Assembly (NCBI GenBank): GCA_031180825.1
Contig: JAPSLM010000001.1
Coordinates: 496,001-560,000, forward strand
DNA: 64,000 bases
Origin: Paenibacillus sp.
GTDB lineage: Bacteria; Bacillota; Bacilli; Paenibacillales; NBRC-103111
Direction: 5' to 3'
This document shows, one piece after another, positions 1 to 64,000 of this stretch; position 1 is the stretch's first letter; the number at the start of each line of letters is the position of its first letter. Both the position numbers and the translations under genes were made by a program. The notes below the pieces were generated by a model that worked only from the letters and a program-made list of their open reading frames with translations, had not been told where the DNA came from and ran no database searches.

Positions 1-638
1 CGATGTTCCGCAACCGTCAGGCCGACGTTCTGCTCGGTACGCAGATGGTCGCCAAGGGGCTTGATTTTCCTTATGTAACGCTCGTCGGCGCGCTCGCTGC
101 CGATTCCGTGCTGAACCTGCCCGATTTTCGAGCGGCCGAACGGTCGTTCCAGCTGCTGACCCAGGTCGCGGGACGCGCCGGACGGCATGAGCTGCCCGGA
201 GAAGTGTTCGTCCAAACGTACACGCCGGAGCATTACAGCATTATAAGCGCAAGCAAGCATGATTATATGGGCTTTATGCGCAAGGAGATGCTGATGCGCA
301 AGCTGCACAATTATCCGCCGTTTCACCGGCTCGTTTTGATTACGCTGTCGCACGAGCAGGTGCAGCTGCTGCTGCGATCGGGCGAAATGCTCGCTTCCCG
401 TCTGAAGGAGCTGGCGCAGACGATGCAAGCGGCCGGAACCGAGCTGGAGGTGCTGGGGCCCGTCGCTTCGCCCATTTCAAGGATCAAAGATAGATATCGG
501 TTTCAATGCATGATAAAATATCGGGGAGAGACGGACATCTCCGCTTTGGTCCAGAAAGCGGCCGCCGTGCTTGACGATACCGTGAAGCAGCACAAGCTGA
601 CGGTGGCGATCGATGTCGATCCCCAAGTGTTAATGTAG
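1..638 (+). CDS. priA: Primosomal replication-restart helicase PriA, C-terminal part (start outside window)
   Basis: PriA is the 3'-5' DNA helicase that reloads the replisome at stalled forks. Only the last ~211 residues lie in the window, and the reading frame is open to base 1. Visible are the end of the helicase core, with [14 protein letters not shown] and the arginine-finger motif QVAGRAGR, followed by the C-terminal domain with HNYPPFHRL. The zinc-binding cysteines lie upstream of the window. It is followed by def after ~100 bases, as in Bacillus priA-def-fmt. Identification is firm. Confidence 0.95.
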
Positions 639-639
639 G

Positions 640-739
640 AAGCTGTCAACCGGCCCGTGCGGCCGGAATATACATAACGTATCAGCCGGCTGCGGAAAGC
701 CGGTTCATTCTCTTTAATGGAAAAGGATGGTGCTTATCA
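640..739 (+). other. priA-def spacer with two GC-rich hairpins
   Basis: Two short inverted repeats follow priA: CCGGCC with GGCCGG, and AGCCGGCT with AGCCGGTT. The second is followed by a pyrimidine-rich but not pure T stretch, so termination would be weak. The def ribosome binding site (aaaaggatggtg) lies just before its ATG. Confidence 0.35.
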
Positions 740-1222
740 ATGGCAATCAGAATCATTGTGAAGGACCCGGACCCGGTGCTGCGCGAAATGAGCAAGCCCG
801 TTCCTAAAATTACGCCGAACATTCATAAGCTGCTGAACGACATGGCCGATACGATGTATGATGCGGAGGGCGTAGGCTTGGCCGCGCCGCAGATCGGCAT
901 TCTCAAGCGGGTGATCGTCATGGACGTCGGCGACGAGCACGGCTTGATCGAGCTGATCAACCCGGAGATCATCGAGCGGGAAGGAGAGCAGTTCGGACCG
1001 GAGGGCTGCTTAAGCATTCCCGGATATACGGGCGATGTGAAGCGGGCTGCCCGCGTGAAGGTGAAAGGCCTCAACCGCAACGGCGAGGAGATCGTCATCG
1101 AAGGGACCGAACTGCTGGCCCGCTGCATTCAGCATGAGGTGGATCATTTAAACGGGGTGCTGTATACGGATTTGGCGGAAAAAATGTATCGCAGCGAGAA
1201 ACAGGATCGTGATGACGCATGA
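740..1222 (+). CDS. def: Peptide deformylase
   Basis: Removes the formyl group from the N-terminal methionine of new proteins; it is a metal-dependent cytosolic enzyme. All three family motifs are present: [10 protein letters not shown] (about residues 43-52), EGCLSIPG with the metal-binding Cys, and HEVDHLNG with two metal-binding His and the catalytic Glu. The 160-residue length is normal. The last codons overlap the start of fmt by four bases (ATGA), indicating translational coupling with the enzyme that adds the formyl group it removes. Confidence 0.97.
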
Positions 1223-2175
1223 GAGTGATTTTTATGGGCACGCCGGATTTCGCCGTGCCGTCTCTGCAGACGCTGCTGAACGATAAGAATCTGGATGTTG
1301 TCGCAGTCGTTACGCAGCCGGACCGTCCGGTCGGGCGCAAGCGCGTGCTGACGCCGACCCCCGTCAAGGTCGAGGCGGAAAAGCACGGCCTGCCCGTGCT
1401 TCAACCGGAACGGCTGCGCCGTCCGGAGTCCGTCGAGGCGATCCGCGCCCTGCAGCCGGATTTGATCGTGACGGCGGCCTTCGGACAAATTTTGCCGAAA
1501 TCGGTGCTCGAGCTGCCGAAGCTGGGATGTATTAATATCCACGCGTCGCTGCTTCCCAAATACCGCGGAGGGGCGCCGATCCACTACGCCGTGATGAACG
1601 GCGACGCCGTCACCGGCGTCACGATCATGTATATGGCGGAAGGCTTGGATACCGGCGACATGATCAGCAAAATCGAGGTGCCGATCGAGGACAGCGATAC
1701 GACCGGCACGATGTTCGACAAGCTGAGTCTGGCCGGAGCGAAGCTGCTGGAGGAGACGCTGCCTGATTTGCTGGCAGGCCGAGTGCAGCCGGTGCCGCAG
1801 AACGACGCGGAGGCGGTTTATTCACCGAACATCACCCGCGAACAGGAACGGATCGATTGGACGAAGCCGGCGATGCAGCTGTGGAATTTGGTGCGGGGAC
1901 TGCATCCCCGGCCGGGTGCTTATACGCTGTGGAACGGCGAGGTGCTGAAAATATGGACATGCGCCAAGCCCGACGAGTCGGATCGCGTGCCGGACGGCGT
2001 CCGGCCGGGCACCGTGCTGGAAGCGGGAGAACGCGGGATCGCCGTGGCCGCCGGACAAGGTATTCTCCGGATCACGGAGCTGCAGCCGGCGGGGAAGAAG
2101 GCCATGGACGCCGCCGCGTTTGCGCGAAGCGGCCAGCTGGCGCCGGGCACCGTGCTTGGGATATCGGGCGATTGA
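1219..2175 (+). CDS. fmt: Methionyl-tRNA formyltransferase
   Basis: Transfers a formyl group from 10-formyl-tetrahydrofolate to initiator Met-tRNA. The start motif [12 protein letters not shown], the folate-binding signature [14 protein letters not shown] (about residues 111-124) and the later GLDTGDM segment identify the formyltransferase fold; a C-terminal tRNA-binding domain follows from about residue 205. At 318 residues it is full length. Its ATG overlaps the def stop codon, and rsmB follows after 32 bases. Confidence 0.97.
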
Positions 2176-2207
2176 GCTGCGGTCTATAGAAGAAAAGCGG
2201 AGGAATT

Positions 2208-3689
2208 ATGAGCGAAAAGAATCAACCGTCCTCCGGACGGACCAAGCGAACGGGAGCAGGAGGCCGACCGATCGGCGGCGCGGCTTCGGGAGGAACCAAT
2301 AGAGGCTGTCAGGGGAATGCTCCCCGGGCAGGCAAAGGCCCGGCTCAAGGCTCGGCCAGGGAAGCGGCCCTTGACGTGCTGGTGCGGATCGAGCAGGACC
2401 GTTCGTACAGCAATTTACTGCTGAACCAGACGCTGCAAAAGTACAATCTCGACAAGCCGGACGCAGGGCTGGCGACGGAAATCGTATACGGAACGGTGCA
2501 GCGGCTCGGCACGATCGACTTTTTCCTGGAGCGGTTCGTCAGCAAAGGGCCGGCAAAGCTGCAGCCGTGGGTCCGCAACCTGCTGCGGCTGAGCTTTTAT
2601 CAATTGTACTATTTGGACCGGATTCCGGACCACGCGATTGTCAACGAAGCGGTCAATATCGCGAAGCGGCGGGGCCATCAAGGCATCTCCGGCATGGTCA
2701 ACGGCGTGCTGCGCAGCGTGCTCCGCGGCAAAAGCGAGCTCGTCCTGCCCGCCGGGCTGCCGGCCGAGCGGCGCATCGCGCTTGCGCAGTCGCACCCGGA
2801 GTGGCTGGTGCGGCGCTGGATCCGCGAGTTCGGCGAGCAGGCGGCCGAGCGGCTCTGCGAGGCGAACAATACGCCGCCGCGCGTCAGCTTGCGCGCGAAC
2901 GCGCTGAAGCTCGGCCCGGGCGTGCTGGCCGAGCGGCTGCGGCAAGGAGGGCTCGAAGCGGAGCCCTCCGCAATTGCGCCCGCCGGCGTGATCGTGCGCG
3001 GCGGCGGCAACATGGCCCTGTCGCCGGACTATGCGGCGGGCCTGTATTCGGTCCAGGACGAGAGCTCCATGCTCGTCGCGGAATGGGTGGACCCGCAGCC
3101 GGGCGAGCGGGTGCTGGACTGCTGCGCCGCGCCCGGCGGGAAGACGACGCACCTTGCGGAGAAGATGGGCGACCGCGGCGAAATCGTCGCTTGCGACGTG
3201 CACGAGCATAAGCGGAAGCTGATCGAGGAGCAGGCGGAGCGCCTCGCGCTGCGGTCGATTCGGACGCTGACGGCGGACGCGCGCCGGCTGGCGGAGCATT
3301 TTGCACCGGAAAGCTTCGACCGCATCCTGCTCGACGCCCCCTGCTCGGGGCTTGGCGTCATCCGGCGGAAGCCGGATATGAAATGGAGCAAGAGCGAAGG
3401 GGAGCTGACGGCGATCTGCGATATCCAGCGGGAGCTGCTGGAGGCGGTGCATCCGCTGCTGAAGCCGGGCGGCGTGCTGGTGTACAGCACGTGCACGGTG
3501 GAGAAGGCTGAGAATGAAGACATGATCCGCGAATTTTTAGAGCGTCATCCTGCGTTCGCGCCGGATTTGCCCGAAGTGCCGGAGACGCTCAGGGAACAGC
3601 TGGACAAGGAACTCGCCGCGGTGCGGATCATGCCGTACGATTACGGCTCGGACGGTTTTTTCATCGCCCGGCTGCGCAAGCGCGCATAG
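2208..3689 (+). CDS. rsmB: 16S rRNA (cytosine-967-C5) methyltransferase RsmB
   Basis: Methylates C967 of 16S rRNA using S-adenosylmethionine. The protein has an N-terminal NusB-like RNA-binding domain (about residues 45-180) and a Rossmann methyltransferase domain. The SAM motif is VLDCCAAPGGKTTHLAE, and the two catalytic cysteine motifs are DAPCSGLGVIRRKPD and YSTCTVEKAEN. The first ~45 residues are an unusual Gly/Arg/Lys-rich, probably disordered extension, which makes the 493-residue protein longer than most homologues. The start ATG follows a ggagg site at a good distance. It lies in the def-fmt-rsmB-rlmN order. Confidence 0.95.
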   Translation: MSEKNQPSSGRTKRTGAGGRPIGGAASGGTNRGCQGNAPRAGKGPAQGSAREAALDVLVRIEQDRSYSNLLLNQTLQKYNLDKPDAGLATEIVYGTVQRLGTIDFFLERFVSKGPAKLQPWVRNLLRLSFYQLYYLDRIPDHAIVNEAVNIAKRRGHQGISGMVNGVLRSVLRGKSELVLPAGLPAERRIALAQSHPEWLVRRWIREFGEQAAERLCEANNTPPRVSLRANALKLGPGVLAERLRQGGLEAEPSAIAPAGVIVRGGGNMALSPDYAAGLYSVQDESSMLVAEWVDPQPGERVLDCCAAPGGKTTHLAEKMGDRGEIVACDVHEHKRKLIEEQAERLALRSIRTLTADARRLAEHFAPESFDRILLDAPCSGLGVIRRKPDMKWSKSEGELTAICDIQRELLEAVHPLLKPGGVLVYSTCTVEKAENEDMIREFLERHPAFAPDLPEVPETLREQLDKELAAVRIMPYDYGSDGFFIARLRKRA

Positions 3690-3774
3690 AACCGTAAAAT
3701 GTGGTAAAATAAAATGTGGCCTTTTTGGAGGAGTATCCTCCGAAAGGGCTTCACTATAGACTAAACAGGTTGTG

Positions 3775-4869
3775 ATGCATACAATGAACGAAATAGAAAG
3801 CAGATGGCAGCCGAAAAACGAAAAGCCGTACGTCTACGACTTTACGCTGGAGGATTGGCAGCAATGGGTCAAGGACAACGGAGAGGCGGGCTTTCGCGCC
3901 GGCCAAATTTTCGACTGGCTGTATGTGAAAAGAGTTTCAAGCTTCGACGAGATGACGAATCTTCCGAAAACGCTCCGGGACCGGCTGAAGGAGCAGTTCG
4001 ACTTCGTCACGCTCACGGAAGTGGCGCACTACCGTTCGAAGGACGGAACCGTCAAGTTTTTGTTCGAGCTTAGCGACGGGAATGCCATCGAAACGGTCAT
4101 CATGAAGCACAGCTACGGCAACAGCATCTGCGTAACGACGCAGGTGGGCTGCCGGGTCGGCTGCACGTTCTGCGCCTCGACGCTCGGCGGATTGAAGCGC
4201 AATTTGACGTCCGGCGAGATCATCGCGCAGGTGGTCAAGGCGCAGCAGCTTTTGGACGAAACAGAGGAACGGGTCAGCAGCATCGTCATCATGGGAATCG
4301 GCGAGCCGTTCGAAAATTACGACGCGGTGATGAAATTCCTCCGAGTGATGATCCATCCGAAAGGGCTGAATATCGGCCAGCGGCATATTACGGTGTCGAC
4401 GAGCGGCATCGTCCCGAACATTTACCGGTTTGCCGACGAGGATACGCAGATCAATCTGGCGATTTCAATCCATGCGCCGAACGATGAACTGCGCTCCAAG
4501 CTGATGCCGGTCAACCGCCGGTATCCGTTTGCCGAGCTGATCGAAGCCTGTCAATATTACGTCGCAAAAACCGGACGGCGCATTACGTTCGAATATGCGC
4601 TGATGGGCGGCGTGAACGATCAGGCCGAGCACGCGGAGGAGCTGGCGAAAGTATTAAAAGCATTTCCGATGGCGCACGTCAACTTGATTCCGGTCAATTT
4701 CGTTTCCGAGCGCAACTATGTGCGTACGCCCCGGAATGATATCTTTACGTTCCAACGCATTCTGGAACGCAACAAAATCAACGCCACCATACGCCGGGAG
4801 CAGGGCAGCGATATCGCAGCCGCCTGCGGGCAGCTGCGGGCGAAGCATATGGAGTCGGGTGCGAGGTGA
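3775..4869 (+). CDS. rlmN: Dual-specificity 23S rRNA/tRNA adenine-C2 methyltransferase RlmN
   Basis: A radical-SAM enzyme that makes 2-methyladenosine at A2503 of 23S rRNA and in tRNA. The radical-SAM cluster is GCRVGCTFC (CX3CX2C), followed by [11 protein letters not shown] and the C-terminal MGGVNDQ region with the second catalytic cysteine near [11 protein letters not shown]. The start is uncertain: GTG 3772, ATG 3775 and ATG 3784 are all in frame and only a weak AGGT site precedes them. I use 3775. A perfect hairpin GGAGGA-GTA-TCCTCC lies at 3728-3742 upstream. The stop overlaps the prpC GTG start. Confidence 0.95.
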
Positions 4870-5648
4870 AGCAAGCGATGCTGAGATTGGCTTATCAATC
4901 CGATATCGGCCGGGTGCGGGCGGTTAACGAGGACCGCGCAGCCGTTCAAGAGGACTTGAACGGCTGGACCCTCGCCATTGTCGCGGACGGCATGGGAGGC
5001 CATCAGGCCGGAGATATCGCAAGTCAAATGGCGGTGGAGCTTATCCCGCTGCAGGTAAAATCCTTGGACCCGAACCGGTCGTCCGAGGAAAGACAGCATA
5101 AATTGAAGGAAGCGATCGAAGCCGCCAACGATAACATTTTCGAATTTGCGTCCGGACGCGAAAATTACCACGGGATGGGGACGACCGTCGTTGCCGTGCT
5201 GGCGAACGACGAGCGGGCTGTCGTTGCGCATATCGGCGACAGCCGCGTATACCGGATTCACAATGGGCAGATCGAGCAGTTGACGGAGGATCACTCGCTT
5301 GTGAACGAGCTGGTCAAAAGCGGCCAGATCACCCGCGAGGAAGCGAGCCATCATCCGCGGCGCAACGTCCTGACGCGTGCGCTCGGCACCGAGCCGACGA
5401 TCGAGGTGGATGTGCAGGAAATCGGCTGGGGTCCCGGAGACCTGCTGCTGCTGTGCAGCGACGGGCTAAGCAGCCTGGTTGAGCCGGGCCAAATGCTCCA
5501 GGCCGTGGCGGAGACGGATGGCCTGGAGCGTAAGGTGGACCGGTTGGTTCAGGCTGCGCTGGATGCCGGGGGCGACGATAACGTAACGGTGTTGCTGATC
5601 GAGAACGGGCCGGGTTCGGCGGTACATGACGACGGAGAAGCGGGGTGA
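4866..5648 (+). CDS. prpC: PP2C-family Ser/Thr protein phosphatase (PrpC/Stp)
   Basis: Removes phosphate from Ser/Thr residues and counteracts the kinase encoded next to it. PPM-family motifs with the metal-binding aspartates are visible in order: [48 protein letters not shown] and [11 protein letters not shown]. The length of 260 residues is typical and no membrane segment is seen, so it is cytosolic. The GTG start overlaps the rlmN stop (GTGA). Its last codons contain an in-frame upstream ATG for the kinase, but the kinase most likely starts after the prpC stop. Confidence 0.95.
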
Positions 5649-5655
5649 GGAAGCA

Positions 5656-7848
5656 ATGATCGGTAAGCAGCTTGGAGGACGCTACGAGATTTTGGGACGC
5701 GTCGGCGGCGGCGGAATGGCCATCGTATACAAAGGACTCGATAATTTATTGCATCGGCATGTCGCCGTGAAGGTGCTGCGTCAGCAGTACGTGCACGACG
5801 AAGAATTCATTCAGCGTTTTCGCCGCGAAGCGCAAGCCGCAGCCTCCTTGTCGCATCCGAACGTAGTCAGCATATACGACGTCGGCCAAGAGGAAGACAT
5901 CCATTACATCGTAATGGAGTATATCGAGGGAACGACCTTGAACGAGCTGATTAAGGAAAAAGCCCCGCTGCAGGTGGAGGAAGCCGTTCATGTTGCGATC
6001 CAGATTTGCGACGCCCTCGATCATGCGCATCATAATCAAATCATTCATCGCGATATTAAGCCTCACAACATTTTGATCGGCAAAAACGGCCGCGTCAAAG
6101 TCACCGATTTCGGGATCGCCCGCGCCGTCACTTCTTCCACGATTACGCAGACCGGCTCCGTCGTCGGCTCGGTTCATTATTTTTCGCCCGAGCATGCGAA
6201 AGGGACGCCGACCGGCGAGCAATCGGACTTGTACTCTCTCGGGATTGTCATGTACCAGATGCTGACGGGCCGGCTGCCGTTTCTCGGCGAAAGTCCGATC
6301 AGCGTAGCATTAAAGCATTTGCAGGAAGATGTCGAGGAGCCCCGCAAGGTGAACCCGCTCATCCCGCAAAGCGTGGAAAACATTATTCTGCGCGCGATGC
6401 GCAAAAGCACGTCTGAACGGTATCGTTCGGCCAAAGACATGCTCAGCGATCTGGAATCGTGCCTGCTGCCGCACCGCCGCAACGAGCCGAAAGTCAACTT
6501 TCTGGACGACGACGAGCTGGACGAGGAAAAGACGCGGGTCATGCCTGCGCTGCGGCCGGGACAATACGCCGTTGTAGAGGATGACGACGATCCGCAGCCA
6601 CGCGCGAAGGAAACAGCGTTGCCCGAGAAGAAAAAAGGCTGGGTCAAGCCGCTGGTCTGGTTCGTGGTGCTCATGGCGCTCGTCGTCGGCATGTGGTATG
6701 CGGTCCAGTACGTGCAGGAGAAATTATCGGTACAGCGGGTCGATATCCCGAACGTGGTGGATAAGCCGCTTGCCGAAGCCGAGAAAATCTTAACCGACAG
6801 CAAGCTTCAAGTGGGCGTGGAATACCAGAACGATGAGACGAAGCCGAAAGATATCGTCATCCGGCAGAGCCAGTCGAATATGCAGGTAAACGCAGGTTCG
6901 AAGATCCAGCTCACTGTCAGTTCGGGGCCTGCACTTAAACAAATGCCTGATGTTACCAAGCTGAAGCTGGCGGAAGCTAAAACGCAGCTGCTCTCGCTGG
7001 GCTTCAAGTCGGAAAATATTAAGATCGTTCAAAATTTTTCGGATGCCGAGCCGGAAACGGTGGCGACCCAAACGCCCGGGACGGATCAGCAGTACGCGAA
7101 CCCGGCCGACGTTAAGGTTGAACTGGTTGTCAGCAAAGGCCGGGAAACGTTCCCGATGCCGAATCTCATCGGCAAGACGGAGAATGAAGCGAAAACGCTC
7201 CTGAGGGACAATAACCTGAAGCTTTCCAAGGACGGCATTTCCCGCCAGCCGAGCTATAAGCAAAAAAAGGGCCGGGTGATCCAGCAGTTTCCGTTCGAGC
7301 CGAACGACGATGTAACGCCGGGCACGGAAATTACGCTGACCGTCAGCTCCGGCCTCCCGCCGGAAGCGGGACAGATGACCGTTCCCGTGCAGATTAAGCC
7401 GGCCAAGGAAGGGCAGGCGGCTACGGCCACGGTCATTCTAAACGATGCGGCAGTCGATAATTTTGAGTATCAGAAGCTCACGAACGTGACGCAAACGGAA
7501 ACGCTTGAGGTGAAGCTGATCGTCTCGCCGGAAAAAAATGCGACGGTCCAAATTCGCGGGGATGGCATTCAGAACGATTTGATAACCATCACCTATAAGG
7601 ATTACTTGGATCAAAAGAACGGCGAGAAGTCCGGCGGCGGGAAGACCGAGCCGCCGAATGGAGTCACCGGGACGAACGGCGGCGGGAAGACCGAGCCGCC
7701 GGCGACACCGGCTTCCGGCACGGGCGTCGAGAGCGGTAAGCCGGCGCAGCAAGGAAGCGGCGGAACGGCGGCGCCGACCGGACAGAACGGAGGCGCAGCG
7801 ACGGCTCCGGCCGGGAATACGACAGGCACAGGAGGCACGAATCCATAA
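5656..7848 (+). CDS. prkC: Membrane Ser/Thr protein kinase with three PASTA domains (PrkC/StkP type)
   Basis: A receptor kinase that senses peptidoglycan fragments and phosphorylates cell-wall, translation and germination targets. I place the start at ATG 5656 behind ggggtgagg, giving ~730 residues; an earlier ATG at 5626 lies inside prpC. The kinase domain shows the Gly-rich loop GRVGGGGMAIVYKG, VAVKVL, HRDIKPHNIL and DFGIAR. A single membrane helix (WFVVLMALVVGMWYAV) separates it from three extracellular PASTA repeats beginning about DIPNVVDKPLAEA, QMPDVTKLKLAEA and PMPNLIGKTENEA. The last ~80 residues form a Gly/Thr/Pro-rich low-complexity tail. It is coupled to prpC and, through a TAATG overlap, to rsgA. 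Confidence 0.95.
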   Translation: MIGKQLGGRYEILGRVGGGGMAIVYKGLDNLLHRHVAVKVLRQQYVHDEEFIQRFRREAQAAASLSHPNVVSIYDVGQEEDIHYIVMEYIEGTTLNELIKEKAPLQVEEAVHVAIQICDALDHAHHNQIIHRDIKPHNILIGKNGRVKVTDFGIARAVTSSTITQTGSVVGSVHYFSPEHAKGTPTGEQSDLYSLGIVMYQMLTGRLPFLGESPISVALKHLQEDVEEPRKVNPLIPQSVENIILRAMRKSTSERYRSAKDMLSDLESCLLPHRRNEPKVNFLDDDELDEEKTRVMPALRPGQYAVVEDDDDPQPRAKETALPEKKKGWVKPLVWFVVLMALVVGMWYAVQYVQEKLSVQRVDIPNVVDKPLAEAEKILTDSKLQVGVEYQNDETKPKDIVIRQSQSNMQVNAGSKIQLTVSSGPALKQMPDVTKLKLAEAKTQLLSLGFKSENIKIVQNFSDAEPETVATQTPGTDQQYANPADVKVELVVSKGRETFPMPNLIGKTENEAKTLLRDNNLKLSKDGISRQPSYKQKKGRVIQQFPFEPNDDVTPGTEITLTVSSGLPPEAGQMTVPVQIKPAKEGQAATATVILNDAAVDNFEYQKLTNVTQTETLEVKLIVSPEKNATVQIRGDGIQNDLITITYKDYLDQKNGEKSGGGKTEPPNGVTGTNGGGKTEPPATPASGTGVESGKPAQQGSGGTAAPTGQNGGAATAPAGNTTGTGGTNP

Positions 7849-8759
7849 TGCCAACCGGATTAATCGTGAAGGCGCTAAGCGGATATTATTACGTGCTCGC
7901 CGACGACACGCAAACGACCGAATCGGTGCAATGCCGGGCGCGGGGCATCTTCAAGAAGCGCGGCATTTCGCCGCTCGTCGGCGACCGTGTGGTGTACGGG
8001 CTGACGGAGAACGGGGAAGGAACGGTCGACGAAATTCTTCCCCGCTCCTCCGAGCTGATCCGGCCGCCGGTGGCAAATGTCGATTTAGCCGTACTGGTGT
8101 TCTCGGTGACCGAGCCGGCGCTTAATTTGCCGCTGCTGGACAAGTTTTTGGTACATACGGAAAGCGCCGGTCTCGACACGCTGATTTGTTTGACGAAGCA
8201 TGATCTGTTGTCCGAAGGAAGTTCGCCCGGCGGCGGTTCCGAAGAATTGGCGCCGGTGATCCGGCTCTACGAGTCGATCGGCTACCCGGTGATTGTGACC
8301 AGCGCCAAGGAAGGCATCGGCGTGAATGAAGTATTCAAGAGGCTGGAGGGCCGCATCGGCGTTTTTGCGGGGCAGTCCGGCGTCGGAAAGTCGTCGCTGC
8401 TAAACGCCATGGTGCCGGGGCTGTCGCTGGAAACGAACGAAATCAGCATGAAGCTCGGCCGGGGCAAACATACGACGCGTCACGTCGAGCTGATCCGGCT
8501 GCAGAACGGCGGGCTTATCGCCGATACGCCGGGTTTTAGCCAGCTCGATTTTTTGCAGGTGGATGCGGAGGGGCTTAGCGGGGCTTTCCGGGAATTCGCG
8601 CCTTATGCCGCAGCGTGCCGCTTCCGCGGATGCCTGCATTTGCACGAACCGGGCTGCAAGGTTCAGGAGGCCAAGGAAGCGGGCCATATCGCCGCATCGC
8701 GGTACAACCATTACATTCAATTTTTGAACGAGATCAAAGACAAAAAAAGGAGGTACTAA
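7848..8759 (+). CDS. rsgA: Ribosome small-subunit GTPase RsgA (YloQ/CpgA)
   Basis: A circularly permuted GTPase acting late in 30S assembly. An N-terminal OB domain (about residues 1-65) is followed by the permuted G domain: LTKHDL (G4), then [14 protein letters not shown] (G1), GRGKHTTRH (G2) and DTPGFS (G3). A C-terminal zinc site follows ([14 protein letters not shown]: Cys, Cys, His, Cys). The ATG overlaps the prkC stop. In Bacillus this GTPase is a substrate of the neighbouring kinase, which fits the shared operon. Confidence 0.96.
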
Positions 8760-8760
8760 G

Positions 8761-9429
8761 ATGCTGCGTATCGCTCCTTCGATCTTATCCGCCAACTTTT
8801 CCAAGTTGGGCGAAGAAATTGCCGACGTCGAGCGCGGCGGGGCCGACTGGATTCATGTTGACGTGATGGACGGACATTTCGTACCGAATATTACGATCGG
8901 ACCGCTGGTGGTGGAAGCGATCCGTCCGACGACGAAACTGCCGCTCGACGTGCATCTGATGATCGAGCAGCCGGACCGCTACATTGCCTCGTTCGTTCAG
9001 GCAGGCGCGGACCTGATATCGGTTCACGCCGAGGCGTGCGTCCATCTGCACCGGACGCTTCATTATATTAAGGAGCAGGGCGTTAAAGCGGGCGTCGTGC
9101 TGAATCCGGCTACTTCGCTCCATGCCTTGGAGCATGTGCTTGAGGAAGGGCTGGTTGATTATGTGCTGCTGATGACGGTTAACCCCGGCTTCGGCGGGCA
9201 AAAGTTTATCTCCGCCATGCTGCCCAAGATCGCCGGGCTTCGCCGCCTGCTGGACGAGCGCGGGCTTCAGCACGTCGATATCGAGGTTGACGGAGGCGTC
9301 AATACCGAGACGGCCAAGCTCGTGGCCGAAGCGGGCGCCAATGTGCTCGTCGCCGGGAATGCGGTGTTCAACCGGCCGGACCGCGCCGAGGCGATCCGTG
9401 CGATCCGGGAAGCCGGGAGCGGCAAATAA
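8761..9429 (+). CDS. rpe: Ribulose-phosphate 3-epimerase
   Basis: Interconverts ribulose-5-phosphate and xylulose-5-phosphate in the pentose phosphate pathway. It is a TIM barrel with the family motifs [24 protein letters not shown] (metal His and catalytic Asp), [19 protein letters not shown] and EVDGGVN. At 222 residues it is full length. It sits one base after rsgA, behind an aaaaaggaggtac site that overlaps the end of rsgA. Its stop overlaps the start of the next small gene (TAATG). Confidence 0.97.
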
Positions 9430-9680
9430 TGCGCGCGCTTAAAATTTTTGCCTTCTGTGTACTATGCGCCGCCCTGCTGTTTGTCTTTTCCATTATCGAC
9501 GGCGTGGTGAAGTTTGCATTTTCGCTGGGGGCTTTATACGTCGGTATCCAATTTTTTAAGCGACACGAGACGCGCGGCCCGCGCATTGCCTTCATCTTGA
9601 TCACGATCTTATTGTACTTTATCTATACGGTGTTCTACGCGTTCTACTTGGCTATTCAGCAGCAACAAGCTGCGGTTTGA
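9429..9680 (+). CDS. Small membrane protein, unknown function
   Basis: An 83-residue protein with two or three hydrophobic segments (IFAFCVLCAALLFVFSII, VVKFAFSLGALYVGI and IAFILITILLYFIYTVFYAF), so probably an integral membrane protein. I do not recognise a family. The start overlaps the rpe stop (TAATG), and a strong terminator follows, so it is the last gene of the prpC-prkC-rsgA-rpe transcript. Confidence 0.7.
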   Translation: MRALKIFAFCVLCAALLFVFSIIDGVVKFAFSLGALYVGIQFFKRHETRGPRIAFILITILLYFIYTVFYAFYLAIQQQQAAV

Positions 9681-9730
9681 GGGGAAAAGAGCCCGGACAT
9701 GCATAACCGGTCCGCGGTTCGCATACACAT

Positions 9731-9777
9731 GGTTACAAAAGTACGGCTTCCGGCTTTTGTAGCCTTTTTGTTTTTTT
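9731..9777 (+). terminator. Rho-independent terminator closing the prpC-rpe operon
   Basis: GGTTACAAAAG pairs with CTTTTGTAGCC (11 bp with one G-U pair) around a 12-base loop, and is followed by TTTTTGTTTTTTT. Confidence 0.85.
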
Positions 9778-9864
9778 CGGTGCCCGGAATTTGCATGGCA
9801 CGTTTTGGGGAGCAGCGGAATATACATTTAACGAGGTGGTTAACTGCGCGCATGGCTCGAGGTC

Positions 9865-9912
9865 GGCTTTGCGGCGCAAAGCCAAGCGATGCTGACTTTG
9901 CTGCGCAAAGTC
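9865..9912 (+). promoter_or_regulatory. Two tandem near-identical hairpins touching the spoVM ribosome binding site
   Basis: GGCTTTGC-GGC-GCAAAGCC-like palindrome at 9865-9883 and GACTTTGC-TGC-GCAAAGTC at 9894-9912, ten bases apart. Both have the core CTTTGC and GCAAAG. The second ends one base before the GGAGGGAGGG ribosome binding site (9914-9923) of spoVM. The arrangement suggests control of translation or mRNA stability of spoVM; that role is inferred. Confidence 0.6.
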
Positions 9913-9929
9913 TGGAGGGAGGGTGCAAA

Positions 9930-10010
9930 ATGAAATTTTACACAATCAAGCTTCCGAAGTTTTTGGGTGGGTTTGTGAAAGCCGTACTTAACACATTCAG
10001 CAAAAACTGA
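9930..10010 (+). CDS. spoVM: Stage V sporulation protein M (26 residues)
   Basis: An amphipathic micro-protein that recognises the curved forespore membrane and anchors SpoIVA at the start of spore coat assembly. The translation begins MKFYTIKLPKFLGG and ends FSKN, which is nearly the same as Bacillus SpoVM, including Pro9 and the Phe/Leu/Gly core. Length is exactly 26 residues. A very strong site, GGAGGGAGGG, lies six bases before the ATG. Its place between rpe and rpmB is the same as in Bacillus. It is a good marker that the organism forms endospores. Confidence 0.96.
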   Translation: MKFYTIKLPKFLGGFVKAVLNTFSKN

Positions 10011-10029
10011 AGGTACGCTCGTCCATACT

Positions 10030-10110
10030 TGGCGCCGGCTGCCGGGCTAGGGCAGGCGCCACACCCGGGACCAACGGCTCAGCCGTCCTTGTCTTGCAAG
10101 ACAAGCGCGT
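10030..10110 (+). other. Structured sequence after spoVM
   Basis: Right after spoVM the sequence folds as GGCGC/CTGCC pairing with GGCAG/GCGCC, and it also holds an 18-base perfect palindrome, CTTGTCTTGCAAGACAAG (about 10091-10108). No T run follows either of them. It may be part of the 3' end of the spoVM transcript. Confidence 0.4.
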
Positions 10111-10145
10111 TTGTGAAGGTGGATGCGAATTCATGCTTATCAACT

Positions 10146-10175
10146 AAAAAAAGCACCTGAGGCAGGTGCTTTTTG
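10146..10175. terminator. Bidirectional terminator between spoVM and rpmB
   Basis: GCACCTG-AGG-CAGGTGC is flanked by seven A on the left and five T on the right. It can therefore end spoVM transcription on the plus strand and rpmB transcription on the minus strand. Confidence 0.85.
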
Positions 10176-10189
10176 TCTGCGGATGCAGA

Positions 10190-10378
10190 TTACACGCGAG
10201 TTACTTTTCCGGATTTCAGAGCTTTCGTGCTCACCCAAACGCGTTTCGGTTTGCCGTCGACCAGAATGCGAACCTTTTGAACGTTGACACCCCAAGTGCG
10301 TTTCGCTTTGTTGTTCGCGTGGGATACGTGGTTGCCGGTACCCGGGCCTTTACCTGTAATAAAACATTTGCGGGACAT
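10190..10378 (-). CDS. rpmB: 50S ribosomal protein L28
   Basis: A 62-residue basic ribosomal protein starting [16 protein letters not shown] and containing [15 protein letters not shown], which is diagnostic for L28. Only one cysteine is present, so this is the zinc-free form. The start is fixed by AAGGAGGTG six bases upstream. It runs opposite to its neighbours; its promoter region (10379-10560) is shared with the divergent yloU gene. Confidence 0.97.
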
Positions 10379-10569
10379 TGATTACACCTCCTTAAAGCAT
10401 ACACGCTTCAAAAACACACTTAAACATCATATCACAGCGGCCTAAACGCCGTCAACGCAGCTTGTCCGTTTTCTTTCCCCGCGGCCTGCGTTTTATTTAT
10501 TTCTTGCGGCGAATATAGTACAATGGTTCGTAGTCCATGTTAAATTGGGATCGAAGGAGCTGTATGAAG

Positions 10570-10932
10570 ATGGCAATCGAACTGGCTTCAGAATATGGAA
10601 AAATCTACGTTACGGACGAAGTAATCGCCGTTCTTGCGGGTTCGGCGGCGTTGGACTGCTACGGACTTGTCGGGATGGCTTCGCGCAATCAATTCAAGGA
10701 CGGGATTGCCGAACTGCTGCGCCGGGACAATTTGCGCCGGGGAGTCGAGGTTCACCGCGACGAACAGGACGTCCTGACCATTGATTTATATATCGTCGTC
10801 AGCTACGGCACGAAAATTTCGGTCGTTGCCCACAACGTGCAAAGCAAAGTAAATTACATACTTGGCGAAGTGGCGGGCCTGCAGGTAGCTAACGTGAACA
10901 TTTTTGTCCAAGGCGTGAGGATTGCGGAATGA
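10570..10932 (+). CDS. yloU: Asp23/YloU-family alkaline shock protein
   Basis: A 120-residue member of the Asp23 family with the typical ITDEVI-like opening (YVTDEVIAVLAGSAALDCYGLVGM) and the closing segment VNIFVQGVRI. In Bacillus and Paenibacillus it precedes the fatty acid kinase gene, as here. Its molecular role is unclear; Asp23 proteins are linked to envelope stress and membranes. Two ATG codons (10564 and 10570) follow AAGGAG; the second matches the usual start of homologues, so I chose it. Confidence 0.88.
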   Translation: MAIELASEYGKIYVTDEVIAVLAGSAALDCYGLVGMASRNQFKDGIAELLRRDNLRRGVEVHRDEQDVLTIDLYIVVSYGTKISVVAHNVQSKVNYILGEVAGLQVANVNIFVQGVRIAE

Positions 10933-11010
10933 GACCTGTGATGACAGCGGTTGTGGCCGAAACATGTTATGGATCGCCGACAGGGTTATAGCGAAAGGGG
11001 AACGGTCTTT

Positions 11011-12825
11011 TTGAGTAAGCGCTTAAAAGAAATGAATGGACAAGATTTCATCCGAATGGTAGAAGCGGGGGCGCATAGGCTGACGACGAACGCGGAGCGG
11101 GTCAATGCGCTCAACGTCTTTCCGGTGCCGGACGGCGATACGGGCACGAATATGAATTTGACTTTGACTTCCGGGGTGGAAGAGCTTCGCCGCCGTCCGT
11201 CGGACCACTTGGGTAAAGCAGCCGAAGCGCTTGCTAAAGGATTGCTGATGGGCGCTCGCGGCAACTCGGGCGTGATTCTGTCGCAGTTGTTCCGCGGTTT
11301 CGCCAAAGCCGTATCCGATCTGTCTTCGGCTAACGCCCAGCAGGTGGCCGCGGCGTTTCAGAACGGCGTGGATATGGCTTACAAAGCCGTCGTGAAGCCT
11401 GTGGAAGGTACGATTCTGACCGTCGCCAAGGAAGCGGCGAGGCAGGGCGTACAGACCGCCAAACGGCAGCCTGACGTCGCAGTCGTCCTGGCGGAGCTGC
11501 TGGATAAAGCGAAAGACGCGCTGGCCAAAACACCCGACCTGCTTCCCGTACTGAAACAGGTGGGCGTCGTCGATTCGGGCGGGCAGGGGCTTGTGTATAT
11601 ATACGAGGGCTTTGTGTCCGTTCTGGACATGGAGGAAGCGCCGACGGAGGAGCCGGCGGATATGCCGTACGTGGCTTTTGGCGCGGTGCAGCCGCTGGAG
11701 GAGACGCTCGAGCCCGCCGTGACGCCGCTTGATTTTACCGGTCATGAACGCGCGCAGGCGAAGCTGGCGACGGAGGATATCGAGTTCGGGTATTGTACGG
11801 AATTTATGGTGACGTTGAACCCGGGCAAGCTGAACGGCCGCAAGTTTGACGAGGGCTTGTTCCGCGAGGAGTTGTCCGCTTTCGGCGATTCCCTGCTTGT
11901 CGTGGCCGACGACGATCTGGTAAAGGTGCATATCCATGCCGAATTCCCGGGCAGCGTCATGAATCTGGCCCAGAATTACGGGGATCTCAGCCGGATCAAA
12001 ATTGAAAATATGCGCGATCAGCATACGCATCTTCTGATGGAGGAGGCCGGGCCGTCGGGCGCAGTCGCGGCATTGGCCAAGGCGACGCATTTGCTGGACG
12101 CGGCCAGGGAGCTCGAACTCGGCGAGCCGTCCGTCCCTGCGGCAAACGAGCCGGCCCCCGAGCTTAAGCCGTACGGCTTTGTCGCCGTATCCGCGGGCGA
12201 GGGCATTTCCGGCATTTTCGGCAGCTTGGGCATCGACCGGATTCTGCACGGCGGACAAACGATGAACCCGAGCACCGAAGATATCGTCCGCGCCGTCAGC
12301 GAGGTCGAAGCGAGAACGGTATTCGTGCTTCCGAACAATTCGAACATCATCCTGGCCGCGCAGCAGGCTGTAGAGCTTGTGGAGGATAAGCAGGTTGTCG
12401 TCATTCCCACCAAGTCGATTCCGCAAGGCATCGCCGCGGTCATCGCATTCCAGGAGGAGGCGGCTCCCGAGGAAAACATCGGCGAAATGGAGCAGGCGCT
12501 GCAGCAGGTTCAGGCCGGTCAAATTACCCATGCCGTACGTGACACGCAAATGGACGGGATCGATATTAAAGAGGGCGACTATATCGGCATTCACAACGGC
12601 CGGATCGTTTCCTCGGCTCCGGACCTCGTCGATTCCTGCAAAAAGCTGATTGATTCCATGCTGGATGCGGGTGCGGAGATCGTGACCCTGTATACCGGAG
12701 CGGAAGCGGTGCAGGAGCAGACCGAGGAGTTGGTCGAGTATGTCGAACAAACGTATCAAGAAGTGGAAGTGGAAGTGCAGGACGGCGGCCAGCCGCTCTA
12801 CTACTACATTATTTCCGCGGAGTAA
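11011..12825 (+). CDS. fakA: Fatty acid kinase, kinase subunit FakA (YloV, DAK2 domain)
   Basis: Phosphorylates fatty acids bound to FakB (DegV-family) proteins to give acyl-phosphate for phospholipid synthesis. The N-terminal DAK2 domain shows VPDGDTGTNMNLT (nucleotide and Mg binding) and GARGNSGVILSQLFRGF; a middle domain and a C-terminal domain (FVAVSAGEGISGIFGSLG) follow. I chose TTG 11011 because it follows aaagggg at good distance and matches the usual N-terminus (SKRLKEMNGQDFIRM); this gives 604 residues. The gene immediately after encodes a DegV-family protein, the expected partner. Confidence 0.92.
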   Translation: MSKRLKEMNGQDFIRMVEAGAHRLTTNAERVNALNVFPVPDGDTGTNMNLTLTSGVEELRRRPSDHLGKAAEALAKGLLMGARGNSGVILSQLFRGFAKAVSDLSSANAQQVAAAFQNGVDMAYKAVVKPVEGTILTVAKEAARQGVQTAKRQPDVAVVLAELLDKAKDALAKTPDLLPVLKQVGVVDSGGQGLVYIYEGFVSVLDMEEAPTEEPADMPYVAFGAVQPLEETLEPAVTPLDFTGHERAQAKLATEDIEFGYCTEFMVTLNPGKLNGRKFDEGLFREELSAFGDSLLVVADDDLVKVHIHAEFPGSVMNLAQNYGDLSRIKIENMRDQHTHLLMEEAGPSGAVAALAKATHLLDAARELELGEPSVPAANEPAPELKPYGFVAVSAGEGISGIFGSLGIDRILHGGQTMNPSTEDIVRAVSEVEARTVFVLPNNSNIILAAQQAVELVEDKQVVVIPTKSIPQGIAAVIAFQEEAAPEENIGEMEQALQQVQAGQITHAVRDTQMDGIDIKEGDYIGIHNGRIVSSAPDLVDSCKKLIDSMLDAGAEIVTLYTGAEAVQEQTEELVEYVEQTYQEVEVEVQDGGQPLYYYIISAE

Positions 12826-12887
12826 AAGGTTCGTTTTCAACGTTGTGTCTATAGATCAAAACTTTGCAAAAGAGATGAGGGAGGCTA

Positions 12888-13739
12888 TTGAGCCAGGTTC
12901 GTATTGTGACGGACAGCACGGCGGATATTCCGGCCGACCTGCGGGAGCGGCTCGGCATTGAGATGGTGCCGCTGAAAGTATTGTTCGGCTCGGAGGCATT
13001 CCGCGACGGGGTGGATATGGTGGCGGAGCAGTTTTATGACAAGCTGGCCTCGTCCGGTATTTTTCCGACCACATCCCAGCCGTCGCCGGCCGATTTCATC
13101 CAAGTGTATGAGAGGCTTGCGGAGGAAGGCGCCGATTCGATCATCTCGATCCATTTGTCGTCTCAGATGAGCGGCACATACCAGTCCGCCCTCGTGGCGA
13201 AATCGATGATCGACGAGAAGGCGGATATCGAGGTGGTGGACAGCCGCTCTGCTTCCTTTGGCATCGGCATGCTCGTCGTCGCTGCCGCCGAGGCGGCAAA
13301 ACAGGGGAAGAGCAAATCGGAAATTTTGGAACGGTTGGCGTCGCTCCGTCAGAGCACCGCACTCTATTTTTTGGTGGATACGCTCGAGTATTTGCACAAG
13401 GGCGGACGGATCGGCAAAGCCGCGGCGCTTTTCGGCTCCCTGCTTAACATTAAGCCGATCCTTTCGATCAACGATGACGGAGTCGTGTGCTCCGTCGATA
13501 AGGTTCGCGGGCAGAAGAAGGCCATGAACCGGATCGTCGAGCTGCTGCAGCCGGGTTACGCCGGCAAGCCGATCGATCTGGTGATGGCTTATACGACCGG
13601 CCGCGAGACGGCGGAGCAGCTTTGCTCGCTGCTGCAGCAGCATTTTGATGTAAAAAGCGTGCAATACACGCATATCGGACCCGTCATCGGAGCGCATGTC
13701 GGACCCGGAACCGTAGCGGCCTTTGCCATACCGGTCTGA
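12888..13739 (+). CDS. DegV-family fatty-acid-binding protein (FakB type)
   Basis: DegV/FakB proteins hold a fatty acid for phosphorylation by FakA. The motifs VTDSTADIP, TTSQPSPADF, SSQMSGTYQSA and DSRSASFGIGM are those of the family, and the 283-residue length is normal. Translation starts at TTG 12888, behind gatgagggagg. Its adjacency to fakA suggests that the two make a complete fatty acid kinase. The acyl chain it prefers cannot be told from sequence. Confidence 0.92.
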   Translation: MSQVRIVTDSTADIPADLRERLGIEMVPLKVLFGSEAFRDGVDMVAEQFYDKLASSGIFPTTSQPSPADFIQVYERLAEEGADSIISIHLSSQMSGTYQSALVAKSMIDEKADIEVVDSRSASFGIGMLVVAAAEAAKQGKSKSEILERLASLRQSTALYFLVDTLEYLHKGGRIGKAAALFGSLLNIKPILSINDDGVVCSVDKVRGQKKAMNRIVELLQPGYAGKPIDLVMAYTTGRETAEQLCSLLQQHFDVKSVQYTHIGPVIGAHVGPGTVAAFAIPV

Positions 13740-13740
13740 T

Positions 13741-15795
13741 ATGACCTTGGATCTTTATTCGCTTCCGGTCACGAAGGTGTCCGGCGTCAAAGGCAAGAAG
13801 CCCGAGGAGCTGCTTGCGCTCGGCATCTCGAGCGTCGGAGAGCTCCTCGATTATTATCCTTTCCGCTACGAGGATTACACGCTTCGCGATTTGACGCAGG
13901 TGAAGGACGGAGACCGGATTACGGTGCAGGGCAAGGTCGCGGGAGTTCCTCAAGTGCAAATGTACGGGCGTACCAAGTCGCGCATGACCTGCAAAATCGT
14001 AGTCGATCCGCTCTTCATTACGGCTGTCTGGTTCAACCGGCATTTCTTGAAGGACAAACTGACAGCCGGTACGGATATCGTCTTGACCGGCAAGTGGGAC
14101 CAGAAGCGGCTGCAGTTGACCGTGACCGAGGTAGAATTCCCGGGCCGCGGCACGTCGCAGACTGGCACGCTGCAGCCGGTTTATTCGGTGACCGGCTCGA
14201 TCACGCAAAAATGGTTCCGGCAAACGACGAAGCAAGCGCTGCTGCAATTCGGCGACCTTATTCCCGAAGTGCTTCCGGGCAAACTGCTGCGCAAATACAA
14301 TCTGCTGCCCCGCAAGCAGGCGGTCGCTCTGCTGCATATGCCGGGCAGCATGGAGCAGGGACAGCGGGCGAGACGCCGGATGGTGTACGAGGAGCTGTTC
14401 TTGTTCCAGCTCAAGATGCAGGCGTACCGCACGCTGAATCACGAGCGGGCGGACGGGGTCGCGCACCCGGTAGATTTGCCGGCCGTCCGCGCGTTTGTCC
14501 GCGCGCTGCCGTTCACGCTGACGGCTTCGCAGAAAACCGTGCTGGCCGAAATTCTTCATGACCTGCAGCAGCCTTATTGCATGAACCGCCTGCTGCAGGG
14601 CGATGTCGGCGCGGGGAAAACCGTTGTTGCGGCGGCGGCGCTTTTTGCCGTCGTGAAAGCCGGCTACCAAGGCGCGCTGATGGTGCCGACGGAAATTCTT
14701 GCGGAGCAGCATAAGCGCTCGCTCGACCGCCTGTTCGAGCCGTACGGCATTCAGACGGCGCTGCTGACGGGCAGCTTGACGGAGCGGCAGCGCCGGGATG
14801 TGCTCGGCTCGCTGCAGATGGGAATGATCGACATTGTCGTCGGTACGCATGCACTCATTCAAGAGGATGTGTTTTTCCGCCGGCTCGGGCTCGTCGTTAC
14901 GGACGAGCAGCACCGCTTTGGCGTCCAGCAGCGCAGCATTTTGCGCCGCAAAGGGATGAATCCGGACGTGCTTACGATGACGGCGACGCCCATCCCGCGA
15001 ACGCTCGCAATTACCGCTTTTGGCGATATGGACGTCTCGACGCTGCGGGAGCTGCCGAAGGGGCGCAAGCCGATTCAGACGTATGCGGTGACGCACAATA
15101 TGCTGGAGCGCGTCCTTGGCTTTATTCGCCGCGAGGTGGCCGAAGGGCGGCAGGCGTACGTCATCTGTCCGCTGATTGAAGAATCCGAGAAGCTCGACGT
15201 GCAGAACGCGATTGACGTGCACGCGCAGCTTCAATTTGCTTTTCCGGAGTACAAAGTCGGGCTGCTGCACGGACGGATGGTCCCGGCCGAGAAGGACGAG
15301 ATTATGCGCGAGTTCAGCCAAGGCGGGCTTCATGTACTGGTCTCTACGACGGTTATCGAGGTCGGCGTGGATGTGCCGAACGCGACGCTGATGGTCGTCT
15401 ATGACGCCGACCGGTTCGGACTATCGCAGCTTCACCAGCTGCGGGGCCGGGTCGGACGGGGCGAGCACCAATCGTACTGCGTGCTGATTGCCGATCCGAA
15501 GAACGAAGTCGGCAAGGAACGGTTGAAGGCGATGACAGAGACGAACGACGGCTTCGAGATTGCGCGCCGCGACCTCGAATTGCGGGGGCCTGGAGATTTT
15601 TTCGGCACGAAGCAGAGCGGGGTGCCGGATTTCCGGCTCGCAGACATGGTGACCGACTTCGAAGTGATGGAGCAGGCAAGAGACGACGCGGCGGAGCTGG
15701 TCAAGCAGCCGGATTTTTGGACGGAGGCCGACTACGTGCCGCTCCGCCACTATTTGCAGCGCGAGCACATCTTCGACAGCGAGATGCTGGATTAG
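13741..15795 (+). CDS. recG: ATP-dependent DNA helicase RecG
   Basis: Reverses stalled replication forks and migrates Holliday junctions. An N-terminal wedge/OB domain (about residues 60-150) is followed by the helicase core: GDVGAGKTVV (Walker A), VVTDEQHRFG (DEQH box), LTMTATPIPRTLAIT and QLRGRVGRGEHQSYC. Full length at about 684 residues. The start is taken as ATG 13741, one base after the degV stop; an upstream in-frame TTG (13723) lies inside degV. In Bacillus recG is followed directly by fapR; here ~29 kb separates them. Confidence 0.95.
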   Translation: MTLDLYSLPVTKVSGVKGKKPEELLALGISSVGELLDYYPFRYEDYTLRDLTQVKDGDRITVQGKVAGVPQVQMYGRTKSRMTCKIVVDPLFITAVWFNRHFLKDKLTAGTDIVLTGKWDQKRLQLTVTEVEFPGRGTSQTGTLQPVYSVTGSITQKWFRQTTKQALLQFGDLIPEVLPGKLLRKYNLLPRKQAVALLHMPGSMEQGQRARRRMVYEELFLFQLKMQAYRTLNHERADGVAHPVDLPAVRAFVRALPFTLTASQKTVLAEILHDLQQPYCMNRLLQGDVGAGKTVVAAAALFAVVKAGYQGALMVPTEILAEQHKRSLDRLFEPYGIQTALLTGSLTERQRRDVLGSLQMGMIDIVVGTHALIQEDVFFRRLGLVVTDEQHRFGVQQRSILRRKGMNPDVLTMTATPIPRTLAITAFGDMDVSTLRELPKGRKPIQTYAVTHNMLERVLGFIRREVAEGRQAYVICPLIEESEKLDVQNAIDVHAQLQFAFPEYKVGLLHGRMVPAEKDEIMREFSQGGLHVLVSTTVIEVGVDVPNATLMVVYDADRFGLSQLHQLRGRVGRGEHQSYCVLIADPKNEVGKERLKAMTETNDGFEIARRDLELRGPGDFFGTKQSGVPDFRLADMVTDFEVMEQARDDAAELVKQPDFWTEADYVPLRHYLQREHIFDSEMLD

Positions 15796-15919
15796 ACGAT
15801 AGCCGGTTGACCTTCACCTGAGGGGCGAAAGAAAATAGGTACACAAGACCAAGCCCTCCGACATAGACTTACTGTGTGGCCGATGTAAGTCCTTTAGCAA
15901 GAACGCGGAGGTGTGCGGC
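15796..15919 (+). other. recG to spoVIF-like spacer
   Basis: Holds a hairpin, GACTTAC paired with GTAAGTC (about 15866-15891), and the ribosome binding site cggaggt for the next gene. No clear promoter hexamers were found. Confidence 0.3.
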
Positions 15920-16207
15920 ATGAGCTATACGAAGTACGGCTTTGATCCTGCGCAAGTCGAGCGGATCAAGCTGAAAATGAAAAATCCGGAGACGAAAGAA
16001 CGCGTCAAAATGATTTTGCAGGGTGTCACGAAGTACGATCTGCAGGACCGCGTGAAGGTTCGTAGGTTCGTCGGCATGCTGACGAAGGCGCTCGGCGAAA
16101 GAGTCACCGAACAGCAGGCCGAGCAGCTTGTCCATTTTGTCATCTCGCAAAAAATCGATCCGAACAACACATTTCATCTGATCAAACTATGGAGCATGTT
16201 CCGCTAA
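15920..16207 (+). CDS. Stage VI sporulation protein F-like protein
   Basis: A 95-residue helical protein. The segment VRRFVGMLTKALGERVTEQQAEQLVHF aligns by eye with SpoVIF of Bacillus, a factor for late coat assembly, in spacing and hydrophobic pattern (I quote it here only as positions 55-81 of the protein: key residues Arg-Phe-Val, Leu-Gly and Val-His-Phe). ATG 15920 is preceded by cggaggt at seven bases; an earlier in-frame GTG (15911) overlaps that site and is unlikely. The stop codon lies inside a terminator hairpin. The family call is from pattern memory. Confidence 0.65.
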   Translation: MSYTKYGFDPAQVERIKLKMKNPETKERVKMILQGVTKYDLQDRVKVRRFVGMLTKALGERVTEQQAEQLVHFVISQKIDPNNTFHLIKLWSMFR

Positions 16208-16226
16208 GCGGGCATGTTCTTTTTTT
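16192..16226 (+). terminator. Terminator of the spoVIF-like gene
   Basis: GAGCATG...CCGCT pairs with AGCGG...CATGTTC, followed by seven T. The hairpin includes the last codons and the stop of the gene. Confidence 0.8.
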
Positions 16227-16251
16227 GTCCGCGCGCCGGGCCCCGGCCCAA

Positions 16252-16280
16252 TTGTCAAATGAAGCGGAGAAAGCTATAAT
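16252..16280 (+). promoter_or_regulatory. Sigma-A promoter for the beta-helix gene
   Basis: TTGTCA at 16252-16257 and TATAAT at 16275-16280 are separated by 17 bases, close to the vegetative consensus. Confidence 0.75.
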
Positions 16281-16323
16281 GCTGGTAGATTGCTAGATTG
16301 TGGAAGGGGGAACGATATACGAT

Positions 16324-17679
16324 ATGTCTACTTCGGAATCTTCATCTTCATCCAAAGACAAAGCAATGACCCGTCGCGAGCTGCTGGCCACGGTGGGGAC
16401 GGCAACGGCCGGAATGCTCCTTGCCGCGGGTACGGGCTGGAGCGGCACGGCCGCGGCGGAGCCAATGCCCTATCCGATGCAGCATCCGGGGTTTCGCCAG
16501 GAATCGGTAACCTGGATCAACGTGAAAAATTACGGAGCTCAAGGCTCGGGACGCTTCGATCAGAACGACGCCCCGGCGATTCAATCGGCTATTGAAGCGG
16601 CAGGGCCTATGGGAGGGACCGTATATTTTCCGCCCGGGCGCTACGTGCTGAAATCCGCCATTATGCTGAGGCCGAATGTGCGCTTGGTCGGAGACGGGCC
16701 GAACGCCTCCGTACTGAAGGCAGGGGTGCCGAGCCTATCCATGGTGACGGGGCTCGGCATGAAGTGGAACGCGGTCGAGGGACTCGGGTTCGAGGGCATG
16801 GGCGCTACTTCTCCCATGAACGTGAGGTTGGCGGAGCGCGGCGTTTATTTCGAAAAATGCGAGAACGTCTCCGTTCGGAACTGTCATTTCAACACGATTG
16901 CCAATGGCGTATGGCTCAACGAAAGCCGGCACGTCTCGATCAGCGGAAACTCCTTCTTCCAGCTGTTCGCCACCGACAGCATATACGAAGGCTATGGGAT
17001 CTTTGCCGAGTCGTCGGCGAATTTCCGGCTGACGGACAACCGGTTCCGTTTGTTGAAAAGACCGTGCATCTATATTTCCGCAGGCAGCTCGTATTCGATC
17101 GTTTCCGATAACGTGGCGCAGCAATGCGACGATGCCTTTATTGTGGTTTCTTCGAAGCTGAAGCCGAGCTCGTACCACCGGATCGAGGGCAATCTGTTAT
17201 CGGCGGAAGGGCTTGACAACGGCGCGTATGCCGGCAAACAGGGCATCGTGCTGCGCGATTACAGTACGGACAACGTCATCGTGCGCAACGTTATTTCCCG
17301 GGCCAAAGAGACGGGCATCTCGCTGGCGGGCGATGGCGAGGCAGGCGACGAGCGGCCGCAGGGCAACATCGTTTCCGGCAACAAAATCGATCAGTCGGAG
17401 CGCGGCATCGTCCTGCTGAACAGCGATGTCACTACGGTGACCGGCAACGATGTGCGGCGGGTCCAAACCGGCATTATCCTTGAAACGGCCGGCAATGCCG
17501 AAGGCTCCTTCAGCAGGCACAATCTCGTTACGGGCAATATGCTGTCCCGCTGTTCGGAAGCGGCCATCCGGATCGCGGGAAGCCGCTGCGAAAACAATAC
17601 GGTATACGGCAATGCCGGTACGGGGAACGCCGAAGCGCTAGCCGATCAAGGGAAGGATACGTCGAAGACGGGCTTTTAA
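16324..17679 (+). CDS. Tat-exported right-handed beta-helix protein (pectate-lyase-like fold)
   Basis: A 451-residue secreted protein. The N-terminus carries a twin-arginine signal (TRRELLATVG, then a hydrophobic stretch ending near GTAAA), so export of a folded, perhaps cofactor-bearing protein is likely. The mature part starts with WINVKNYGAQGSGRFDQNDA, the typical opening of pectate-lyase superfamily proteins, and continues with NosD-like repeats (N-x-V-S-G-N-x-I units such as GNIVSGNKID and HNLVTGNML). No substrate can be assigned. ATG 16324 follows gaaggggg at 13 bases; GTG 16300 is an alternative. Confidence 0.8.
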   Translation: MSTSESSSSSKDKAMTRRELLATVGTATAGMLLAAGTGWSGTAAAEPMPYPMQHPGFRQESVTWINVKNYGAQGSGRFDQNDAPAIQSAIEAAGPMGGTVYFPPGRYVLKSAIMLRPNVRLVGDGPNASVLKAGVPSLSMVTGLGMKWNAVEGLGFEGMGATSPMNVRLAERGVYFEKCENVSVRNCHFNTIANGVWLNESRHVSISGNSFFQLFATDSIYEGYGIFAESSANFRLTDNRFRLLKRPCIYISAGSSYSIVSDNVAQQCDDAFIVVSSKLKPSSYHRIEGNLLSAEGLDNGAYAGKQGIVLRDYSTDNVIVRNVISRAKETGISLAGDGEAGDERPQGNIVSGNKIDQSERGIVLLNSDVTTVTGNDVRRVQTGIILETAGNAEGSFSRHNLVTGNMLSRCSEAAIRIAGSRCENNTVYGNAGTGNAEALADQGKDTSKTGF

Positions 17680-17713
17680 CCTCTGAACATAGAACACCGG
17701 AATGAAATTACTC

Positions 17714-17769
17714 GGCAAGCAGACAGCCGGTCGGAGACATGAAGCTCCTGACCGGCTGTCTGCTTTGCC
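17714..17769 (+). terminator. Long hairpin after the beta-helix gene
   Basis: GGCAAGCAGACAGCCGGTC pairs with GACCGGCTGTCTGCTTTGCC (about 19 bp with one bulged base). A T run is lacking, so it may act as a weak terminator or as a 3' stabilising stem. Confidence 0.55.
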
Positions 17770-17788
17770 ACAAATCGTTTCGTTTTGG

Positions 17789-17831
17789 TGTGATCTAAAT
17801 CACAAGGGCGTTCCTGACGTCCTTGTATACT
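17789..17831 (+). promoter_or_regulatory. CRP/FNR-type operator and promoter of hmp
   Basis: The box TGTGAT-N4-ATCACA (17789-17804) is a perfect CRP-type dyad. A -10 element TATACT follows at 17826-17831, which predicts a start near 17838; the box centre would then be at about -41.5, the class-II activator position. No good -35 hexamer is present, as expected for an activator-dependent promoter. Confidence 0.75.
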
Positions 17832-17882
17832 GTTCTCATGAAAAGGGTAACGAAATCCGCAATGATGAAACGAGGGATAACG

Positions 17883-19133
17883 ATGTTAAACGAACAGACG
17901 ATCCGCATAATTAAATCGACGGCTCCGCTTCTGGAGTCGAAGGGGACGGAGGTAACGAAACGATTTTACGAAATTTTGTTCAGCGAGCATCCCGATCTGC
18001 TGAACGTTTTCAACCATACGAACCAAAAGCAGGGACGCCAGCCGACGGCGCTGGCCAATGCCGTGTACGCCGCGGCCGTGCATATCGATAATTTGGCCGC
18101 CATTCTGCCGGTGGTCAAGCAGATCGGGCATAAGCACCGGAGCCTGGGAGTAAAGCCGGAGCATTATCCGATCGTGGGCCGGACGCTGCTGACGGCCATG
18201 CGGGAGGTGCTCGGCGAGGCGGCTACGAACGAGGTGCTTAAAGCGTGGGAAACCGCCTACGGCATCATTGCCGACGCTTTCATCGGCGTTGAAGCGGAAA
18301 TGTACGAACAGGCCGAACGGCAGTTGGGCGGCTGGGAAGGCTTCCGGGCGTTCCGGGTCGACCGCAAGCAAAAGGAAAGCAGCGTCATTATGTCGTTTTA
18401 TTTGGTTCCGCTGGACGGCGGCGCGATTGCCTCATTCGAACCCGGGCAGTATGTCAGCGTGAAGCCGGAGATGCCCGGCGAGACCTACACGCATATCCGG
18501 CAATACAGCTTATCTGACGCGCCGGGCAAGCCGTATTACCGCATTTCGGTCAAACGCGAGGACGGCGCGCCGGAGCGTCCGGCCGGCAAAGTGTCCGTCT
18601 TCCTCCACGAGCACGTGAGCGAAGGCGATACGCTATGGCTGACCGCTCCCGCCGGGGATTTCACGCTCGATCTCTCCGATCCGCGCCCGATCGTACTGCT
18701 CAGCGGCGGCGTCGGTCTCACTCCGCTGCTCAGCATGCTGAAAACGCTCGGCGAAACGGCGCCGGACCGGCAGGTGACGTTCATTCACGCAGCTCTGAAC
18801 GGCGAGACGCACGCAATGCGCGCCGAGGTCGAAGAGCTGGCCCGCAAGCATCCGGGCTTGTCGTACCGTTTTTGCTACCAATCGCCGACCGCTGCCGATC
18901 GGGCGGAGCGGACGTTCCACAAGGAGGGCTACATCGATCTGGAATGGCTGCAATCCGTCGTTCCTTCGCCGGACGCGGCGTTCTATTTCTGCGGACCGGT
19001 GCCGTTCATGAAAACAGTCAACCGGATGCTGCGAGTATGGGGCGTACGCAAGGAGGATGCGCGTTACGAGTTTTTCGGACCGGCGGGATCGCTGGAGGAA
19101 GCCGGGGAACCGACCGCTCCGGGACACCGCTAA
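17883..19133 (+). CDS. hmp: Flavohemoprotein, nitric oxide dioxygenase
   Basis: Converts nitric oxide and oxygen to nitrate with NAD(P)H. An N-terminal globin domain (about residues 1-138) carries the proximal-His region IGHKHRSLGVKPEHY. It is followed by a ferredoxin-reductase FAD domain with RQYSLSD and an NAD domain with GGVGLTPLLSML and FYFCGPVPFM. The length of 416 residues is normal for the family. ATG 17883 is chosen because the globin domain begins there (MLNEQTIRIIKSTAPLL); an upstream in-frame ATG at 17838 would start at the predicted transcript start. Confidence 0.95.
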   Translation: MLNEQTIRIIKSTAPLLESKGTEVTKRFYEILFSEHPDLLNVFNHTNQKQGRQPTALANAVYAAAVHIDNLAAILPVVKQIGHKHRSLGVKPEHYPIVGRTLLTAMREVLGEAATNEVLKAWETAYGIIADAFIGVEAEMYEQAERQLGGWEGFRAFRVDRKQKESSVIMSFYLVPLDGGAIASFEPGQYVSVKPEMPGETYTHIRQYSLSDAPGKPYYRISVKREDGAPERPAGKVSVFLHEHVSEGDTLWLTAPAGDFTLDLSDPRPIVLLSGGVGLTPLLSMLKTLGETAPDRQVTFIHAALNGETHAMRAEVEELARKHPGLSYRFCYQSPTAADRAERTFHKEGYIDLEWLQSVVPSPDAAFYFCGPVPFMKTVNRMLRVWGVRKEDARYEFFGPAGSLEEAGEPTAPGHR

Positions 19134-19143
19134 AATGCTTTGA

Positions 19144-19689
19144 TCAGCGTCGGCGTTTGTTGACGCTGCGGTCCTGCAAGGCATCGCGGCTGCCTGCTTG
19201 AGCGCGGAGCAGGCGATTGACCGTTTCGCGGCGCAGTCCGATAAACTGGCCGATCTCTTCCTGTGTCAGCACATCGGTCAAACGGGCGGGGGCAATATAC
19301 GCTTCGAACCAGGTCTGCAGCTTCGCCAGCTTGTCCGCCGGCGCGATCTGCGTCAGTTGATCGATTCGCTGCTGCATCATCCGCAGCTTGCTTTCCAGCA
19401 GCATGGCGATCTCAAGGCACGTTTGCGGTTCCTTCTGGAGCTTGGCGTACCATTCTTGAGCGGGAAGCGTTTCGATCTCGCAGGTCGTAAGGGCAATTGC
19501 GGTCCCGTAATATTCTTTCGGGCTGATTAAGGAATGATGGGGAATGGTCTCGCCCGGAACAATGATGTTCACCAGCACGGGATTCCCGTCCTCGTGAATG
19601 CGGACAATTTTAAGCAGACCGCTTCTGATGCGGTACAGCGGTCCGGATTCTCCTTGGCGAAACAACGTTTCGCCCTTATGCAGCAGCAT
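19144..19689 (-). CDS. Crp/Fnr-family transcription regulator
   Basis: A 181-residue regulator with a shortened cyclic-nucleotide-binding-type sensor domain (KGETLFRQGE, YRIRSGLLKIV) and a C-terminal winged helix (QEEIGQFIGLRRETVNRLL). The recognition helix RETVNR corresponds to the RETVGR of E. coli CRP, which reads TGTGA. There is no cluster of four cysteines, so it is not an iron-sulfur Fnr; the ligand is unknown. It converges on hmp with only 10 bases between the stops. The ATG follows aaggtga. Confidence 0.88.
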   Translation of the reverse strand: MLLHKGETLFRQGESGPLYRIRSGLLKIVRIHEDGNPVLVNIIVPGETIPHHSLISPKEYYGTAIALTTCEIETLPAQEWYAKLQKEPQTCLEIAMLLESKLRMMQQRIDQLTQIAPADKLAKLQTWFEAYIAPARLTDVLTQEEIGQFIGLRRETVNRLLRAQAGSRDALQDRSVNKRRR

Positions 19690-19715
19690 GCATCTTCACC
19701 TTGCTTCCCGTTTTC

Positions 19716-19755
19716 GCGTTCCGTCTCTGCCGAGGCGGGACGCTTTTTCTTTTTC
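19716..19755 (+). terminator. Plus-strand terminator beyond the antisense crp-like gene
   Basis: GCGTTCCGTCTC pairs with GAGGCGGGACGC over 12 bp with a four-base loop, then TTTTTCTTTTTCC. Two G-U pairs exist only in plus-strand RNA (they become A-C in the other strand), so it serves a plus-strand transcript. The only plus-strand gene before it is hmp, 580 bases upstream. Confidence 0.75.
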
Positions 19756-19814
19756 CGATTATAGCACGATCCGAGGATACGCTCATAGCAAACTTCGGCG
19801 ATGCCCGGCTTATT

Positions 19815-20747
19815 CTATCGATCCGGCACAACCCGATAAACGTTTCTCTTCCCTATATTTTGCAAAATGCGGGTTGGCACACATGAGATTTTCAACACAT
19901 CCGTTATTCCTTTTGCATTTTTCCTTAAGGTTAACATCAAGATTGTTCCTCGGAGTCTAGCGGTATGCCGGGGAAGTTCGGTGGATACGAAATTTCCCAG
20001 GGAAGACGCCGCTACCCGATTTCTAACCCGTCCGTCGATGTCCTTCGCCTTAAACATTCTTATCGGATGCAGCACATGGGGATGCGCTCCCAGCACTACA
20101 TTTACGCCATTATTAAACAACAGCCGCATGAGCCGGATTTGGCTGCGGTCGGGATAAGTCCGAAATTCTTTCCCGAAATGCAGGCATGCGATGATAAAAT
20201 CCGTTCTACTCTTTAAGCTGCGCACGTCCGCTATTATTTTTTTCCGGTGTAGCCTGTTCACGAACCACGGCTTCGGCGCCGGGATCCCGTTCGTTCCTTT
20301 CGTATAAGCCAATATTCCGATTTTTATTCCCTTTACGTTAACAATCAGTTTCCGGCGGGCTTCCCGGGCGGTGCGATACGTGCCCGTATGTCGCAGACCG
20401 TGTCGATCGAGGACGTTCAATGTCCGCTTCAAACCGGATAGCTTCCCGTCCATACAATGGTTATTGGCTGTGCTTAATACATCGAAGCCCAAGTTCCGGA
20501 GCGCGGCAGCGAATTCGTCCGGGGAGTTGAACAATAGTTTTCCGGGCTTTTCGCGAAATTTGTTGCCGGAGAAGGTCGTCTCCAGATTGCCTATCGTTAA
20601 ATCGGATTTCCGCAGATACGGTTTCACTTTGGCAAAAATAGGGGCGAATCCGCCTTCCCGTGCGGCCGAGGCGATCATCTTCTTTTTCATCAACAAATCT
20701 CCGACTGCGGCGATTGTGATTTTCGTCAATCCAACCACTCCTTTCAT
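19815..20747 (-). CDS. CapA-family metallophosphoesterase-like protein
   Basis: A 310-residue CapA/PgsA-type protein with the calcineurin-like motif set VGDLLM, IGNLETTFSG, TANNHCMDG, CLHFGKEF and GAHPHVLHP. In poly-gamma-glutamate operons CapA is membrane-bound and helps polymer export; here there is no capB, capC or signal peptide, so the role may differ. The start is uncertain: ATG 20747 follows aaggtg, while TTG 20729 follows aaaggag eight bases upstream and may be the true start. Confidence 0.75.
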   Translation of the reverse strand: MKGVVGLTKITIAAVGDLLMKKKMIASAAREGGFAPIFAKVKPYLRKSDLTIGNLETTFSGNKFREKPGKLLFNSPDEFAAALRNLGFDVLSTANNHCMDGKLSGLKRTLNVLDRHGLRHTGTYRTAREARRKLIVNVKGIKIGILAYTKGTNGIPAPKPWFVNRLHRKKIIADVRSLKSRTDFIIACLHFGKEFRTYPDRSQIRLMRLLFNNGVNVVLGAHPHVLHPIRMFKAKDIDGRVRNRVAASSLGNFVSTELPRHTARLRGTILMLTLRKNAKGITDVLKISCVPTRILQNIGKRNVYRVVPDR

Positions 20748-20810
20748 GATTACACCTTATGCGATAGAAAAGCGAAATGCTTGCAGGTTGGGCGCCCTCG
20801 GTACGGGCAG

Positions 20811-20863
20811 AAAAAAAGCCCGGGCCTGAATCGGCTTGAGCTTTCGCATTCCAACCCCGGGGC
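20811..20863 (-). terminator. Terminator of the SRPBCC gene
   Basis: On the minus strand GCCCCGGGG pairs loosely with CCCGGGC around a long loop and is followed by seven T. Confidence 0.5.
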
Positions 20864-20889
20864 ATCAATACGAGGCTGGTCTCTTATTT

Positions 20890-21363
20890 TTAAGACATAC
20901 TTGCCAGATGCTCCTCAAGACGATCCATGGTCTGTTCGGCACCCGGGACGGCATATGTTTTCACCTTATCGAATACAGCGGCATTTTCTTCAAATACTGT
21001 GCTATAAGTGAGTTTGGTCTTACCATCCAGATCCTCAAAGATTGCTGTCGCCAGAAAATGGGGAAACACGGCGTGTTCGATGACGATTCGCTCGGGTTTA
21101 ACGAGCTCGACAAAGACGTTGGTGTTGGGATAATCAGCGCCATCAGGACCGTGCATGATGAACTGCCATGTACCGCCCGGTTTCATATCAAACTTCTGAA
21201 AAGTCGTCGTAAAACCTCGAGGTCCCCACCACTTCGACAGGTGCTCTTCTTTCGTCCAAGCATCAAATACAATCTCGCGCGGAGCATCCACTACGCGGGT
21301 GATCACAATCTCGCGTTCACCTACTTGCGTTGCGATTTTGTTTGTTGCGTCGTTTGGGTTCAT
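20890..21363 (-). CDS. SRPBCC/AHSA1-domain protein
   Basis: A 157-residue protein of the START-like SRPBCC (activator of Hsp90 ATPase homologue 1) family. The features are EIVITRVVDAPREIVFDAWT, HLSKWWGPRGFTTT, GGTWQFIMHGPDG and the C-terminal GAEQTMDRLEEHLA. Such proteins bind small hydrophobic molecules, but the ligand cannot be told. The start ATG 21363 follows ggaga at eight bases; the open frame continues upstream without another good ribosome site. It is divergent from the SOS polymerase gene. Confidence 0.85.
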   Translation of the reverse strand: MNPNDATNKIATQVGEREIVITRVVDAPREIVFDAWTKEEHLSKWWGPRGFTTTFQKFDMKPGGTWQFIMHGPDGADYPNTNVFVELVKPERIVIEHAVFPHFLATAIFEDLDGKTKLTYSTVFEENAAVFDKVKTYAVPGAEQTMDRLEEHLASMS

Positions 21364-21555
21364 GTCTATTTCTCCAAAATGAATTTGACTCATTTTTTCA
21401 ATCATAGCAAATAAATAATGCATTGATTTCTTTCGGATTGCTCTCTTGAATAACCCAATCATTGCATCGAAAACGCCCGATTTCCGTAATAAAACTGCCG
21501 GTGTCGCTGAAAATCCGAACCTTCTCGGCAATTTCAATTATTTACCTTTGCATAA

Positions 21556-21569
21556 CGAACGTGCGTTCG
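21556..21569. promoter_or_regulatory. LexA box 1
   Basis: CGAACGTGCGTTCG is a perfect match to the Gram-positive SOS box CGAAC-N4-GTTCG. It lies between a weak -35 (TTGCAT, 21548) and the -10 TATAAT (21573-21578) of the polymerase operon. Confidence 0.9.
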
Positions 21570-21587
21570 GTATATAATAGCTGTATA

Positions 21588-21601
21588 CGAACATACATTC
21601 G
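21588..21601. promoter_or_regulatory. LexA box 2
   Basis: CGAACATACATTCG differs from the SOS consensus at one base. It lies 32 bases (three helical turns) after box 1 and just past the start of transcription, so a LexA dimer on each side could close the promoter. Confidence 0.8.
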
Positions 21602-21612
21602 CAGGTGGTAAA

Positions 21613-22866
21613 ATGCAACGAACAGTTCTTATGGCAGATGGGCAAAGTTTTTATGCGAGTATCGAAAAAGCAGCGCACCCGGAATACCGAGATAAACCCG
21701 TTGCCGTTGGGGATCCGGCACGCCGTAATGGAATTATCTTAGCTGCCTGTCCGGTTGCAAAATCACGCGGTGTGACTACAGCCGAAAGAGTCGGTGAAGC
21801 ACTCGCCAAATGCCCGGATTTGGTCGTTATACGGCCACGAATGCAGACATATATCTCGGTATCCTTACTCATTACGGAAATTTTCGAATCCATTACCGAT
21901 CAAGTCGAACCGTTCTCCATCGACGAACAGTTTCTGGATGTGACAGGATCTTTGACCTTGTTCGGTTCGGCCGAAGAGATTGCCCGTTTGATACAAACCC
22001 GAGTAAAGCTTTCAACCGGCGTATGGTCCCGTGTCGGTATCGGCCCCAACAAAATCCTGGCCAAAATGGCTACGGATAATTTTGCAAAAAAGAAACCTAC
22101 AGGTATATTTAAACTTACCCACGACAATATTGAAAAAGAACTTTGGCCCCTGCCTGTCCATCAAATGTTTATGGTAGCCGGGCGGATGACCTCCCATTTT
22201 GCTCGAATGGGCTTGCACACAATCGGCGATATAGCGCGTCTTGATCTCGGTGAATTCAAGAAACGGATGCGCTGCCGGATGGGCCGGCAAAGTGACATTC
22301 AAGCGGAATATTACTGGCAGACGGCGAACGGCATCGACCCGAGTCCCGTTGTCACCGGAATGCGAAGCCAAATTAAAGTGATCAACCACGGCAGGGCATT
22401 AAAATGGCAGACCTATCGAACGATCGAAGACATTGAACCGCTTATGATCGAGCTGATCGTAGAGGTTTGCCGCCGCGCCAGGCGATACGGGTATATGGGC
22501 AGAGTCGTTGCAGTGGGAGCTGCAGAAACCGACGGGCATCGGTCTTCTGGTTTCGGGAGGCAAAGAACATTGCCGCGTCCTACTCATTTGGAACATGAAG
22601 TCGGCCCGGTTATACGCTCACTATTTTTGGAGCACTGGAAGGGCTTGCCTCTTACTCATTTGCATATTACGCTCACGGATCTTTCAAGAGATAATGTTTA
22701 TCAGCTTGACTTATTCGAGGATCGGGAACGATTGATTCGCCGTGAAAAAACAGTCGATGCGCTGAAAGAGAGGTTTGGACCAACAGCTATTATCCGTGCA
22801 TCGTCCTTGTTAAAAACGGCTCAGGCTTTTGAAAGGGCAGCTCAAATAGGGGGTCACTGGGCATGA
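21613..22866 (+). CDS. Y-family translesion DNA polymerase, UvrX/YqjW type
   Basis: A 417-residue error-prone polymerase for copying damaged DNA. The palm motifs are MADGQSFYASIE (first catalytic Asp) and SIDEQFLDVTGS (the Asp-Glu pair); the finger/thumb part has GIGPNKILAKMA and the little-finger domain ends with YQLDLFED. The opening MADGQ where most members have VDMQ, and SIDEQ in place of SIDEA, place it with the UvrX-like branch rather than DinB proper. Two LexA boxes precede it, and the start of the next gene overlaps its stop (ATGA). ATG follows caggtgg. Confidence 0.9.
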   Translation: MQRTVLMADGQSFYASIEKAAHPEYRDKPVAVGDPARRNGIILAACPVAKSRGVTTAERVGEALAKCPDLVVIRPRMQTYISVSLLITEIFESITDQVEPFSIDEQFLDVTGSLTLFGSAEEIARLIQTRVKLSTGVWSRVGIGPNKILAKMATDNFAKKKPTGIFKLTHDNIEKELWPLPVHQMFMVAGRMTSHFARMGLHTIGDIARLDLGEFKKRMRCRMGRQSDIQAEYYWQTANGIDPSPVVTGMRSQIKVINHGRALKWQTYRTIEDIEPLMIELIVEVCRRARRYGYMGRVVAVGAAETDGHRSSGFGRQRTLPRPTHLEHEVGPVIRSLFLEHWKGLPLTHLHITLTDLSRDNVYQLDLFEDRERLIRREKTVDALKERFGPTAIIRASSLLKTAQAFERAAQIGGHWA

Positions 22867-23333
22867 GTAAACTAGACGGGAATGGTCGCTGGCAGTCGAA
22901 AATGACGCTCACGGAACACACGGAGCAATATGAGGCGCGTAATGGATCCAAAACTTCCAGACCGACACCCGAGGAATATACCATGGCTCGGGATTACATT
23001 CTGCTGCCTCATATGTTAACCATGGTTGAGCGGAGTATTGAAGAAATAAGAGCCTCAACAAATATCTTAAAGCGTTTATATTTGATCGCTGCGCAAACCA
23101 TTGCAAAGCAAATCCATAAAGACATGCACTCGTTACGTCGGGAATTAAGTAAACGAAACATTAAAGTAATTAACGACGAGCAGATCGATCTGGTTATTTA
23201 TTACAAGATCATGTGCCGAGGTTACGAAGAACGATTCGGTATCGTTCGTGATGTAGTTCGATCAGAGATCAGTGTGCGTTTGACCCAGTATCTAAAAGAC
23301 GTTGCGCAACTCATTGAGCAATACGGCAAATGA
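22863..23333 (+). CDS. SOS-operon partner protein, YolD-like N-terminus joined to a helical domain
   Basis: A 156-residue protein coupled to the polymerase (ATGA overlap). The first ~20 residues (NGRWQSKMTLTEHTEQY) resemble the opening of YolD-family proteins, which often follow Y-family polymerases in Bacillus. The rest (from about ARDYILLPHML) is a long, charged, mostly helical region with RRELSKRNIKVIND and CRGYEERF, which is not the beta-rich YolD C-terminus. The function is unknown; it should be induced together with the polymerase. The hybrid nature is judged by eye. Confidence 0.6.
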   Translation: MSKLDGNGRWQSKMTLTEHTEQYEARNGSKTSRPTPEEYTMARDYILLPHMLTMVERSIEEIRASTNILKRLYLIAAQTIAKQIHKDMHSLRRELSKRNIKVINDEQIDLVIYYKIMCRGYEERFGIVRDVVRSEISVRLTQYLKDVAQLIEQYGK

Positions 23334-23538
23334 ATCTTTTAATTTGCCATCTATACTCCGATTGGCATCCGCATCCCATCCGAAGAAGATACGGTCATGC
23401 TCACAGCAAGCGACATTTCCTTTTCCTCAACGAGTAGAGCTTTTTCTCTAAATAAATTTTTTTGGATCGTAAACCGAACCTTTTTTTGAATGAGAGACAA
23501 TATAGGGTGTAAGCTGCTTACTCAGGAGGGCCCTCCGA
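23334..23538 (+). promoter_or_regulatory. Leader of the ECF sigma gene
   Basis: A possible ECF-type -35 (ccGAACCttttttt, near 23480) sits ~60 bases before the gene and would suit autoregulation, but no clear -10 partner is visible. The ribosome binding site is part of a 12-base palindrome, GGAGGGCCCTCC, which could hide it. The upstream end holds a small hairpin, TAGAG-CTTTTT-CTCTA. Confidence 0.3.
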
Positions 23539-24129
23539 ATGCAAAATGAAGAGATGTACCAACTACTCGTAAAGATGAAAGATGGTGATCAACAGGCGTT
23601 TCAAACGATGTATGATGCCACATATCGGGATGTCTACCGAACCGTCTCCTTTCTGGTGGATCATCAGCAGGATCGGGAAGATGTCATGAACGAGATCTAT
23701 ATGCAAATGTGGACCTCACTTGCCAACTACGATACGAACCGTCCTTTCCGCTTCTGGCTGCACGGCTTGGTAATCCGTCAGGTACAGAGATTTCGGGTCA
23801 AGAGCTGGCGGAGATTCCGAATTTTCGAACGCATCCGTGCCTTCTCGCGGGAAGAGTCTTATTGGGATCAACCTGCTGGGTTGATGGATGGGACGAACCA
23901 AATGATATCGCAGTCATTACGAAAACTGACCGACAAACAGCGGACGGTGATTATCCTCCGCTTTTTTCACGACTATACTCTTGAGGAAATTGCGACTTTG
24001 CTCGATATTCCGCTGGGTACAGTCAAGTCAAGATATCATGCGGGCTTGCAGGCGCTGCGAAAAAACATAGGGAATCTCCTCCCGGAAAGGATGGAAAAGA
24101 CCAATGCCTATGGAACGCAAAATCCGTGA
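23539..24129 (+). CDS. ECF-type RNA polymerase sigma factor
   Basis: A 196-residue sigma-70 family factor with only regions 2 and 4, as in the ECF group. Region 2 is around DREDVMNEIYMQMWTSLANYD; region 4 has LRKLTDKQRTVIILRFF and the helix-turn-helix LEEIATLLDIPLGTVKSRYH. It overlaps the next gene by 26 bases, and that gene encodes a membrane protein of the anti-sigma type. The regulon and the signal are unknown. Confidence 0.9.
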   Translation: MQNEEMYQLLVKMKDGDQQAFQTMYDATYRDVYRTVSFLVDHQQDREDVMNEIYMQMWTSLANYDTNRPFRFWLHGLVIRQVQRFRVKSWRRFRIFERIRAFSREESYWDQPAGLMDGTNQMISQSLRKLTDKQRTVIILRFFHDYTLEEIATLLDIPLGTVKSRYHAGLQALRKNIGNLLPERMEKTNAYGTQNP

Positions 24130-25207
24130 ACATCTGCTCAAAGAGGCAGAAACGATGGAATGTCCCCCGGCCATTTCCAAACGAATTGAACAATCGTATT
24201 CTCACTATTTGAAGCGAAAAAGGAGCGAAATAACCATGAAAAAACGATTAATTGGCGGAATCGTTGCTGCTGCGATTTTGGTTCCAACCGCAGGATTTGC
24301 GGCCCCTCCCCTGATTGAAATGATTACCAGAAAACCAATGACTGCTGAACAAGTCAAGGTGGATGAGGCTGGCAAAGCAACGCTTGAGAAGCTGTACAGC
24401 GCATTTCCCGAAACAAGATCGTTTGAGATTATCGCTGCAAGCAACGCTCAAGGTGATGTACTCAAACCGGCAGATTCCACCGGTTTATCCCAAATGAAAG
24501 TGAACCAAACAAGCATTATCCTGCAGGAAAAAGGAGGAAGCGGCAAAAAGATTGCCGTTCATACTAACGGTATTTCGGGTGAGATTGAACACGTGGATCA
24601 AGAGAATTGGGAGCCTAAGGAGAAGCCACTCATTACTTTAACCGATCAGGAAATCAAGGCGAAGGTAGATCATCTCATTGATAAAATATATGGTAACGTC
24701 AAAGCGTACGAGTTTGCTATGGAACAAATGGAGAACCCAAATCAAAAAACATTGATGTTGAATTACACCATAAAGGGATCGGAATCACCGTTCTACCAGG
24801 TATTTGTTCATGACAATGCAATTAATCTTACTCGGGTAGGAGGCGAACCTGAACCTTCACACATTAAAGTAGAAGGTTTATTCGTTAGAGATGGTAAGCC
24901 TGATTATACTTATGATTCCATTTTGAACGATGATAAACTGTTTTCTTTACTAAAAATTAGCCCGACAGAATTAAAAGAAGAATTAGCAAAAGGTAAATCT
25001 GTTGCGGATATTGCAGCATCTAAAAATATCTCTAAACAACAAGTGTACGAGGTAATTGCAAATACACAGGTTGAAAAACAAATGACAGCTGAACAAAATG
25101 GAGTAGTTCCTAAAAACAATCGTTCAAAGGAACAAAGGTTAAAAGAAATTGAACCAAAATTATTACCAGTCATTGAACACAAAAATGAAACACCACAGAA
25201 GAAATAA
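24104..25207 (+). CDS. Probable membrane-anchored anti-sigma factor
   Basis: A 367-residue protein overlapping the ECF sigma gene. A short basic cytoplasmic part of ~47 residues, long enough to bind a sigma factor, precedes one membrane helix (LIGGIVAAAILVPTAGFAA). The remaining ~300 residues are predicted outside the cell. Near residues 285-325 there is a helical unit (SPTELKEELAKGKSVADIA) resembling short repeats found in secreted Bacillales proteins. The DNA for the last ~120 residues is clearly more AT-rich than the first part, hinting at a separate origin. No known anti-sigma domain is recognised with certainty; the role rests on context. Confidence 0.7.
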   Translation: MPMERKIREHLLKEAETMECPPAISKRIEQSYSHYLKRKRSEITMKKRLIGGIVAAAILVPTAGFAAPPLIEMITRKPMTAEQVKVDEAGKATLEKLYSAFPETRSFEIIAASNAQGDVLKPADSTGLSQMKVNQTSIILQEKGGSGKKIAVHTNGISGEIEHVDQENWEPKEKPLITLTDQEIKAKVDHLIDKIYGNVKAYEFAMEQMENPNQKTLMLNYTIKGSESPFYQVFVHDNAINLTRVGGEPEPSHIKVEGLFVRDGKPDYTYDSILNDDKLFSLLKISPTELKEELAKGKSVADIAASKNISKQQVYEVIANTQVEKQMTAEQNGVVPKNNRSKEQRLKEIEPKLLPVIEHKNETPQKK

Positions 25208-25582
25208 CAAGGCAAGACGGATGGGATTGGCAAAACATCGCTCGAGAAGCTTTATTCAAGGCAATACAATCAGTGTTGGCGTAGTCGGGGAATAGGAGTA
25301 CAATGACCTCAACTCTGAACGGTGACCCGTAAGATGGAACACTTTAAAAAAGTGTCCCTCCTGCGGGTCATTTGTGTTTAATCAAAAGTACGAAGGGACA
25401 GAACGGAGACATTTATGGTAGCGGACCAAATCAAGGATCGAACGGCAGCGCCGCGATGATAAGAGCTTCTTTCTGTCGTTTCCATCAAGTCCCGCTTCGG
25501 GACAGGGGCCATTTTGCGTTATACTTAGAAATCGAGAACGGTAGGTTAAGTGGTTATTTTTAGAGAAGGAGGAATCCTGAAT
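25208..25582 (+). other. Gene-free stretch between the anti-sigma and YfhP-like genes
   Basis: Contains one compound hairpin at 25322-25369 (TGACCCG with CGGGTCA outside, GGAACACTTT with AAGTGTCC inside), not followed by a T run. A second hairpin, GTCCCG-CTT-CGGGAC, lies near 25492-25506, and a TATACT -10-like element near 25520. No coding sequence is convincing. Confidence 0.4.
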
Positions 25583-26587
25583 ATGGATACGGCCAGTCAT
25601 TTCCTCATCGGTCTCGGGCTGGGAGCCATGGCCCGCTTTGTGCCGGAGATTGGAGCAGATCCTGCTCTGGCGCTAGCCGTGACGATCGGAACGACGCTCG
25701 CTTCGGAATTGCCGGATATCGATTATGTCCATAAACTGACCAAAGGGGATGCCGTCTATCTGAAAAAGCATCGGGGACTTACGCATTCCGTCATCGCTTG
25801 GTTTTTATGGCCAACCATCGTCACGCTGGGCATGATGCCTTTCTTTAGCGGGCTCGCATGGGGTTGGGTATGGTTGTGGAGCTTCATCGCCGTGCTCGTC
25901 CATGTCGGTCTTGACGTGCTGAACACGTTCGGAACCCAGGCCCTGCTTCCATTTTCAAATAAACGGCTTTCGCGGGATGTTCTCATGGTCTTCGATCCGG
26001 TTCTATTCATTACTCAACTTGCGGGAATTGCGCTTTGGTGGATGGGCGTTGTCTCGCCCGGTCCGCTGTTCATGCTCCTAAATGGCTGTTCTGTCGTCTA
26101 TATTGCCATAAGGTTCGTTATGCACCGCCGATACGTACGGCTTATGTCGGCCCGCTATGAAAACGCAACGGCTGTGAGCGCTCTGCCAACGTTTCGTTTC
26201 AACCGGTGGACCGCGATCGCGGAGACAGATTCGGAATTGATTCTGGGCGAATGGAGAGGGCGCCGGTACCGCGAAACCGAACGGCTGGAGAAGCACTCCG
26301 ACAACGTGCCTGAACAAGCGTTCGAAGTGCCGGATCGGGATACTTTAAAACGTTTATGCCCGGCCGCGGACACGTTCTTTTCGATCGCGCAGCATATCCG
26401 CCAGGAGCAGATTGTAACCGAAAAGACGTTGCGATGCATTTGGACGGATCTGCGGTTCCGTTTCGGCGATTTTTACCCGTTCAAGGCCATTCTTGAATTT
26501 GACCGGGACGGTAACATCGTATCCGGCTATTTGGGCTGGCGGGGCAATCGAAGTCATACGGAACAGACTTACAGCAGCGCAGGATAA
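25583..26587 (+). CDS. YfhP-like membrane-bound metal-dependent hydrolase (DUF457/YdjM family)
   Basis: A 334-residue protein whose first ~190 residues hold several membrane helices with conserved metal-ligand motifs: DTASHFLIGLGLG, ELPDIDYV and KHRGLTHS. The rest is a soluble tail. The family is assigned as putative membrane hydrolases; the substrate is unknown. Bacillus YfhP begins in the same way and is thought to repress a neighbouring gene. ATG 25583 follows AAGGAGG at ten bases, so the upstream in-frame start at 25550 was not used. Confidence 0.85.
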   Translation: MDTASHFLIGLGLGAMARFVPEIGADPALALAVTIGTTLASELPDIDYVHKLTKGDAVYLKKHRGLTHSVIAWFLWPTIVTLGMMPFFSGLAWGWVWLWSFIAVLVHVGLDVLNTFGTQALLPFSNKRLSRDVLMVFDPVLFITQLAGIALWWMGVVSPGPLFMLLNGCSVVYIAIRFVMHRRYVRLMSARYENATAVSALPTFRFNRWTAIAETDSELILGEWRGRRYRETERLEKHSDNVPEQAFEVPDRDTLKRLCPAADTFFSIAQHIRQEQIVTEKTLRCIWTDLRFRFGDFYPFKAILEFDRDGNIVSGYLGWRGNRSHTEQTYSSAG

Positions 26588-26769
26588 ACCCTGTGCTGCG
26601 CCATGTAAAACCAAAGCCGTCAAGCTTTATTGGCCGGGCGGCTTTGCCCCGTTTAAGGCGTAACACAACGAAAAGTTTGTCTCAAAAGATCGGACAAACG
26701 GGAATATACGAGCCTGCGGGACATAAAATGAAGCATAAGATTATTTCATGCGGTTGTCCCGGAGGAATT
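26588..26769 (+). other. Spacer with two hairpins
   Basis: AAAGCCG/CGGCTTT (about 26612-26648) could end the YfhP-like transcript, although few T follow. GTTTGTC/GACAAAC (about 26676-26701) is a second perfect stem. Confidence 0.35.
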
Positions 26770-27813
26770 ATGGATAAAAAGTCGGTTTCGATTTTGCAAA
26801 TTGCGGCTACATACACAGGAACGGTGGTGGGAGCGGGATTCGCTTCCGGACAGTCGATTATGCAGTTTTTTACGGTTTACGGGACATGGGGATTCGCAGG
26901 CATCTTGATCAGTACGTTTCTTTTTATGTGGATCGGAACCCGGATGATGGTTTTGGCGCACAGGATCAAAGCATTTTCTTATCAGGAGCTGAACACCTAT
27001 CTTTTCGGCAGCCTGTTCGGCAAAATTGCCAATGCCGCGACGTTTGTGATTTTATTCGGTATGACCTCCGTGATGCTGTCGGGCGCCGGCTCCATCTTTG
27101 AGGAACAGCTTCATCTGCCGTATCGGTGGGGGATTGTGATCAGTATCGCCCTTTGTTATCTGGTCATGACCAAAGACATGCGTGGGATTTTGGCGGTAAA
27201 CTCGCTGGTGGTGCCTCTAATGCTTCTTTTCATGCTTCTGATCGCTTGGCAGGCGGTCGGCGATAGCGGGACGGTTTCAAGCATCCGTTGGCAAAGCCCG
27301 AGTTGGCCGGATCTTACATGGTTGATCAGCCCGTTTGCCTACGCCGCATTGAATTTTGCCTTTGTCCAAGCGGTGATGGTGCCTCTCGGCAGCGAGGCTG
27401 AGGACGAAAACGTCTTGAAATGGGGCGGCTTTTGGGGAGGCGTAGCTCTTGGATTCATGCTGCTGGTCAGCCATTGGGCCATGGCTTCCAAGATGCCGGA
27501 AATTGCCGCGTTCGATATTCCGATGGCCGAAATTATCCGGGACCTTGGCGGAGCGGTTCATATCTTATTTCTGCTGGTCATCTACGGAGAAATTTTTACG
27601 ACGATCATCGGAAACGTATTCGGGATCGCGCGCCAAATTCAGAGTCTGTTCGTTTTCCCGACCAAATGGCTGGTGCTGGCGATTCTGCTCGGAAGTTTTC
27701 TGATCAGCCAGATCGGCTATACCCCGCTGCTTTCTTACCTATATCCAATGTTCGGCTATCTCGGAATGTTTCTGCTTCTTTTCTTGGCGTTTAAAAGGAT
27801 GCCCGTACATTAG
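26770..27813 (+). CDS. YkvI-family membrane transporter-like protein
   Basis: A 347-residue protein with about ten hydrophobic segments. It opens with LQIAATYTGTVVGAGFASGQ, a Gly-rich broken helix typical of the APC/NSS transporter fold, and matches Bacillus YkvI in overall layout. No substrate is known. ATG 26770 follows ggagg at four to five bases; the long upstream open frame lacks a ribosome site and has poor coding character. Confidence 0.85.
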   Translation: MDKKSVSILQIAATYTGTVVGAGFASGQSIMQFFTVYGTWGFAGILISTFLFMWIGTRMMVLAHRIKAFSYQELNTYLFGSLFGKIANAATFVILFGMTSVMLSGAGSIFEEQLHLPYRWGIVISIALCYLVMTKDMRGILAVNSLVVPLMLLFMLLIAWQAVGDSGTVSSIRWQSPSWPDLTWLISPFAYAALNFAFVQAVMVPLGSEAEDENVLKWGGFWGGVALGFMLLVSHWAMASKMPEIAAFDIPMAEIIRDLGGAVHILFLLVIYGEIFTTIIGNVFGIARQIQSLFVFPTKWLVLAILLGSFLISQIGYTPLLSYLYPMFGYLGMFLLLFLAFKRMPVH

Positions 27814-27934
27814 CCCCGCTATTCGCCGCGGAGACTTATGGTCTCAAATCCTTTATTTAGTTTTTTAAAAATCCATCCAACGGCAAATAATCTGGGTATT
27901 CACTACATTGCCGATTCGGAATGGAGGTAGCGGA

Positions 27935-28795
27935 ATGCCCGATTGGTTGGAAATCAGTTTGCGGACCCTGCTGTCGCTTATCGTGCTTTTCTTATTGACG
28001 AAGCTTTTGGGCAAAAGGCAAGTGTCTCAGCTTTCGTTTTTCGAATACATTACAGGAATCACGATCGGGAGCCTTGCCGCCTATATCTCGTTGGATCTGG
28101 AGGCCAACTGGTATTTAGGAATCGTATCTTTAGCGGTGTGGGTTCTCGCCTCCTTGGGCATCGAATTTTTGCAGTTAAAAAGCAAAACGGCCAGGGATTG
28201 GATCGACAGTAAAGCGACGATTCTTATCAAAGACGGAAAAATCATGGAAGATAACATGAAGAAGGAGCGCCTGACCACCGATGAGCTTTTGGAACAATTG
28301 AGGAAGCGAAACGTTTTTAAACCGGCCGATGTGGAGTTTGCGATTATGGAGCCCAGCGGAGATATTAACGTGCTTCTCAAAAAAGAGCATCAGCCTTTAA
28401 CTCCGGCCCACTTGGGGATCAAGGTCGGACCCGAACAGGAGCCGCAGGCCGTTATTATGGACGGCAACATCATGGACGAACCGTTGGCGACGCTGGGGCT
28501 AAGCCGGCAGTGGCTTCAAACGGAGCTGGAAAAAACAGGGGTAACGGTTGAAAATGTATTTTTCGGGCAAGTGGATTCTTACGGACAACTGTATGTCGAT
28601 TTGTACGACGATCAGCTTCAGGTTCCCGAGCCGCAGCAGAAAGCTTCGTTGCTCGCGGTCTTAAAAAAATGCGAAGCGGACCTTGAAATGTTCGCTCTGA
28701 CGACGAAGGACCAGCAGGCCAAAAACATGTACGAGCAATGCTCGAAGCGGCTGGAAAAAATGATTCAGGACGTCAAGCCTTCATTAATAAGATAA
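27935..28795 (+). CDS. DUF421 (YetF-family) membrane protein
   Basis: A 286-residue protein with three N-terminal membrane helices (LRTLLSLIVLFLLTKLLGKR, FEYITGITIGSLAAYI and YLGIVSLAVWVLASLGIEF) and a cytoplasmic DUF421 domain with KPADVEFAIMEPSGDINVL and PLTPAHLGI. Family members such as YetF occur in several copies in spore formers, some in spore membranes; the biochemical role is not settled. ATG 27935 lies six bases after ggaggt. A terminator follows directly. Confidence 0.9.
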   Translation: MPDWLEISLRTLLSLIVLFLLTKLLGKRQVSQLSFFEYITGITIGSLAAYISLDLEANWYLGIVSLAVWVLASLGIEFLQLKSKTARDWIDSKATILIKDGKIMEDNMKKERLTTDELLEQLRKRNVFKPADVEFAIMEPSGDINVLLKKEHQPLTPAHLGIKVGPEQEPQAVIMDGNIMDEPLATLGLSRQWLQTELEKTGVTVENVFFGQVDSYGQLYVDLYDDQLQVPEPQQKASLLAVLKKCEADLEMFALTTKDQQAKNMYEQCSKRLEKMIQDVKPSLIR

Positions 28796-28850
28796 GCGCA
28801 GCGCTGAGCCATGGATTGTTCATTGGCGCGGCGCTTTTTTCATGCCAGGG
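28795..28850 (+). terminator. Terminator after the DUF421 gene
   Basis: AGCGC-A-GCGC pairs with GCGC-G-GCGCT around a ~30-base loop, followed by TTTTTT. Confidence 0.7.
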
Positions 28851-28851
28851 G

Positions 28852-28887
28852 ACTCTCTTAACACGAGGGAGAGACCTCTTTTTTTAT
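28852..28887 (+). terminator. Second terminator-like hairpin
   Basis: CTCTCTT pairs with GGGAGAG across the loop AACACGA and is followed after a few bases by seven T. It lies directly upstream of a new promoter and would insulate it. Confidence 0.55.
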
Positions 28888-28916
28888 TGTTTCGCGAATC
28901 CGAAGCAAATATTTGC

Positions 28917-28944
28917 TTGACGAACCGTGTCAGAAACCTATAAT
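28917..28944 (+). promoter_or_regulatory. Sigma-A promoter of the ATP-grasp operon
   Basis: TTGACG (28917-28922) and TATAAT (28939-28944) with a 16-base spacer. The leader of ~130 bases before the first gene can fold through TTCTCGC (near 29008) and GCGAGAA (near 29038). Confidence 0.75.
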
Positions 28945-29083
28945 CGATTGTGGATGCAGCTTCCGGGCCGGACAACAAACCGCAATGGCGAATCGCGAAT
29001 CCTTTCTCGCCGTTGTACGTATATGTTTGGTGAATCTCGCGAGAAGGGCCCGTTTCCGAGAGAGAGAAAAGGAGTGCTGAAGC

Positions 29084-29530
29084 ATGATGACGCGATTGGA
29101 ATACCGTTTGTATGAAGAGGGCAGCGAGACGTTTCCGCTGCTGTATTATTATGACCGGATCGGCCGGGACGAGGTCGCTTTGCGTTTTGCGTGCGACTAT
29201 TTTATTAAGGACGGCAAGGTGTACGAGAAAACGTCGTGCGCGGTCGAGCCGGCGTGTTATGTCGTTTATGTGAAGGAAGCGCTTGACGAGCGGACGATGG
29301 TATGGGGCAAGCCGGAAGGTCCCCGCGGCGTTCGGATGGAGCTGAGGGAATACCGCGAATGGACGGCCGATTACCGGCTGGTGCATACGTATACGTTTCC
29401 CGATACGCTTGAGGCGATGCTTAGCCTTCAGGCGAACTATTTATATGCGGAAGGCCGGGAATGGCAGCGTAATTCCGCCGAAATCGACGAGGACCGCGAG
29501 ACGTATGTCTATTACGCCGTACCGGTGTAG
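29084..29530 (+). CDS. Uncharacterised cytoplasmic protein, first gene of the ATP-grasp operon
   Basis: A 148-residue acidic protein rich in Tyr, Glu and Arg, without signal peptide or membrane helix. I do not recognise a family. Segments such as FPLLYYYDRIGRDEVALRF and FIKDGKVYEKTSC suggest an alternating beta fold. AAGGAG precedes the tandem ATG codons (29084, 29087) at a good distance. It is followed by the lipoprotein, ATP-grasp and DUF350 genes on the same strand with short gaps, so it probably belongs to the same system. A role as adaptor or regulator would be speculation. Confidence 0.75.
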   Translation: MMTRLEYRLYEEGSETFPLLYYYDRIGRDEVALRFACDYFIKDGKVYEKTSCAVEPACYVVYVKEALDERTMVWGKPEGPRGVRMELREYREWTADYRLVHTYTFPDTLEAMLSLQANYLYAEGREWQRNSAEIDEDRETYVYYAVPV

Positions 29531-29566
29531 CCGCAATTCCAAACCGGGAAAACAGGAGTGACGAAA

Positions 29567-29836
29567 ATGGAACAGCAAAAAAGCAGCAGGACACGCAAAC
29601 TGGTAGCGTTGTTCGTGGCGTCGACACTGGTGCTCGGCGGCACGGCAGGCTGCTCCGATTCGAAATGCACCGATCGCAACGGGGACGGTTATTGCGACGA
29701 CGGCAGCGGCGGTTCGTCCGGAGGACGTTACTATGGCGGCTCCAGCTCGGGGGGCAGCTCTTATAAAGCCTCTACGGGCAGCTCTTCGGGGATCAGCAAA
29801 GGAGGCATCGGCGGCAAAGGCAGCTCAAGCTCCTAG
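29567..29836 (+). CDS. Small Gly/Ser-rich lipoprotein, probable substrate of the ATP-grasp ligase
   Basis: An 89-residue exported protein: signal peptide KLVALFVASTLVLGG followed by TAGC, whose Cys should carry the lipid. The mature part begins SDSKCTDRNGDGYCDDG, with a DxNxDGxxDD calcium-loop-like sequence between two Cys, and then becomes a Gly/Ser/Tyr tail ending SKGGIGGKGSSSS. The tail motif Ser-Lys-Gly-Gly-Ile-Gly recalls, from memory, the Arg-Gly-Gly-Phe-Gly motif near the C-terminus of E. coli YgiB-type (DUF1190) proteins, which also sit beside ATP-grasp genes. ATG 29567 follows aggag at eight bases. Confidence 0.75.
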   Translation: MEQQKSSRTRKLVALFVASTLVLGGTAGCSDSKCTDRNGDGYCDDGSGGSSGGRYYGGSSSGGSSYKASTGSSSGISKGGIGGKGSSSS

Positions 29837-29902
29837 CGTCATAGACGCCATGGACAGTCCGATGACCATTAACAGCAAAGATCAGAGAGGAGGCGGGCGG
29901 AC

Positions 29903-31186
29903 ATGAGCATCGCAAAGATGCTGCGGCCGGACGCTTCTTATGCGGAACGGCGGGAAGCGATTTACGAGCCGCTGCGGCAAGAGGGCATTTTTACATGGGA
30001 CTGTTTGTACGGCCAGGAATATGCGCTCGCCGGCCTACACCGGTTGGAACGCGCGCAGCTGGAAGAAATGCGCAAAGCCGCCGAGGCGTTGGGACGCATT
30101 TATGCCAAGACCATCCGGATCGTCCAGCAGGGCGAACCGGCGCTTTTGGCCGAATTGGGGCTGCCTCCCGCGTCGTTCGGTGCTATCCGTTTGCGGTTTG
30201 ACGAAGAAGTACCGACGCTGATCGGCCGGTTCGATTTTGCTCTGACGCCGCATGGGCTCAAGATGCTTGAGTTTAACAGCGACACGCCGACAGGAATTGT
30301 CGAAGCCTTTCATGTGAACGGCCGCGTGTGCGCCGCCTACGGCGAAGAGGATCCGAACGAAGGCTGCAGCGGGGCTTTCCGCCAGGCGTTTAAGCGGATG
30401 ATGGACCTGTACCGCGAAGCGGGCTATGCGTCCGAGCATGTCGTCTTCAGTTCGCTGGACTGGCATGAGGAGGATGCCGGAACGACGCGCTATCTCCTGC
30501 GACAATCCGGGATTGCCGGCGCTGAATTTGCGGCGCTGTCCGACATTCGCGTGGAGGGAGACCGGATATGGGCGCAGCGTAATGATGGTGATCAAGGGGT
30601 CGCGAGCAATCCGATCGATGTTTTGTATCGGCTGCATGCAATCGAGAAGCTGGCCGAAGACCGGGATACGGATGGTTATCCGACCGGCGAGCATGTGCTG
30701 GAATTAATAGCGGACGGCAAGCTGGCGATTATCAATCCGCCCTCGGGGTTTGCCGCCCAGACGAAGGCGCTGCAGGCGCTGATCTGGAATTTGCATCAAG
30801 CGGGAGAGTTTTATTCGGAAGAGGAGCATGAGGCGATCGAAGCCTATATGCTGCCGACGTTTATGGAGCCGTGCTTTCCCGAAGTTACGCCTTATGTGGT
30901 GAAGCCGATTCTCGGGCGCGAAGGCAGCGGGGTCACGATCTACGCGGGGAGCGGGGAGGTTGCGGAAGAAAGCGGGGAAGACGAATACGGGGATCAACCG
31001 ATGGTCTACCAGCAATACGCCGAGCTGCCCCGCATCCGGGTGGAAACTTTAACCGGCCCGTATGAAGGGCGGCTGCTCTGGGGCTGCTTTCTGATCAACG
31101 GCCGAAGCTCTGCCGTCATCGCGCGCGTCGGCGGAAGCATCACGAACAATTTGTCCTATTACTTGCCTTCGTCGGTCATCGACTAA
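29903..31186 (+). CDS. ATP-grasp peptide/amide ligase, glutathionylspermidine-synthase family (YgiC/YjfC type)
   Basis: A 427-residue protein of the C-terminal synthetase family of glutathionylspermidine synthase, without the amidase domain. It opens with the pre-ATP-grasp part; conserved pieces are GRFDFALTP, KMLEFNSDTPTGIVEA (active-site segment), then VVKPILGREGSGVTIY (ATP-grasp lysine and Gly loop), YQQYAEL and the closing SSAVIARVGGSITNNLSYYLP. Family members join an amine to a carboxylate using ATP. E. coli YgiC and YjfC are the closest named relatives and do not make glutathionylspermidine, so the substrate is open. The neighbours point to a lipoprotein or envelope target. The ribosome site is agagaggaggcggg. 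Confidence 0.88.
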   Translation: MSIAKMLRPDASYAERREAIYEPLRQEGIFTWDCLYGQEYALAGLHRLERAQLEEMRKAAEALGRIYAKTIRIVQQGEPALLAELGLPPASFGAIRLRFDEEVPTLIGRFDFALTPHGLKMLEFNSDTPTGIVEAFHVNGRVCAAYGEEDPNEGCSGAFRQAFKRMMDLYREAGYASEHVVFSSLDWHEEDAGTTRYLLRQSGIAGAEFAALSDIRVEGDRIWAQRNDGDQGVASNPIDVLYRLHAIEKLAEDRDTDGYPTGEHVLELIADGKLAIINPPSGFAAQTKALQALIWNLHQAGEFYSEEEHEAIEAYMLPTFMEPCFPEVTPYVVKPILGREGSGVTIYAGSGEVAEESGEDEYGDQPMVYQQYAELPRIRVETLTGPYEGRLLWGCFLINGRSSAVIARVGGSITNNLSYYLPSSVID

Positions 31187-31240
31187 ACCTTCAGGTAAGA
31201 ACAGTCTTACATAACTAAATTATTGGGGAGTTGGAGTTCG

Positions 31241-31675
31241 TTGGACCAGTTTGGGAATATCGTTAACTTTTTGATGTATTTGGGCGTGACCATACCGCTT
31301 ATGGGGCTCGGCATTTTGTTTTTCAACCTGACGACGCCGTACAACGAGTTTAAGCTCATTCGGGAGGGGGGCGACTTGTCCGATCCCGGTAAAGCAGTGG
31401 CCGCCAAAGCAGCGGCTTACGATCTTGGGGGCAAAATTATCGGCCAAGTGCTCGTTCTCGCATCAGCCGTTTATCATTCGGTCGGACTCGTCGATTTAAT
31501 CATCTGGGGACTCATCGGCATTGCGTTCCAGATTATCGTATTCTACTTGTTCGAACTGCTGACCCCTTTCAAAGTACTGGCTGAAATTCCGAAGGGCAAT
31601 GTGTCCGTTGGCATTTTCTCGTTTTGTTTGAGCCTGGCATCGGGCCTGTTGCTGGCTTCGTTAATCAGCTATTGA
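31241..31675 (+). CDS. DUF350 membrane protein (YjfL/YshE type)
   Basis: A 144-residue protein with four membrane helices, starting VNFLMYLGVTIPLMGLGILF and ending FCLSLASGLLLASL; DUF350 proteins are built from two similar two-helix halves. The start is taken as TTG 31241, behind ggggag and ttggag; TTG 31223 has no site. In E. coli yjfL lies in the same cluster as yjfM (DUF1190) and the ATP-grasp gene yjfC, so the linkage seen here is conserved over a great distance. Role unknown, likely in the membrane step of the same pathway. Confidence 0.85.
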   Translation: MDQFGNIVNFLMYLGVTIPLMGLGILFFNLTTPYNEFKLIREGGDLSDPGKAVAAKAAAYDLGGKIIGQVLVLASAVYHSVGLVDLIIWGLIGIAFQIIVFYLFELLTPFKVLAEIPKGNVSVGIFSFCLSLASGLLLASLISY

Positions 31676-31721
31676 TCGGGCTGCGTAAAGTTTGGCTCCG
31701 AAGGAGGCTGTGCTCAACGTC

Positions 31722-32111
31722 ATGCTAAAGCTCAACAACATTCACCATGCCGCCGTCATTTGCTCGGATTACGAGAAGTCGAAGCATTTTTACGTCCGCG
31801 TTCTCGGACTGACGGTCATCCGGGAAACCTACCGCGCCGAGCGCCAGTCATATAAGCTCGATCTGCGGGTGGGAGACGGCCACCAAATCGAACTGTTCTC
31901 GTTCCCGGATGCGCCGGAGCGGCCAAACTATCCGGAAGCGAGAGGCCTGAGGCATCTGGCCTTCGAGGTGGACGACATCGAGGCGGCAGTCAAGGCTTTG
32001 CAGGCCGAAGAAATCGCCGTGGAGCCGATTCGCGTCGACGAAACCACGGGAAAACGATTTACGTTCTTTTTCGATCCGGACCGGCTGCCCTTGGAGCTGT
32101 ATGAAAAATAG
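31722..32111 (+). CDS. VOC-family (glyoxalase-fold) protein, YwkD/YaeR type
   Basis: A 129-residue single-domain vicinal oxygen chelate protein with the four metal-ligand positions in place: IHHAAVIC (His), HQIELFSF (Glu), LRHLAFEV (His) and LPLELYE (Glu). The reaction is unknown for this subgroup. ATG 31722 is the likely start, although AAGGAGG is 14 bases away; GTG 31710 is too close to that site. It may be cotranscribed with the DUF350 gene (46-base gap), and a terminator follows. Confidence 0.85.
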   Translation: MLKLNNIHHAAVICSDYEKSKHFYVRVLGLTVIRETYRAERQSYKLDLRVGDGHQIELFSFPDAPERPNYPEARGLRHLAFEVDDIEAAVKALQAEEIAVEPIRVDETTGKRFTFFFDPDRLPLELYEK

Positions 32112-32122
32112 AATAACGGATA

Positions 32123-32159
32123 AAACAAGACTCGTGCGCTGTGTACGGGTCTTGTTTTT
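32123..32159 (+). terminator. Terminator after the VOC gene, probably closing the ATP-grasp operon
   Basis: ACAAGACTCGT pairs with ACGGGTCTTGT (one G-U) around a nine-base loop and runs into TTTTT. Confidence 0.85.
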
Positions 32160-32408
32160 GCAAGGCGGGGTTTGCCTACGGTTCAAAGTGGGTAAAAAGG
32201 TATAACTTTCGTTCGGCTTCGTTTAAAAAGCTTATTGAAATCTAACAAGGACCTAAAAGATTCCAAACATAACTTTGCTATGCTTGCCTTATCATCACAG
32301 CAGCGCTTGGCGCAAGGGACAATGATGGAGGTGCGGCGTATGGAAGCCATCGGCCGAGTGGGCCGATGGTTTTTCGTCTGTACATGAAGCTTTTTCGGCG
32401 GAATTTCG
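32160..32408 (+). other. Spacer with a terminator hairpin and a possible 15-residue ORF
   Basis: At 32346-32374 CCATCGGCC-GAGTG-GGCCGATGG-TTTTT is an excellent plus-strand terminator with no obvious gene before it. The sequence atggaggtgcggcgt precedes an ATG (32340) opening a 15-codon frame, MEAIGRVGRWFFVCT, that runs through the hairpin. This could be the 3' end of a small RNA or a tiny peptide gene. There is no further support. Confidence 0.4.
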
Positions 32409-32624
32409 TTATTTTTTCATCTTAAAATGAACGACGGCACTGTACAGCATCTTCCCTGCATTCGGGTCAAACACCACTTGGTGGCTGATCGAGAAAACAT
32501 CCAGCAGCAGCGCCTTGTTATTTTCGATTTGCGCGTCGATTTTGGCTTCGAGCGTTTTCAAATCATAGGCTTCGAAAAATTCAATTTTATTCTCGATGAT
32601 GTCTAAAGTAAAGCTCATCTTCAT
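32409..32624 (-). CDS. DUF2536-family small protein
   Basis: A 71-residue protein with the family features FTLDIIENKIEFFEA, IDAQIENNKALLLDV, SISHQVVFDP and YSAVVHFKMKK. DUF2536 proteins are found in Bacillales and have no known function. The ATG follows cgggagcg on the minus strand. It stands alone between convergent and divergent spacers. Confidence 0.75.
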   Translation of the reverse strand: MKMSFTLDIIENKIEFFEAYDLKTLEAKIDAQIENNKALLLDVFSISHQVVFDPNAGKMLYSAVVHFKMKK

Positions 32625-32639
32625 TCGCTCCCGGCTATA

Positions 32640-33136
32640 TAGTTTTCGCTAAACTAAATCTATCAAGCTCTGCCCATGATTGCAACTGCACGGAAGAGCC
32701 GTTTTTATGAAAAGAAGGGGCGCAGTTACGGTTTTTGACTTGCCAGGACATTAGAACTTGAGCAGGTCGTTCTGTTTTGTTGAATTTGTGGAGATAAGTA
32801 ATTTCATGTTAAATCATGGACTATATTGTATTTTTTAAATCAATATATTATTATTACTATATATTTACTATTGATTTAATTCCAAGTAGTATGAGTGGAT
32901 TACATAGACCTGAAACGATCTGATCTCGATACAAGCGTATTAACGCAATCGCTTACATCAAGAGTTGTGTTTCCCCGCATCGCATCATGTCTCGAAAGTT
33001 ATACCGGACACGGGAGACAGGCGCAAAGTGTCCGTTTCTCCGCCTGACTCTTTCAATTCTGCCCGCAGCCAGATCACAAATGACAAAACTCGCAGAATAC
33101 TCGGTATATATAGACTCTTTACGAGTTTATATAAAA
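32640..33136 (+). other. AT-rich leader region before the LPMO gene
   Basis: No convincing gene. It has a perfect 11-bp inverted repeat, TTAAATCAATA (32835-32845) with TATTGATTTAA (32869-32879), and a second operator-like dyad near 33108-33134, TATATAGACTC with GAGTTTATATA. Both are candidates for control of the downstream chitin-active enzyme. Confidence 0.45.
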
Positions 33137-33247
33137 ATGGATAGAAAGGAGGATATGCAATACGAACAAGAGCTTCTTCATGGATTTATATTTTCGACGA
33201 AAAGGAGGTTGGATCGAGCTGACGATCGTGAACTGGTGAATGGGTAA
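33137..33247 (+). CDS. Possible small leader ORF before the LPMO gene
   Basis: A 36-codon frame (start MDRKEDMQYEQELLHG) ends in TAATG, overlapping the start of a 14-codon frame (33247-33291) whose stop lies inside the AAGGAGGTAA ribosome site of the LPMO. Internal AAGGAGG sequences are present. This chain may be a translated leader that couples to the LPMO, or may be chance. I give it low weight. Confidence 0.25.
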   Translation: MDRKEDMQYEQELLHGFIFSTKRRLDRADDRELVNG

Positions 33248-33297
33248 TGAATAATCGTTGTCCTTGCCGACCCCAAAAAATAAGGAGGTAACAATAT

Positions 33298-34644
33298 ATG
33301 ACACAGCTTCGTTTACCCCATTATTCTCTATTCAAACTGCTCGTTGCCGGCGGCATGATGCTGCTGATGGCCGTTGTTATGCTGCTTTTCTCGGACCGGG
33401 CTTTTGCCCATGGGTATATCGATTCGCCGGGCAGCCGGCCTTATTTGTGCAAGCTGGGACAAAACAAGAACTGCGGAGCGATTATTTACGAGCCGCAAAG
33501 CCTTGAAGCGCCTAAAGGTTTTCCGCAAGCCGGGCCGGCCGACGGCAAAATCGCCAGCGCTGGCGGAGCGTTTCCGGAGCTTGACCAGCAATCGGCTACA
33601 CGCTGGACTAAGGTACCGATGACGGCAGGTACGAAAACGTTTACTTGGAAGCTGACTGCGCCTCACGCCACGTCCAGCTGGAAGTATTACATCACCAAAC
33701 AAAACTGGGATCAAAACGCCCCGCTCAGCCGGGCTTCGTTCGACCTCACGCCGTTCTGCTCGGTAAACTACGGCGGAAAGAAGCCTCCGAATACGTATTC
33801 CGATACATGCAACGTCCCCAGCCGGACCGGCTATCAAGTCATTCTGGCGGTTTGGGAAATTGCCGATACGGCTAATGCCTTCTACAATGTCATCGACGTG
33901 AACTTCGGAGGGGATTCTTCGGATACTCAACCTCCTACTGCACCGACGGGTTTAAGCGCTTCCAATCTTACGGCCACAAGCGTATCGCTGACATGGAACG
34001 CATCGAGCGATAACGTCGGAGTGTCCGGCTACAAAATTTATAACGGTTCGACGCTGGTTGCCGCCGTCTCCGGATCGACTTTAAATTATAACGTTACGGG
34101 GTTGACCTCGAATACGTCCTATACGTTTACGGTTCGCGCCGAAGATTCCGCGGGCAACGCCTCCAGCGCAAGCAACGCCGTCACGGTTACGACTCCTGCC
34201 GTACCTGTAGACAATGAGGCTCCTACGGCTCCGACAGGCTTGCATGTGATGGGTACTCCGACTTCCTCCAGCGTTCGTCTGATGTGGAGCGCATCGACCG
34301 ATAACGTCGGAGTGACGGGCTACCGTGTGTATCGTGGAACGACGTTGGTGACCACGGTATCGGGAACGACGCTTGAATATACGGTTACCGGCTTGACGCC
34401 CGACACGTCCTATTCGTTCACGGTTCGCGCAGTTGACGCCGCCGGCAACGTATCGGCCGACAGCAATGCCGTGAATGCCAAGACGGCTTCCGGCCCGGCG
34501 GTTTCCGAATGGGCGCCGAATGTGGCCTATACGGCAGGCACGATTGTTACCTACGACGGCAAGACGTACGAGTGCCGTCAGGCGCACACTTCGCTGGTCG
34601 GCTGGGAGCCGCCTAGCGCAGCTTCGCTCTGGTTGTTGAAGTAA
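33298..34644 (+). CDS. Secreted chitin-active lytic polysaccharide monooxygenase (AA10) with two FnIII and one chitin-binding domain
   Basis: A copper enzyme that oxidatively cleaves crystalline chitin or cellulose. The signal peptide ends AFA, leaving His38 as the N-terminal copper-brace residue ([14 protein letters not shown]); the second brace His is in [13 protein letters not shown]. The catalytic domain (about residues 38-205) has paired Cys and ends VIDVNFGG. Two fibronectin III repeats follow (each starting PPTAPTGL or APTAPTGL), then a C-terminal CBM5/12 ([20 protein letters not shown], ending [12 protein letters not shown]). 448 residues. A perfect AAGGAGGT site precedes the ATG, implying high expression. 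Confidence 0.95.
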
Positions 34645-34661
34645 TCCGATAAATTTCCACG

Positions 34662-34707
34662 GGGATAGTTTTGCCAGAATCAACTTCTGGCAGGCTATCC
34701 TTTTTTT
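34662..34707 (+). terminator. Terminator of the LPMO gene
   Basis: GGATAG..TTGCCAGAA pairs with TTCTGGCA..CTATCC, followed by seven T. Confidence 0.9.
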
Positions 34708-34920
34708 ATTGCAGACACTCGAATGGGAGTAGGCATTAATCTGGAACAAAATGCGCAAACGCGAATCCATCCATCACATCGCTATGGCTTCATCAGCTTA
34801 CTTAATCGCTTAATTGGGGCTTTTTTCCTACAATGCAAACATGCCTATACCTCGACGCCCTTATTTTCTCTACGATGTATCTCATTTCTGCTGCATAGAA
34901 AGTATAAAACAAATGGACTA
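34708..34920 (+). other. Spacer before the YolD mini-operon
   Basis: No gene supported. The open frame that extends upstream from 34984 through this stretch lacks a ribosome site and coding character. Confidence 0.3.
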
Positions 34921-34965
34921 TTGCTTGTTCGCATTTTGTTCGTATATAATACAAACAAATGTTCT
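34921..34965 (+). promoter_or_regulatory. Promoter with a LexA-like box for the WYL/YolD mini-operon
   Basis: TTGCTT (34921-34926), 18-base spacer, TATAAT (34945-34950). Immediately after the -10 lies CAAACAAATGTTCT (34952-34965), which matches 11 of 14 bases of the Bacillus SOS box CGAACATATGTTCG. The placement is like the second LexA box of the polymerase operon. Confidence 0.5.
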
Positions 34966-34983
34966 CATTTGGAGGCGAAAGCG

Positions 34984-35184
34984 ATGGAAAGATACGTAGG
35001 CCATATCATTGAGATGATTTATTTGGATATCGACAATAAGACCAAGCGGCAAAGAATGGAGGTATTGAAGGTGGAGAACGGTATCGTCAAAGCGTTTTGT
35101 CATCAACGGCAATCGCTGCGGATGATTAAGAGCGAAAATATACTGGCTGTGAAAATGGTTTCCGTTTCGTCAAGAGTATCGTAA
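34984..35184 (+). CDS. Small WYL-like protein
   Basis: A 66-residue protein with the pattern of an isolated WYL-type beta barrel: GHIIEMIYLDIDNKTKRQ, VKAFCHQRQSLRMIKSENI and LAVKMVS. WYL domains bind nucleic acid or nucleotide signals and occur in DNA-damage and defence regulators; a stand-alone short version is unusual. ATG 34984 follows ggaggcg at about eight bases. First gene of a small operon with a winged-helix and a YolD-like protein. Confidence 0.65.
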   Translation: MERYVGHIIEMIYLDIDNKTKRQRMEVLKVENGIVKAFCHQRQSLRMIKSENILAVKMVSVSSRVS

Positions 35185-35238
35185 GCCGGTACTGCTGAAG
35201 AAACAAGGATGGCCGATCCGGCAGATCGGCGAAACTAA

Positions 35239-35322
35239 ATGAAAGTAGAATCAAGCAGCAAGCGGCAGCTAATCGAGCTCGCAGACGTGATCGGGGTGGA
35301 AGTCGTCGATGACAGATATTGA
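35239..35322 (+). CDS. Possible 27-residue ORF
   Basis: A short frame, MKVESSSKRQLIELADVIG followed by VEVVDDRY, which reads like protein and overlaps the next start by 14 bases. There is no good ribosome site. Uncertain. Confidence 0.25.
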   Translation: MKVESSSKRQLIELADVIGVEVVDDRY

Positions 35323-35524
35323 AATGAAAGTGCTTCGAATTTTGTGGAATTTATACAAAACCGCGTGGGTAAGGCCCGATGTCAAAAGAATTTCATGGTT
35401 ATCCGGGCGGACGGTGGAACAGCTGCGAAAAATTGTATTGTGCCTCGTCAAGGATGGTTACGTAGAAGTTCGCAGAGACGAGCTGCGGGTCATCCAAGGC
35501 TTGGAGCGAAGGGGGCAGCGGTAG
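35309..35524 (+). CDS. Small winged-helix-like protein
   Basis: A 71-residue protein, predicted as helix-helix-turn-helix-wing: IEMKVLRILWNLYKTAW, VKRISWLSGRTVEQLRKIV and LCLVKDGYVEVRRDELRVI. This is the pattern of a minimal DNA-binding winged helix (compare the BlaI/MecI type), but I cannot name a family. ggggtgga lies eight bases before the ATG. It lies between the WYL-like and YolD-like genes and may regulate them. Confidence 0.55.
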   Translation: MTDIEMKVLRILWNLYKTAWVRPDVKRISWLSGRTVEQLRKIVLCLVKDGYVEVRRDELRVIQGLERRGQR

Positions 35525-35565
35525 ATGGCAGCGGGTGATAATGAATTGAAAAGGGGGAAGAGGTC

Positions 35566-35835
35566 ATGACAGGCATACCGACGTTAAGCAAGAAACACGC
35601 TCCGCAGCGCCCGGCGAGAGACGAATTTGAATTGGAGGAGCTGGGGAGCCAATTATTCGAGGCTCAAGAAGAGGGGGGCGAGATTTTTTTAACCGTTTGG
35701 GGGCTGGACGAGCAGGTACGGGGACGGATCCTAAGCATGGACCCGCGAACCCGGCTGGTACATATACAGAGTCGCGGCGATACGTTGAAGGTTCCTTATA
35801 TGGATATTATGAAAGTGGAAAGCTCAAGGGATTGA
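35566..35835 (+). CDS. YolD-like family protein
   Basis: An 89-residue protein with the YolD C-terminal beta pattern: EFELEELGSQLFEAQEEGG, IFLTVWGLDEQVRGRI, LVHIQSRGDTLKVPYMDI and MKVESS. YolD proteins are commonly encoded next to SOS-induced Y-family polymerases in Bacillales, and their molecular role is not established. ATG 35566 follows aaaaggggg. The gene is followed by mobile-element remains, so the mini-operon itself may have come in with, or been trapped by, the mobile segment. Confidence 0.7.
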   Translation: MTGIPTLSKKHAPQRPARDEFELEELGSQLFEAQEEGGEIFLTVWGLDEQVRGRILSMDPRTRLVHIQSRGDTLKVPYMDIMKVESSRD

Positions 35836-35893
35836 GCCTTGAGCTCAGGCTGTCAGTTCTTGCAAAAACACATAAGAAAAGCAGAAGATCGCC

Positions 35894-36061
35894 CTATCCG
35901 CCCGGCTTGGCCAGGTGGTTGGAGATCTTCTTGACGTTCTGACAGATGGCGGTCATGAGCGCTTGCTCTAAGACTTTGTTCTTGCCGCGAAACCGGCAAT
36001 AGCGAAGTCCATGGAGCTCTTTGGCATCCGCGAAACTTCGCTCAATCGTTTGGTATTGGGG
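35894..36061 (-). pseudogene. IS1182-type transposase, C-terminal remnant
   Basis: On the minus strand the frame reads [34 protein letters not shown] and [17 protein letters not shown] before a stop. [18 protein letters not shown] is the C-terminal catalytic Glu region of IS1182-family DDE transposases. Only ~55 residues remain; upstream sequence on that strand belongs to another gene, so the element is truncated by deletion or insertion. Confidence 0.8.
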
Positions 36062-36063
36062 GG

Positions 36064-36348
36064 GTGATCGGCGTTCATTATACCAGCGAACAAAGGTATG
36101 GGACCCTTCCTGGATTGAGACAGCTCATAACCAAGCCGGCCGGTCCAGATCGGGAGCTGACCGAAGACGAGCGGTTCAAGCTTAACGATGCGATGAGCAA
36201 TCTGTCCGAACGGGAACGGCAATGCTTTGTACTGCATGTCGCCTTCCGGTTCTCAATGAGGCAGATTGCAGAGGAACTGGATTTGAAGAAGAGGATCGTT
36301 CAGACGAACATCGAGCGGGCCAAGCAGAAGATTGAAGAAAATAATTGA
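36064..36348 (+). pseudogene. Truncated phage-type sigma factor (region 4 part)
   Basis: A 94-codon frame from GTG 36064. The end is a sigma region-4 helix-turn-helix (LSERERQCFVLHVAFRF, SMRQIAEELDLKKRIVQTNI, ERAKQKIEENN) as in late-gene sigma/ArpU-like regulators of Bacillales prophages. The N-terminal half expected for that group is missing, and the start directly abuts the transposase remnant, so the gene is probably a fragment. A terminator follows it, as expected for the true 3' end. Confidence 0.6.
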
Positions 36349-36385
36349 GCAGCCTATTCCTCTTTGTGGGGGAGGCTGTTTTTTT
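36349..36385 (+). terminator. Terminator after the truncated sigma gene
   Basis: CAGCCTATTCCTC pairs with GGGGAGGCTG, followed by seven T. Confidence 0.8.
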
Positions 36386-36980
36386 GTAGTCGACCGCCAC
36401 TATATAGCGAGAATAAAAAAATGAAGCCCGGGGATGCTTTCCCACAAGGCCTAGGTCAATTGTAAATATATTTTGGTAGAATGAAACAATATTTTGGAAG
36501 AAAAACCTTCCTTATGTTTCAGGCGGTAACTATTAAACTATAAATCGAATATCATTTTTAGTGGAACGAAAAACAAAAATATGATAATATTGCCATAATA
36601 AGAAATTGTAAATGTTTATAAGGATTCTGATATGAACCTTGCCCAATAACTGGCTACTCCTATTCCTCCCCAAATGCAGTTCATCAAAATACCTAATATG
36701 CCGGGGTAAAGGCAATTAGGGAACTGCTTCTCCTAAATCGTGACTTCGGCGATTAAGGATAGGATCGAAGGCGCCGATCGCTCGCGTCAATAAGTAGCGG
36801 TGATTGACCAGCACCCTAATGCGCATGGGGTGCTTATTTATTTGTGGTCGACAATTTTTGCACCAGATAAGGCCGTTTTTCTGCGAAATAATCAAAAAAC
36901 GTCACTCAAGAAAGTTAAATAATGTATTATATTTAGGGTTTTCCTTCTCGACATTATGAGTAGGAGGAGTAGTGATTGTT
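36386..36980 (+). other. AT-rich stretch within the decayed mobile segment
   Basis: No supported gene; an antisense 60-codon frame at 36533-36715 has no ribosome site. Small stems are present: GGAAG-AAAAAC-CTTCC (about 36493-36508) and AGCACCC/GGGTGCT followed by TATTTATTT (36810-36843), the latter probably a terminator. The composition is far more AT-rich than the flanking core genes. Confidence 0.4.
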
Positions 36981-37405
36981 ATGAAAAAAACACTCATAGC
37001 AACTCGGCACTACGGCGACTCTACTGGCAAGCGTAATGGCTCCAACAGCAAGTTTTGCATCAAATTATTTTTCTGAGAGCGAGAGAAATGATAGTTATTC
37101 TGCAGCAAATTTCATCCCTGCGATGCCGTTTTCAATTTTCGGTGAAAGAAACGATAGAAATGGAAAAGATGATGAAGACTATTTCGAATTCAAGGCTCCA
37201 TCTTCAGGAAGATACGCATTTTTGTTACAGGTAAGATCTGCGACGGATCAAGACCTTTATCTTTATGATAGTAAAAACTAATAATGAAGGCGAAACCGAC
37301 TACTTTGAAGGATATCTTCAAAAAGATGAAACTTATTATGTTAGAGTTAGGCATGTTTCCGGTGATGAAGACTATACACTAGAAGTTTATAAACTTGGGA
37401 ATTAA
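36981..37405 (+). pseudogene. Frameshifted secreted PPC-domain protein
   Basis: Three pieces in different frames join into one protein. A signal peptide start MKKTLIAT (ATG 36981, behind gtaggaggag) continues after a one-base shift as GTTATLLASVMAPTASFA, then SNYFSESERNDSYSAANF and DDEDYFEFKAPSSGRYAF. A second shift near 37270 leads to NNEGETDYFEGYLQKDE, TYYVRVRHVSGDEDYTLEVY and a stop. The DYFEF...GRY...TYYVRV pattern is that of the pre-peptidase C-terminal domain. A terminator at 37411 follows, so the gene was once whole. Two separate shifts argue for real decay. Confidence 0.75.
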
Positions 37406-37410
37406 CATCT

Positions 37411-37436
37411 AAGCACCCCTCTCGTGGGTGCTTTTT
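37411..37436 (+). terminator. Terminator of the PPC-domain pseudogene
   Basis: AAGCACCC-CTCTCGT-GGGTGCTT followed by TTTTC. Confidence 0.85.
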
Positions 37437-37478
37437 CCTTTGTTTTAAAAAAAACCACCTCAACGGAACGGGGGATAG

Positions 37479-38414
37479 ATGGATATCAGGACGATACCGA
37501 TAGAACTGATCAACCCTGCCGCATACAACCCGCGGATTGATCTGCAGCCGGGTGATCCAGCATATGAAAAACTGAAGCGATCGATTGAAGAGTTCGGCTA
37601 TGTTGACCCGATCATCTGGAATGAACGGACCGGGAATATGGTCGTCGGCCACCAGCGGTATAAAATCCTTGTGAACGAGCAATGCCGAACGGAGATTGAG
37701 GTGTCCGTGATCGATATGGACCCGGAACAGTCGTTGATTGACCGGTTTGGTATCCCGCCGTTATCGGTGTTTGATGCACGACAAGGATACTGGCAAGACC
37801 GCAAAAGGGCGTGGCTGTCTCTCGGTATTAACAGCGAGGTAGGAGCGGAAGCACACTACTTTATAATTTGAAACTCAGTCGGATTTCACGCGGACAGCCA
37901 CGGAGCAAAGCGGCGACGGGACGAGCATTTTTTGATCCTGTGCTTTGTGAAATTGTGTATCGGTGGTTTTGTCCGAAGGGAGGCCAAATACCGGACCCTT
38001 TTGCGGGAGGTTCGGATAGGGGGAGTGTCGCTTCATATCTTGGATATGAATATACTGGCATCGATCTTAGGCTAGAACAGGTTGAGGCCAACAGGCGGCA
38101 AGCGGACAAGATGTTTTTAAATCGCGTATTGAAATCAGTGCCTACATGGATACAGGGGGATTTAACGGAAATAGAAAGATTGGCCGGGCATGTTCGGGCT
38201 GATCTTCTTGTTAGTTGCCCGCCATATGCTGATTTGGAGGTATATTCTGACAACCCTGCTGATATCAAATATGGACTACAATGATTTTCTCGCTGCTATC
38301 GGAAAATTATTGCCGGTGCCCGCTGCGCAGCTAAATGAAAACCGTTTTGCTTGTTTCGTTGTTGGGACATACGGGAAATCTGTGAAGTGTGCACGACGCA
38401 TTTCCATACATTGA
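37479..38414 (+). pseudogene. Frameshifted phage ParB-like/DNA methyltransferase fusion
   Basis: The first frame (37479-37871) is a ParB-type nuclease domain, IELINPAAYNPRIDLQPG and VVGHQRYKIL. A frame change near 37850 leads to GRAFFDPVLCEIVYRWFCP, DPFAGGSDRGSVASYLGYE (SAM-binding motif) and LLVSCPPYADLEVYSDNP (catalytic SCPPY motif). A second change near 38265 gives MDYNDFLAAIGKLL and ENRFACFVVG, then a stop. The order ParB domain plus methylase is typical of prophage DNA methyltransferases. At least two frameshifts, and likely short deletions, make it non-functional. Confidence 0.8.
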
Positions 38415-38634
38415 AACAGCAGCTGACCGCTATTTTAGTATTGACGGCGTTTAGTGAACTTATATAGAACATTTATTTGCGGAAATTGCATATCGTAATG
38501 GATTTGGGTATAAGGGCTTGACATGGAAAAGAAATTTTCTGTGGTAATTCGCTCCCAATTCGCTCCCAAAAAGATAAAAGAGGTTATGGGGTCCTCGTAA
38601 AAATCCTTGTAAATAAAGGGTTTTGAATAAAATC
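38415..38634 (+). other. End of the mobile segment with a tandem 11-base repeat
   Basis: No gene supported. AATTCGCTCCC occurs twice, exactly adjacent (38546-38556 and 38557-38567). It could be a slippage duplication or part of an old attachment site. A TTGACA-like hexamer (ggcttgacat, near 38518) is present but without a convincing -10. Confidence 0.4.
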
Positions 38635-38662
38635 GGGGCCCGTCTCACGACGAGCCCCTTTC
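38635..38662 (+). terminator. Terminator-like hairpin before rsmD
   Basis: GGGGC-C-CGT pairs with ACG-A-GCCCC, followed by only three T. It separates the mobile segment from the rsmD block. Confidence 0.5.
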
Positions 38663-38675
38663 ATGGGAGAGGAGA

Positions 38676-38743
38676 AACCGGACGAAGAGCTTATGGGGAA
38701 CGTAAGCCTTCTCCGCGGTTGTCTACGACATTTTCGGATGTCG
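38676..38743 (+). ncRNA. Structured leader before rsmD (possible ylbH-leader-like RNA)
   Basis: A long imperfect stem (AACCG..GAAG..CTTATG paired with CGTAAG..CTTC..CGGTT, 38676-38720) is followed by a perfect hairpin CGACAT-TTTCGG-ATGTCG (38726-38743), ~130 bases before rsmD. Bacillus has a known structured leader before the same gene (ylbH). I cannot confirm that the two share a consensus. Confidence 0.4.
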
Positions 38744-38873
38744 ATGATATAAGGATGATCCTTTTTGCGGAAAGATATACATCCCTGACAATATTTTTTT
38801 GGATTTTTTGTGCAAAAGATTGCGTTTATGATACGATATCAATATTAAGTTGGCGGAAAGAAGGCTATACAGC

Positions 38874-39443
38874 ATGAGAGTTATATCGGGAAGTGCCAAG
38901 GGGAGGCCGCTGAAGGCGGTACCGGGCATGGGGACCCGGCCCACGACGGACAAAGTGAAGGAAGCGGTATTCAGCATGATCGGCCCTTATTTCGACGGCG
39001 GTCAAGTGCTGGATTTGTTTGCAGGGACGGGCGGTCTCAGTATCGAAGCGTTGAGCCGGGGGATGGATCGCGCCGTGCTCACGGATGTGGACAAAAAAGC
39101 CGTCGACACGATTCGCCACAATCTTCAGGCGACCGGGTTGACGGAGCGGGCCGAAGTGTACCGCAATGATGCAATGCGTGCGCTCAAAGCGCTTTCCAAG
39201 CGGGAAGCGCGTTTTGATCTGGTGTTTTTGGACCCGCCGTACAGGCTGAAAATCATCGAACCGCTGCTGGAGGAGCTGCAGCAGGGCGGGTTGCTGGCGG
39301 ACGGAGCGCGGATCGTCGTCGAGCATGATGCGGAGGACCGGCATGAAGGGGACGTCGGGAAGCTCGAATGGCTCCGGCGGGCCGTATACGGGGATACGGC
39401 CGTTACGATTTACCGTACCCGCTCCGAGGGTAAAGGTTTTTAA
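38874..39443 (+). CDS. rsmD: 16S rRNA (guanine-966-N2) methyltransferase RsmD
   Basis: Methylates G966 of 16S rRNA. A 189-residue Rossmann methyltransferase with the opening MRVISGSAKGRPLKAVPG, the SAM site DLFAGTGGLSIEALSRG and the catalytic VFLDPPY. ATG 38874 matches the usual start and follows aaagaagg at ten bases. It begins the conserved rsmD-coaD-ylbJ-ylbL-ylbM-yceD-rpmF block. Confidence 0.95.
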   Translation: MRVISGSAKGRPLKAVPGMGTRPTTDKVKEAVFSMIGPYFDGGQVLDLFAGTGGLSIEALSRGMDRAVLTDVDKKAVDTIRHNLQATGLTERAEVYRNDAMRALKALSKREARFDLVFLDPPYRLKIIEPLLEELQQGGLLADGARIVVEHDAEDRHEGDVGKLEWLRRAVYGDTAVTIYRTRSEGKGF

Positions 39444-39455
39444 ACTCGACTTTAA

Positions 39456-39998
<543 letters not shown>

Positions 39999-40012
39999 CC
40001 CGGAACGGACGC

Positions 40013-41281
40013 TTACCGCTGTTGACGGCGGCGCTGGAAGAGAAAAGCGGCAAATACCGAAAGCACGAGCAGGACAAGCAGCATCATGCCGAACTGCAGC
40101 ATCATCGGGCTGACCAAAGGCCATAGGCTGTCGCGTTCTAGAGACCAGCCGCTGCGAACCGCGGTATAATCCGCAAGGACGGGCTGCTCTCCGCCTAGCG
40201 AATCGGTGAGCGGCTTCCAAGCCAAGCAGGTAATCGCAAAAGCGATTCCGCCATGCTCAAGCCGGGAGCGCAGAAAGCGCAGGTAGCGCAAGTCGGAAGC
40301 GGCAGTCAAGCTTTTGACCTGCGCGTGGGTGGACAAGCCTCCCCACGAGAGCAGCAAACTGAGCAGCGCGTACGGCAGCGCCGACGAAGCCGATTCCATA
40401 GATTGCGATAAGGCATACGCTCCGAGATGCGGTTCGAAGAGGCCGGCCAGCAGCGCTTGGACAAGCGTCAGAGCGTTATCGCGGTTAAGGCCGAGAGCGG
40501 AGGCAAGGGAAGCGAGAACGGAGACGAGTCCGGAGAGCGAGACGGCATGGAGCAGCACGGAAAACATCATCATGCACCCGCCGATCAGAAAAAGCTGCTG
40601 AACGCTTGAAGTCACCGAATCGCCCAGCAGCTTCCCGAACGTCCGGCCGTCACGCGTCCGGGCGTCTTGAAGTGCGTCGAAGCTCCGGCCGAGCCGCCCT
40701 GCACCTCCCTTGTCTCGCGTTTGCTTTCCCGGCAATGGATGAGGTCCGGGGGCGCTGCGGAATCGGTGGAGCAGGGTCAGGAGCAGCGTAGAAGCATAAT
40801 GGATGACCGCAAGCGCAAGTCCGGCGGTCGCGCTTTGCAGGAAACCGACGCCAACCACGCTCACGAGGAATACCGGGCTCAGCAGATGGGAGGCGGAGAG
40901 AAGACGCTCTCCTTCGTCACGGGTCAGCGTGCCGTCCTTACGAAGCTGGCCTACGGCGGCGGCACCGGCCGGCATGCCGGCCGTGAAGCCGAGCGCCACG
41001 ATCCAGCCGGCGACTCCCGGGAGCTTGAACAAAAGGCGCAGCAGCGGCTCGAGCAGTACGCCAAGTCCGTGAAGCACGCCCATTCCGCGCAGCAGCTCGG
41101 TTACGATCAGAAAGGGCAGCAGGGCCGGGAAGACCAATTTCCACCAGAGCTGCAGCCCCTGGAGGGAGGAGCGAAACGCTTCTTCGGGAAACGCGATGAT
41201 GCTGACGACGAGAGCAAGCGCCGCGGCGCCGAGCAGCAGCGTCGTAAACCGCGGGGAGAAAAGTACTTGTAACCGTTGCAT
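40013..41281 (-). CDS. ylbJ: Sporulation integral membrane protein YlbJ
   Basis: A ~422-residue protein with about eight membrane helices. It contains Gate-domain-like pieces (LVFPALLPFLIVTELLRGMG, LGFTAGMPAGAAAVGQL and LSPVFLVSVVGVGFL) and, after a basic loop, LFLIGGCMMMFSVLL. YlbJ is made in the mother cell under SigE and helps spore cortex formation in Bacillus. ATG 41281 is chosen as the first good start after GGAG; the open frame upstream has poor coding content. It lies between coaD and ylbL on the opposite strand, an orientation common in this group. Confidence 0.9.
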   Translation of the reverse strand: MQRLQVLFSPRFTTLLLGAAALALVVSIIAFPEEAFRSSLQGLQLWWKLVFPALLPFLIVTELLRGMGVLHGLGVLLEPLLRLLFKLPGVAGWIVALGFTAGMPAGAAAVGQLRKDGTLTRDEGERLLSASHLLSPVFLVSVVGVGFLQSATAGLALAVIHYASTLLLTLLHRFRSAPGPHPLPGKQTRDKGGAGRLGRSFDALQDARTRDGRTFGKLLGDSVTSSVQQLFLIGGCMMMFSVLLHAVSLSGLVSVLASLASALGLNRDNALTLVQALLAGLFEPHLGAYALSQSMESASSALPYALLSLLLSWGGLSTHAQVKSLTAASDLRYLRFLRSRLEHGGIAFAITCLAWKPLTDSLGGEQPVLADYTAVRSGWSLERDSLWPLVSPMMLQFGMMLLVLLVLSVFAAFLFQRRRQQR

Positions 41282-41424
41282 CCGAATCACCACTCCAGCT
41301 TGGGTTAGTGGTACATGTTTACGCTTTGTCCGCATGGAATAGACCTGGCAGGTGTACGCTATTATTAGAGATAAAACATTTGCGAACGGCCGGGGGGATA
41401 GCGCCAATGGGAGAGGCTCGACAC

Positions 41425-42510
41425 ATGAAACGCGCGTCACGCGTCGTTTTTTCCGTTTTTATAGCGATCGCGCTCTTGTATATTGTTTATTTTATGCCTT
41501 TGCCGCTTTATATTTTTAAACCGGGGACGGCCGAGGACATACATCCGATGGTTCACGTCAAGCAGGCTTCGGAGGAAAAAGGGAAGTTTATGCTGACTAC
41601 GGTGCAGGTAGCGGACGGAACCGTATTCGGCTATTTAATGTCCTTCGTCCGGCCTTACGAAGAGCTGCGCCTGAAGCGGGAGCTGCTCCGCAATAACGAG
41701 ACCGAGGCGGAATATTCGCGGCGTCAGGAAGTGGTTATGCTCACCTCGCAGGCGGATGCGATCCAGGCGGTGTATAACCGGCTGAACATTCCTTACCATA
41801 TCAGCAAGGACGGCGTCGTCATCCAGCAGGTGTATCCGAATGTTCCGGCGCATGACGTGCTTCAGGCGGGCGATACGATCGTAAAAATCGGCGACAAACC
41901 GATTCAAACGATGGAAGAGGTGCGGGGCGGCGTCCAAGGCAAAAAAGCGGGGGAGACCGTCTCGGTCAGCTACAAGCGTAAAGACGTAATCCGGACGAAG
42001 GAAATTGCTTTGGCCGCATTGCCTGCCGACCCGAGCGCACAGCCGGCAGACGCCGCGTCCGCAGCTTCGCGGGTCGGGCTCGGAGTTGTATTGGCGGAAT
42101 TGCACAGTGTGAAAGCCGAGTCGGAGGATCAGCGAGTAACCATTGAAGCCGGAGCCATTGGGGGACCGTCGGCGGGCTTGATGTTTTCGCTGGAAATCTA
42201 TAACCGGCTGACGCCCGGTGACATTACAAAAGGCTACAAAGTAGCGGGAACCGGGGAGATCGATCCGAACGGACGAGTAGGCGTCATCGGGGGGATTCAG
42301 CATAAAATCGTGGCGGCCGACCGGGCGGGAGCCGAAATCTTTTTCAGCCCGGCAGACTATAAGGCTCCGAACGGACAGATAATCCCCAATTATTCGGATG
42401 CGAAGAAGCGTGCCGAACAGCTGGGGACCAAAATGAAAGTCGTTCCGGTCGCCACGATGGACGAGGCTTTGGACTATTTGGCGAAGCTGCCGGCGAAAAC
42501 GGGGAGCTAG
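41425..42510 (+). CDS. PDZ-domain Lon-type membrane serine protease (YlbL/SepM)
   Basis: A 361-residue protease anchored by one N-terminal helix (VVFSVFIAIALLYIVYF), with a PDZ domain (about residues 125-190, DGVVIQQVYPNVPAHDVL) and a C-terminal Lon-like catalytic domain. The nucleophile is in GGPSAGLMF (Ser) and the Lys in KIVAADRAGA. SepM trims a competence pheromone in streptococci; in Bacillus, YlbL takes part in recovery from DNA-damage arrest by degrading a checkpoint inhibitor. ATG 41425 follows gggagagg at eight bases; ATG 41407 behind gggggat is a real alternative. Confidence 0.9.
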   Translation: MKRASRVVFSVFIAIALLYIVYFMPLPLYIFKPGTAEDIHPMVHVKQASEEKGKFMLTTVQVADGTVFGYLMSFVRPYEELRLKRELLRNNETEAEYSRRQEVVMLTSQADAIQAVYNRLNIPYHISKDGVVIQQVYPNVPAHDVLQAGDTIVKIGDKPIQTMEEVRGGVQGKKAGETVSVSYKRKDVIRTKEIALAALPADPSAQPADAASAASRVGLGVVLAELHSVKAESEDQRVTIEAGAIGGPSAGLMFSLEIYNRLTPGDITKGYKVAGTGEIDPNGRVGVIGGIQHKIVAADRAGAEIFFSPADYKAPNGQIIPNYSDAKKRAEQLGTKMKVVPVATMDEALDYLAKLPAKTGS

Positions 42511-42515
42511 GAATA

Positions 42516-43751
42516 TTAATCCGTCACAACAACCGGCGGTTCGTAGTAATCCGCGAACCAATCGCGGGGGGCAGGCGTTTCATATCCGAGCGCATAGACG
42601 GATGTGGCGCGAATATCCATTGCAAGCAGCGGCGAAAGCGTGTCCGTTACTTTGGTGATGACGGGTACCTTTGCCGCTGTTTTCATTCGCCGGAGCAGCT
42701 CCCTTCCTTTGGGACGAAAGCCAAGCACGCGCAGGTACGGCACGCCTTGACCAAGCGTTTCGGCGGAGAGCTCGTTCTTCGTATGATTCAGCAAAATGCG
42801 CAGCAAGGTTCGCTGCAGCTTGGTCCGCGTATAGCGCTTCGTTTTTAGCCGGTCCAGCAGCGAAGCGACGAAGCCCTCGCCAGGTGCCGCCGTCTCGGTC
42901 AGCGCCTGCCGGATGCGGTGCTCCAGCCCTTCCGTTACCTCATGAAACGCTGCGAGCTGCTCCGGGGTATGCTGCATCAGCTGAAGCAGCAGCGGCCTCG
43001 CAAAACGCTCCCAACCGACCGGTGCGCGTCCGGCCTGCCATTCCCGCTCCAAAATATCCAGCGTCGCCGCAGGCACATAAGGGCGGAGGCCGTGCAAAGC
43101 CCGTTCCTCAAAGAGCAGCTTACGCAGAGCGGTCGCGCTTGCAATACGTCCGTCCGTAATGTCGGTCTGATTATAGTCGGCTTTCGTCCTTGCAATCGTT
43201 TGCGGCCGGATGGCGCTTCGAAGCCGCCGCAGGGCGATCAGATAATGAAGCCCGAGCGTATTGTTCGGTTTGGCGAGCTCGCTCACCTCCGCGCCCGGGA
43301 CAAGCTGCGCTACGGCGCGGCTGTAAGCGGCCGGATACGGTACGCCGGCCTTCAGCTCCTGCTGCAGCAGCTCCCGCAGCGGAGCGGGCTCGTCCTGCAG
43401 GACATCGGCCGCCGCTTCGAGCCAGCCGATGTCTCCGCTCTCGCTGCCGAAGCAGAGGCTGTCGACGACTCCGGTCGCGTCGAGCGCGGAAACGGCGCCG
43501 AAGGCGAACCATTCCGCCGGCTGGGCGCTATAGGCGACGGGCAGCTCCAGGACGAGGTCGGCTCCCATGCGAAGAGCCATTTCGGCCCGCGCCCGCTTGT
43601 TCGCGACCGCCGGTTCGCCGCGCTGGAGAAAGTTCCCGCTCATGACGCAAACCGCGCTGTCCGCTCCCGTTACCTTTTTCGATTGTTGGTAATGATAGTA
43701 GTGACCGTTATGCAGCGGATTATATTCGACGACGAGACCGACGGTTGACAT
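42516..43751 (-). CDS. tmcAL: tRNA(Met) cytidine acetate ligase TmcAL (YlbM)
   Basis: Activates acetate with ATP and acetylates the wobble cytidine of elongator tRNA(Met). The nucleotidyltransferase motif VEYNPLHNGHYYHYQQSK is at the N-terminus, followed by SGNFLQRGEPA. A C-terminal RNA-binding part has KPNNTLGLHYL and AMDIRATSVYALG. 411 residues from ATG 43751, which follows gggagg. It is convergent with ylbL, with five bases between the stops. Confidence 0.93.
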   Translation of the reverse strand: MSTVGLVVEYNPLHNGHYYHYQQSKKVTGADSAVCVMSGNFLQRGEPAVANKRARAEMALRMGADLVLELPVAYSAQPAEWFAFGAVSALDATGVVDSLCFGSESGDIGWLEAAADVLQDEPAPLRELLQQELKAGVPYPAAYSRAVAQLVPGAEVSELAKPNNTLGLHYLIALRRLRSAIRPQTIARTKADYNQTDITDGRIASATALRKLLFEERALHGLRPYVPAATLDILEREWQAGRAPVGWERFARPLLLQLMQHTPEQLAAFHEVTEGLEHRIRQALTETAAPGEGFVASLLDRLKTKRYTRTKLQRTLLRILLNHTKNELSAETLGQGVPYLRVLGFRPKGRELLRRMKTAAKVPVITKVTDTLSPLLAMDIRATSVYALGYETPAPRDWFADYYEPPVVVTD

Positions 43752-43890
43752 GCGTAGGATCCTCCCGTACAGGGTTTCGGTTTCTTTTGCCAATCACGAT
43801 TATGTTTAATCACTATAGCATGAACTGAAAATGTTGACAAAACGGAACCGAAGTCGATATAATAATCTTTGTTTGTTTGGGGTGATACTC

Positions 43891-44418
43891 TTGTTCATAC
43901 ATTTGAAAGATTTGGCATCCAAAGGCACGATCCGGATCGAAGGCACGGAAGATTTGACAGGCGTTCTGCCGAAATCCGGAAGCCTGCTCGGGTACGGCCC
44001 GCTGCAGGTTCGTTTGGAAGCTCGGGACAAGGCCGGCACGGCCGAAGTCACCGGCGAACTGGAGATCGACGTGGAGCAAGCGTGCTCGCGCTGCTTGTCC
44101 CCGGTCGGACAGCATTTGACGATTCCGTTTCATGAAACGTTTGTGAAGGGCGAAGATCAAGAGCTGGAAGAGTCCGAGGATGGGGATCAGGACGAGGGAG
44201 ACGTGCTGTATGTCGCCGAGGACCGGTTTGAGCTGGAGCCCTATTTGGCGGAAAGCGTCCTGATGGCGCTGCCCTTCATCCCGCTGTGCAGTGAAGATTG
44301 TCAAGGACTGTGTCCCGTGTGCGGAACGAACCGGAACGAGAAGGCTTGCGAATGCAAGACCGAGAAGGTGGACCCGCGTTTGGCCGGACTTGCGGATTTT
44401 TTTAAAGACCGATCGTAA
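43891..44418 (+). CDS. yceD: YceD-family (DUF177) zinc-site protein
   Basis: A 175-residue protein with two Cys pairs: ACSRCLSP (about residues 63-70) and [16 protein letters not shown] near the end, preceded by PLCSEDC. In many bacteria yceD is cotranscribed with rpmF (L32), as here, and affects 23S rRNA levels. The start is TTG 43891, behind ggggtgat. Promoter-like sequence (TTGACA near 43834 and TATAAT near 43857) lies upstream. Confidence 0.9.
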
Positions 44419-44458
44419 CCAGGAACGCAGGCTGAATTCGTTGAAGGAGGTGGGAAAT

Positions 44459-44632
44459 ATGGCAGTACCTCAAAGGAGAACATCCAAAACGCGCCGCGAC
44501 AAGCGTCGTACTCATTTTAAATTGGAAGTACCGGGCATGGTAAAGTGTGACAATTGCGGTGAATTGAAATTGGCTCACCGGGTTTGCAAGGTTTGTGGTC
44601 AATACAAGAAAAGAGAGATTATTAGCCAATAA
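44459..44632 (+). CDS. rpmF: 50S ribosomal protein L32, zinc form
   Basis: A 57-residue protein starting [19 protein letters not shown], diagnostic of L32. Four zinc-binding cysteines are retained ([18 protein letters not shown]), so this is the Zn-dependent paralogue. AAGGAGGTGGG precedes the ATG. A terminator follows. Confidence 0.97.
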
Positions 44633-44652
44633 TCTTCTTGCAGACAAAAGAG

Positions 44653-44689
44653 ATAGTACTCCACCTTCTGGTGCAGTGCTATTTTTTTT
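44653..44689 (+). terminator. Terminator of yceD-rpmF
   Basis: ATAGTACTCCACC pairs with GGTGCAGTGCTAT (one mismatch), followed by eight T. Confidence 0.85.
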
Positions 44690-44701
44690 GTCCGCCTGCG
44701 C

Positions 44702-44793
44702 TTCCCTTTTCAAACAGAATCCAGTATACTTTGCTTTGTGACTTGGTCATAAGAGATAGTGACATGTCATAGGCATCAGGTGGGGAATTCCCC
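44702..44793 (+). promoter_or_regulatory. fapR promoter with two operator-like dyads 20 bp apart and a third palindrome
   Basis: A weak -35 TTCCCT (44702) and -10 TATACT (44725-44730) are 17 bases apart. TTGTGAC-TTG-GTCATAA (44736-44752) covers the predicted start, and TAGTGAC-A-TGTCATA (44757-44771) follows with its centre 20 bp on. Both share GTGAC and GTCATA. A perfect palindrome GGGGAATTCCCC is at 44782-44793. The first dyad has the 17-bp shape of a FapR box (TTAGTACCTGATACTAA) but differs in the half-sites. Confidence 0.55.
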
Positions 44794-44811
44794 TAGTTTA
44801 AGCTAAAAAAG

Positions 44812-45420
44812 GTGGTGCTCGTTATCGAACGCCTTCCGAAACGACAGCGCCAGCAGCAGTTGGCCAAAGCGATCGAAGAGAACCCGTTTATTACGGATGA
44901 AGAACTGACGAAGCTGTTTCAAGTCAGCATCCAGACGATTCGTCTGGACAGGCTCGAGCTCGGCATTCCCGAGCTGCGGGAGCGGATGAAGCTGATGGCG
45001 GAGCAATCGTACGATCAGGTGCGTTCGCTTCCGCTGCATGAAGTCATCGGAGATGTCATTGATTTGCAGCTCGACAAGAGCGGCATTTCCATGTTCGAAA
45101 TTCGAGAAGAGCATGTGTTTTCCCGGACGAAGATCGCCCGGGGTCATCATATATTTTCTCAGGCCAATTCCTTGGCCGTTGCGCTGATCAACGATAAAGT
45201 GGCGCTGACCGCCGCAGCGGACATCCGCTTCGTGCGGCCGGTCAAGCTGCAGGAGAAGTGTATCGCCAAGGCTTATGTCCGGTCGATCTCCAAAGGCAAG
45301 GCGAAGGTCGAAGTGTTTACATACGTCGGGGACGAAGTGGTATTCCAAGGAAATTTCATCATTTATCATGCGAGCAAAGATCGGCATGAAGGAGGAGAGC
45401 TTCATGCGGATAGCGATTGA
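44812..45420 (+). CDS. fapR: Fatty acid and phospholipid synthesis repressor FapR
   Basis: A malonyl-CoA-responsive repressor of fatty acid synthesis genes. The N-terminal helix-turn-helix is NPFITDEELTKLFQVSIQT, then IRLDRLELGIPELRERMK; the C-terminal hot-dog effector domain has EEHVFSRTKIARGHH and FSQANSLAVALI, which line the malonyl-CoA site. About 202 residues. The start is uncertain: GTG 44812 or 44815, both overlapping the AAAGGTGG site. The end overlaps plsX by 17 bases. Confidence 0.95.
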   Translation: MVLVIERLPKRQRQQQLAKAIEENPFITDEELTKLFQVSIQTIRLDRLELGIPELRERMKLMAEQSYDQVRSLPLHEVIGDVIDLQLDKSGISMFEIREEHVFSRTKIARGHHIFSQANSLAVALINDKVALTAAADIRFVRPVKLQEKCIAKAYVRSISKGKAKVEVFTYVGDEVVFQGNFIIYHASKDRHEGGELHADSD

Positions 45421-46399
45421 CGCGATGGGCGGAGACCATGCGCCGCAGGCGGCGGTGGATGGCGCGATCGCGGCGGCCGAAGAATGGCCGGATACGACGA
45501 TTGTGCTGGTTGGAGATACAAGTGTGCTGGAGCCGCTCGTTCAAGGCAAGAAGCTTGCGAATCTGGAGTTGAGACACGCAAGCGAAACGATCGAAGCGGA
45601 CGACGAGCCGGTGAAAGCGGTGCGCCGCAAAAAAGACGCTTCGATGGTTGTCGCCGGCCGGATGGTGAAGGAGCAGGAAGTCGGCGCCATGATCTCGGCC
45701 GGCAATACGGGGGCGCTGATGACGACGGGGCTTCTGGTCGTCGGCCGTATCAAGGGGATCGAGCGCCCGGCGCTCGCGCCGATGCTCCCGACCGTGGACG
45801 GGGAAGGGATCCTTGCGCTCGACCTCGGGGCGAATATGGACGCGACGGCGGAGCATCTGGTGCAGTACGCCATCATGGGCAGCTTGTACCGCAGCAAAGT
45901 GCACGGGGTGACCGAGCCGCGCGTCGGTCTCCTTAATGTGGGCACGGAAGCGATGAAAGGCAACGAGCTGACGAAGGCGGCTTTTCCGCTGCTGGAGCAA
46001 GCGCCGATCCGCTTCGTAGGCAACGTGGAATCGCGCGACGTGCTCCGGAAGCCTTGCGACGTTATCGTATGCGATGGCTTCGCGGGGAATATTATGCTTA
46101 AATCGATGGAAGGGGCGGCCTCGGTCATCTTTTCCGTCTTGAAAGAGCAGTTCATGCGTACGTGGTACACGAAGCTTGCGGCGGCGGCGGTGAAGAAAGG
46201 CCTCGGCCAATTCCGCAAAAAAATGGATTACGCCGAGCACGGCGCAGCGCCTTTGCTGGGCATTAACGGTCTGGTGCTCAAAAGCCATGGCTCGTCCAAC
46301 GGCGTAGCTTTTAAAAATGCGGTGCGTCAAGCGAGAGTCGCTTTAAAAAACGATTTGGTCCGCAGCATCTCTGCGGAAATCAGCAACGGGAGCGAGTAG
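45404..46399 (+). CDS. plsX: Phosphate acyltransferase PlsX
   Basis: Makes acyl-phosphate from acyl-ACP for the PlsY glycerol-3-phosphate acyltransferase. Motifs: IAIDAMGGDHAP at the start, MISAGNTGALM, LDLGANMDATAEHL and VCDGFAGNIMLK. 331 residues from ATG 45404, which follows ggaggag inside the end of fapR. It links ACP-dependent synthesis with the acyl-phosphate made by the fakA-degV pair earlier in the window. Confidence 0.97.
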   Translation: MRIAIDAMGGDHAPQAAVDGAIAAAEEWPDTTIVLVGDTSVLEPLVQGKKLANLELRHASETIEADDEPVKAVRRKKDASMVVAGRMVKEQEVGAMISAGNTGALMTTGLLVVGRIKGIERPALAPMLPTVDGEGILALDLGANMDATAEHLVQYAIMGSLYRSKVHGVTEPRVGLLNVGTEAMKGNELTKAAFPLLEQAPIRFVGNVESRDVLRKPCDVIVCDGFAGNIMLKSMEGAASVIFSVLKEQFMRTWYTKLAAAAVKKGLGQFRKKMDYAEHGAAPLLGINGLVLKSHGSSNGVAFKNAVRQARVALKNDLVRSISAEISNGSE

Positions 46400-46401
46400 T
46401 T

Positions 46402-47394
46402 ATGAATAGCAGCTTAAAGCCTGTAGGCATTCTCGGAACGGGAAAATATGTGCCGGAGAAGGTACTGACCAATTTCGAGCTGGAACAAATGGTGGACACG
46501 AACGACGAATGGATCGTCACCCGTACCGGCATCCGCGAACGCCGCATCGCTTCCGCGGAGCAAGCGTCGTCGGACTTGGCTTATGAAGCGTCGAAGATCG
46601 CCCTGCAAAACGCGGGTATCGGTCCGGAAGAGATCGACTTGATTATCGTGGCGACCGTTACCCCGGATATGGCGTTTCCGTCCACGGCATGTATTTTACA
46701 GGACAAACTGGGGGCCAAAAAAGCGGCCGCCTTCGATCTGTCGGCAGCCTGCTCGGGATTTATCTACAGCTTGGCCAACGCCGCGAATTTCATCGCCACC
46801 GGAACCTATAAATATGCGCTGGTCGTAGGGGCGGAATGCTTGTCCAAAATCACGGACTACACCGACCGGAATACATGTATTTTGTTCGGAGACGGCGCGG
46901 GCGCAGTCGTGCTAGGGACCGTACCGGAAGGCCGCGGATTTAAATCGTTCGAGCTTGGCGCAGACGGCGCGGGCGGCCCGCTGCTGAACGTTGCCGCCGG
47001 CGGCTCCCGCTGCCCGGCATCGCCGCAGAGTCTGGAAGGCAAGCAGCATTTCATCTTCATGGCCGGCAGCGAGGTGTTCAAATTCGCGGTCCGCATTATG
47101 GGAAGCGCCGCGGAAGAGGCTCTGCGCAAGGCGGGAATCGACAAGTCCCAGGTGGATTTGCTCGTGCCGCACCAGGCGAATATCCGCATCATTCAGTCCG
47201 CGCTGCAGAAGCTGAATTTGAGCGAGGACAAATGCATGATCAATTTGGACAAATACGGCAACGTGTCGGCAGGATCGATTCCGATCGCACTGGCGGAGGC
47301 GGCCGAGTCCGGACGGGTCAAAGAGGGCGATTGTCTGGTGCTTGTCGGCTTCGGCGGCGGTTTGACTTGGGGCGCTTCGGTATTGATATGGTAA
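46402..47394 (+). CDS. fabH: Beta-ketoacyl-ACP synthase III
   Basis: Starts fatty acid synthesis by condensing acyl-CoA with malonyl-ACP. The catalytic triad is visible as Cys in AFDLSAACSGF (about residue 113), His in LVPHQANIRI and Asn in YGNVSAGSIP. 330 residues. It starts two bases after plsX. In Bacillus subtilis fabH lies elsewhere; the plsX-fabH-fabD order seen here is usual in many other bacteria. Confidence 0.97.
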   Translation: MNSSLKPVGILGTGKYVPEKVLTNFELEQMVDTNDEWIVTRTGIRERRIASAEQASSDLAYEASKIALQNAGIGPEEIDLIIVATVTPDMAFPSTACILQDKLGAKKAAAFDLSAACSGFIYSLANAANFIATGTYKYALVVGAECLSKITDYTDRNTCILFGDGAGAVVLGTVPEGRGFKSFELGADGAGGPLLNVAAGGSRCPASPQSLEGKQHFIFMAGSEVFKFAVRIMGSAAEEALRKAGIDKSQVDLLVPHQANIRIIQSALQKLNLSEDKCMINLDKYGNVSAGSIPIALAEAAESGRVKEGDCLVLVGFGGGLTWGASVLIW

Positions 47395-47492
47395 CCATTT
47401 CAGCGATGGGATTGAATCTATAAAGCTTTGTGCAGAACCGGCTGTTCCGGCTCGTTCGGACGGCTTGCCATTGCAATAAAGGAGAGTCGGAT

Positions 47493-48434
47493 ATGGGCAA
47501 AATCGCATTCGTATTTCCGGGACAAGGAGCCCAGGCGGTAGGGATGGGGAAAGACGCTTATGAAGCGGACGCCGCCGCGCGGGGAATTTTCGAAACGGCC
47601 GACAAGGCGCTCGGCTTCCCTCTGAGCCGCATCGTTTTCGATGGTCCGGAGGAAGAGCTGAAACTTACAGCGAATACGCAGCCTGCGCTGCTTACAACCA
47701 GCATAGCCTATCTGGAGCTGTTCCGCACGCGCCATGGCGTTCGGCCGGATTATACCGCCGGCCACAGCCTTGGCGAATACAGTGCGCTTGTGGCTGCAGG
47801 CGTGCTGAGCTTTGAAGACGCCGTCCGTACGGTACGTGCGCGCGGCGAGTTCATGGAGCAGGCGGTGCCGAGCGGACAAGGCGCAATGGCAGCTGTGCTC
47901 GGCGCCGAGCGCGAAACGCTGCGGCAGCTGTGCTCGGACGTTAGCGCGCAAGGAACCGTCGTCGAGCTTGCGAACTTGAACTGCCCGGGGCAAATCGTCG
48001 TTTCCGGCAGCAAGGAAGGGGTGCAGGCTGTTGCCGAACGGGGCAAAGAAGCCGGCGCGAAGCGCGTCATTCCGCTTGAGGTTAGCGGGCCGTTTCATTC
48101 CTCGTTGATGAAGCCCGCTTCCGAGCGTCTTGGCGGCGTGCTTGAGACCGTCGGGATGAAAGCGGCGGCCGTTCCGGTCGTTGCCAACGTGACGGCGCTC
48201 CCGGTGCAGGAGCCTGCGGAAATCAAGCGGCTGTTGATCGATCAGGTGCATTCCTCCGTGATGTGGGAAGACAGCGTTGCATGGCTGCTTAAGCAGGGCG
48301 TGGATACATTTGTCGAAATCGGCAGCGGCACCGTCCTGGCTGGTTTGATCAAGAAGATCGACCGCAGCGCGAAGGTGTACTCCATCAACAGTCTGGAAGC
48401 GATCGGGAAATTTCAGCTGGAAGCGACAGAATAA
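47493..48434 (+). CDS. fabD: Malonyl-CoA:ACP transacylase
   Basis: Loads malonate onto ACP. Catalytic Ser in GHSLGEYSAL (about residue 91) with the active-site opening FVFPGQGAQAVGMG and the His in SGPFHSSLM. 313 residues. AAAGGAGA lies eight bases before ATG 47493; the earlier in-frame ATG at 47430 has no site. Confidence 0.97.
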   Translation: MGKIAFVFPGQGAQAVGMGKDAYEADAAARGIFETADKALGFPLSRIVFDGPEEELKLTANTQPALLTTSIAYLELFRTRHGVRPDYTAGHSLGEYSALVAAGVLSFEDAVRTVRARGEFMEQAVPSGQGAMAAVLGAERETLRQLCSDVSAQGTVVELANLNCPGQIVVSGSKEGVQAVAERGKEAGAKRVIPLEVSGPFHSSLMKPASERLGGVLETVGMKAAAVPVVANVTALPVQEPAEIKRLLIDQVHSSVMWEDSVAWLLKQGVDTFVEIGSGTVLAGLIKKIDRSAKVYSINSLEAIGKFQLEATE

Positions 48435-48461
48435 ACGATTATTCATGGGAGGGATTAGCGT

Positions 48462-49202
48462 ATGCTAACGGGAAAAGTAGCGCTGGTCACCGGCGCCTCT
48501 CGCGGCATCGGACGGGCTATTGCGGTCGGGCTCGCGGAAGCGGGGGCCGATGTGGTCGTCAACTACGCGGGCAGCGAAGCGGCGGCCTCTGAAGTTGTGC
48601 AGGCCGTCGAAGCGTTGGGGCGCAAGTCGTTTAAGGTGAAGGCGAACGTGGGGTCCGTGCAGGAAGTTGAAGAGATGTTCAAGCTCGTCCTGGAAACGTT
48701 CGGCCGGGTCGATATTTTGATCAACAACGCGGGCATTACGCGGGATAACCTCATTATGCGAATGAAGGAAGAGGAGTTCGATCAAGTGATCGAGACGAAT
48801 CTGAAAGGCGTGTTCAACTGCGTCAAAGCGGCTACCCGCCCGATGATGAAGCAGCGTTTCGGCCGGATCGTCAACATCTCGTCCGTTGTCGGAACAACGG
48901 GGAACCCCGGGCAGATGAATTATGTGGCTGCCAAAGCAGGCGTTATCGGAATGACCAAATCGGCGGCGAAGGAGCTTGCTTCGCGCGGCATCACCGTGAA
49001 CTGTGTGGCGCCCGGTTTCATTGAGACCGATATGACCGAAAAGCTTTTGGAAGATCAGCGCTCGCAGCTTATGGCGCAAATTCCGCTCGCGCGTCTGGGC
49101 CGCCCCGAGGATATTGCCAAAGCGGTGATATTCTTGGCGTCCGACGATGCGTCCTACATGACGGGACAGACGCTTCATGTCGACGGCGGCATGTATATGT
49201 AG
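48462..49202 (+). CDS. fabG: 3-oxoacyl-ACP reductase
   Basis: NADPH-dependent reduction of 3-oxoacyl-ACP. Short-chain dehydrogenase with [13 protein letters not shown] (nucleotide site), [10 protein letters not shown], catalytic Ser in NISSVVG and Tyr/Lys in YVAAKAG. 246 residues, ggaggg before the ATG. Confidence 0.97.
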
Positions 49203-49373
49203 CCTGGCTTGCGGCAACAATGGGCGGAGGTGTGGGAAATAGCGTCGCACTGCCAGGGTTGCCGCAAAAAATAGAATTTTTTGGAGTAAATTGTTTTTTT
49301 TCGCACGAAGCAAGGCTTTACTATGGCATTTTGTCCATAAGTTAAGTATAATACCAAAGAGGAGGTGAACCGG

Positions 49374-49607
49374 ATGTCCGACGTTTTGGATCGCGTAAAA
49401 CGCATCGTTGTGGACCGTCTCGGCGTTGACGAAGCGGAAGTGACCCTTGAGGCTTCTTTTAAAGATGATTTAGGTGCCGATTCTCTCGATGTCGTGGAAT
49501 TGGTTATGGAATTGGAAGATGAGTTTGATATGGAAATCTCTGATGAAGACGCAGAGAAAATCACTACTGTAGGTCAAGTAGTTGAGTACATAAAATCTCA
49601 TACGTAA
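49374..49607 (+). CDS. acpP: Acyl carrier protein
   Basis: The 77-residue carrier of growing fatty acids. The phosphopantetheine-bearing Ser is in [14 protein letters not shown]; the rest is acidic and almost identical to Bacillus AcpA. ATG 49374 follows AAGAGGAGGTG. A TATAAT-like element (gtataata, near 49347) with TTGTCC upstream suggests an extra promoter for this abundant protein. Confidence 0.97.
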
Positions 49608-49612
49608 AACGC

Positions 49613-49647
49613 ATAAGTCCCGTTTTTCTTGGATAAACGGGACTTAT
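49613..49647 (+). other. Perfect 13-bp hairpin between acpP and fabF
   Basis: ATAAGTCCCGTTT pairs with AAACGGGACTTAT around a nine-base loop. No T run follows, so it is more likely an mRNA processing or stability stem (separating the very abundant acpP message) than a terminator. Confidence 0.6.
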
Positions 49648-49725
49648 CTCCATTCCGTACCCAAATTGGCCCCCTTATGGACGAAGTACATAACGCAGGT
49701 TATTTACGATAGAGGTGATTGCAGC

Positions 49726-50964
49726 ATGAAACAAAGAGTCGTTATTACGGGTCTCGGTGTAATGTCCGCGCTTGGACGTGATCTTGAAACCTTTTGGGGG
49801 AACCTGATGTCCGGCAAGTCCGGTGTTAGCGCGATCGAATCGTTCGATGTCAGCGAATACCCGACACGGATCGCCGCCGAAATCAAAGATTTTAATCCGG
49901 AAGATTATTTCGACAAAAAAGAAGCCCGCCGCATGGACCGTTTCGTGCAATTCGCCGTAGCCGCCACCTTGACGGCTTTGAAGGATGCAGGCCTGAATGT
50001 CAAAGAAGATACCGATCCGGAACGGGTCGGCGTTTATGTCGGCTCGGGGATCGGCGGTTTGGCGACCTGGGAAGAGCAGCATAAGATTTTGCTCGAAAAG
50101 GGACCGAAGCGGGTCAGCCCGTTCTTTATTCCGATGATGATCGCCAATATGGCGTCAGGGCAAATCTCGATGATGACGGGGGCCAAAGGACCGAACAGCA
50201 CGGCCGTGACCGCCTGTGCGACAGGTACGCATTCCATTGGAGACGCTTTTAAGACGATCCTTCGCGGCGATGCGGACGTCATGATCTGCGGCGGCGCGGA
50301 AGCGACGATCAGTCCGACGGGCGTTGCAGGCTTTTGTGCGCTTCGCGCCATGTCGACCCGCAACGACGAGCCGGAAAAAGCGAGCCGTCCGTTCGATACG
50401 GACCGCGACGGCTTTGTCATGGGTGAAGGCGCAGGCGTTCTCATTCTGGAATCGCTGGAGCATGCGCAGAAGCGCGGAGCCCGCATTTACGGCGAAGTGA
50501 TCGGCTACGGCATGAGCGGGGACGCGCATCATATGACCGATCCGGACCCGGACGGTGCCGCCCGCTGCATGATCAAGGCGGTAAAAGACGCCGGCATTTC
50601 GTTCGAAGCGATCGATTACATCAACGCGCATGGCACTTCGACGCCGATCGGCGACAAATCGGAGACGACTGCGATTAAGCAGGCGTTCGGCGAGCACGCT
50701 TACAAACTGGCCGTCAGCTCGACCAAGTCGATGACCGGTCACTTGCTTGGAGCTGCCGGTGGCGTGGAAGCGCTCATTTGCGCGCTGGCTTTGAAACATG
50801 GCGTAATCCCGCCGACGATCAATCTCGACAATCAGGATCCCGAATGCGATCTGGATTACGTGCCGAATACGCCGCGCCCGTTCGATCTGCGCACCGTGAT
50901 GTCGAACTCGTTCGGCTTCGGCGGCCATAACGCAACGATTATTCTGCAAAAGTACGAGCCTTAA
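49726..50964 (+). CDS. fabF: Beta-ketoacyl-ACP synthase II
   Basis: Elongates acyl-ACP chains. Catalytic Cys in [13 protein letters not shown] (about residue 163), His in [11 protein letters not shown] and His in [12 protein letters not shown]. 412 residues from ATG 49726, behind agaggtgatt. It follows acpP after a hairpin-bearing spacer. Confidence 0.97.
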
Positions 50965-51001
50965 AGGCATAGAGTTTCGCGGGACGGGCTACACTATAAC
51001 A

Positions 51002-51046
51002 TTGTTTCGTGGGATTGGCTGCCAGGATTCAATCTCCACGAAACAA
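51002..51046 (+). promoter_or_regulatory. 16-bp stem-loop immediately before rnc, possible RNase III site
   Basis: TTGTTTCGTGG-GATTG pairs with CAATC-T-CCACGAAACAA: 16 base pairs with a single bulged T and a 12-base loop. It ends 25 bases before the rnc start and is not followed by a T run. Its position in the leader of the RNase III gene suggests self-cleavage. Confidence 0.6.
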
Positions 51047-51071
51047 ATTGCTTACACGAAGGTGATCAGAT

Positions 51072-51776
51072 ATGCATCGCAACTTAAAACAGCTGCAAGC
51101 GGACCTGGGAATTTCGTTCCGGCGTCCCGACCTTCTACGGCAGGCATTTACGCATTCTTCGTACGTGAATGAGCATCGCATCGGTCAACATAAGGATAAC
51201 GAGCGGCTGGAATTTCTCGGCGACGCTGTCCTGGAGCTAACCGTATCGGAATATTTATTCGACAAGTATCCGGACCGCACGGAAGGCGAATTGACCAAGT
51301 TGCGGGCTTCCATCGTCTGTGAGCCCTCGCTCGTCGGCTTCGCCGAGCAGCTCGACTTCGGATCTTATGTGCTGCTCGGCAAAGGAGAGGAGCTGACCGG
51401 CGGTCGAACCCGTCCGGCACTGCTCGCAGATGTGTTCGAATCGTTCATCGGTGCGCTTTATTTGGACCAGGGTTTGGAGACGGTGCGCGCTTTTCTCAGC
51501 CGCCATATGTTTCCGGGCTTGCCTCAGCAGGGGCGTCTATTAACGGCGGATTATAAAACGATTCTGCAAGAGCATACGCAGCAGCATAATATGGGTCCCT
51601 TGGAATACAAAATCGTAGACGAACGCGGACCTGCGCATGAGCGGGAGTTTGCGGCGGAAGTGTATCTTCACGAGGAAATGCTCGGCCGGGGACTCGGACG
51701 CTCCAAGAAAGAAGCGGAGCAGCATGCGGCCGCCGAAGCCCTTACGAAGCTGGAGGTCAAGGTGGATCAGCCATAA
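51072..51776 (+). CDS. rnc: Ribonuclease III
   Basis: Cleaves double-stranded RNA, including rRNA precursors and the SRP RNA precursor. The catalytic signature [14 protein letters not shown] is at about residues 43-56; a C-terminal dsRNA-binding domain follows (from about [12 protein letters not shown] to [13 protein letters not shown]). 234 residues. The ATG follows gaaggtgatc. A terminator follows the gene. Confidence 0.97.
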
Positions 51777-51792
51777 AGCAAGTTCGCAGAAG

Positions 51793-51827
51793 GTGACGGC
51801 CGTACAGCGGGCCGTCGCTCTTTTTTT
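51793..51827 (+). terminator. Terminator of rnc
   Basis: GACGGCC-GTACAGCG-GGCCGTC, then GCTC and seven T. Confidence 0.85.
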
Positions 51828-51953
51828 GCAGGCGAAAGGGTCGGAGAAAAATAAGTCGCTCTGCAGCCTGCGTTAAACCGCCGGTCAGCAACAGCGGCCG
51901 GTATCTACTATAGGTCCGGAATATGGTACAATAGCCGTAAGAGGTGAGCCAAG

Positions 51954-54900
51954 TTGTTTTTGAAACGTATCGAGCTCTCGGGCTTCAAATCGTTTGCGGA
52001 TCGGACCGAGCTGGAATTCGTACAAGGCATTACGGCGGTGGTCGGACCGAACGGCAGCGGAAAAAGCAACATCTCCGACGGCATCCGCTGGGTGCTTGGC
52101 GAACAAAGCGCCAAGTCGCTGCGCGGCGGCAAGATGGAAGATATTATTTTCGCCGGAAGCGATGCCCGCAAAGCCGTCAATTACGGCGAAGTTTCGCTGA
52201 CGCTCGATAATACGAGCCAGTCGCTGCCGCTGGACTACAGCGAAGTGACGGTCACCCGGCGCGTGCACCGCAGCGGGGAAAGCGAATATATGATCAATAA
52301 GCAGCCCTGCCGGCTAAAGGACATTACCGAGCTCTTTATGGACACGGGAATCGGGAAGGAAGCTTACTCGATTATCGGGCAGGGGCGCATCGAGGAAATT
52401 TTAAGCACGAAATCGGAAGATCGCCGAGGTATTTTTGAAGAAGCTTCGGGGATCGTCAAATATAAATCGCGCAAGCGCGAAACGGAAAAGAAGCTGCAGG
52501 AAACGGAGCAAAATTTGCTGCGCATTCACGATCTGGTGTCGGAGCTGGAGGATCAGCTGGAGCCGCTGCGCGTGCAGTCGGAGAAAGCGGTGCGCTTCAA
52601 GGAGCTGAAAGAAGAGCTCAAATCGAACGAGATCGCGATGTATGTCCATCAAATCGAGCAAATTTACGCAAGCTGGACGGAGACGAATGCCCAGCTTGAG
52701 AGGCTTCGCGAATCGCAGCGCGAATTGTCCGGCGTGATCAGCAAGCAGGACGCCGAGCTGGAGAAGGAACGCTGGGAAACGCGGCGGCTGGAGGAAGAGA
52801 TCGAAGGACTGCAGCAGCACCTGCTTCAGCTCAGCGAGGATTTTGAGAAATGCGAAGGCCAGGGCGAGGTGCTGAAGGAGCGGAAAAAAAATTACGCCTC
52901 CAACAAACACCAGCTTCGGCTTGCCGTTGCCCAGCAGGAGCAGCGGGTGGTCGGCAGAGAAGCCGAAATTGCCCGGCTGCGCGAAAAAATCGCCGCTATC
53001 GGAGCGGAGCTTGCGGAGACGCAGACCAAGCTGAAAGCCGAGGAAGACCGGCTGCTCGGCGTGACGGGAGGGATCAGCAGCGCGGAGGAAGAGCGGCTGA
53101 AGGGCGAGCTGCTCGAAGTGCTGAACGATTCCGCCAACGCCCGCAATGAGGCGCGGTATGCCGAGCAGCAGCTCGAAGCGCTCAGCCGCCGGCTGGACCG
53201 GCTTGACGACGAGCACCGCAAATGGCAGGAGCAGCAGGAGAGTATCGCGGAGCGCAAGGCCGCTTTGGAGAAGAAGCTCGAAGATGCCGTAGCGGCGATC
53301 GCGGATGTGCGGAACCGGTATCTGGAGCTCAGCCAGGGACTCAAGTCGAAGCAGACGCTTTCGGAAGAAGCGCAGGCCGCCGTCCGCAAGTGGGAGCAGA
53401 AGATCGATTCCATGGTGTCGCGGCGCGATACGATGCGCGAGATGGCGAACGACTATGACGGCTTTATGCACGGCGTCAAGGAAGTGCTGAAAGCGAAGGA
53501 CCGCGGCGATCTGCGGGGTATTCGCGGCGCGGTGGCCGAGCTTGTCAAGGTGCCCGCGCAGGTGGAGGTCGCGATGGAGACGGCGCTGGGCGGCGCGCTT
53601 CAGCACATCGTTGTGGATAACGAAGCGAACGGCAGGGACGCGATCGCTTTTCTGAAGCGCCGCCAGCTCGGCCGGGCGACGTTTTTGCCGCTGGACGTTA
53701 TTCGCAGCCGGTCCATTCCGGAAAGCGAACAGCGCCAAATTCAAGGGATGGAAGGCTTTGTCGGCATCGCCGTCGATTTGGTGCAATTTGAAGATACGTA
53801 CCGGCAAATTGCCGGCAGCTTGCTCGGCAATGTCATTATTGCGAATACGCTGGAGGTTGCCAACCGGATCGCGGCCCGGGTGCAGTACCGGTATCGCGTC
53901 GTTACGCTGGAAGGCGATGTCGTAAACCCCGGCGGCTCGATGAGCGGGGGAAGCCAACAGAAAAAAACGACCAGTCTTCTGAGCCGCCAACGGCAAATTG
54001 AAGACATGGACAAAGATATTTCGCTGTCCGAGGCCCAGTTGAAAAGCTTTCGGGCCAAAGCGGAGGAGCTGCGCCGCGAAATCGGCGAAACGACGCGCAA
54101 GCTGGACGAGCTGCGCGCGGAAGGCGAAAACCGGCGGATCGAGGAGCAGCAGATTCGCGCTTCGCTTGAGCCGTTGGAGCATGAAGCGAAGCAGGTAGCC
54201 CAGCAGCTTGCGCTGTACGGCGCCGACGGCGAAACGCTCGCGGCCGAGCGCAGCGATCTGGAGCGCCGCCGGACGGAAGCTCTTGAGGCGCAAGAGCGCT
54301 TGCAGCGGCAGGAGGCCGAGCTGCAGCAGGCGATCCGCGACGCCGAAATCCGGCGCAAGGCGAGCGAGTCGGAGAAAGAGGAGCTGCAAACGCAGCTCAC
54401 GGACCTGAAGGTGAAGGTTGCGGCGCAATCGCAGGAGAAGCAGTCGCTGCACGAGCAGGAGCGCCGTACCCGCAATGAGCTGGAGGCGATCAAGCACGAG
54501 CTGGAGACGAACCGTGAGCTCGAGCGGCAGCTTGACTCCGACATGGCGAATCACGAGCAGGAATCCGTGCTGCAAATTGAGCAGCTTAACGATTTGAAGC
54601 TGAAGAAGCAGCAATGTGCGGAGCAGCTGGACATGAAGCGCGCGGAGCGGGCGCAATGGGTGGCCAAGCTCGAAGCCGAGGAAAGCAAAACCAAAGAGCA
54701 GCGCGCCCGGCTCAAGCACATTGAAGAACAGCTCCATCAGACGGAGGTTCGCGTGAACCGCCTGGACGTGGAGCTGGAGAACCTGCTCAAAAAGCTCTCC
54801 GAGGATTACGAGCTGAGCTATGAGCTGGCGAAAGAGCGCTATCCCGTGCCGGAGGATGTTGCAGGCACGCAAAATAAAGTGCGCGATCTGAAGCGCGAAA

Positions 54901-55529
54901 TCGCCATGCTCGGGGAAGTCAACCTCGGGGCGATCGAAGAGTACCAGCGCGTTCACGAGCGGTACCAGTTTTTGGCGGAACAAAAGAACGATCTGGTGGA
55001 GGCCAAGACGGCGCTGTATCTCGTAATCCGCGAGATGGACGAAGAGATGGGAAAAAGGTTCCGCTCCACGTTCGAAGCGATCCGCTCGCATTTCGTCGTC
55101 GTCTTCGGGAAGCTGTTCGGCGGCGGCCGGGCCGACCTGATTTTGTCGGAGCCGGATAACTTGCTTGACACGGGCATTGAGATCGTAGCGCAGCCCCCGG
55201 GCAAAAAGCTGCAAAATTTGCAGCTGCTCTCCGGCGGCGAACGGGCGCTGACCGCCATTGCGCTGCTGTTCTCGATCATCCGGGTCAAGCCCGTGCCGTT
55301 CTGCGTGCTCGACGAGGTCGAAGCGGCGCTGGACGAGGCGAACGTGACGCGATTTGCCGAATATTTGCGCGAATTTTCGATGCAGACGCAATTTATCGTT
55401 GTGACGCACCGCAAAGGCACGATGGAGGAAGCCGACGTGCTGTACGGCGTGACGATGGAAGAAGGCGGCGTATCGAAGCTCGTGTCCGTCCGTCTGGAAG
55501 AAGACGAAGCGATTATGGAAGCCGGCTGA
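51954..55529 (+). CDS. smc: Chromosome condensation protein SMC
   Basis: The ATPase that compacts and separates chromosomes with ScpA and ScpB. Walker A GPNGSGKSNISDGI is at about residues 31-44; two long coiled coils flank a hinge domain (about residues 505-670, with GGALQHIVVDNEANG and GGSMSGGSQQ). The C-terminal head has the signature LLSGGERALTAIALLFSI and Walker B FCVLDEVEAALDEANV. 1191 residues, full length. It starts at TTG 51954 behind aagaggtgagcc. Confidence 0.97.
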   Translation: MFLKRIELSGFKSFADRTELEFVQGITAVVGPNGSGKSNISDGIRWVLGEQSAKSLRGGKMEDIIFAGSDARKAVNYGEVSLTLDNTSQSLPLDYSEVTVTRRVHRSGESEYMINKQPCRLKDITELFMDTGIGKEAYSIIGQGRIEEILSTKSEDRRGIFEEASGIVKYKSRKRETEKKLQETEQNLLRIHDLVSELEDQLEPLRVQSEKAVRFKELKEELKSNEIAMYVHQIEQIYASWTETNAQLERLRESQRELSGVISKQDAELEKERWETRRLEEEIEGLQQHLLQLSEDFEKCEGQGEVLKERKKNYASNKHQLRLAVAQQEQRVVGREAEIARLREKIAAIGAELAETQTKLKAEEDRLLGVTGGISSAEEERLKGELLEVLNDSANARNEARYAEQQLEALSRRLDRLDDEHRKWQEQQESIAERKAALEKKLEDAVAAIADVRNRYLELSQGLKSKQTLSEEAQAAVRKWEQKIDSMVSRRDTMREMANDYDGFMHGVKEVLKAKDRGDLRGIRGAVAELVKVPAQVEVAMETALGGALQHIVVDNEANGRDAIAFLKRRQLGRATFLPLDVIRSRSIPESEQRQIQGMEGFVGIAVDLVQFEDTYRQIAGSLLGNVIIANTLEVANRIAARVQYRYRVVTLEGDVVNPGGSMSGGSQQKKTTSLLSRQRQIEDMDKDISLSEAQLKSFRAKAEELRREIGETTRKLDELRAEGENRRIEEQQIRASLEPLEHEAKQVAQQLALYGADGETLAAERSDLERRRTEALEAQERLQRQEAELQQAIRDAEIRRKASESEKEELQTQLTDLKVKVAAQSQEKQSLHEQERRTRNELEAIKHELETNRELERQLDSDMANHEQESVLQIEQLNDLKLKKQQCAEQLDMKRAERAQWVAKLEAEESKTKEQRARLKHIEEQLHQTEVRVNRLDVELENLLKKLSEDYELSYELAKERYPVPEDVAGTQNKVRDLKREIAMLGEVNLGAIEEYQRVHERYQFLAEQKNDLVEAKTALYLVIREMDEEMGKRFRSTFEAIRSHFVVVFGKLFGGGRADLILSEPDNLLDTGIEIVAQPPGKKLQNLQLLSGGERALTAIALLFSIIRVKPVPFCVLDEVEAALDEANVTRFAEYLREFSMQTQFIVVTHRKGTMEEADVLYGVTMEEGGVSKLVSVRLEEDEAIMEAG

Positions 55530-55561
55530 TGCCGGTATATTGAAATCGAGGTAGGTGCCCT

Positions 55562-56566
55562 GTGAGCTTTTTTAAACGATTAAAAGAAACGATTTCGACC
55601 AAAGCCGAAGCGGTGACGAATAAATTCAAGGAAGGCTTGGCCAAAACGAGAGACGTGTTCGTCGAGCGGGTGGAGGACCTGTTTTCCCGCCGCAAAAAAA
55701 TCGACGAAGATTTTTACGAGGAGCTGGAGGAAATCCTCATTGGCGCCGATGTGGGCGTCAATACGGTGCTGAAGCTGATCGAGGATCTGCGGGCCGAAGT
55801 CCGCAAGCGCAAAATCGAGAATCCGAGCGAACTGCAGCCGATTTTGTCCGAGATGCTGATCGCGCTGCTTAAAGGGGAGGAGCAAGGCGGGCTTCGGATG
55901 GCCGAATCCGGTCTTACGGTCATTTTGTTCGTCGGCGTCAACGGCGTCGGCAAAACGACGACGATCGGCAAGATGGCGCACATGCTGAAATCCCAGGGCA
56001 AAAAAGTGCTGCTTGCCGCCGGAGACACGTTCCGCGCAGGGGCGATCGAGCAGCTCGAAGAATGGGGACGCCGCGTCGGCGTCGACGTCATCAAGCAGCA
56101 GGCGGGCTCGGACCCGGCTGCGGTCATGTACGATGCGCTGCATGCGGCCAAATCGCGCGGGGTGGACGTGCTGCTTTGCGATACGGCGGGCCGGCTGCAG
56201 AATAAAGTCAACCTGATGGAAGAGCTGAATAAAATTTACCGCGTCATCCGCCGCGAGGTGCCGGAAGCGCCGCACGAGGTGCTGCTGGTGCTCGATGCGA
56301 CGACCGGGCAGAACGCTTTGCAGCAGGCAAAGCTGTTCGACGAGAAATCGGGACTGAGCGGTTTGGTGCTGACCAAACTGGACGGCACGGCAAAAGGCGG
56401 CATCGTCGTCGCCATCCGTCAGGAACTGAAGCTGCCGGTCAAATTCGTCGGCCTCGGCGAGAAGATGGACGATCTGCAGGCGTTCGACTCCGATCAGTTC
56501 GTGCATGCGCTGTTCAGCAAATGGATTGCCGAGTCGGAAAAAGAAGAGGAAAAAGCCGGTCAGTAA
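55562..56566 (+). CDS. ftsY: Signal recognition particle receptor FtsY
   Basis: The SRP receptor GTPase. A short, basic N-terminal amphipathic part (FKRLKETISTKAEA) replaces the long acidic domain of E. coli FtsY and is the likely membrane contact. GTPase motifs: GVNGVGKTTTIGKMA, DTFRAGAIEQL, CDTAGRL and TKLDGTAKGG. 334 residues; GTG start behind gaggtaggtg. It is 32 bases after smc. Confidence 0.97.
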   Translation: MSFFKRLKETISTKAEAVTNKFKEGLAKTRDVFVERVEDLFSRRKKIDEDFYEELEEILIGADVGVNTVLKLIEDLRAEVRKRKIENPSELQPILSEMLIALLKGEEQGGLRMAESGLTVILFVGVNGVGKTTTIGKMAHMLKSQGKKVLLAAGDTFRAGAIEQLEEWGRRVGVDVIKQQAGSDPAAVMYDALHAAKSRGVDVLLCDTAGRLQNKVNLMEELNKIYRVIRREVPEAPHEVLLVLDATTGQNALQQAKLFDEKSGLSGLVLTKLDGTAKGGIVVAIRQELKLPVKFVGLGEKMDDLQAFDSDQFVHALFSKWIAESEKEEEKAGQ

Positions 56567-56652
56567 GCCGGCTATTTGCCGCTCATTCTTAAGGCTGATT
56601 TTCTTCGTTTTCGCTGGGCTAAGCATGCTTTTGGCCTGACAAGGAGAAAAGC

Positions 56653-56681
56653 TTGACATCCCCTTTCAATTTCAGTATGAT
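56653..56681 (+). promoter_or_regulatory. Sigma-A promoter of ylxM-ffh
   Basis: TTGACA (56653-56658), 17-base spacer and TATGAT (56676-56681). A near-consensus vegetative promoter. Confidence 0.85.
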
Positions 56682-56734
56682 AAGTGAGGTTGATTTGCTG
56701 TAAAGTGTTTTACCTTAACGGGGGTGAGGCACGA

Positions 56735-57085
56735 ATGACGGAGGAAAATGTCCTTCAGAAGACGAATCGGATTAATCTGCTGTTCGATTTCTATGAGCGG
56801 CTATTGACGGAAAAGCAGCAATTGTTTTTAAAACACTATTTTCACGACGATTATTCGCTTGGCGAGATCGCATCGGAATTCAGCATCAGCCGTCAAGCGG
56901 TCTACGAACATATTAAGCGGGCCGAATCCGTGCTTGAGGATTACGAAAGCAAGCTGCGGCTCCTGGAAAAGCATGAAGATCGGCAGCGGCTCTTGCGGCA
57001 GCTTGAGACGCTTAGCGGCGGCCTGCCGGAGCCGGAGCGCTCGGGAATTCAGGCCGTCATGGAAAAGCTTAACGAATTGGACTAA
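56735..57085 (+). CDS. ylxM: YlxM-family (UPF0122) SRP-associated DNA-binding-like protein
   Basis: A 116-residue protein with a sigma-region-4-like helix-turn-helix ([20 protein letters not shown]) and a coiled-coil tail. In streptococci YlxM binds the SRP and modulates its GTPases. ATG 56735 follows ggggtgagg. It lies 30 bases before ffh, as in most Firmicutes. Confidence 0.93.
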
Positions 57086-57115
57086 CATATTCCCTCCGGA
57101 AGGTGGTGACGACCT

Positions 57116-58483
57116 GTGGCATTCGAAGGACTATCCAACCGGCTGCAAAGTGTATTCAGTAAGCTTAGAGGAAAAGGCAAGCTGACCGAGGACGATGTAA
57201 ACGAAGCGCTGCGGGAAGTAAGGCTTGCGCTGCTCGAAGCGGATGTCAACTTTAAGGTCGTCAAGGAATTCATCGCCAAGGTGAAGGAACAGGCGATCGG
57301 ACAAGAAGTGCTGCAAAGCTTTACTCCGGCGATGGTTGTCGTCGATATCGTAAACAAAGAGCTGACGGCGTTGATGGGCGGGACGCAGAGCAAGCTGGCC
57401 CGGGCGAACAAGCCGCCGACGGTCATTATGATGGTCGGTTTGCAGGGCGCAGGGAAAACGACGACAACCGGCAAGCTCGCGAAGCTGCTTCTCCAGCAGA
57501 ACCACCGGCCTTTGCTCGCGGCGGGGGACATTTACCGTCCGGCTGCGATCAAACAGCTTCAAGTGCTTGGTGAGCAGCTCAAGGTTCCGGTGTTTTCGCT
57601 GGGCGACAAAGTCAGCCCGGTCGAGATTGCGAAGCAGGCGCTGCAGCATGCAAAAGATCATAACAACGATTACCTGATCGTCGATACCGCGGGCCGTCTT
57701 CACATCGACGAAAGCTTGATGGACGAATTGAAGCAGATCGTCGAAGCGGTCAGCCCTGACGAGATTTTGCTGGTGGTCGACGCAATGACCGGGCAAGACG
57801 CGGTCAACGTGGCCGAAAGCTTCCATAAACAGCTGGAGCTGACCGGCGTCGTGCTGACGAAGCTCGACGGCGATACGCGCGGGGGCGCGGCGATTTCGGT
57901 CAAAGCCGTCACCGGCTGTCCGATCAAGTTTGCCGCCATGGGCGAGAAGCTGGATGCGCTCGAGCCGTTCCATCCGGAACGGATGGCTTCGCGGATTCTC
58001 GGCATGGGCGATATGCTCACGCTGATCGAGAAAGCGCAAGCGAGCATCGACGCCGACAAGGCGAAGGAAATGGAACGCAAGCTGCGTACCGCGGAATTCA
58101 CGTTTGACGACTTCTTGGAGCAGATGGAGCAGGTCAAAAAGCTGGGTCCGCTGGACCAGCTGCTCGACATGCTGCCGGGCGCAGGCAAGATCAAGGGCAT
58201 GAAGGACGTCAAGGTCGACGATAGGCAAATGGCTCGCGTCGCTGCAATCGTCAAGTCGATGACCAAAGAAGAACGGCAAAATCCGGACCTGCTCAGTCCG
58301 AGCCGGCGCAAGCGTCTGGCGGCGGGCAGCGGCAATTCCGTGCAGGATGTCAACCGTTTTATCAAGCAGTTCGAAGACATGCGCAAGATGATGAAGCAGT
58401 TCTCCGGCATGATGGGGCCCAAAGGGGCCAAGCAGCTCAAGAACCTTAAGAAGCTCGGACGCGGGATGAAATTCCCGTTTTGA
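57116..58483 (+). CDS. ffh: Signal recognition particle protein Ffh
   Basis: The SRP54 GTPase that binds signal sequences and the SRP RNA. N and G domains: GLQGAGKTTTTGKLA, AAGDIYRPAAIKQL, VDTAGRLHID and TKLDGDTRGGAA. The Met-rich M domain has DMLPGAGKIKGM and the RNA-binding SRRKRLAAGSG. 455 residues; GTG start behind aaggtggtgacg. Confidence 0.97.
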   Translation: MAFEGLSNRLQSVFSKLRGKGKLTEDDVNEALREVRLALLEADVNFKVVKEFIAKVKEQAIGQEVLQSFTPAMVVVDIVNKELTALMGGTQSKLARANKPPTVIMMVGLQGAGKTTTTGKLAKLLLQQNHRPLLAAGDIYRPAAIKQLQVLGEQLKVPVFSLGDKVSPVEIAKQALQHAKDHNNDYLIVDTAGRLHIDESLMDELKQIVEAVSPDEILLVVDAMTGQDAVNVAESFHKQLELTGVVLTKLDGDTRGGAAISVKAVTGCPIKFAAMGEKLDALEPFHPERMASRILGMGDMLTLIEKAQASIDADKAKEMERKLRTAEFTFDDFLEQMEQVKKLGPLDQLLDMLPGAGKIKGMKDVKVDDRQMARVAAIVKSMTKEERQNPDLLSPSRRKRLAAGSGNSVQDVNRFIKQFEDMRKMMKQFSGMMGPKGAKQLKNLKKLGRGMKFPF

Positions 58484-58521
58484 GATAAATGATGTTTAAC
58501 TCTATTGGGGAGGTGATATAC

Positions 58522-58794
58522 ATGGCAACTCGCATTCGTCTGAAGCGTATGGGCGCTCACAAAGCTCCTTTCTACCGCGTGGTGGTTTCGGATTCCCGTT
58601 CCCCGCGTGACGGTCGTTTCATTGAAGAGATTGGCACATACAATCCGGTTGCTCAACCAGCCGTTGTGAATATTGACGAGGAAAAAGCACTGAAATGGCT
58701 CCAAAACGGTGCGCAAGCTTCCGATACGGTTCGCAGCCTGTTCAGCAAAGCTGGCATTTTGACAAAATTTCACGAGTCTAAGCTGCAGAAGTAA
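58522..58794 (+). CDS. rpsP: 30S ribosomal protein S16
   Basis: A 90-residue ribosomal protein; [20 protein letters not shown] and [18 protein letters not shown] are diagnostic of S16. ggggaggtgata precedes ATG 58522. It is followed closely by khpA. Confidence 0.97.
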
Positions 58795-58816
58795 TCTGTA
58801 AGATTCGGAGGGTACG

Positions 58817-59047
58817 ATGAAGGATCTTATTACCGTTATCGCCAAGGCGTTGGTGGATCATCCTGAAGAAGTACGCGTGAATACGGTCGAGGACGACCGC
58901 AGCATTACGTTTGAGCTGTCGGTACACCCCGACGATGTCGGCAAGGTCATCGGCAAGCAAGGACGTATTGCCAAGGCGCTGCGCACCGTAGTCACATCCG
59001 CTGCAGTGAAAGAACCGAAACGCGTTTCGGTTGAAATCGTGTCATAA
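58817..59047 (+). CDS. khpA: KH-domain RNA-binding protein KhpA (YlqC)
   Basis: A 76-residue single KH domain with the GxxG loop in GKVIGKQGRIAKALRT. KhpA, with KhpB, binds RNA and affects cell division and elongation in Gram-positive bacteria. It is in the usual rpsP-khpA-rimM-trmD place. No ylqD is seen between it and rimM. Confidence 0.95.
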   Translation: MKDLITVIAKALVDHPEEVRVNTVEDDRSITFELSVHPDDVGKVIGKQGRIAKALRTVVTSAAVKEPKRVSVEIVS

Positions 59048-59058
59048 GGGAAACATGA

Positions 59059-59090
59059 GAGTTAGGAGCTGCTCCTAACTCTTTTCTCTT
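59059..59090 (+). terminator. Terminator after khpA
   Basis: GAGTTAGGA pairs with TCCTAACTC around GCTGC, followed by TTTTCTCTT. rimM begins soon after, so this may be partial termination. Confidence 0.7.
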
Positions 59091-59126
59091 CCTATAGAGC
59101 TCCTATTCCAAACCCGGGAGGGTCTT

Positions 59127-59651
59127 ATGAGCGAAAAGTTGTATACGGTAGGCAAAATTGTAAATACGCACGGCATCCGCGGCGAGCTTAAAATCGTCCC
59201 GGAAACACATTTTCCGGACGAACGCTTTGCCAAGGGCAGCAAGCTGGTATTCGTCCATCCCGAGCAAGGGACGCAGCTCCCCGTTACGGTCGAAGCGGCT
59301 CGTGAGCAAAAAAACATGTTCATCATCAAATTCCAAGGCTTCACGAACATTAATGAAGTGGAAAAATATAAAGGCTGGCTGTTGAAGGTCGAAGAACAAT
59401 ACTTGTCCGAGCTTCCCGAAGACGAGTATTATTACCATGAAATCATCGGCTGTACCGTTATCACGGAGGAAGGCGAAGAGCTGGGCACGATCTCGGAAAT
59501 TTTATCCCCCGGGGCGAATGACGTCTGGGTCGTCAAGCGTCCGGCCGGCAAGCCGCTGCTGCTCCCTTATATCGATGATGTCGTGCTGAACGTCGACGTA
59601 GACGCGAAGAAGGTAACGGTCCGCCTGATGGAAGGCTTGCTTGACCTATGA
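59127..59651 (+). CDS. rimM: 16S rRNA processing/ribosome maturation factor RimM
   Basis: Assists 30S head assembly and binds S19. [16 protein letters not shown] at the N-terminus and the PRC-barrel part ([30 protein letters not shown]) are diagnostic. 174 residues; ggaggg before the ATG. The last codon overlaps the trmD start (ATGA). Confidence 0.96.
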
Positions 59652-60418
59652 GAATCGATGTGATGACGCTTTTTCCGGCGATGTTCGACGGGGTGTTTAC
59701 TTCGAGCATTTTGGGGAAGGCGCGGGAAAAAGATTTAGTCGAGCTGAATACGGTCAATTTTCGCGATTACGCAAACAACAAGCACAATACGGTGGACGAT
59801 TATCCGTACGGCGGCGGCGGCGGGATGGTACTGAAGCCGGAACCGCTGTTCGCTGCGGTTGAGGATGTAACCTCCGGCCTGGAATCGAAGCCCCGCGTGA
59901 TCCTGATGTGTCCTCAAGGCGAGCCGTTCTCGCAGAAAAAGGCCGAGGAGCTCGCGGCGGAGCGGCATTTGATCTTCATCTGCGGGCACTACGAAGGCTA
60001 CGACGAGCGAATCCGTGAGCATTTGGTGACGGATGAGCTGTCGATCGGCGATTATGTGCTGACCGGGGGAGAGCTGCCGGCGATGGTCGTCATCGACAGC
60101 GTCGTACGTTTGCTCCCCGGCGTGCTGGGCAACGAAACGTCGGCGGTGACGGATTCGTTCAGCACCGGCCTGCTGGAATATCCCCATTATACCCGTCCCG
60201 CGAATTTCCGCGGCTGGGAGGTTCCCGAAGTGCTGATCTCCGGCCATCATGGGAATATCGAGGAATGGCGGAGAAAGCAGTCGCTGGAGCGTACCTGGAG
60301 AAAACGTCCGGATTTGCTGGAAGGCGTCGAACTCACGCCCAAAGAACGGCGCTGGCTTGAAGAATGGGAAGCGCAGCAGGAGCGTTCAGGGCGGGAGGTT
60401 CCCGATAGGCCGGAATGA
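59648..60418 (+). CDS. trmD: tRNA (guanine-37-N1) methyltransferase TrmD
   Basis: Methylates G37 of tRNAs that read CNN codons and prevents frameshifts. SPOUT fold with [38 protein letters not shown] and [14 protein letters not shown] (knot). 256 residues, coupled to rimM. Confidence 0.97.
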
Positions 60419-60434
60419 CGGGCCTATGCTCAGG

Positions 60435-60484
60435 AAAAACCGTTTTGCGTCATGCGCAGAAGCATGAGACAAGGCGGTTTTTTA
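60435..60484 (+). terminator. Terminator after trmD
   Basis: AAAACCG..TGCGTCATGC pairs with GCATGA..GGCGGTTTT, and runs into a T-rich end. It separates trmD from rplS, which has its own promoter. Confidence 0.75.
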
Positions 60485-60600
60485 ATTGGGCGGATGGCAT
60501 GCCTTTTTGGCGTACGGGACTAAAGCGACCCGGAAGCGGCCGCACGGACGGTTCCGATGGCAAAAATGAAACAATCCTTCATCTTACAACGAAGAACTGG

Positions 60601-60629
60601 TTGTGTTTCCCTCGAGTTTATGCTAATAT
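60601..60629 (+). promoter_or_regulatory. Promoter of rplS
   Basis: TTGTGT (60601-60606) and TAATAT (60624-60629) with a 17-base spacer, ~110 bases before the L19 gene. Confidence 0.65.
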
Positions 60630-60644
60630 ATAAAACGTTGTGGC

Positions 60645-60741
60645 AATTTGCTTGAATACGGTGGTCCTCTGCACGTGACATCGAAGAACCGACATCTATT
60701 AGCAGCGGCATGAACACCTGTGTGGAAGGAGGGAGTCATCC
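60645..60741 (+). ncRNA. Candidate L19 leader RNA
   Basis: The ~100-base leader between the rplS promoter and start holds GGTGGTCCTCTGC, a later GCAGCGG and GAACACCTGTG, which can pair with each other in several short helices. Firmicutes have a known autoregulatory leader before rplS; the position fits, but I cannot score the sequence against that model. Confidence 0.45.
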
Positions 60742-61083
60742 ATGAACTTGATCCAAGAGATTACGAAGGAACAACTGCGCAGCGACATTCCGAGCTTTCG
60801 TCCTGGCGACACTTTGAAAGTGTACGTTAAGGTTATCGAGGGTTCGCGCGAGCGTATCCAGCTGTTCGAAGGCGTTGTTATTAAGCGCCGCGGCGGCGGA
60901 ATCAGCGAAACGTTCACAGTAAGAAAAATTTCTTACGGTGTCGGCGTTGAGAGAACGTTCCCGCTTCATACTCCGAAGATCGATAAGATTGAAGTGGCTC
61001 GCCGTGGTAAAGTCCGTCGCGCGAAGCTCTATTATCTTCGCGGTCTGCGCGGTAAGGCAGCAAGAATTCAAGAGATTCGATAA
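60742..61083 (+). CDS. rplS: 50S ribosomal protein L19
   Basis: A 113-residue protein with [36 protein letters not shown] and [20 protein letters not shown], diagnostic of L19. aaggaggga precedes the ATG. A terminator follows. Confidence 0.97.
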
Positions 61084-61126
61084 CGAAAACAAAGGGGCTT
61101 GCACACCAAGTCCCTTTTCGTTTTTT
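61083..61126 (+). terminator. Terminator of rplS
   Basis: CGAAAACAAAGGGGCTTG pairs with CAAGTCCCTTTTCG around CACAC, followed by six T. Confidence 0.8.
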
Positions 61127-61156
61127 ACCCACTCTGGCGAAAGGGCAGGAAAGCTA

Positions 61157-61753
61157 ATGGAGCAGGATCAAACCGTAGAAAAAACGAATCCCGTCAAAAA
61201 AGAAGCTTGGGAATGGATCAAAGCGCTGCTGATTGCGGCGGCTCTCGTGTTTTTTATACGCTGGCTCGTTTTCGCCCCGTTCATTGTGGAAGGGCCTTCC
61301 ATGGAGCCGAATTTCTATACGGGAGAGCGGCTCATCGTCAATAAGTTTATTTACAGGTTCGGGACGCCGAAGCACGGGGAAGTCGTCGTGTTTCATGCAT
61401 CCAAAGATAAAGATTACATAAAGCGCGTCATTGCCTTGCCGGGCCAAAAGGTTAAAGTCGAAGGCGACAAGGTGTATGTGGACAACCAATTGGTGGATGA
61501 AACCTATCTGAAGCCGGCGCTGGATAAAGCCGCCTCGGAAGGGAGACCCTATAACACAAGAAATTTCCCGGAGCAGACAGTTCCCGAGGGCAGCGTATTC
61601 GTGATGGGCGACAACCGTTCGAACAGCTCGGATAGCCGCGACCCGTCTGTAGGCTTTGTCAAATATGATAATATTGTCGGACGCGCCGACTTGATATTCT
61701 GGCCGTTCAATAAAATCAGCCTGGTTCATTTTAATAGTCCGAACCGGCAGTAG
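61157..61753 (+). CDS. sipS: Type I signal peptidase
   Basis: Cleaves signal peptides at the outer face of the membrane. One membrane helix ([17 protein letters not shown]) is followed by the catalytic Ser in EGPSMEPNF and Lys in [23 protein letters not shown] is the last conserved box. 198 residues from ATG 61157. The ribosome site is weak (gcaggaaag). It lies between rplS and rbgA. Confidence 0.95.
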
Positions 61754-61776
61754 GTCAACAAATTGAGGTGACTCAG

Positions 61777-62658
61777 ATGACGATCCAATGGTTTCCGGGT
61801 CACATGACACGGGCAAGGCGGCAAATCCAAGAGAAGCTGAAGCTGATCGATATGGCCATCGAGCTTTTGGATGCGCGGATACCGTTATCCAGCCGAAACC
61901 CGATGATCGATGAAATTTTGCAAAACAAACCGCGCTTGGTTCTGCTGAATAAGCATGATTTGGCAGACCCGGAGGTTACCCGGCGGTGGATTGAGTTTTT
62001 TGCCGGGCAAGGGTTGAAAGCGATCCCTATCGATTCCGTAGGCGGCAACCCGGTAAAAGAAATTATGCAGCGCAGCAAGGAGCTGCTGTCGGAAAAAATT
62101 CAGGCGCAGCTGCGCAAAGGAATGAATCCGAGGGCGATCCGCGCGCTGATCGTCGGAATTCCGAATGTCGGAAAGTCGACCCTGATCAACCGGATGGCCG
62201 GGCGTAAAATCGCCGCAACCGGGGACAAGCCGGGAGTAACCAAAGGCCAGCAATGGATTAAAGTCGGCACAGAGATGGAGCTGCTCGATACGCCCGGAAT
62301 TTTGTGGCCGAAGTTCGAGGATCAGTCGGTCGGTCTGCGCTTGGCGGCGACCGGAGCGATTAAGGAAGAAATTTTGCAGGTAGAAGAAATTGCGCTGTTC
62401 GCCATGCGTTATTTAACGCAGCATTATGCGCAAGCGGTTAAGGAACGTTTCGGCATCGAAGAGATCCCGCAAGACCCGGCAGACACCGATGCGATTGTCG
62501 CTTTGATGGAAGCCGTGGGCCGCAAGCGCGGCGCTCTGATGAGCGGGGGACGGGTGGATCTGGAGAAGGCCTCGCTCGCCATTCTGCGCGAGCTGAGAGC
62601 AGGCAAGCTGGGTCGAATCAGCCTCGAAGCGCCGGACGATGCCGCAGCGAAGAATTAG
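61777..62658 (+). CDS. rbgA: Ribosome biogenesis GTPase RbgA (YlqF)
   Basis: A circularly permuted GTPase needed for late 50S assembly. Starts [16 protein letters not shown]; permuted motifs NKHDL (G4), [14 protein letters not shown] (G1) and DTPGILWP (G3), then a C-terminal helical ANTAR-like domain. 293 residues. ATG 61777 lies six bases after ttgaggtg. Confidence 0.96.
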
Positions 62659-62663
62659 ATGAC

Positions 62664-62702
62664 AAAAAAGAGCGAATTCGTGAGAATGAATCGCTCTTTT
62701 TT
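62664..62702. terminator. Bidirectional terminator between rbgA and the MOSC gene
   Basis: AAAAAAGAGCGA and TCGCTCTTTTTT flank a 15-base loop with ATTC/GAAT pairing. It suits both converging transcripts. Confidence 0.85.
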
Positions 62703-62734
62703 ATTTTTGCATACGGATTTGAATAATCGGAGCT

Positions 62735-63478
62735 TCAGTCCAGCAAATAAACCGGGTCGTCAACGGTAATGGTTCCGGTCCGAACGACTCTGGCGTATAC
62801 CCCAAAGCAGGCGTCCAGATGCTTGGCGATGTGCTTTAGGAACGTCGGGTTGACGGTGTTATGGTCCGGATCTACGTTTACCATGTTGCATCGATGGCAT
62901 TTTTTGTATACTTCCAGCTTCGTATCTCCGATTAAGACGGTTTTCCCGATCCAATCAAATTCCTCAAAGGGCCGTTGTTCGTCGTAACGAATGACAAAAT
63001 TAGGCCTGAACCTGCGCATGTCGGTTTCTACGCCAATGATTTTTTCCAGTTCGGCCAAAGAAACATCCGTCGTAATCAAAATGCAGGCTTCATCAACCCC
63101 CAACAGGTCGTCGTGGTCGGGCGAATACTTCCGGGGAGATATTTCCCGCGGAGAAACGACGGATCGAATTTCTGCAAAAAGCTCCTCATCCCATTGAAAT
63201 ACCCGGCCGTCGGGCGCGGTTACCTGAATGGGCGGAAATTCGTCGCCGGACCGGTCTCCGACGTACTTACTGGAATATGCGAGCAGCTTCGGAACAAATT
63301 TGGCGTTCAGCTTCTTGTTGGACCGGTCGGGATCGGTCGAACGGGTATGATCAATAAAAGCGTACCCTCTGTCCCCGTAAACGCCGTACCGCTCGATATC
63401 GACCGTGCTTAGTCGTTCCCCTTGAAAGGACTTAACGGGATACCGGTAAATAGCCTCAATGGCGCCAATGGATTTCAA
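62735..63478 (-). CDS. MOSC-domain protein
   Basis: A 247-residue protein with an N-terminal MOSC beta barrel (IGAIEAIYRYPVKSFQGE) and a MOSC domain with DEACILITTDVS, RRFRPNFVI and YKKCHRCNMVNVD, where the Cys could bind molybdenum cofactor. The family includes YcbX and the mitochondrial amidoxime-reducing component, which reduce N-hydroxylated compounds. It starts at TTG 63478, behind aagggagggg, and overlaps the end of nagA, so the two are cotranscribed. The substrate is unknown. Confidence 0.88.
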   Translation of the reverse strand: MKSIGAIEAIYRYPVKSFQGERLSTVDIERYGVYGDRGYAFIDHTRSTDPDRSNKKLNAKFVPKLLAYSSKYVGDRSGDEFPPIQVTAPDGRVFQWDEELFAEIRSVVSPREISPRKYSPDHDDLLGVDEACILITTDVSLAELEKIIGVETDMRRFRPNFVIRYDEQRPFEEFDWIGKTVLIGDTKLEVYKKCHRCNMVNVDPDHNTVNPTFLKHIAKHLDACFGVYARVVRTGTITVDDPVYLLD

Positions 63479-64000
63479 AGCAACCCCTCCCTTGAAATGA
63501 GCGCTTGTACAAAGTCGTTTGTTTCGGGATCAAACCAACCCCCGCCAAGCATGACCCGCTGCACTTGCAAATGCTCCGGCTCCAGCACGACAAGGTCCGC
63601 GTCGTACCCGTCCTTTAAAAGTCCTTTACCGCGCAGTTTTGCGATTCCGGCCGGAATCGAGGTCGCATGCTTCACTGCCGCCGGCAACGATGTTCCGTGC
63701 GTCTGCACAAGATTCCGTACCGATTGCGCCAAAGGGATGGTGCTTCCGGCGATCGTGCCGTCGGCAAAGCGGGCGGCCCCTTGCTTAACGTGCACTTCCA
63801 GTCCGGCCAAATGGTAGACGCCATCCGTCATTCCCGCGGCGCGCATGGAATCCGTAATTATACAGACGCGATCCCGCTTGAGCCTTAAAATCAGCTCGAC
63901 TGCCGCCGGATGCAGATGATACCCGTCTACATTGATTTCGGTGCTAAGCTCGTCGTGCAGAAGCACCGCTCCGACAACCCCCGGTTCCCGGTGATGAAAC
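63475..64000 (-). CDS. nagA: N-acetylglucosamine-6-phosphate deacetylase, C-terminal part (start outside window)
   Basis: Removes acetate from N-acetylglucosamine-6-phosphate in amino sugar recycling. The visible ~175 residues start with a FHHREPGVVGAVLL-like part and contain VDGYHLHPAAVELI (metal His), ITDSMRAAG (catalytic Asp), GSTIPLAQSVRNLV and GYDADLVVLEPE near the end. The reading frame is open to the window edge. It could work with the chitin-active LPMO elsewhere in the window in chitin use, although they are far apart. Confidence 0.9.
   Translation of the reverse strand, partial: FHHREPGVVGAVLLHDELSTEINVDGYHLHPAAVELILRLKRDRVCIITDSMRAAGMTDGVYHLAGLEVHVKQGAARFADGTIAGSTIPLAQSVRNLVQTHGTSLPAAVKHATSIPAGIAKLRGKGLLKDGYDADLVVLEPEHLQVQRVMLGGGWFDPETNDFVQALISREGLL

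Follow-up and report, generated by a model that had tools for sequence, protein, structure and literature searches.

The analysed window, a stretch of 64,000 nucleotides of Paenibacillus sp. DNA from an assembly of 4.33 Mb in 31 contigs, contains a compact operon in which a promoter is followed by ORF1, a small lipoprotein gene, a gene encoding an ATP-grasp ligase of the GSP_synth family and a DUF350 gene; a VOC gene and a terminator come next. The features of the locus are compiled in Table 1. A good sigma-A promoter behind two upstream terminators and a strong terminator at the end of the operon had been proposed in a preliminary description of this locus, and both proposals were borne out by the scores and folding energies in Table 1. 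The two promoter hexamers are invariant across ten aligned upstream regions, representing the window and nine close relatives. The region as a whole contains 5 promoter-like sites versus 5.8 in shuffled sequences and 9 terminator-like sites versus 8.0, with no excess over chance in either case, so that only the individual sites carry weight. The VOC gene is probably co-transcribed with the operon, although it lies outside the conserved core, since it was the next gene after DUF350 in 17 of the 28 fetched relative loci, and these 17 all lie in the same genus.

Table 1. Features of the ligase operon and its flanks (positions within the window)
Feature	Position	Strand	Properties and evidence
Upstream terminator 1	28800..28840	+	hairpin and T run after YetF-family gene; -21.8 kcal/mol, z -2.8
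Upstream terminator 2	28850..28885	+	hairpin and T run; z -2.3
Sigma-A promoter TTGACG-16-TATAAT	28917..28944	+	scores 11/12
ORF1	29084..29530	+	acidic, pI 4.7; two predicted bb-a-bbb repeats; no family
ORF1 repeat 1 (aa 1-66)	29084..29281	+	profile alignment and predicted structure
ORF1 repeat 2 (aa 83-148)	29330..29527	+	profile alignment and predicted structure
Small lipoprotein, 89 aa	29567..29836	+	lipobox Cys 29; AGGAG upstream of ATG
Lipoprotein C-x-D-x-N-x-D-G-Y-C-D segment	29666..29698	+	calcium-loop-like, perhaps with disulfide; positions fixed or nearly so among 20 sequences
Conserved C-terminal tail KGGIGGKGSSSS of lipoprotein	29798..29833	+	predicted ligase substrate; tail conservation
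GSP_synth-type ATP-grasp ligase, 427 aa	29903..31186	+	PF03738, 183.7 bits (cut-off 29.3)
DUF350 membrane protein, 145 aa, TTG start	31238..31675	+	PF03994, 115.5 bits (cut-off 26)
VOC/YaeR gene	31722..32111	+	NF050075 (SMU1112c/YaeR family), 206.8 bits (cut-off 140)
Strong intrinsic terminator	32122..32158	+	hairpin 3' of VOC gene; -23.6 kcal/mol, z -6.8

The PF03738 match of the ligase spans positions 10-370 of 371 and is the only Pfam family found in the protein, with no amidase domain among the matches; against the glutathionylspermidine synthetase/amidase equivalog NF007801 the ligase scored 56.1 versus 882 bits and thus stayed below the cut-off. When ten diverse members were aligned, with a YjfC sequence that is incomplete and stops at the end of its locus, residues R109, D111, E123, N125, K288, K334, R339 and E340 showed no variation, and the expectation that the ATP and Mg residues are intact was thereby confirmed. 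At the offset of the PDB sequence match, the spacing of D111/E123/N125 equals that of the magnesium ligands D318/E330/N332 in GspSA. The closest PDB sequences are those of YgiC and YjfC (7uk8, 7uk6), followed by trypanothione and glutathionylspermidine synthetases. Both E. coli proteins carry the RefSeq name peptide--spermidine ligase, and the title of a 2023 study by Pederick et al. reportedly calls YgiC/YjfC peptide-spermidine ligases. By analogy with these relatives, the family of the window ligase has a reported activity in peptide-spermidine ligation. Another paper terms YgiC/YjfC peptidylpolyamine synthetases (PMC12568646). Accordingly, the earlier placement of the ligase in the YgiC/YjfC branch stands on its best PDB matches, whereas the accompanying view that the substrate of this branch is not known conflicts with the peptide-spermidine ligase naming; the literature passages searched contained no statement on the physiological substrate of these enzymes. 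PF03738 was detected above the cut-off in 82 of 200 sampled genomes of the class, and the ligase was found in 49 of 60 genomes; among the control genomes, B. subtilis yielded no hit for PF03738.

The ORF1 product yielded no Pfam or NCBIfam match at E values up to 10, and no signal peptide is visible in its sequence. Alignment of the profiles of its N-terminal and C-terminal halves covered 63 columns with an HH probability of 97.9% (E 4e-13), as compared with 41% (E 3e-4, 17 columns) for the reversed C-terminal half as control. An AlphaFold model built with 59 sequences (pLDDT 94.1, pTM 0.88) contains the topology strand-strand-helix-strand-strand-strand twice, from E2-9 to E59-65 and from E83-89 to E140-147. 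Profile alignment and model together indicate that ORF1 is a tandem duplication. The gene is present in 29 of the 60 genomes, the own genome included, and its closest relatives occur in Paenibacillus, with 92-95% identity in P. tyrfis, P. elgii, P. ehimensis and others. A scan of contigs from 84,980 species, according to the figure of the database itself, provided 225 stretches with the search pattern, 170 of them encoding ORF1 relatives, and the best 80 of these 170 loci, chosen by ORF1, formed the ORF1-linked set. This set includes Paenibacillus, Brevibacillus, Aneurinibacillus, Tumebacillus, Lihuaxuella, Paenactinomyces, Thermoflavimicrobium, Sporomusa, a Desulfosporosinus MAG, Metabacillus, Lysinibacillus and other genera. 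The first gene of the operon had been regarded as lineage-specific, a view that does not agree with the occurrence of ORF1 relatives across the Bacillota rather than just in Paenibacillus.

Conserved linkage of the four genes, on which the preliminary description had made its reading depend, was retained in the related genomes: the order ORF1, lipoprotein, ligase and DUF350 is kept in 27 of the 28 ORF1 loci outside the window, which are all such loci of the 60 genomes. The exception, L052, contains ORF1 and the lipoprotein gene only, followed by what appears by eye to be part of a phosphodiesterase gene, and no ligase match was found in that genome. Within the best 80 of 170 loci, a ligase match or remnant is located at most about 0.7 kb from ORF1 in every case (80/80), including a truncated ligase fused in frame to DUF350 (L117) and two ligases split over two frames (L099, L169). 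ORF1 thus represents an unannotated protein family that lies next to the ligase gene in all of these best 80 of 170 loci. DUF350 is present in 79 of the 80, the exception being L122, whose locus ends early, and the lipoprotein was detected in 77 by HMM, to which L152 and L156 were added by eye; in L146 the ligase is present and no motif-bearing lipoprotein was found within its 12 kb. ORF1 is divergent from the adjoining ligase gene in 11 of the 80 loci, and the linkage therefore outlives rearrangement. Since the set was selected by ORF1, it is uninformative on ligases without this gene.

In 20 aligned lipoproteins, the tail residues G79, G80 and G82 never vary and I81 and S87-S89 hardly do; C29, C34, D36, D40, Y42, C43 and D44 are likewise invariant. 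The ORF1-linked set comprises 107 lipoproteins, 83 of them unique by their last 60 residues, and 82 of these 83 contain X-[GS]-G-[FIYVL]-G within the last 45 residues, L147 being a protein without the tail motif. The last such motif starts 12-14 residues from the C-terminus in 64 of the 82 proteins, 16 residues in one and 6 residues in 17; the latter are Bacillus-type tails, each of which also has SG[IF]G with the preceding residue 14 from the end. A motif in the last 30 residues combined with a G/S end was found in 81 of the 83 lipoproteins versus 5 of 668 other non-overlapping ORF products (ORFs rather than curated genes) from the same 80 loci, and one of these five is the L152 lipoprotein overlooked by the HMM. 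The strict pattern CxDxNxDGYCD occurs in 56 of the 83 unique proteins and is thus less general than the tail. Moreover, the tail is retained in L132, L142 and L153, in which the DxNxDG segment is gone, and in L150, which lacks the lipobox Cys. Judged from these alignments, the tail is the most conserved part of the lipoprotein, outlasting the calcium-loop-like segment. Of the unique proteins, 42 end in G, 40 in S and one in E, and the frequency of serine argues that a glutathione-like terminal glycine is not required.

The tail is low in complexity, so that some of the similarity may be due to composition. Its G/S composition would suit a mere flexible wall-spanning or glycosylated linker for surface exposure, with the ligase linkage reflecting shared regulation, as would the looser motif and spacing beyond the ORF1-linked set described below; this explanation is very improbable in view of a specific motif at a near-fixed distance from the C-terminus in that set and of Gly/Ser tails on exported proteins with dissimilar N-terminal parts.

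Ligase loci without this ORF1 come from 21 genomes in which the ligase is just 32-39% identical; 20 of them were read in context, with G043 left out, and DUF350 is part of the locus in all 20. Type B loci, which among those listed include L174, L175, L176, L179 and L190, consist of genes for a protein of about 160 aa, a small lipoprotein, the ligase and DUF350, with a potassium-channel-like gene, recognized by eye, upstream as well in L174 and L175. Type C loci comprise a 69-aa protein, a secreted protein of about 210 aa, the ligase, a DUF4247-like gene, DUF350 and a DUF4178 gene. The 69-aa protein occurs in 14 of the 20 loci, and the DUF4178 match had an E value of 2e-25 in L177, the one type C locus scanned; the DUF4247-like gene is a reading by eye that the Pfam scan of L177 did not confirm.

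A wider tail survey included 50 ligase loci (L174-L193, L197-L226), with some genomes represented twice. In 43 of them, the gene directly upstream of the ligase encodes at least 9 G/S among the last 20 residues. One of these genes, that of L186, has perhaps been read off frame. The strict motif is present in 30 of the 43 tails, at 6 to 24 residues from the end, and absent from 13, while the looser [GS][GS][FIYVLW]G is found in 35; several others have KGFG or KGLG. Reading of five of the seven loci outside the 43 (the remaining two being L214 and L217) showed a tail in L185, L203 and L212, a frameshift with a tail in a different frame in L189, and an EGFGG terminus in L223. No DUF350 gene was detected in 8 of the 50 loci, all from the set with flanks of only 1.5 kb. 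Accordingly, the near-fixed distance from motif to end is a property of the ORF1-linked set, whereas elsewhere the G/S-rich end is general and the exact tag is not; by their sequences, the tails of other Bacillales ligase loci and of E. coli YgiB and YjfM are related but looser.

The reaction of glutathionylspermidine synthetase attaches spermidine to the carboxylate of a C-terminal glycine. Because a ligase of the GspS family here adjoins a protein that is most constant at its C-terminus, the simplest reading is that the tail would be the acyl substrate. We give about even odds (a probability of roughly 0.5) to the best explanation, namely that the four genes form an envelope module whose cytosolic ligase joins a polyamine to the tail carboxylate before export. 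In the cytosol, the ATP-grasp enzyme would activate the carboxylate at the end of the Gly/Ser tail and join it to an amine, with spermidine or a related polyamine as the likeliest candidate; export and lipidation of the capped lipoprotein would follow. DUF350 would act as membrane partner, and ORF1, presumably cytosolic, would most likely hold or present the lipoprotein precursor or the ligase. Since no export signal is visible in the ligase, the reaction would precede export. The conserved C-terminal tail strengthens, without proving it, the earlier suggestion of the lipoprotein as a target of the ligase. The loci L052, L146 and L147, with no ligase match in the genome, no motif-bearing lipoprotein within 12 kb and no motif, respectively, count against the proposed explanation, as do the looser motif and spacing beyond the ORF1-linked set, the ligase loci in which DUF350 was not detected, the low complexity of the tail and the need for a cytosolic ligase to act ahead of export.

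The amine is most likely spermidine, as the own genome contains one Spermine_synth gene (1.1e-73) and two AdoMet_dc matches (8.2e-34 and 2.2e-11), although these are common genes, with Spermine_synth in 11 and AdoMet_dc in 8 of 14 control genomes. These spermidine-pathway families, together with the word spermidine in the names of the characterised relatives, make it rather improbable that the ligase modifies the tail with a different amine, be it an amino acid, a polyamine other than spermidine or an amine of the envelope like ethanolamine, an option left by the occurrence of serine as well as glycine termini and by the predicted nature of the amine donor.

GspS relatives act on small peptides, and the ligase might likewise produce a small peptidyl-polyamine metabolite that DUF350 moves or senses, with the lipoprotein as an extracytoplasmic binding or metal-sensing partner instead of the substrate. 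The prevalence of DUF350 in the ORF1 loci and the calcium-loop-like segment are consistent with this alternative, as is the description of DUF1190 as metal-chelating in a survey of the PSP system (PMC11237479); we consider it unlikely, because it offers no reason for the retention of the tail rather than of the presumed sensor segment. If the capping of the tail is extended beyond the window, a dedicated ligase may polyamine-cap the C-terminus of an exported lipoprotein by reading a [KR]-[GS]-G-[FIY]-G-type tag in Bacillota and Proteobacteria alike, with ORF1 as the presenter or chaperone of the Bacillota; we propose this widespread modification tentatively, at somewhat less than even odds. 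Such a modification would tie polyamines covalently to a protein of the bacterial envelope, and the tail yields a specific prediction, namely that the C-terminal peptide of YgiB, YjfM or the window lipoprotein is shifted in mass.

The core trio of ligase, lipoprotein and DUF350 is already published: the linkage of ATP-grasp, DUF350 and lipoprotein genes is part of the PSP survey of Ravi et al. 2024 (PMC11237479), and the DUF4178 and K+ channel variants in that survey resemble the types C and B of the Bacillales. Its section 19 makes no mention of ORF1 or the tail motif, and the passages retrieved by a keyword search of the literature on these families did not contain the proposal of the tail as ligase substrate. 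The conserved lipoprotein tail is hence the element that looks new, with the novelty of the idea being uncertain, as Pederick 2023, Iyer 2009 and Li 2019 may contain it. No PspA or CesT/Tir gene was detected by a Pfam scan of the four operon genes, the VOC gene and four neighbours.

With E. coli glutathionylspermidine synthetase/amidase and trypanothione synthetase, the window ligase shares the ligase domain and the spacing of the Mg ligands, but it differs from the former by the lack of a matched amidase domain and by a score far below the equivalog cut-off. The E. coli yjf operon offers another comparison. The claim that E. coli keeps the same three parts together holds for yjfL-yjfM-yjfC, encoding DUF350, a DUF1190 protein and a peptide-spermidine ligase, but not for ygiB-ygiC, where no DUF350 gene is annotated in the surrounding 9 kb. 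The window lipoprotein, unlike YjfM, has no DUF1190 match (Pfam, E up to 10). The gene order differs too, and the window has ORF1 where E. coli has yjfI/J/K. ORF1 occupies the place of yjfI, which is described as CesT/Tir-like in the survey (PMC11237479), and this position suggests a presenting role; homology was not detected, with hhalign probabilities under 1% against YjfI, YjfJ and YjfK in a weak test with single sequences. An exported neighbour with a Gly/Ser-rich tail beside the ligase, a criterion proposed here and not an established one, is present in the window, and the E. coli partners are similar in this respect: YgiB has TRGGFGES with 28 residues from motif to end and the terminus MGG, and YjfM has SRGGYGRSS with 16 residues and the terminus WGG (both counted). 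The yjf and ygi loci share with the window the Pfam family of the ligase and an exported partner, which in E. coli has the motif RGG[FY]G and terminates in GG; the yjf locus also shares the DUF350 neighbour.

Very close relatives likewise carry the lytic polysaccharide monooxygenase family gene of the window 3' of the operon. In the genome from which the window was taken, the ligase gene of the operon provides the sole match to PF03738; a second DUF350 gene is present on another contig.

Features flanking the operon in the window and features of individual loci from other contigs or genomes
Source	Coordinates	Feature	Basis
Window	27932-28795	YetF-family membrane protein, DUF1657 domain at C-terminal end	domain matches
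Window	33298-34644	lytic polysaccharide monooxygenase family gene, fn3 repeats and CBM5/12 domain	domain matches
Own genome (L001)	G000:C10:107471-107857	second DUF350 gene	
Aneurinibacillus aneurinilyticus ATCC 12856 (L117)	6535-7563	truncated ligase fused in frame to DUF350	
Thermoflavimicrobium daqui (L147)	5510-9027	ORF1-lipoprotein-ligase set between two DUF350 matches, one upstream and one downstream	
L052	6172-7521	ORF1 and lipoprotein continuing directly into the apparent C-terminal portion of a gene for a phosphodiesterase	

The gene fusion of A. aneurinilyticus represents either a genuine internal deletion or a misassembly. At the ORF1 locus L052, a DUF350 match was absent from the 14-kb locus and a ligase match from the whole genome. 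The exported protein of the T. daqui locus is characterized by a long N-terminal part rich in proline, asparagine and glutamine, and the tail motif X-[GS]-G-[FIYVL]-G is absent from this protein. At the ligase loci L220 and L221, which were retrieved with flanks of only 1.5 kb, a DUF350 match was not found within the short locus, and the gene upstream of the ligase encodes the end VGGFGD[SA]HAG...GG, a divergent form of the Gly/Ser tail.
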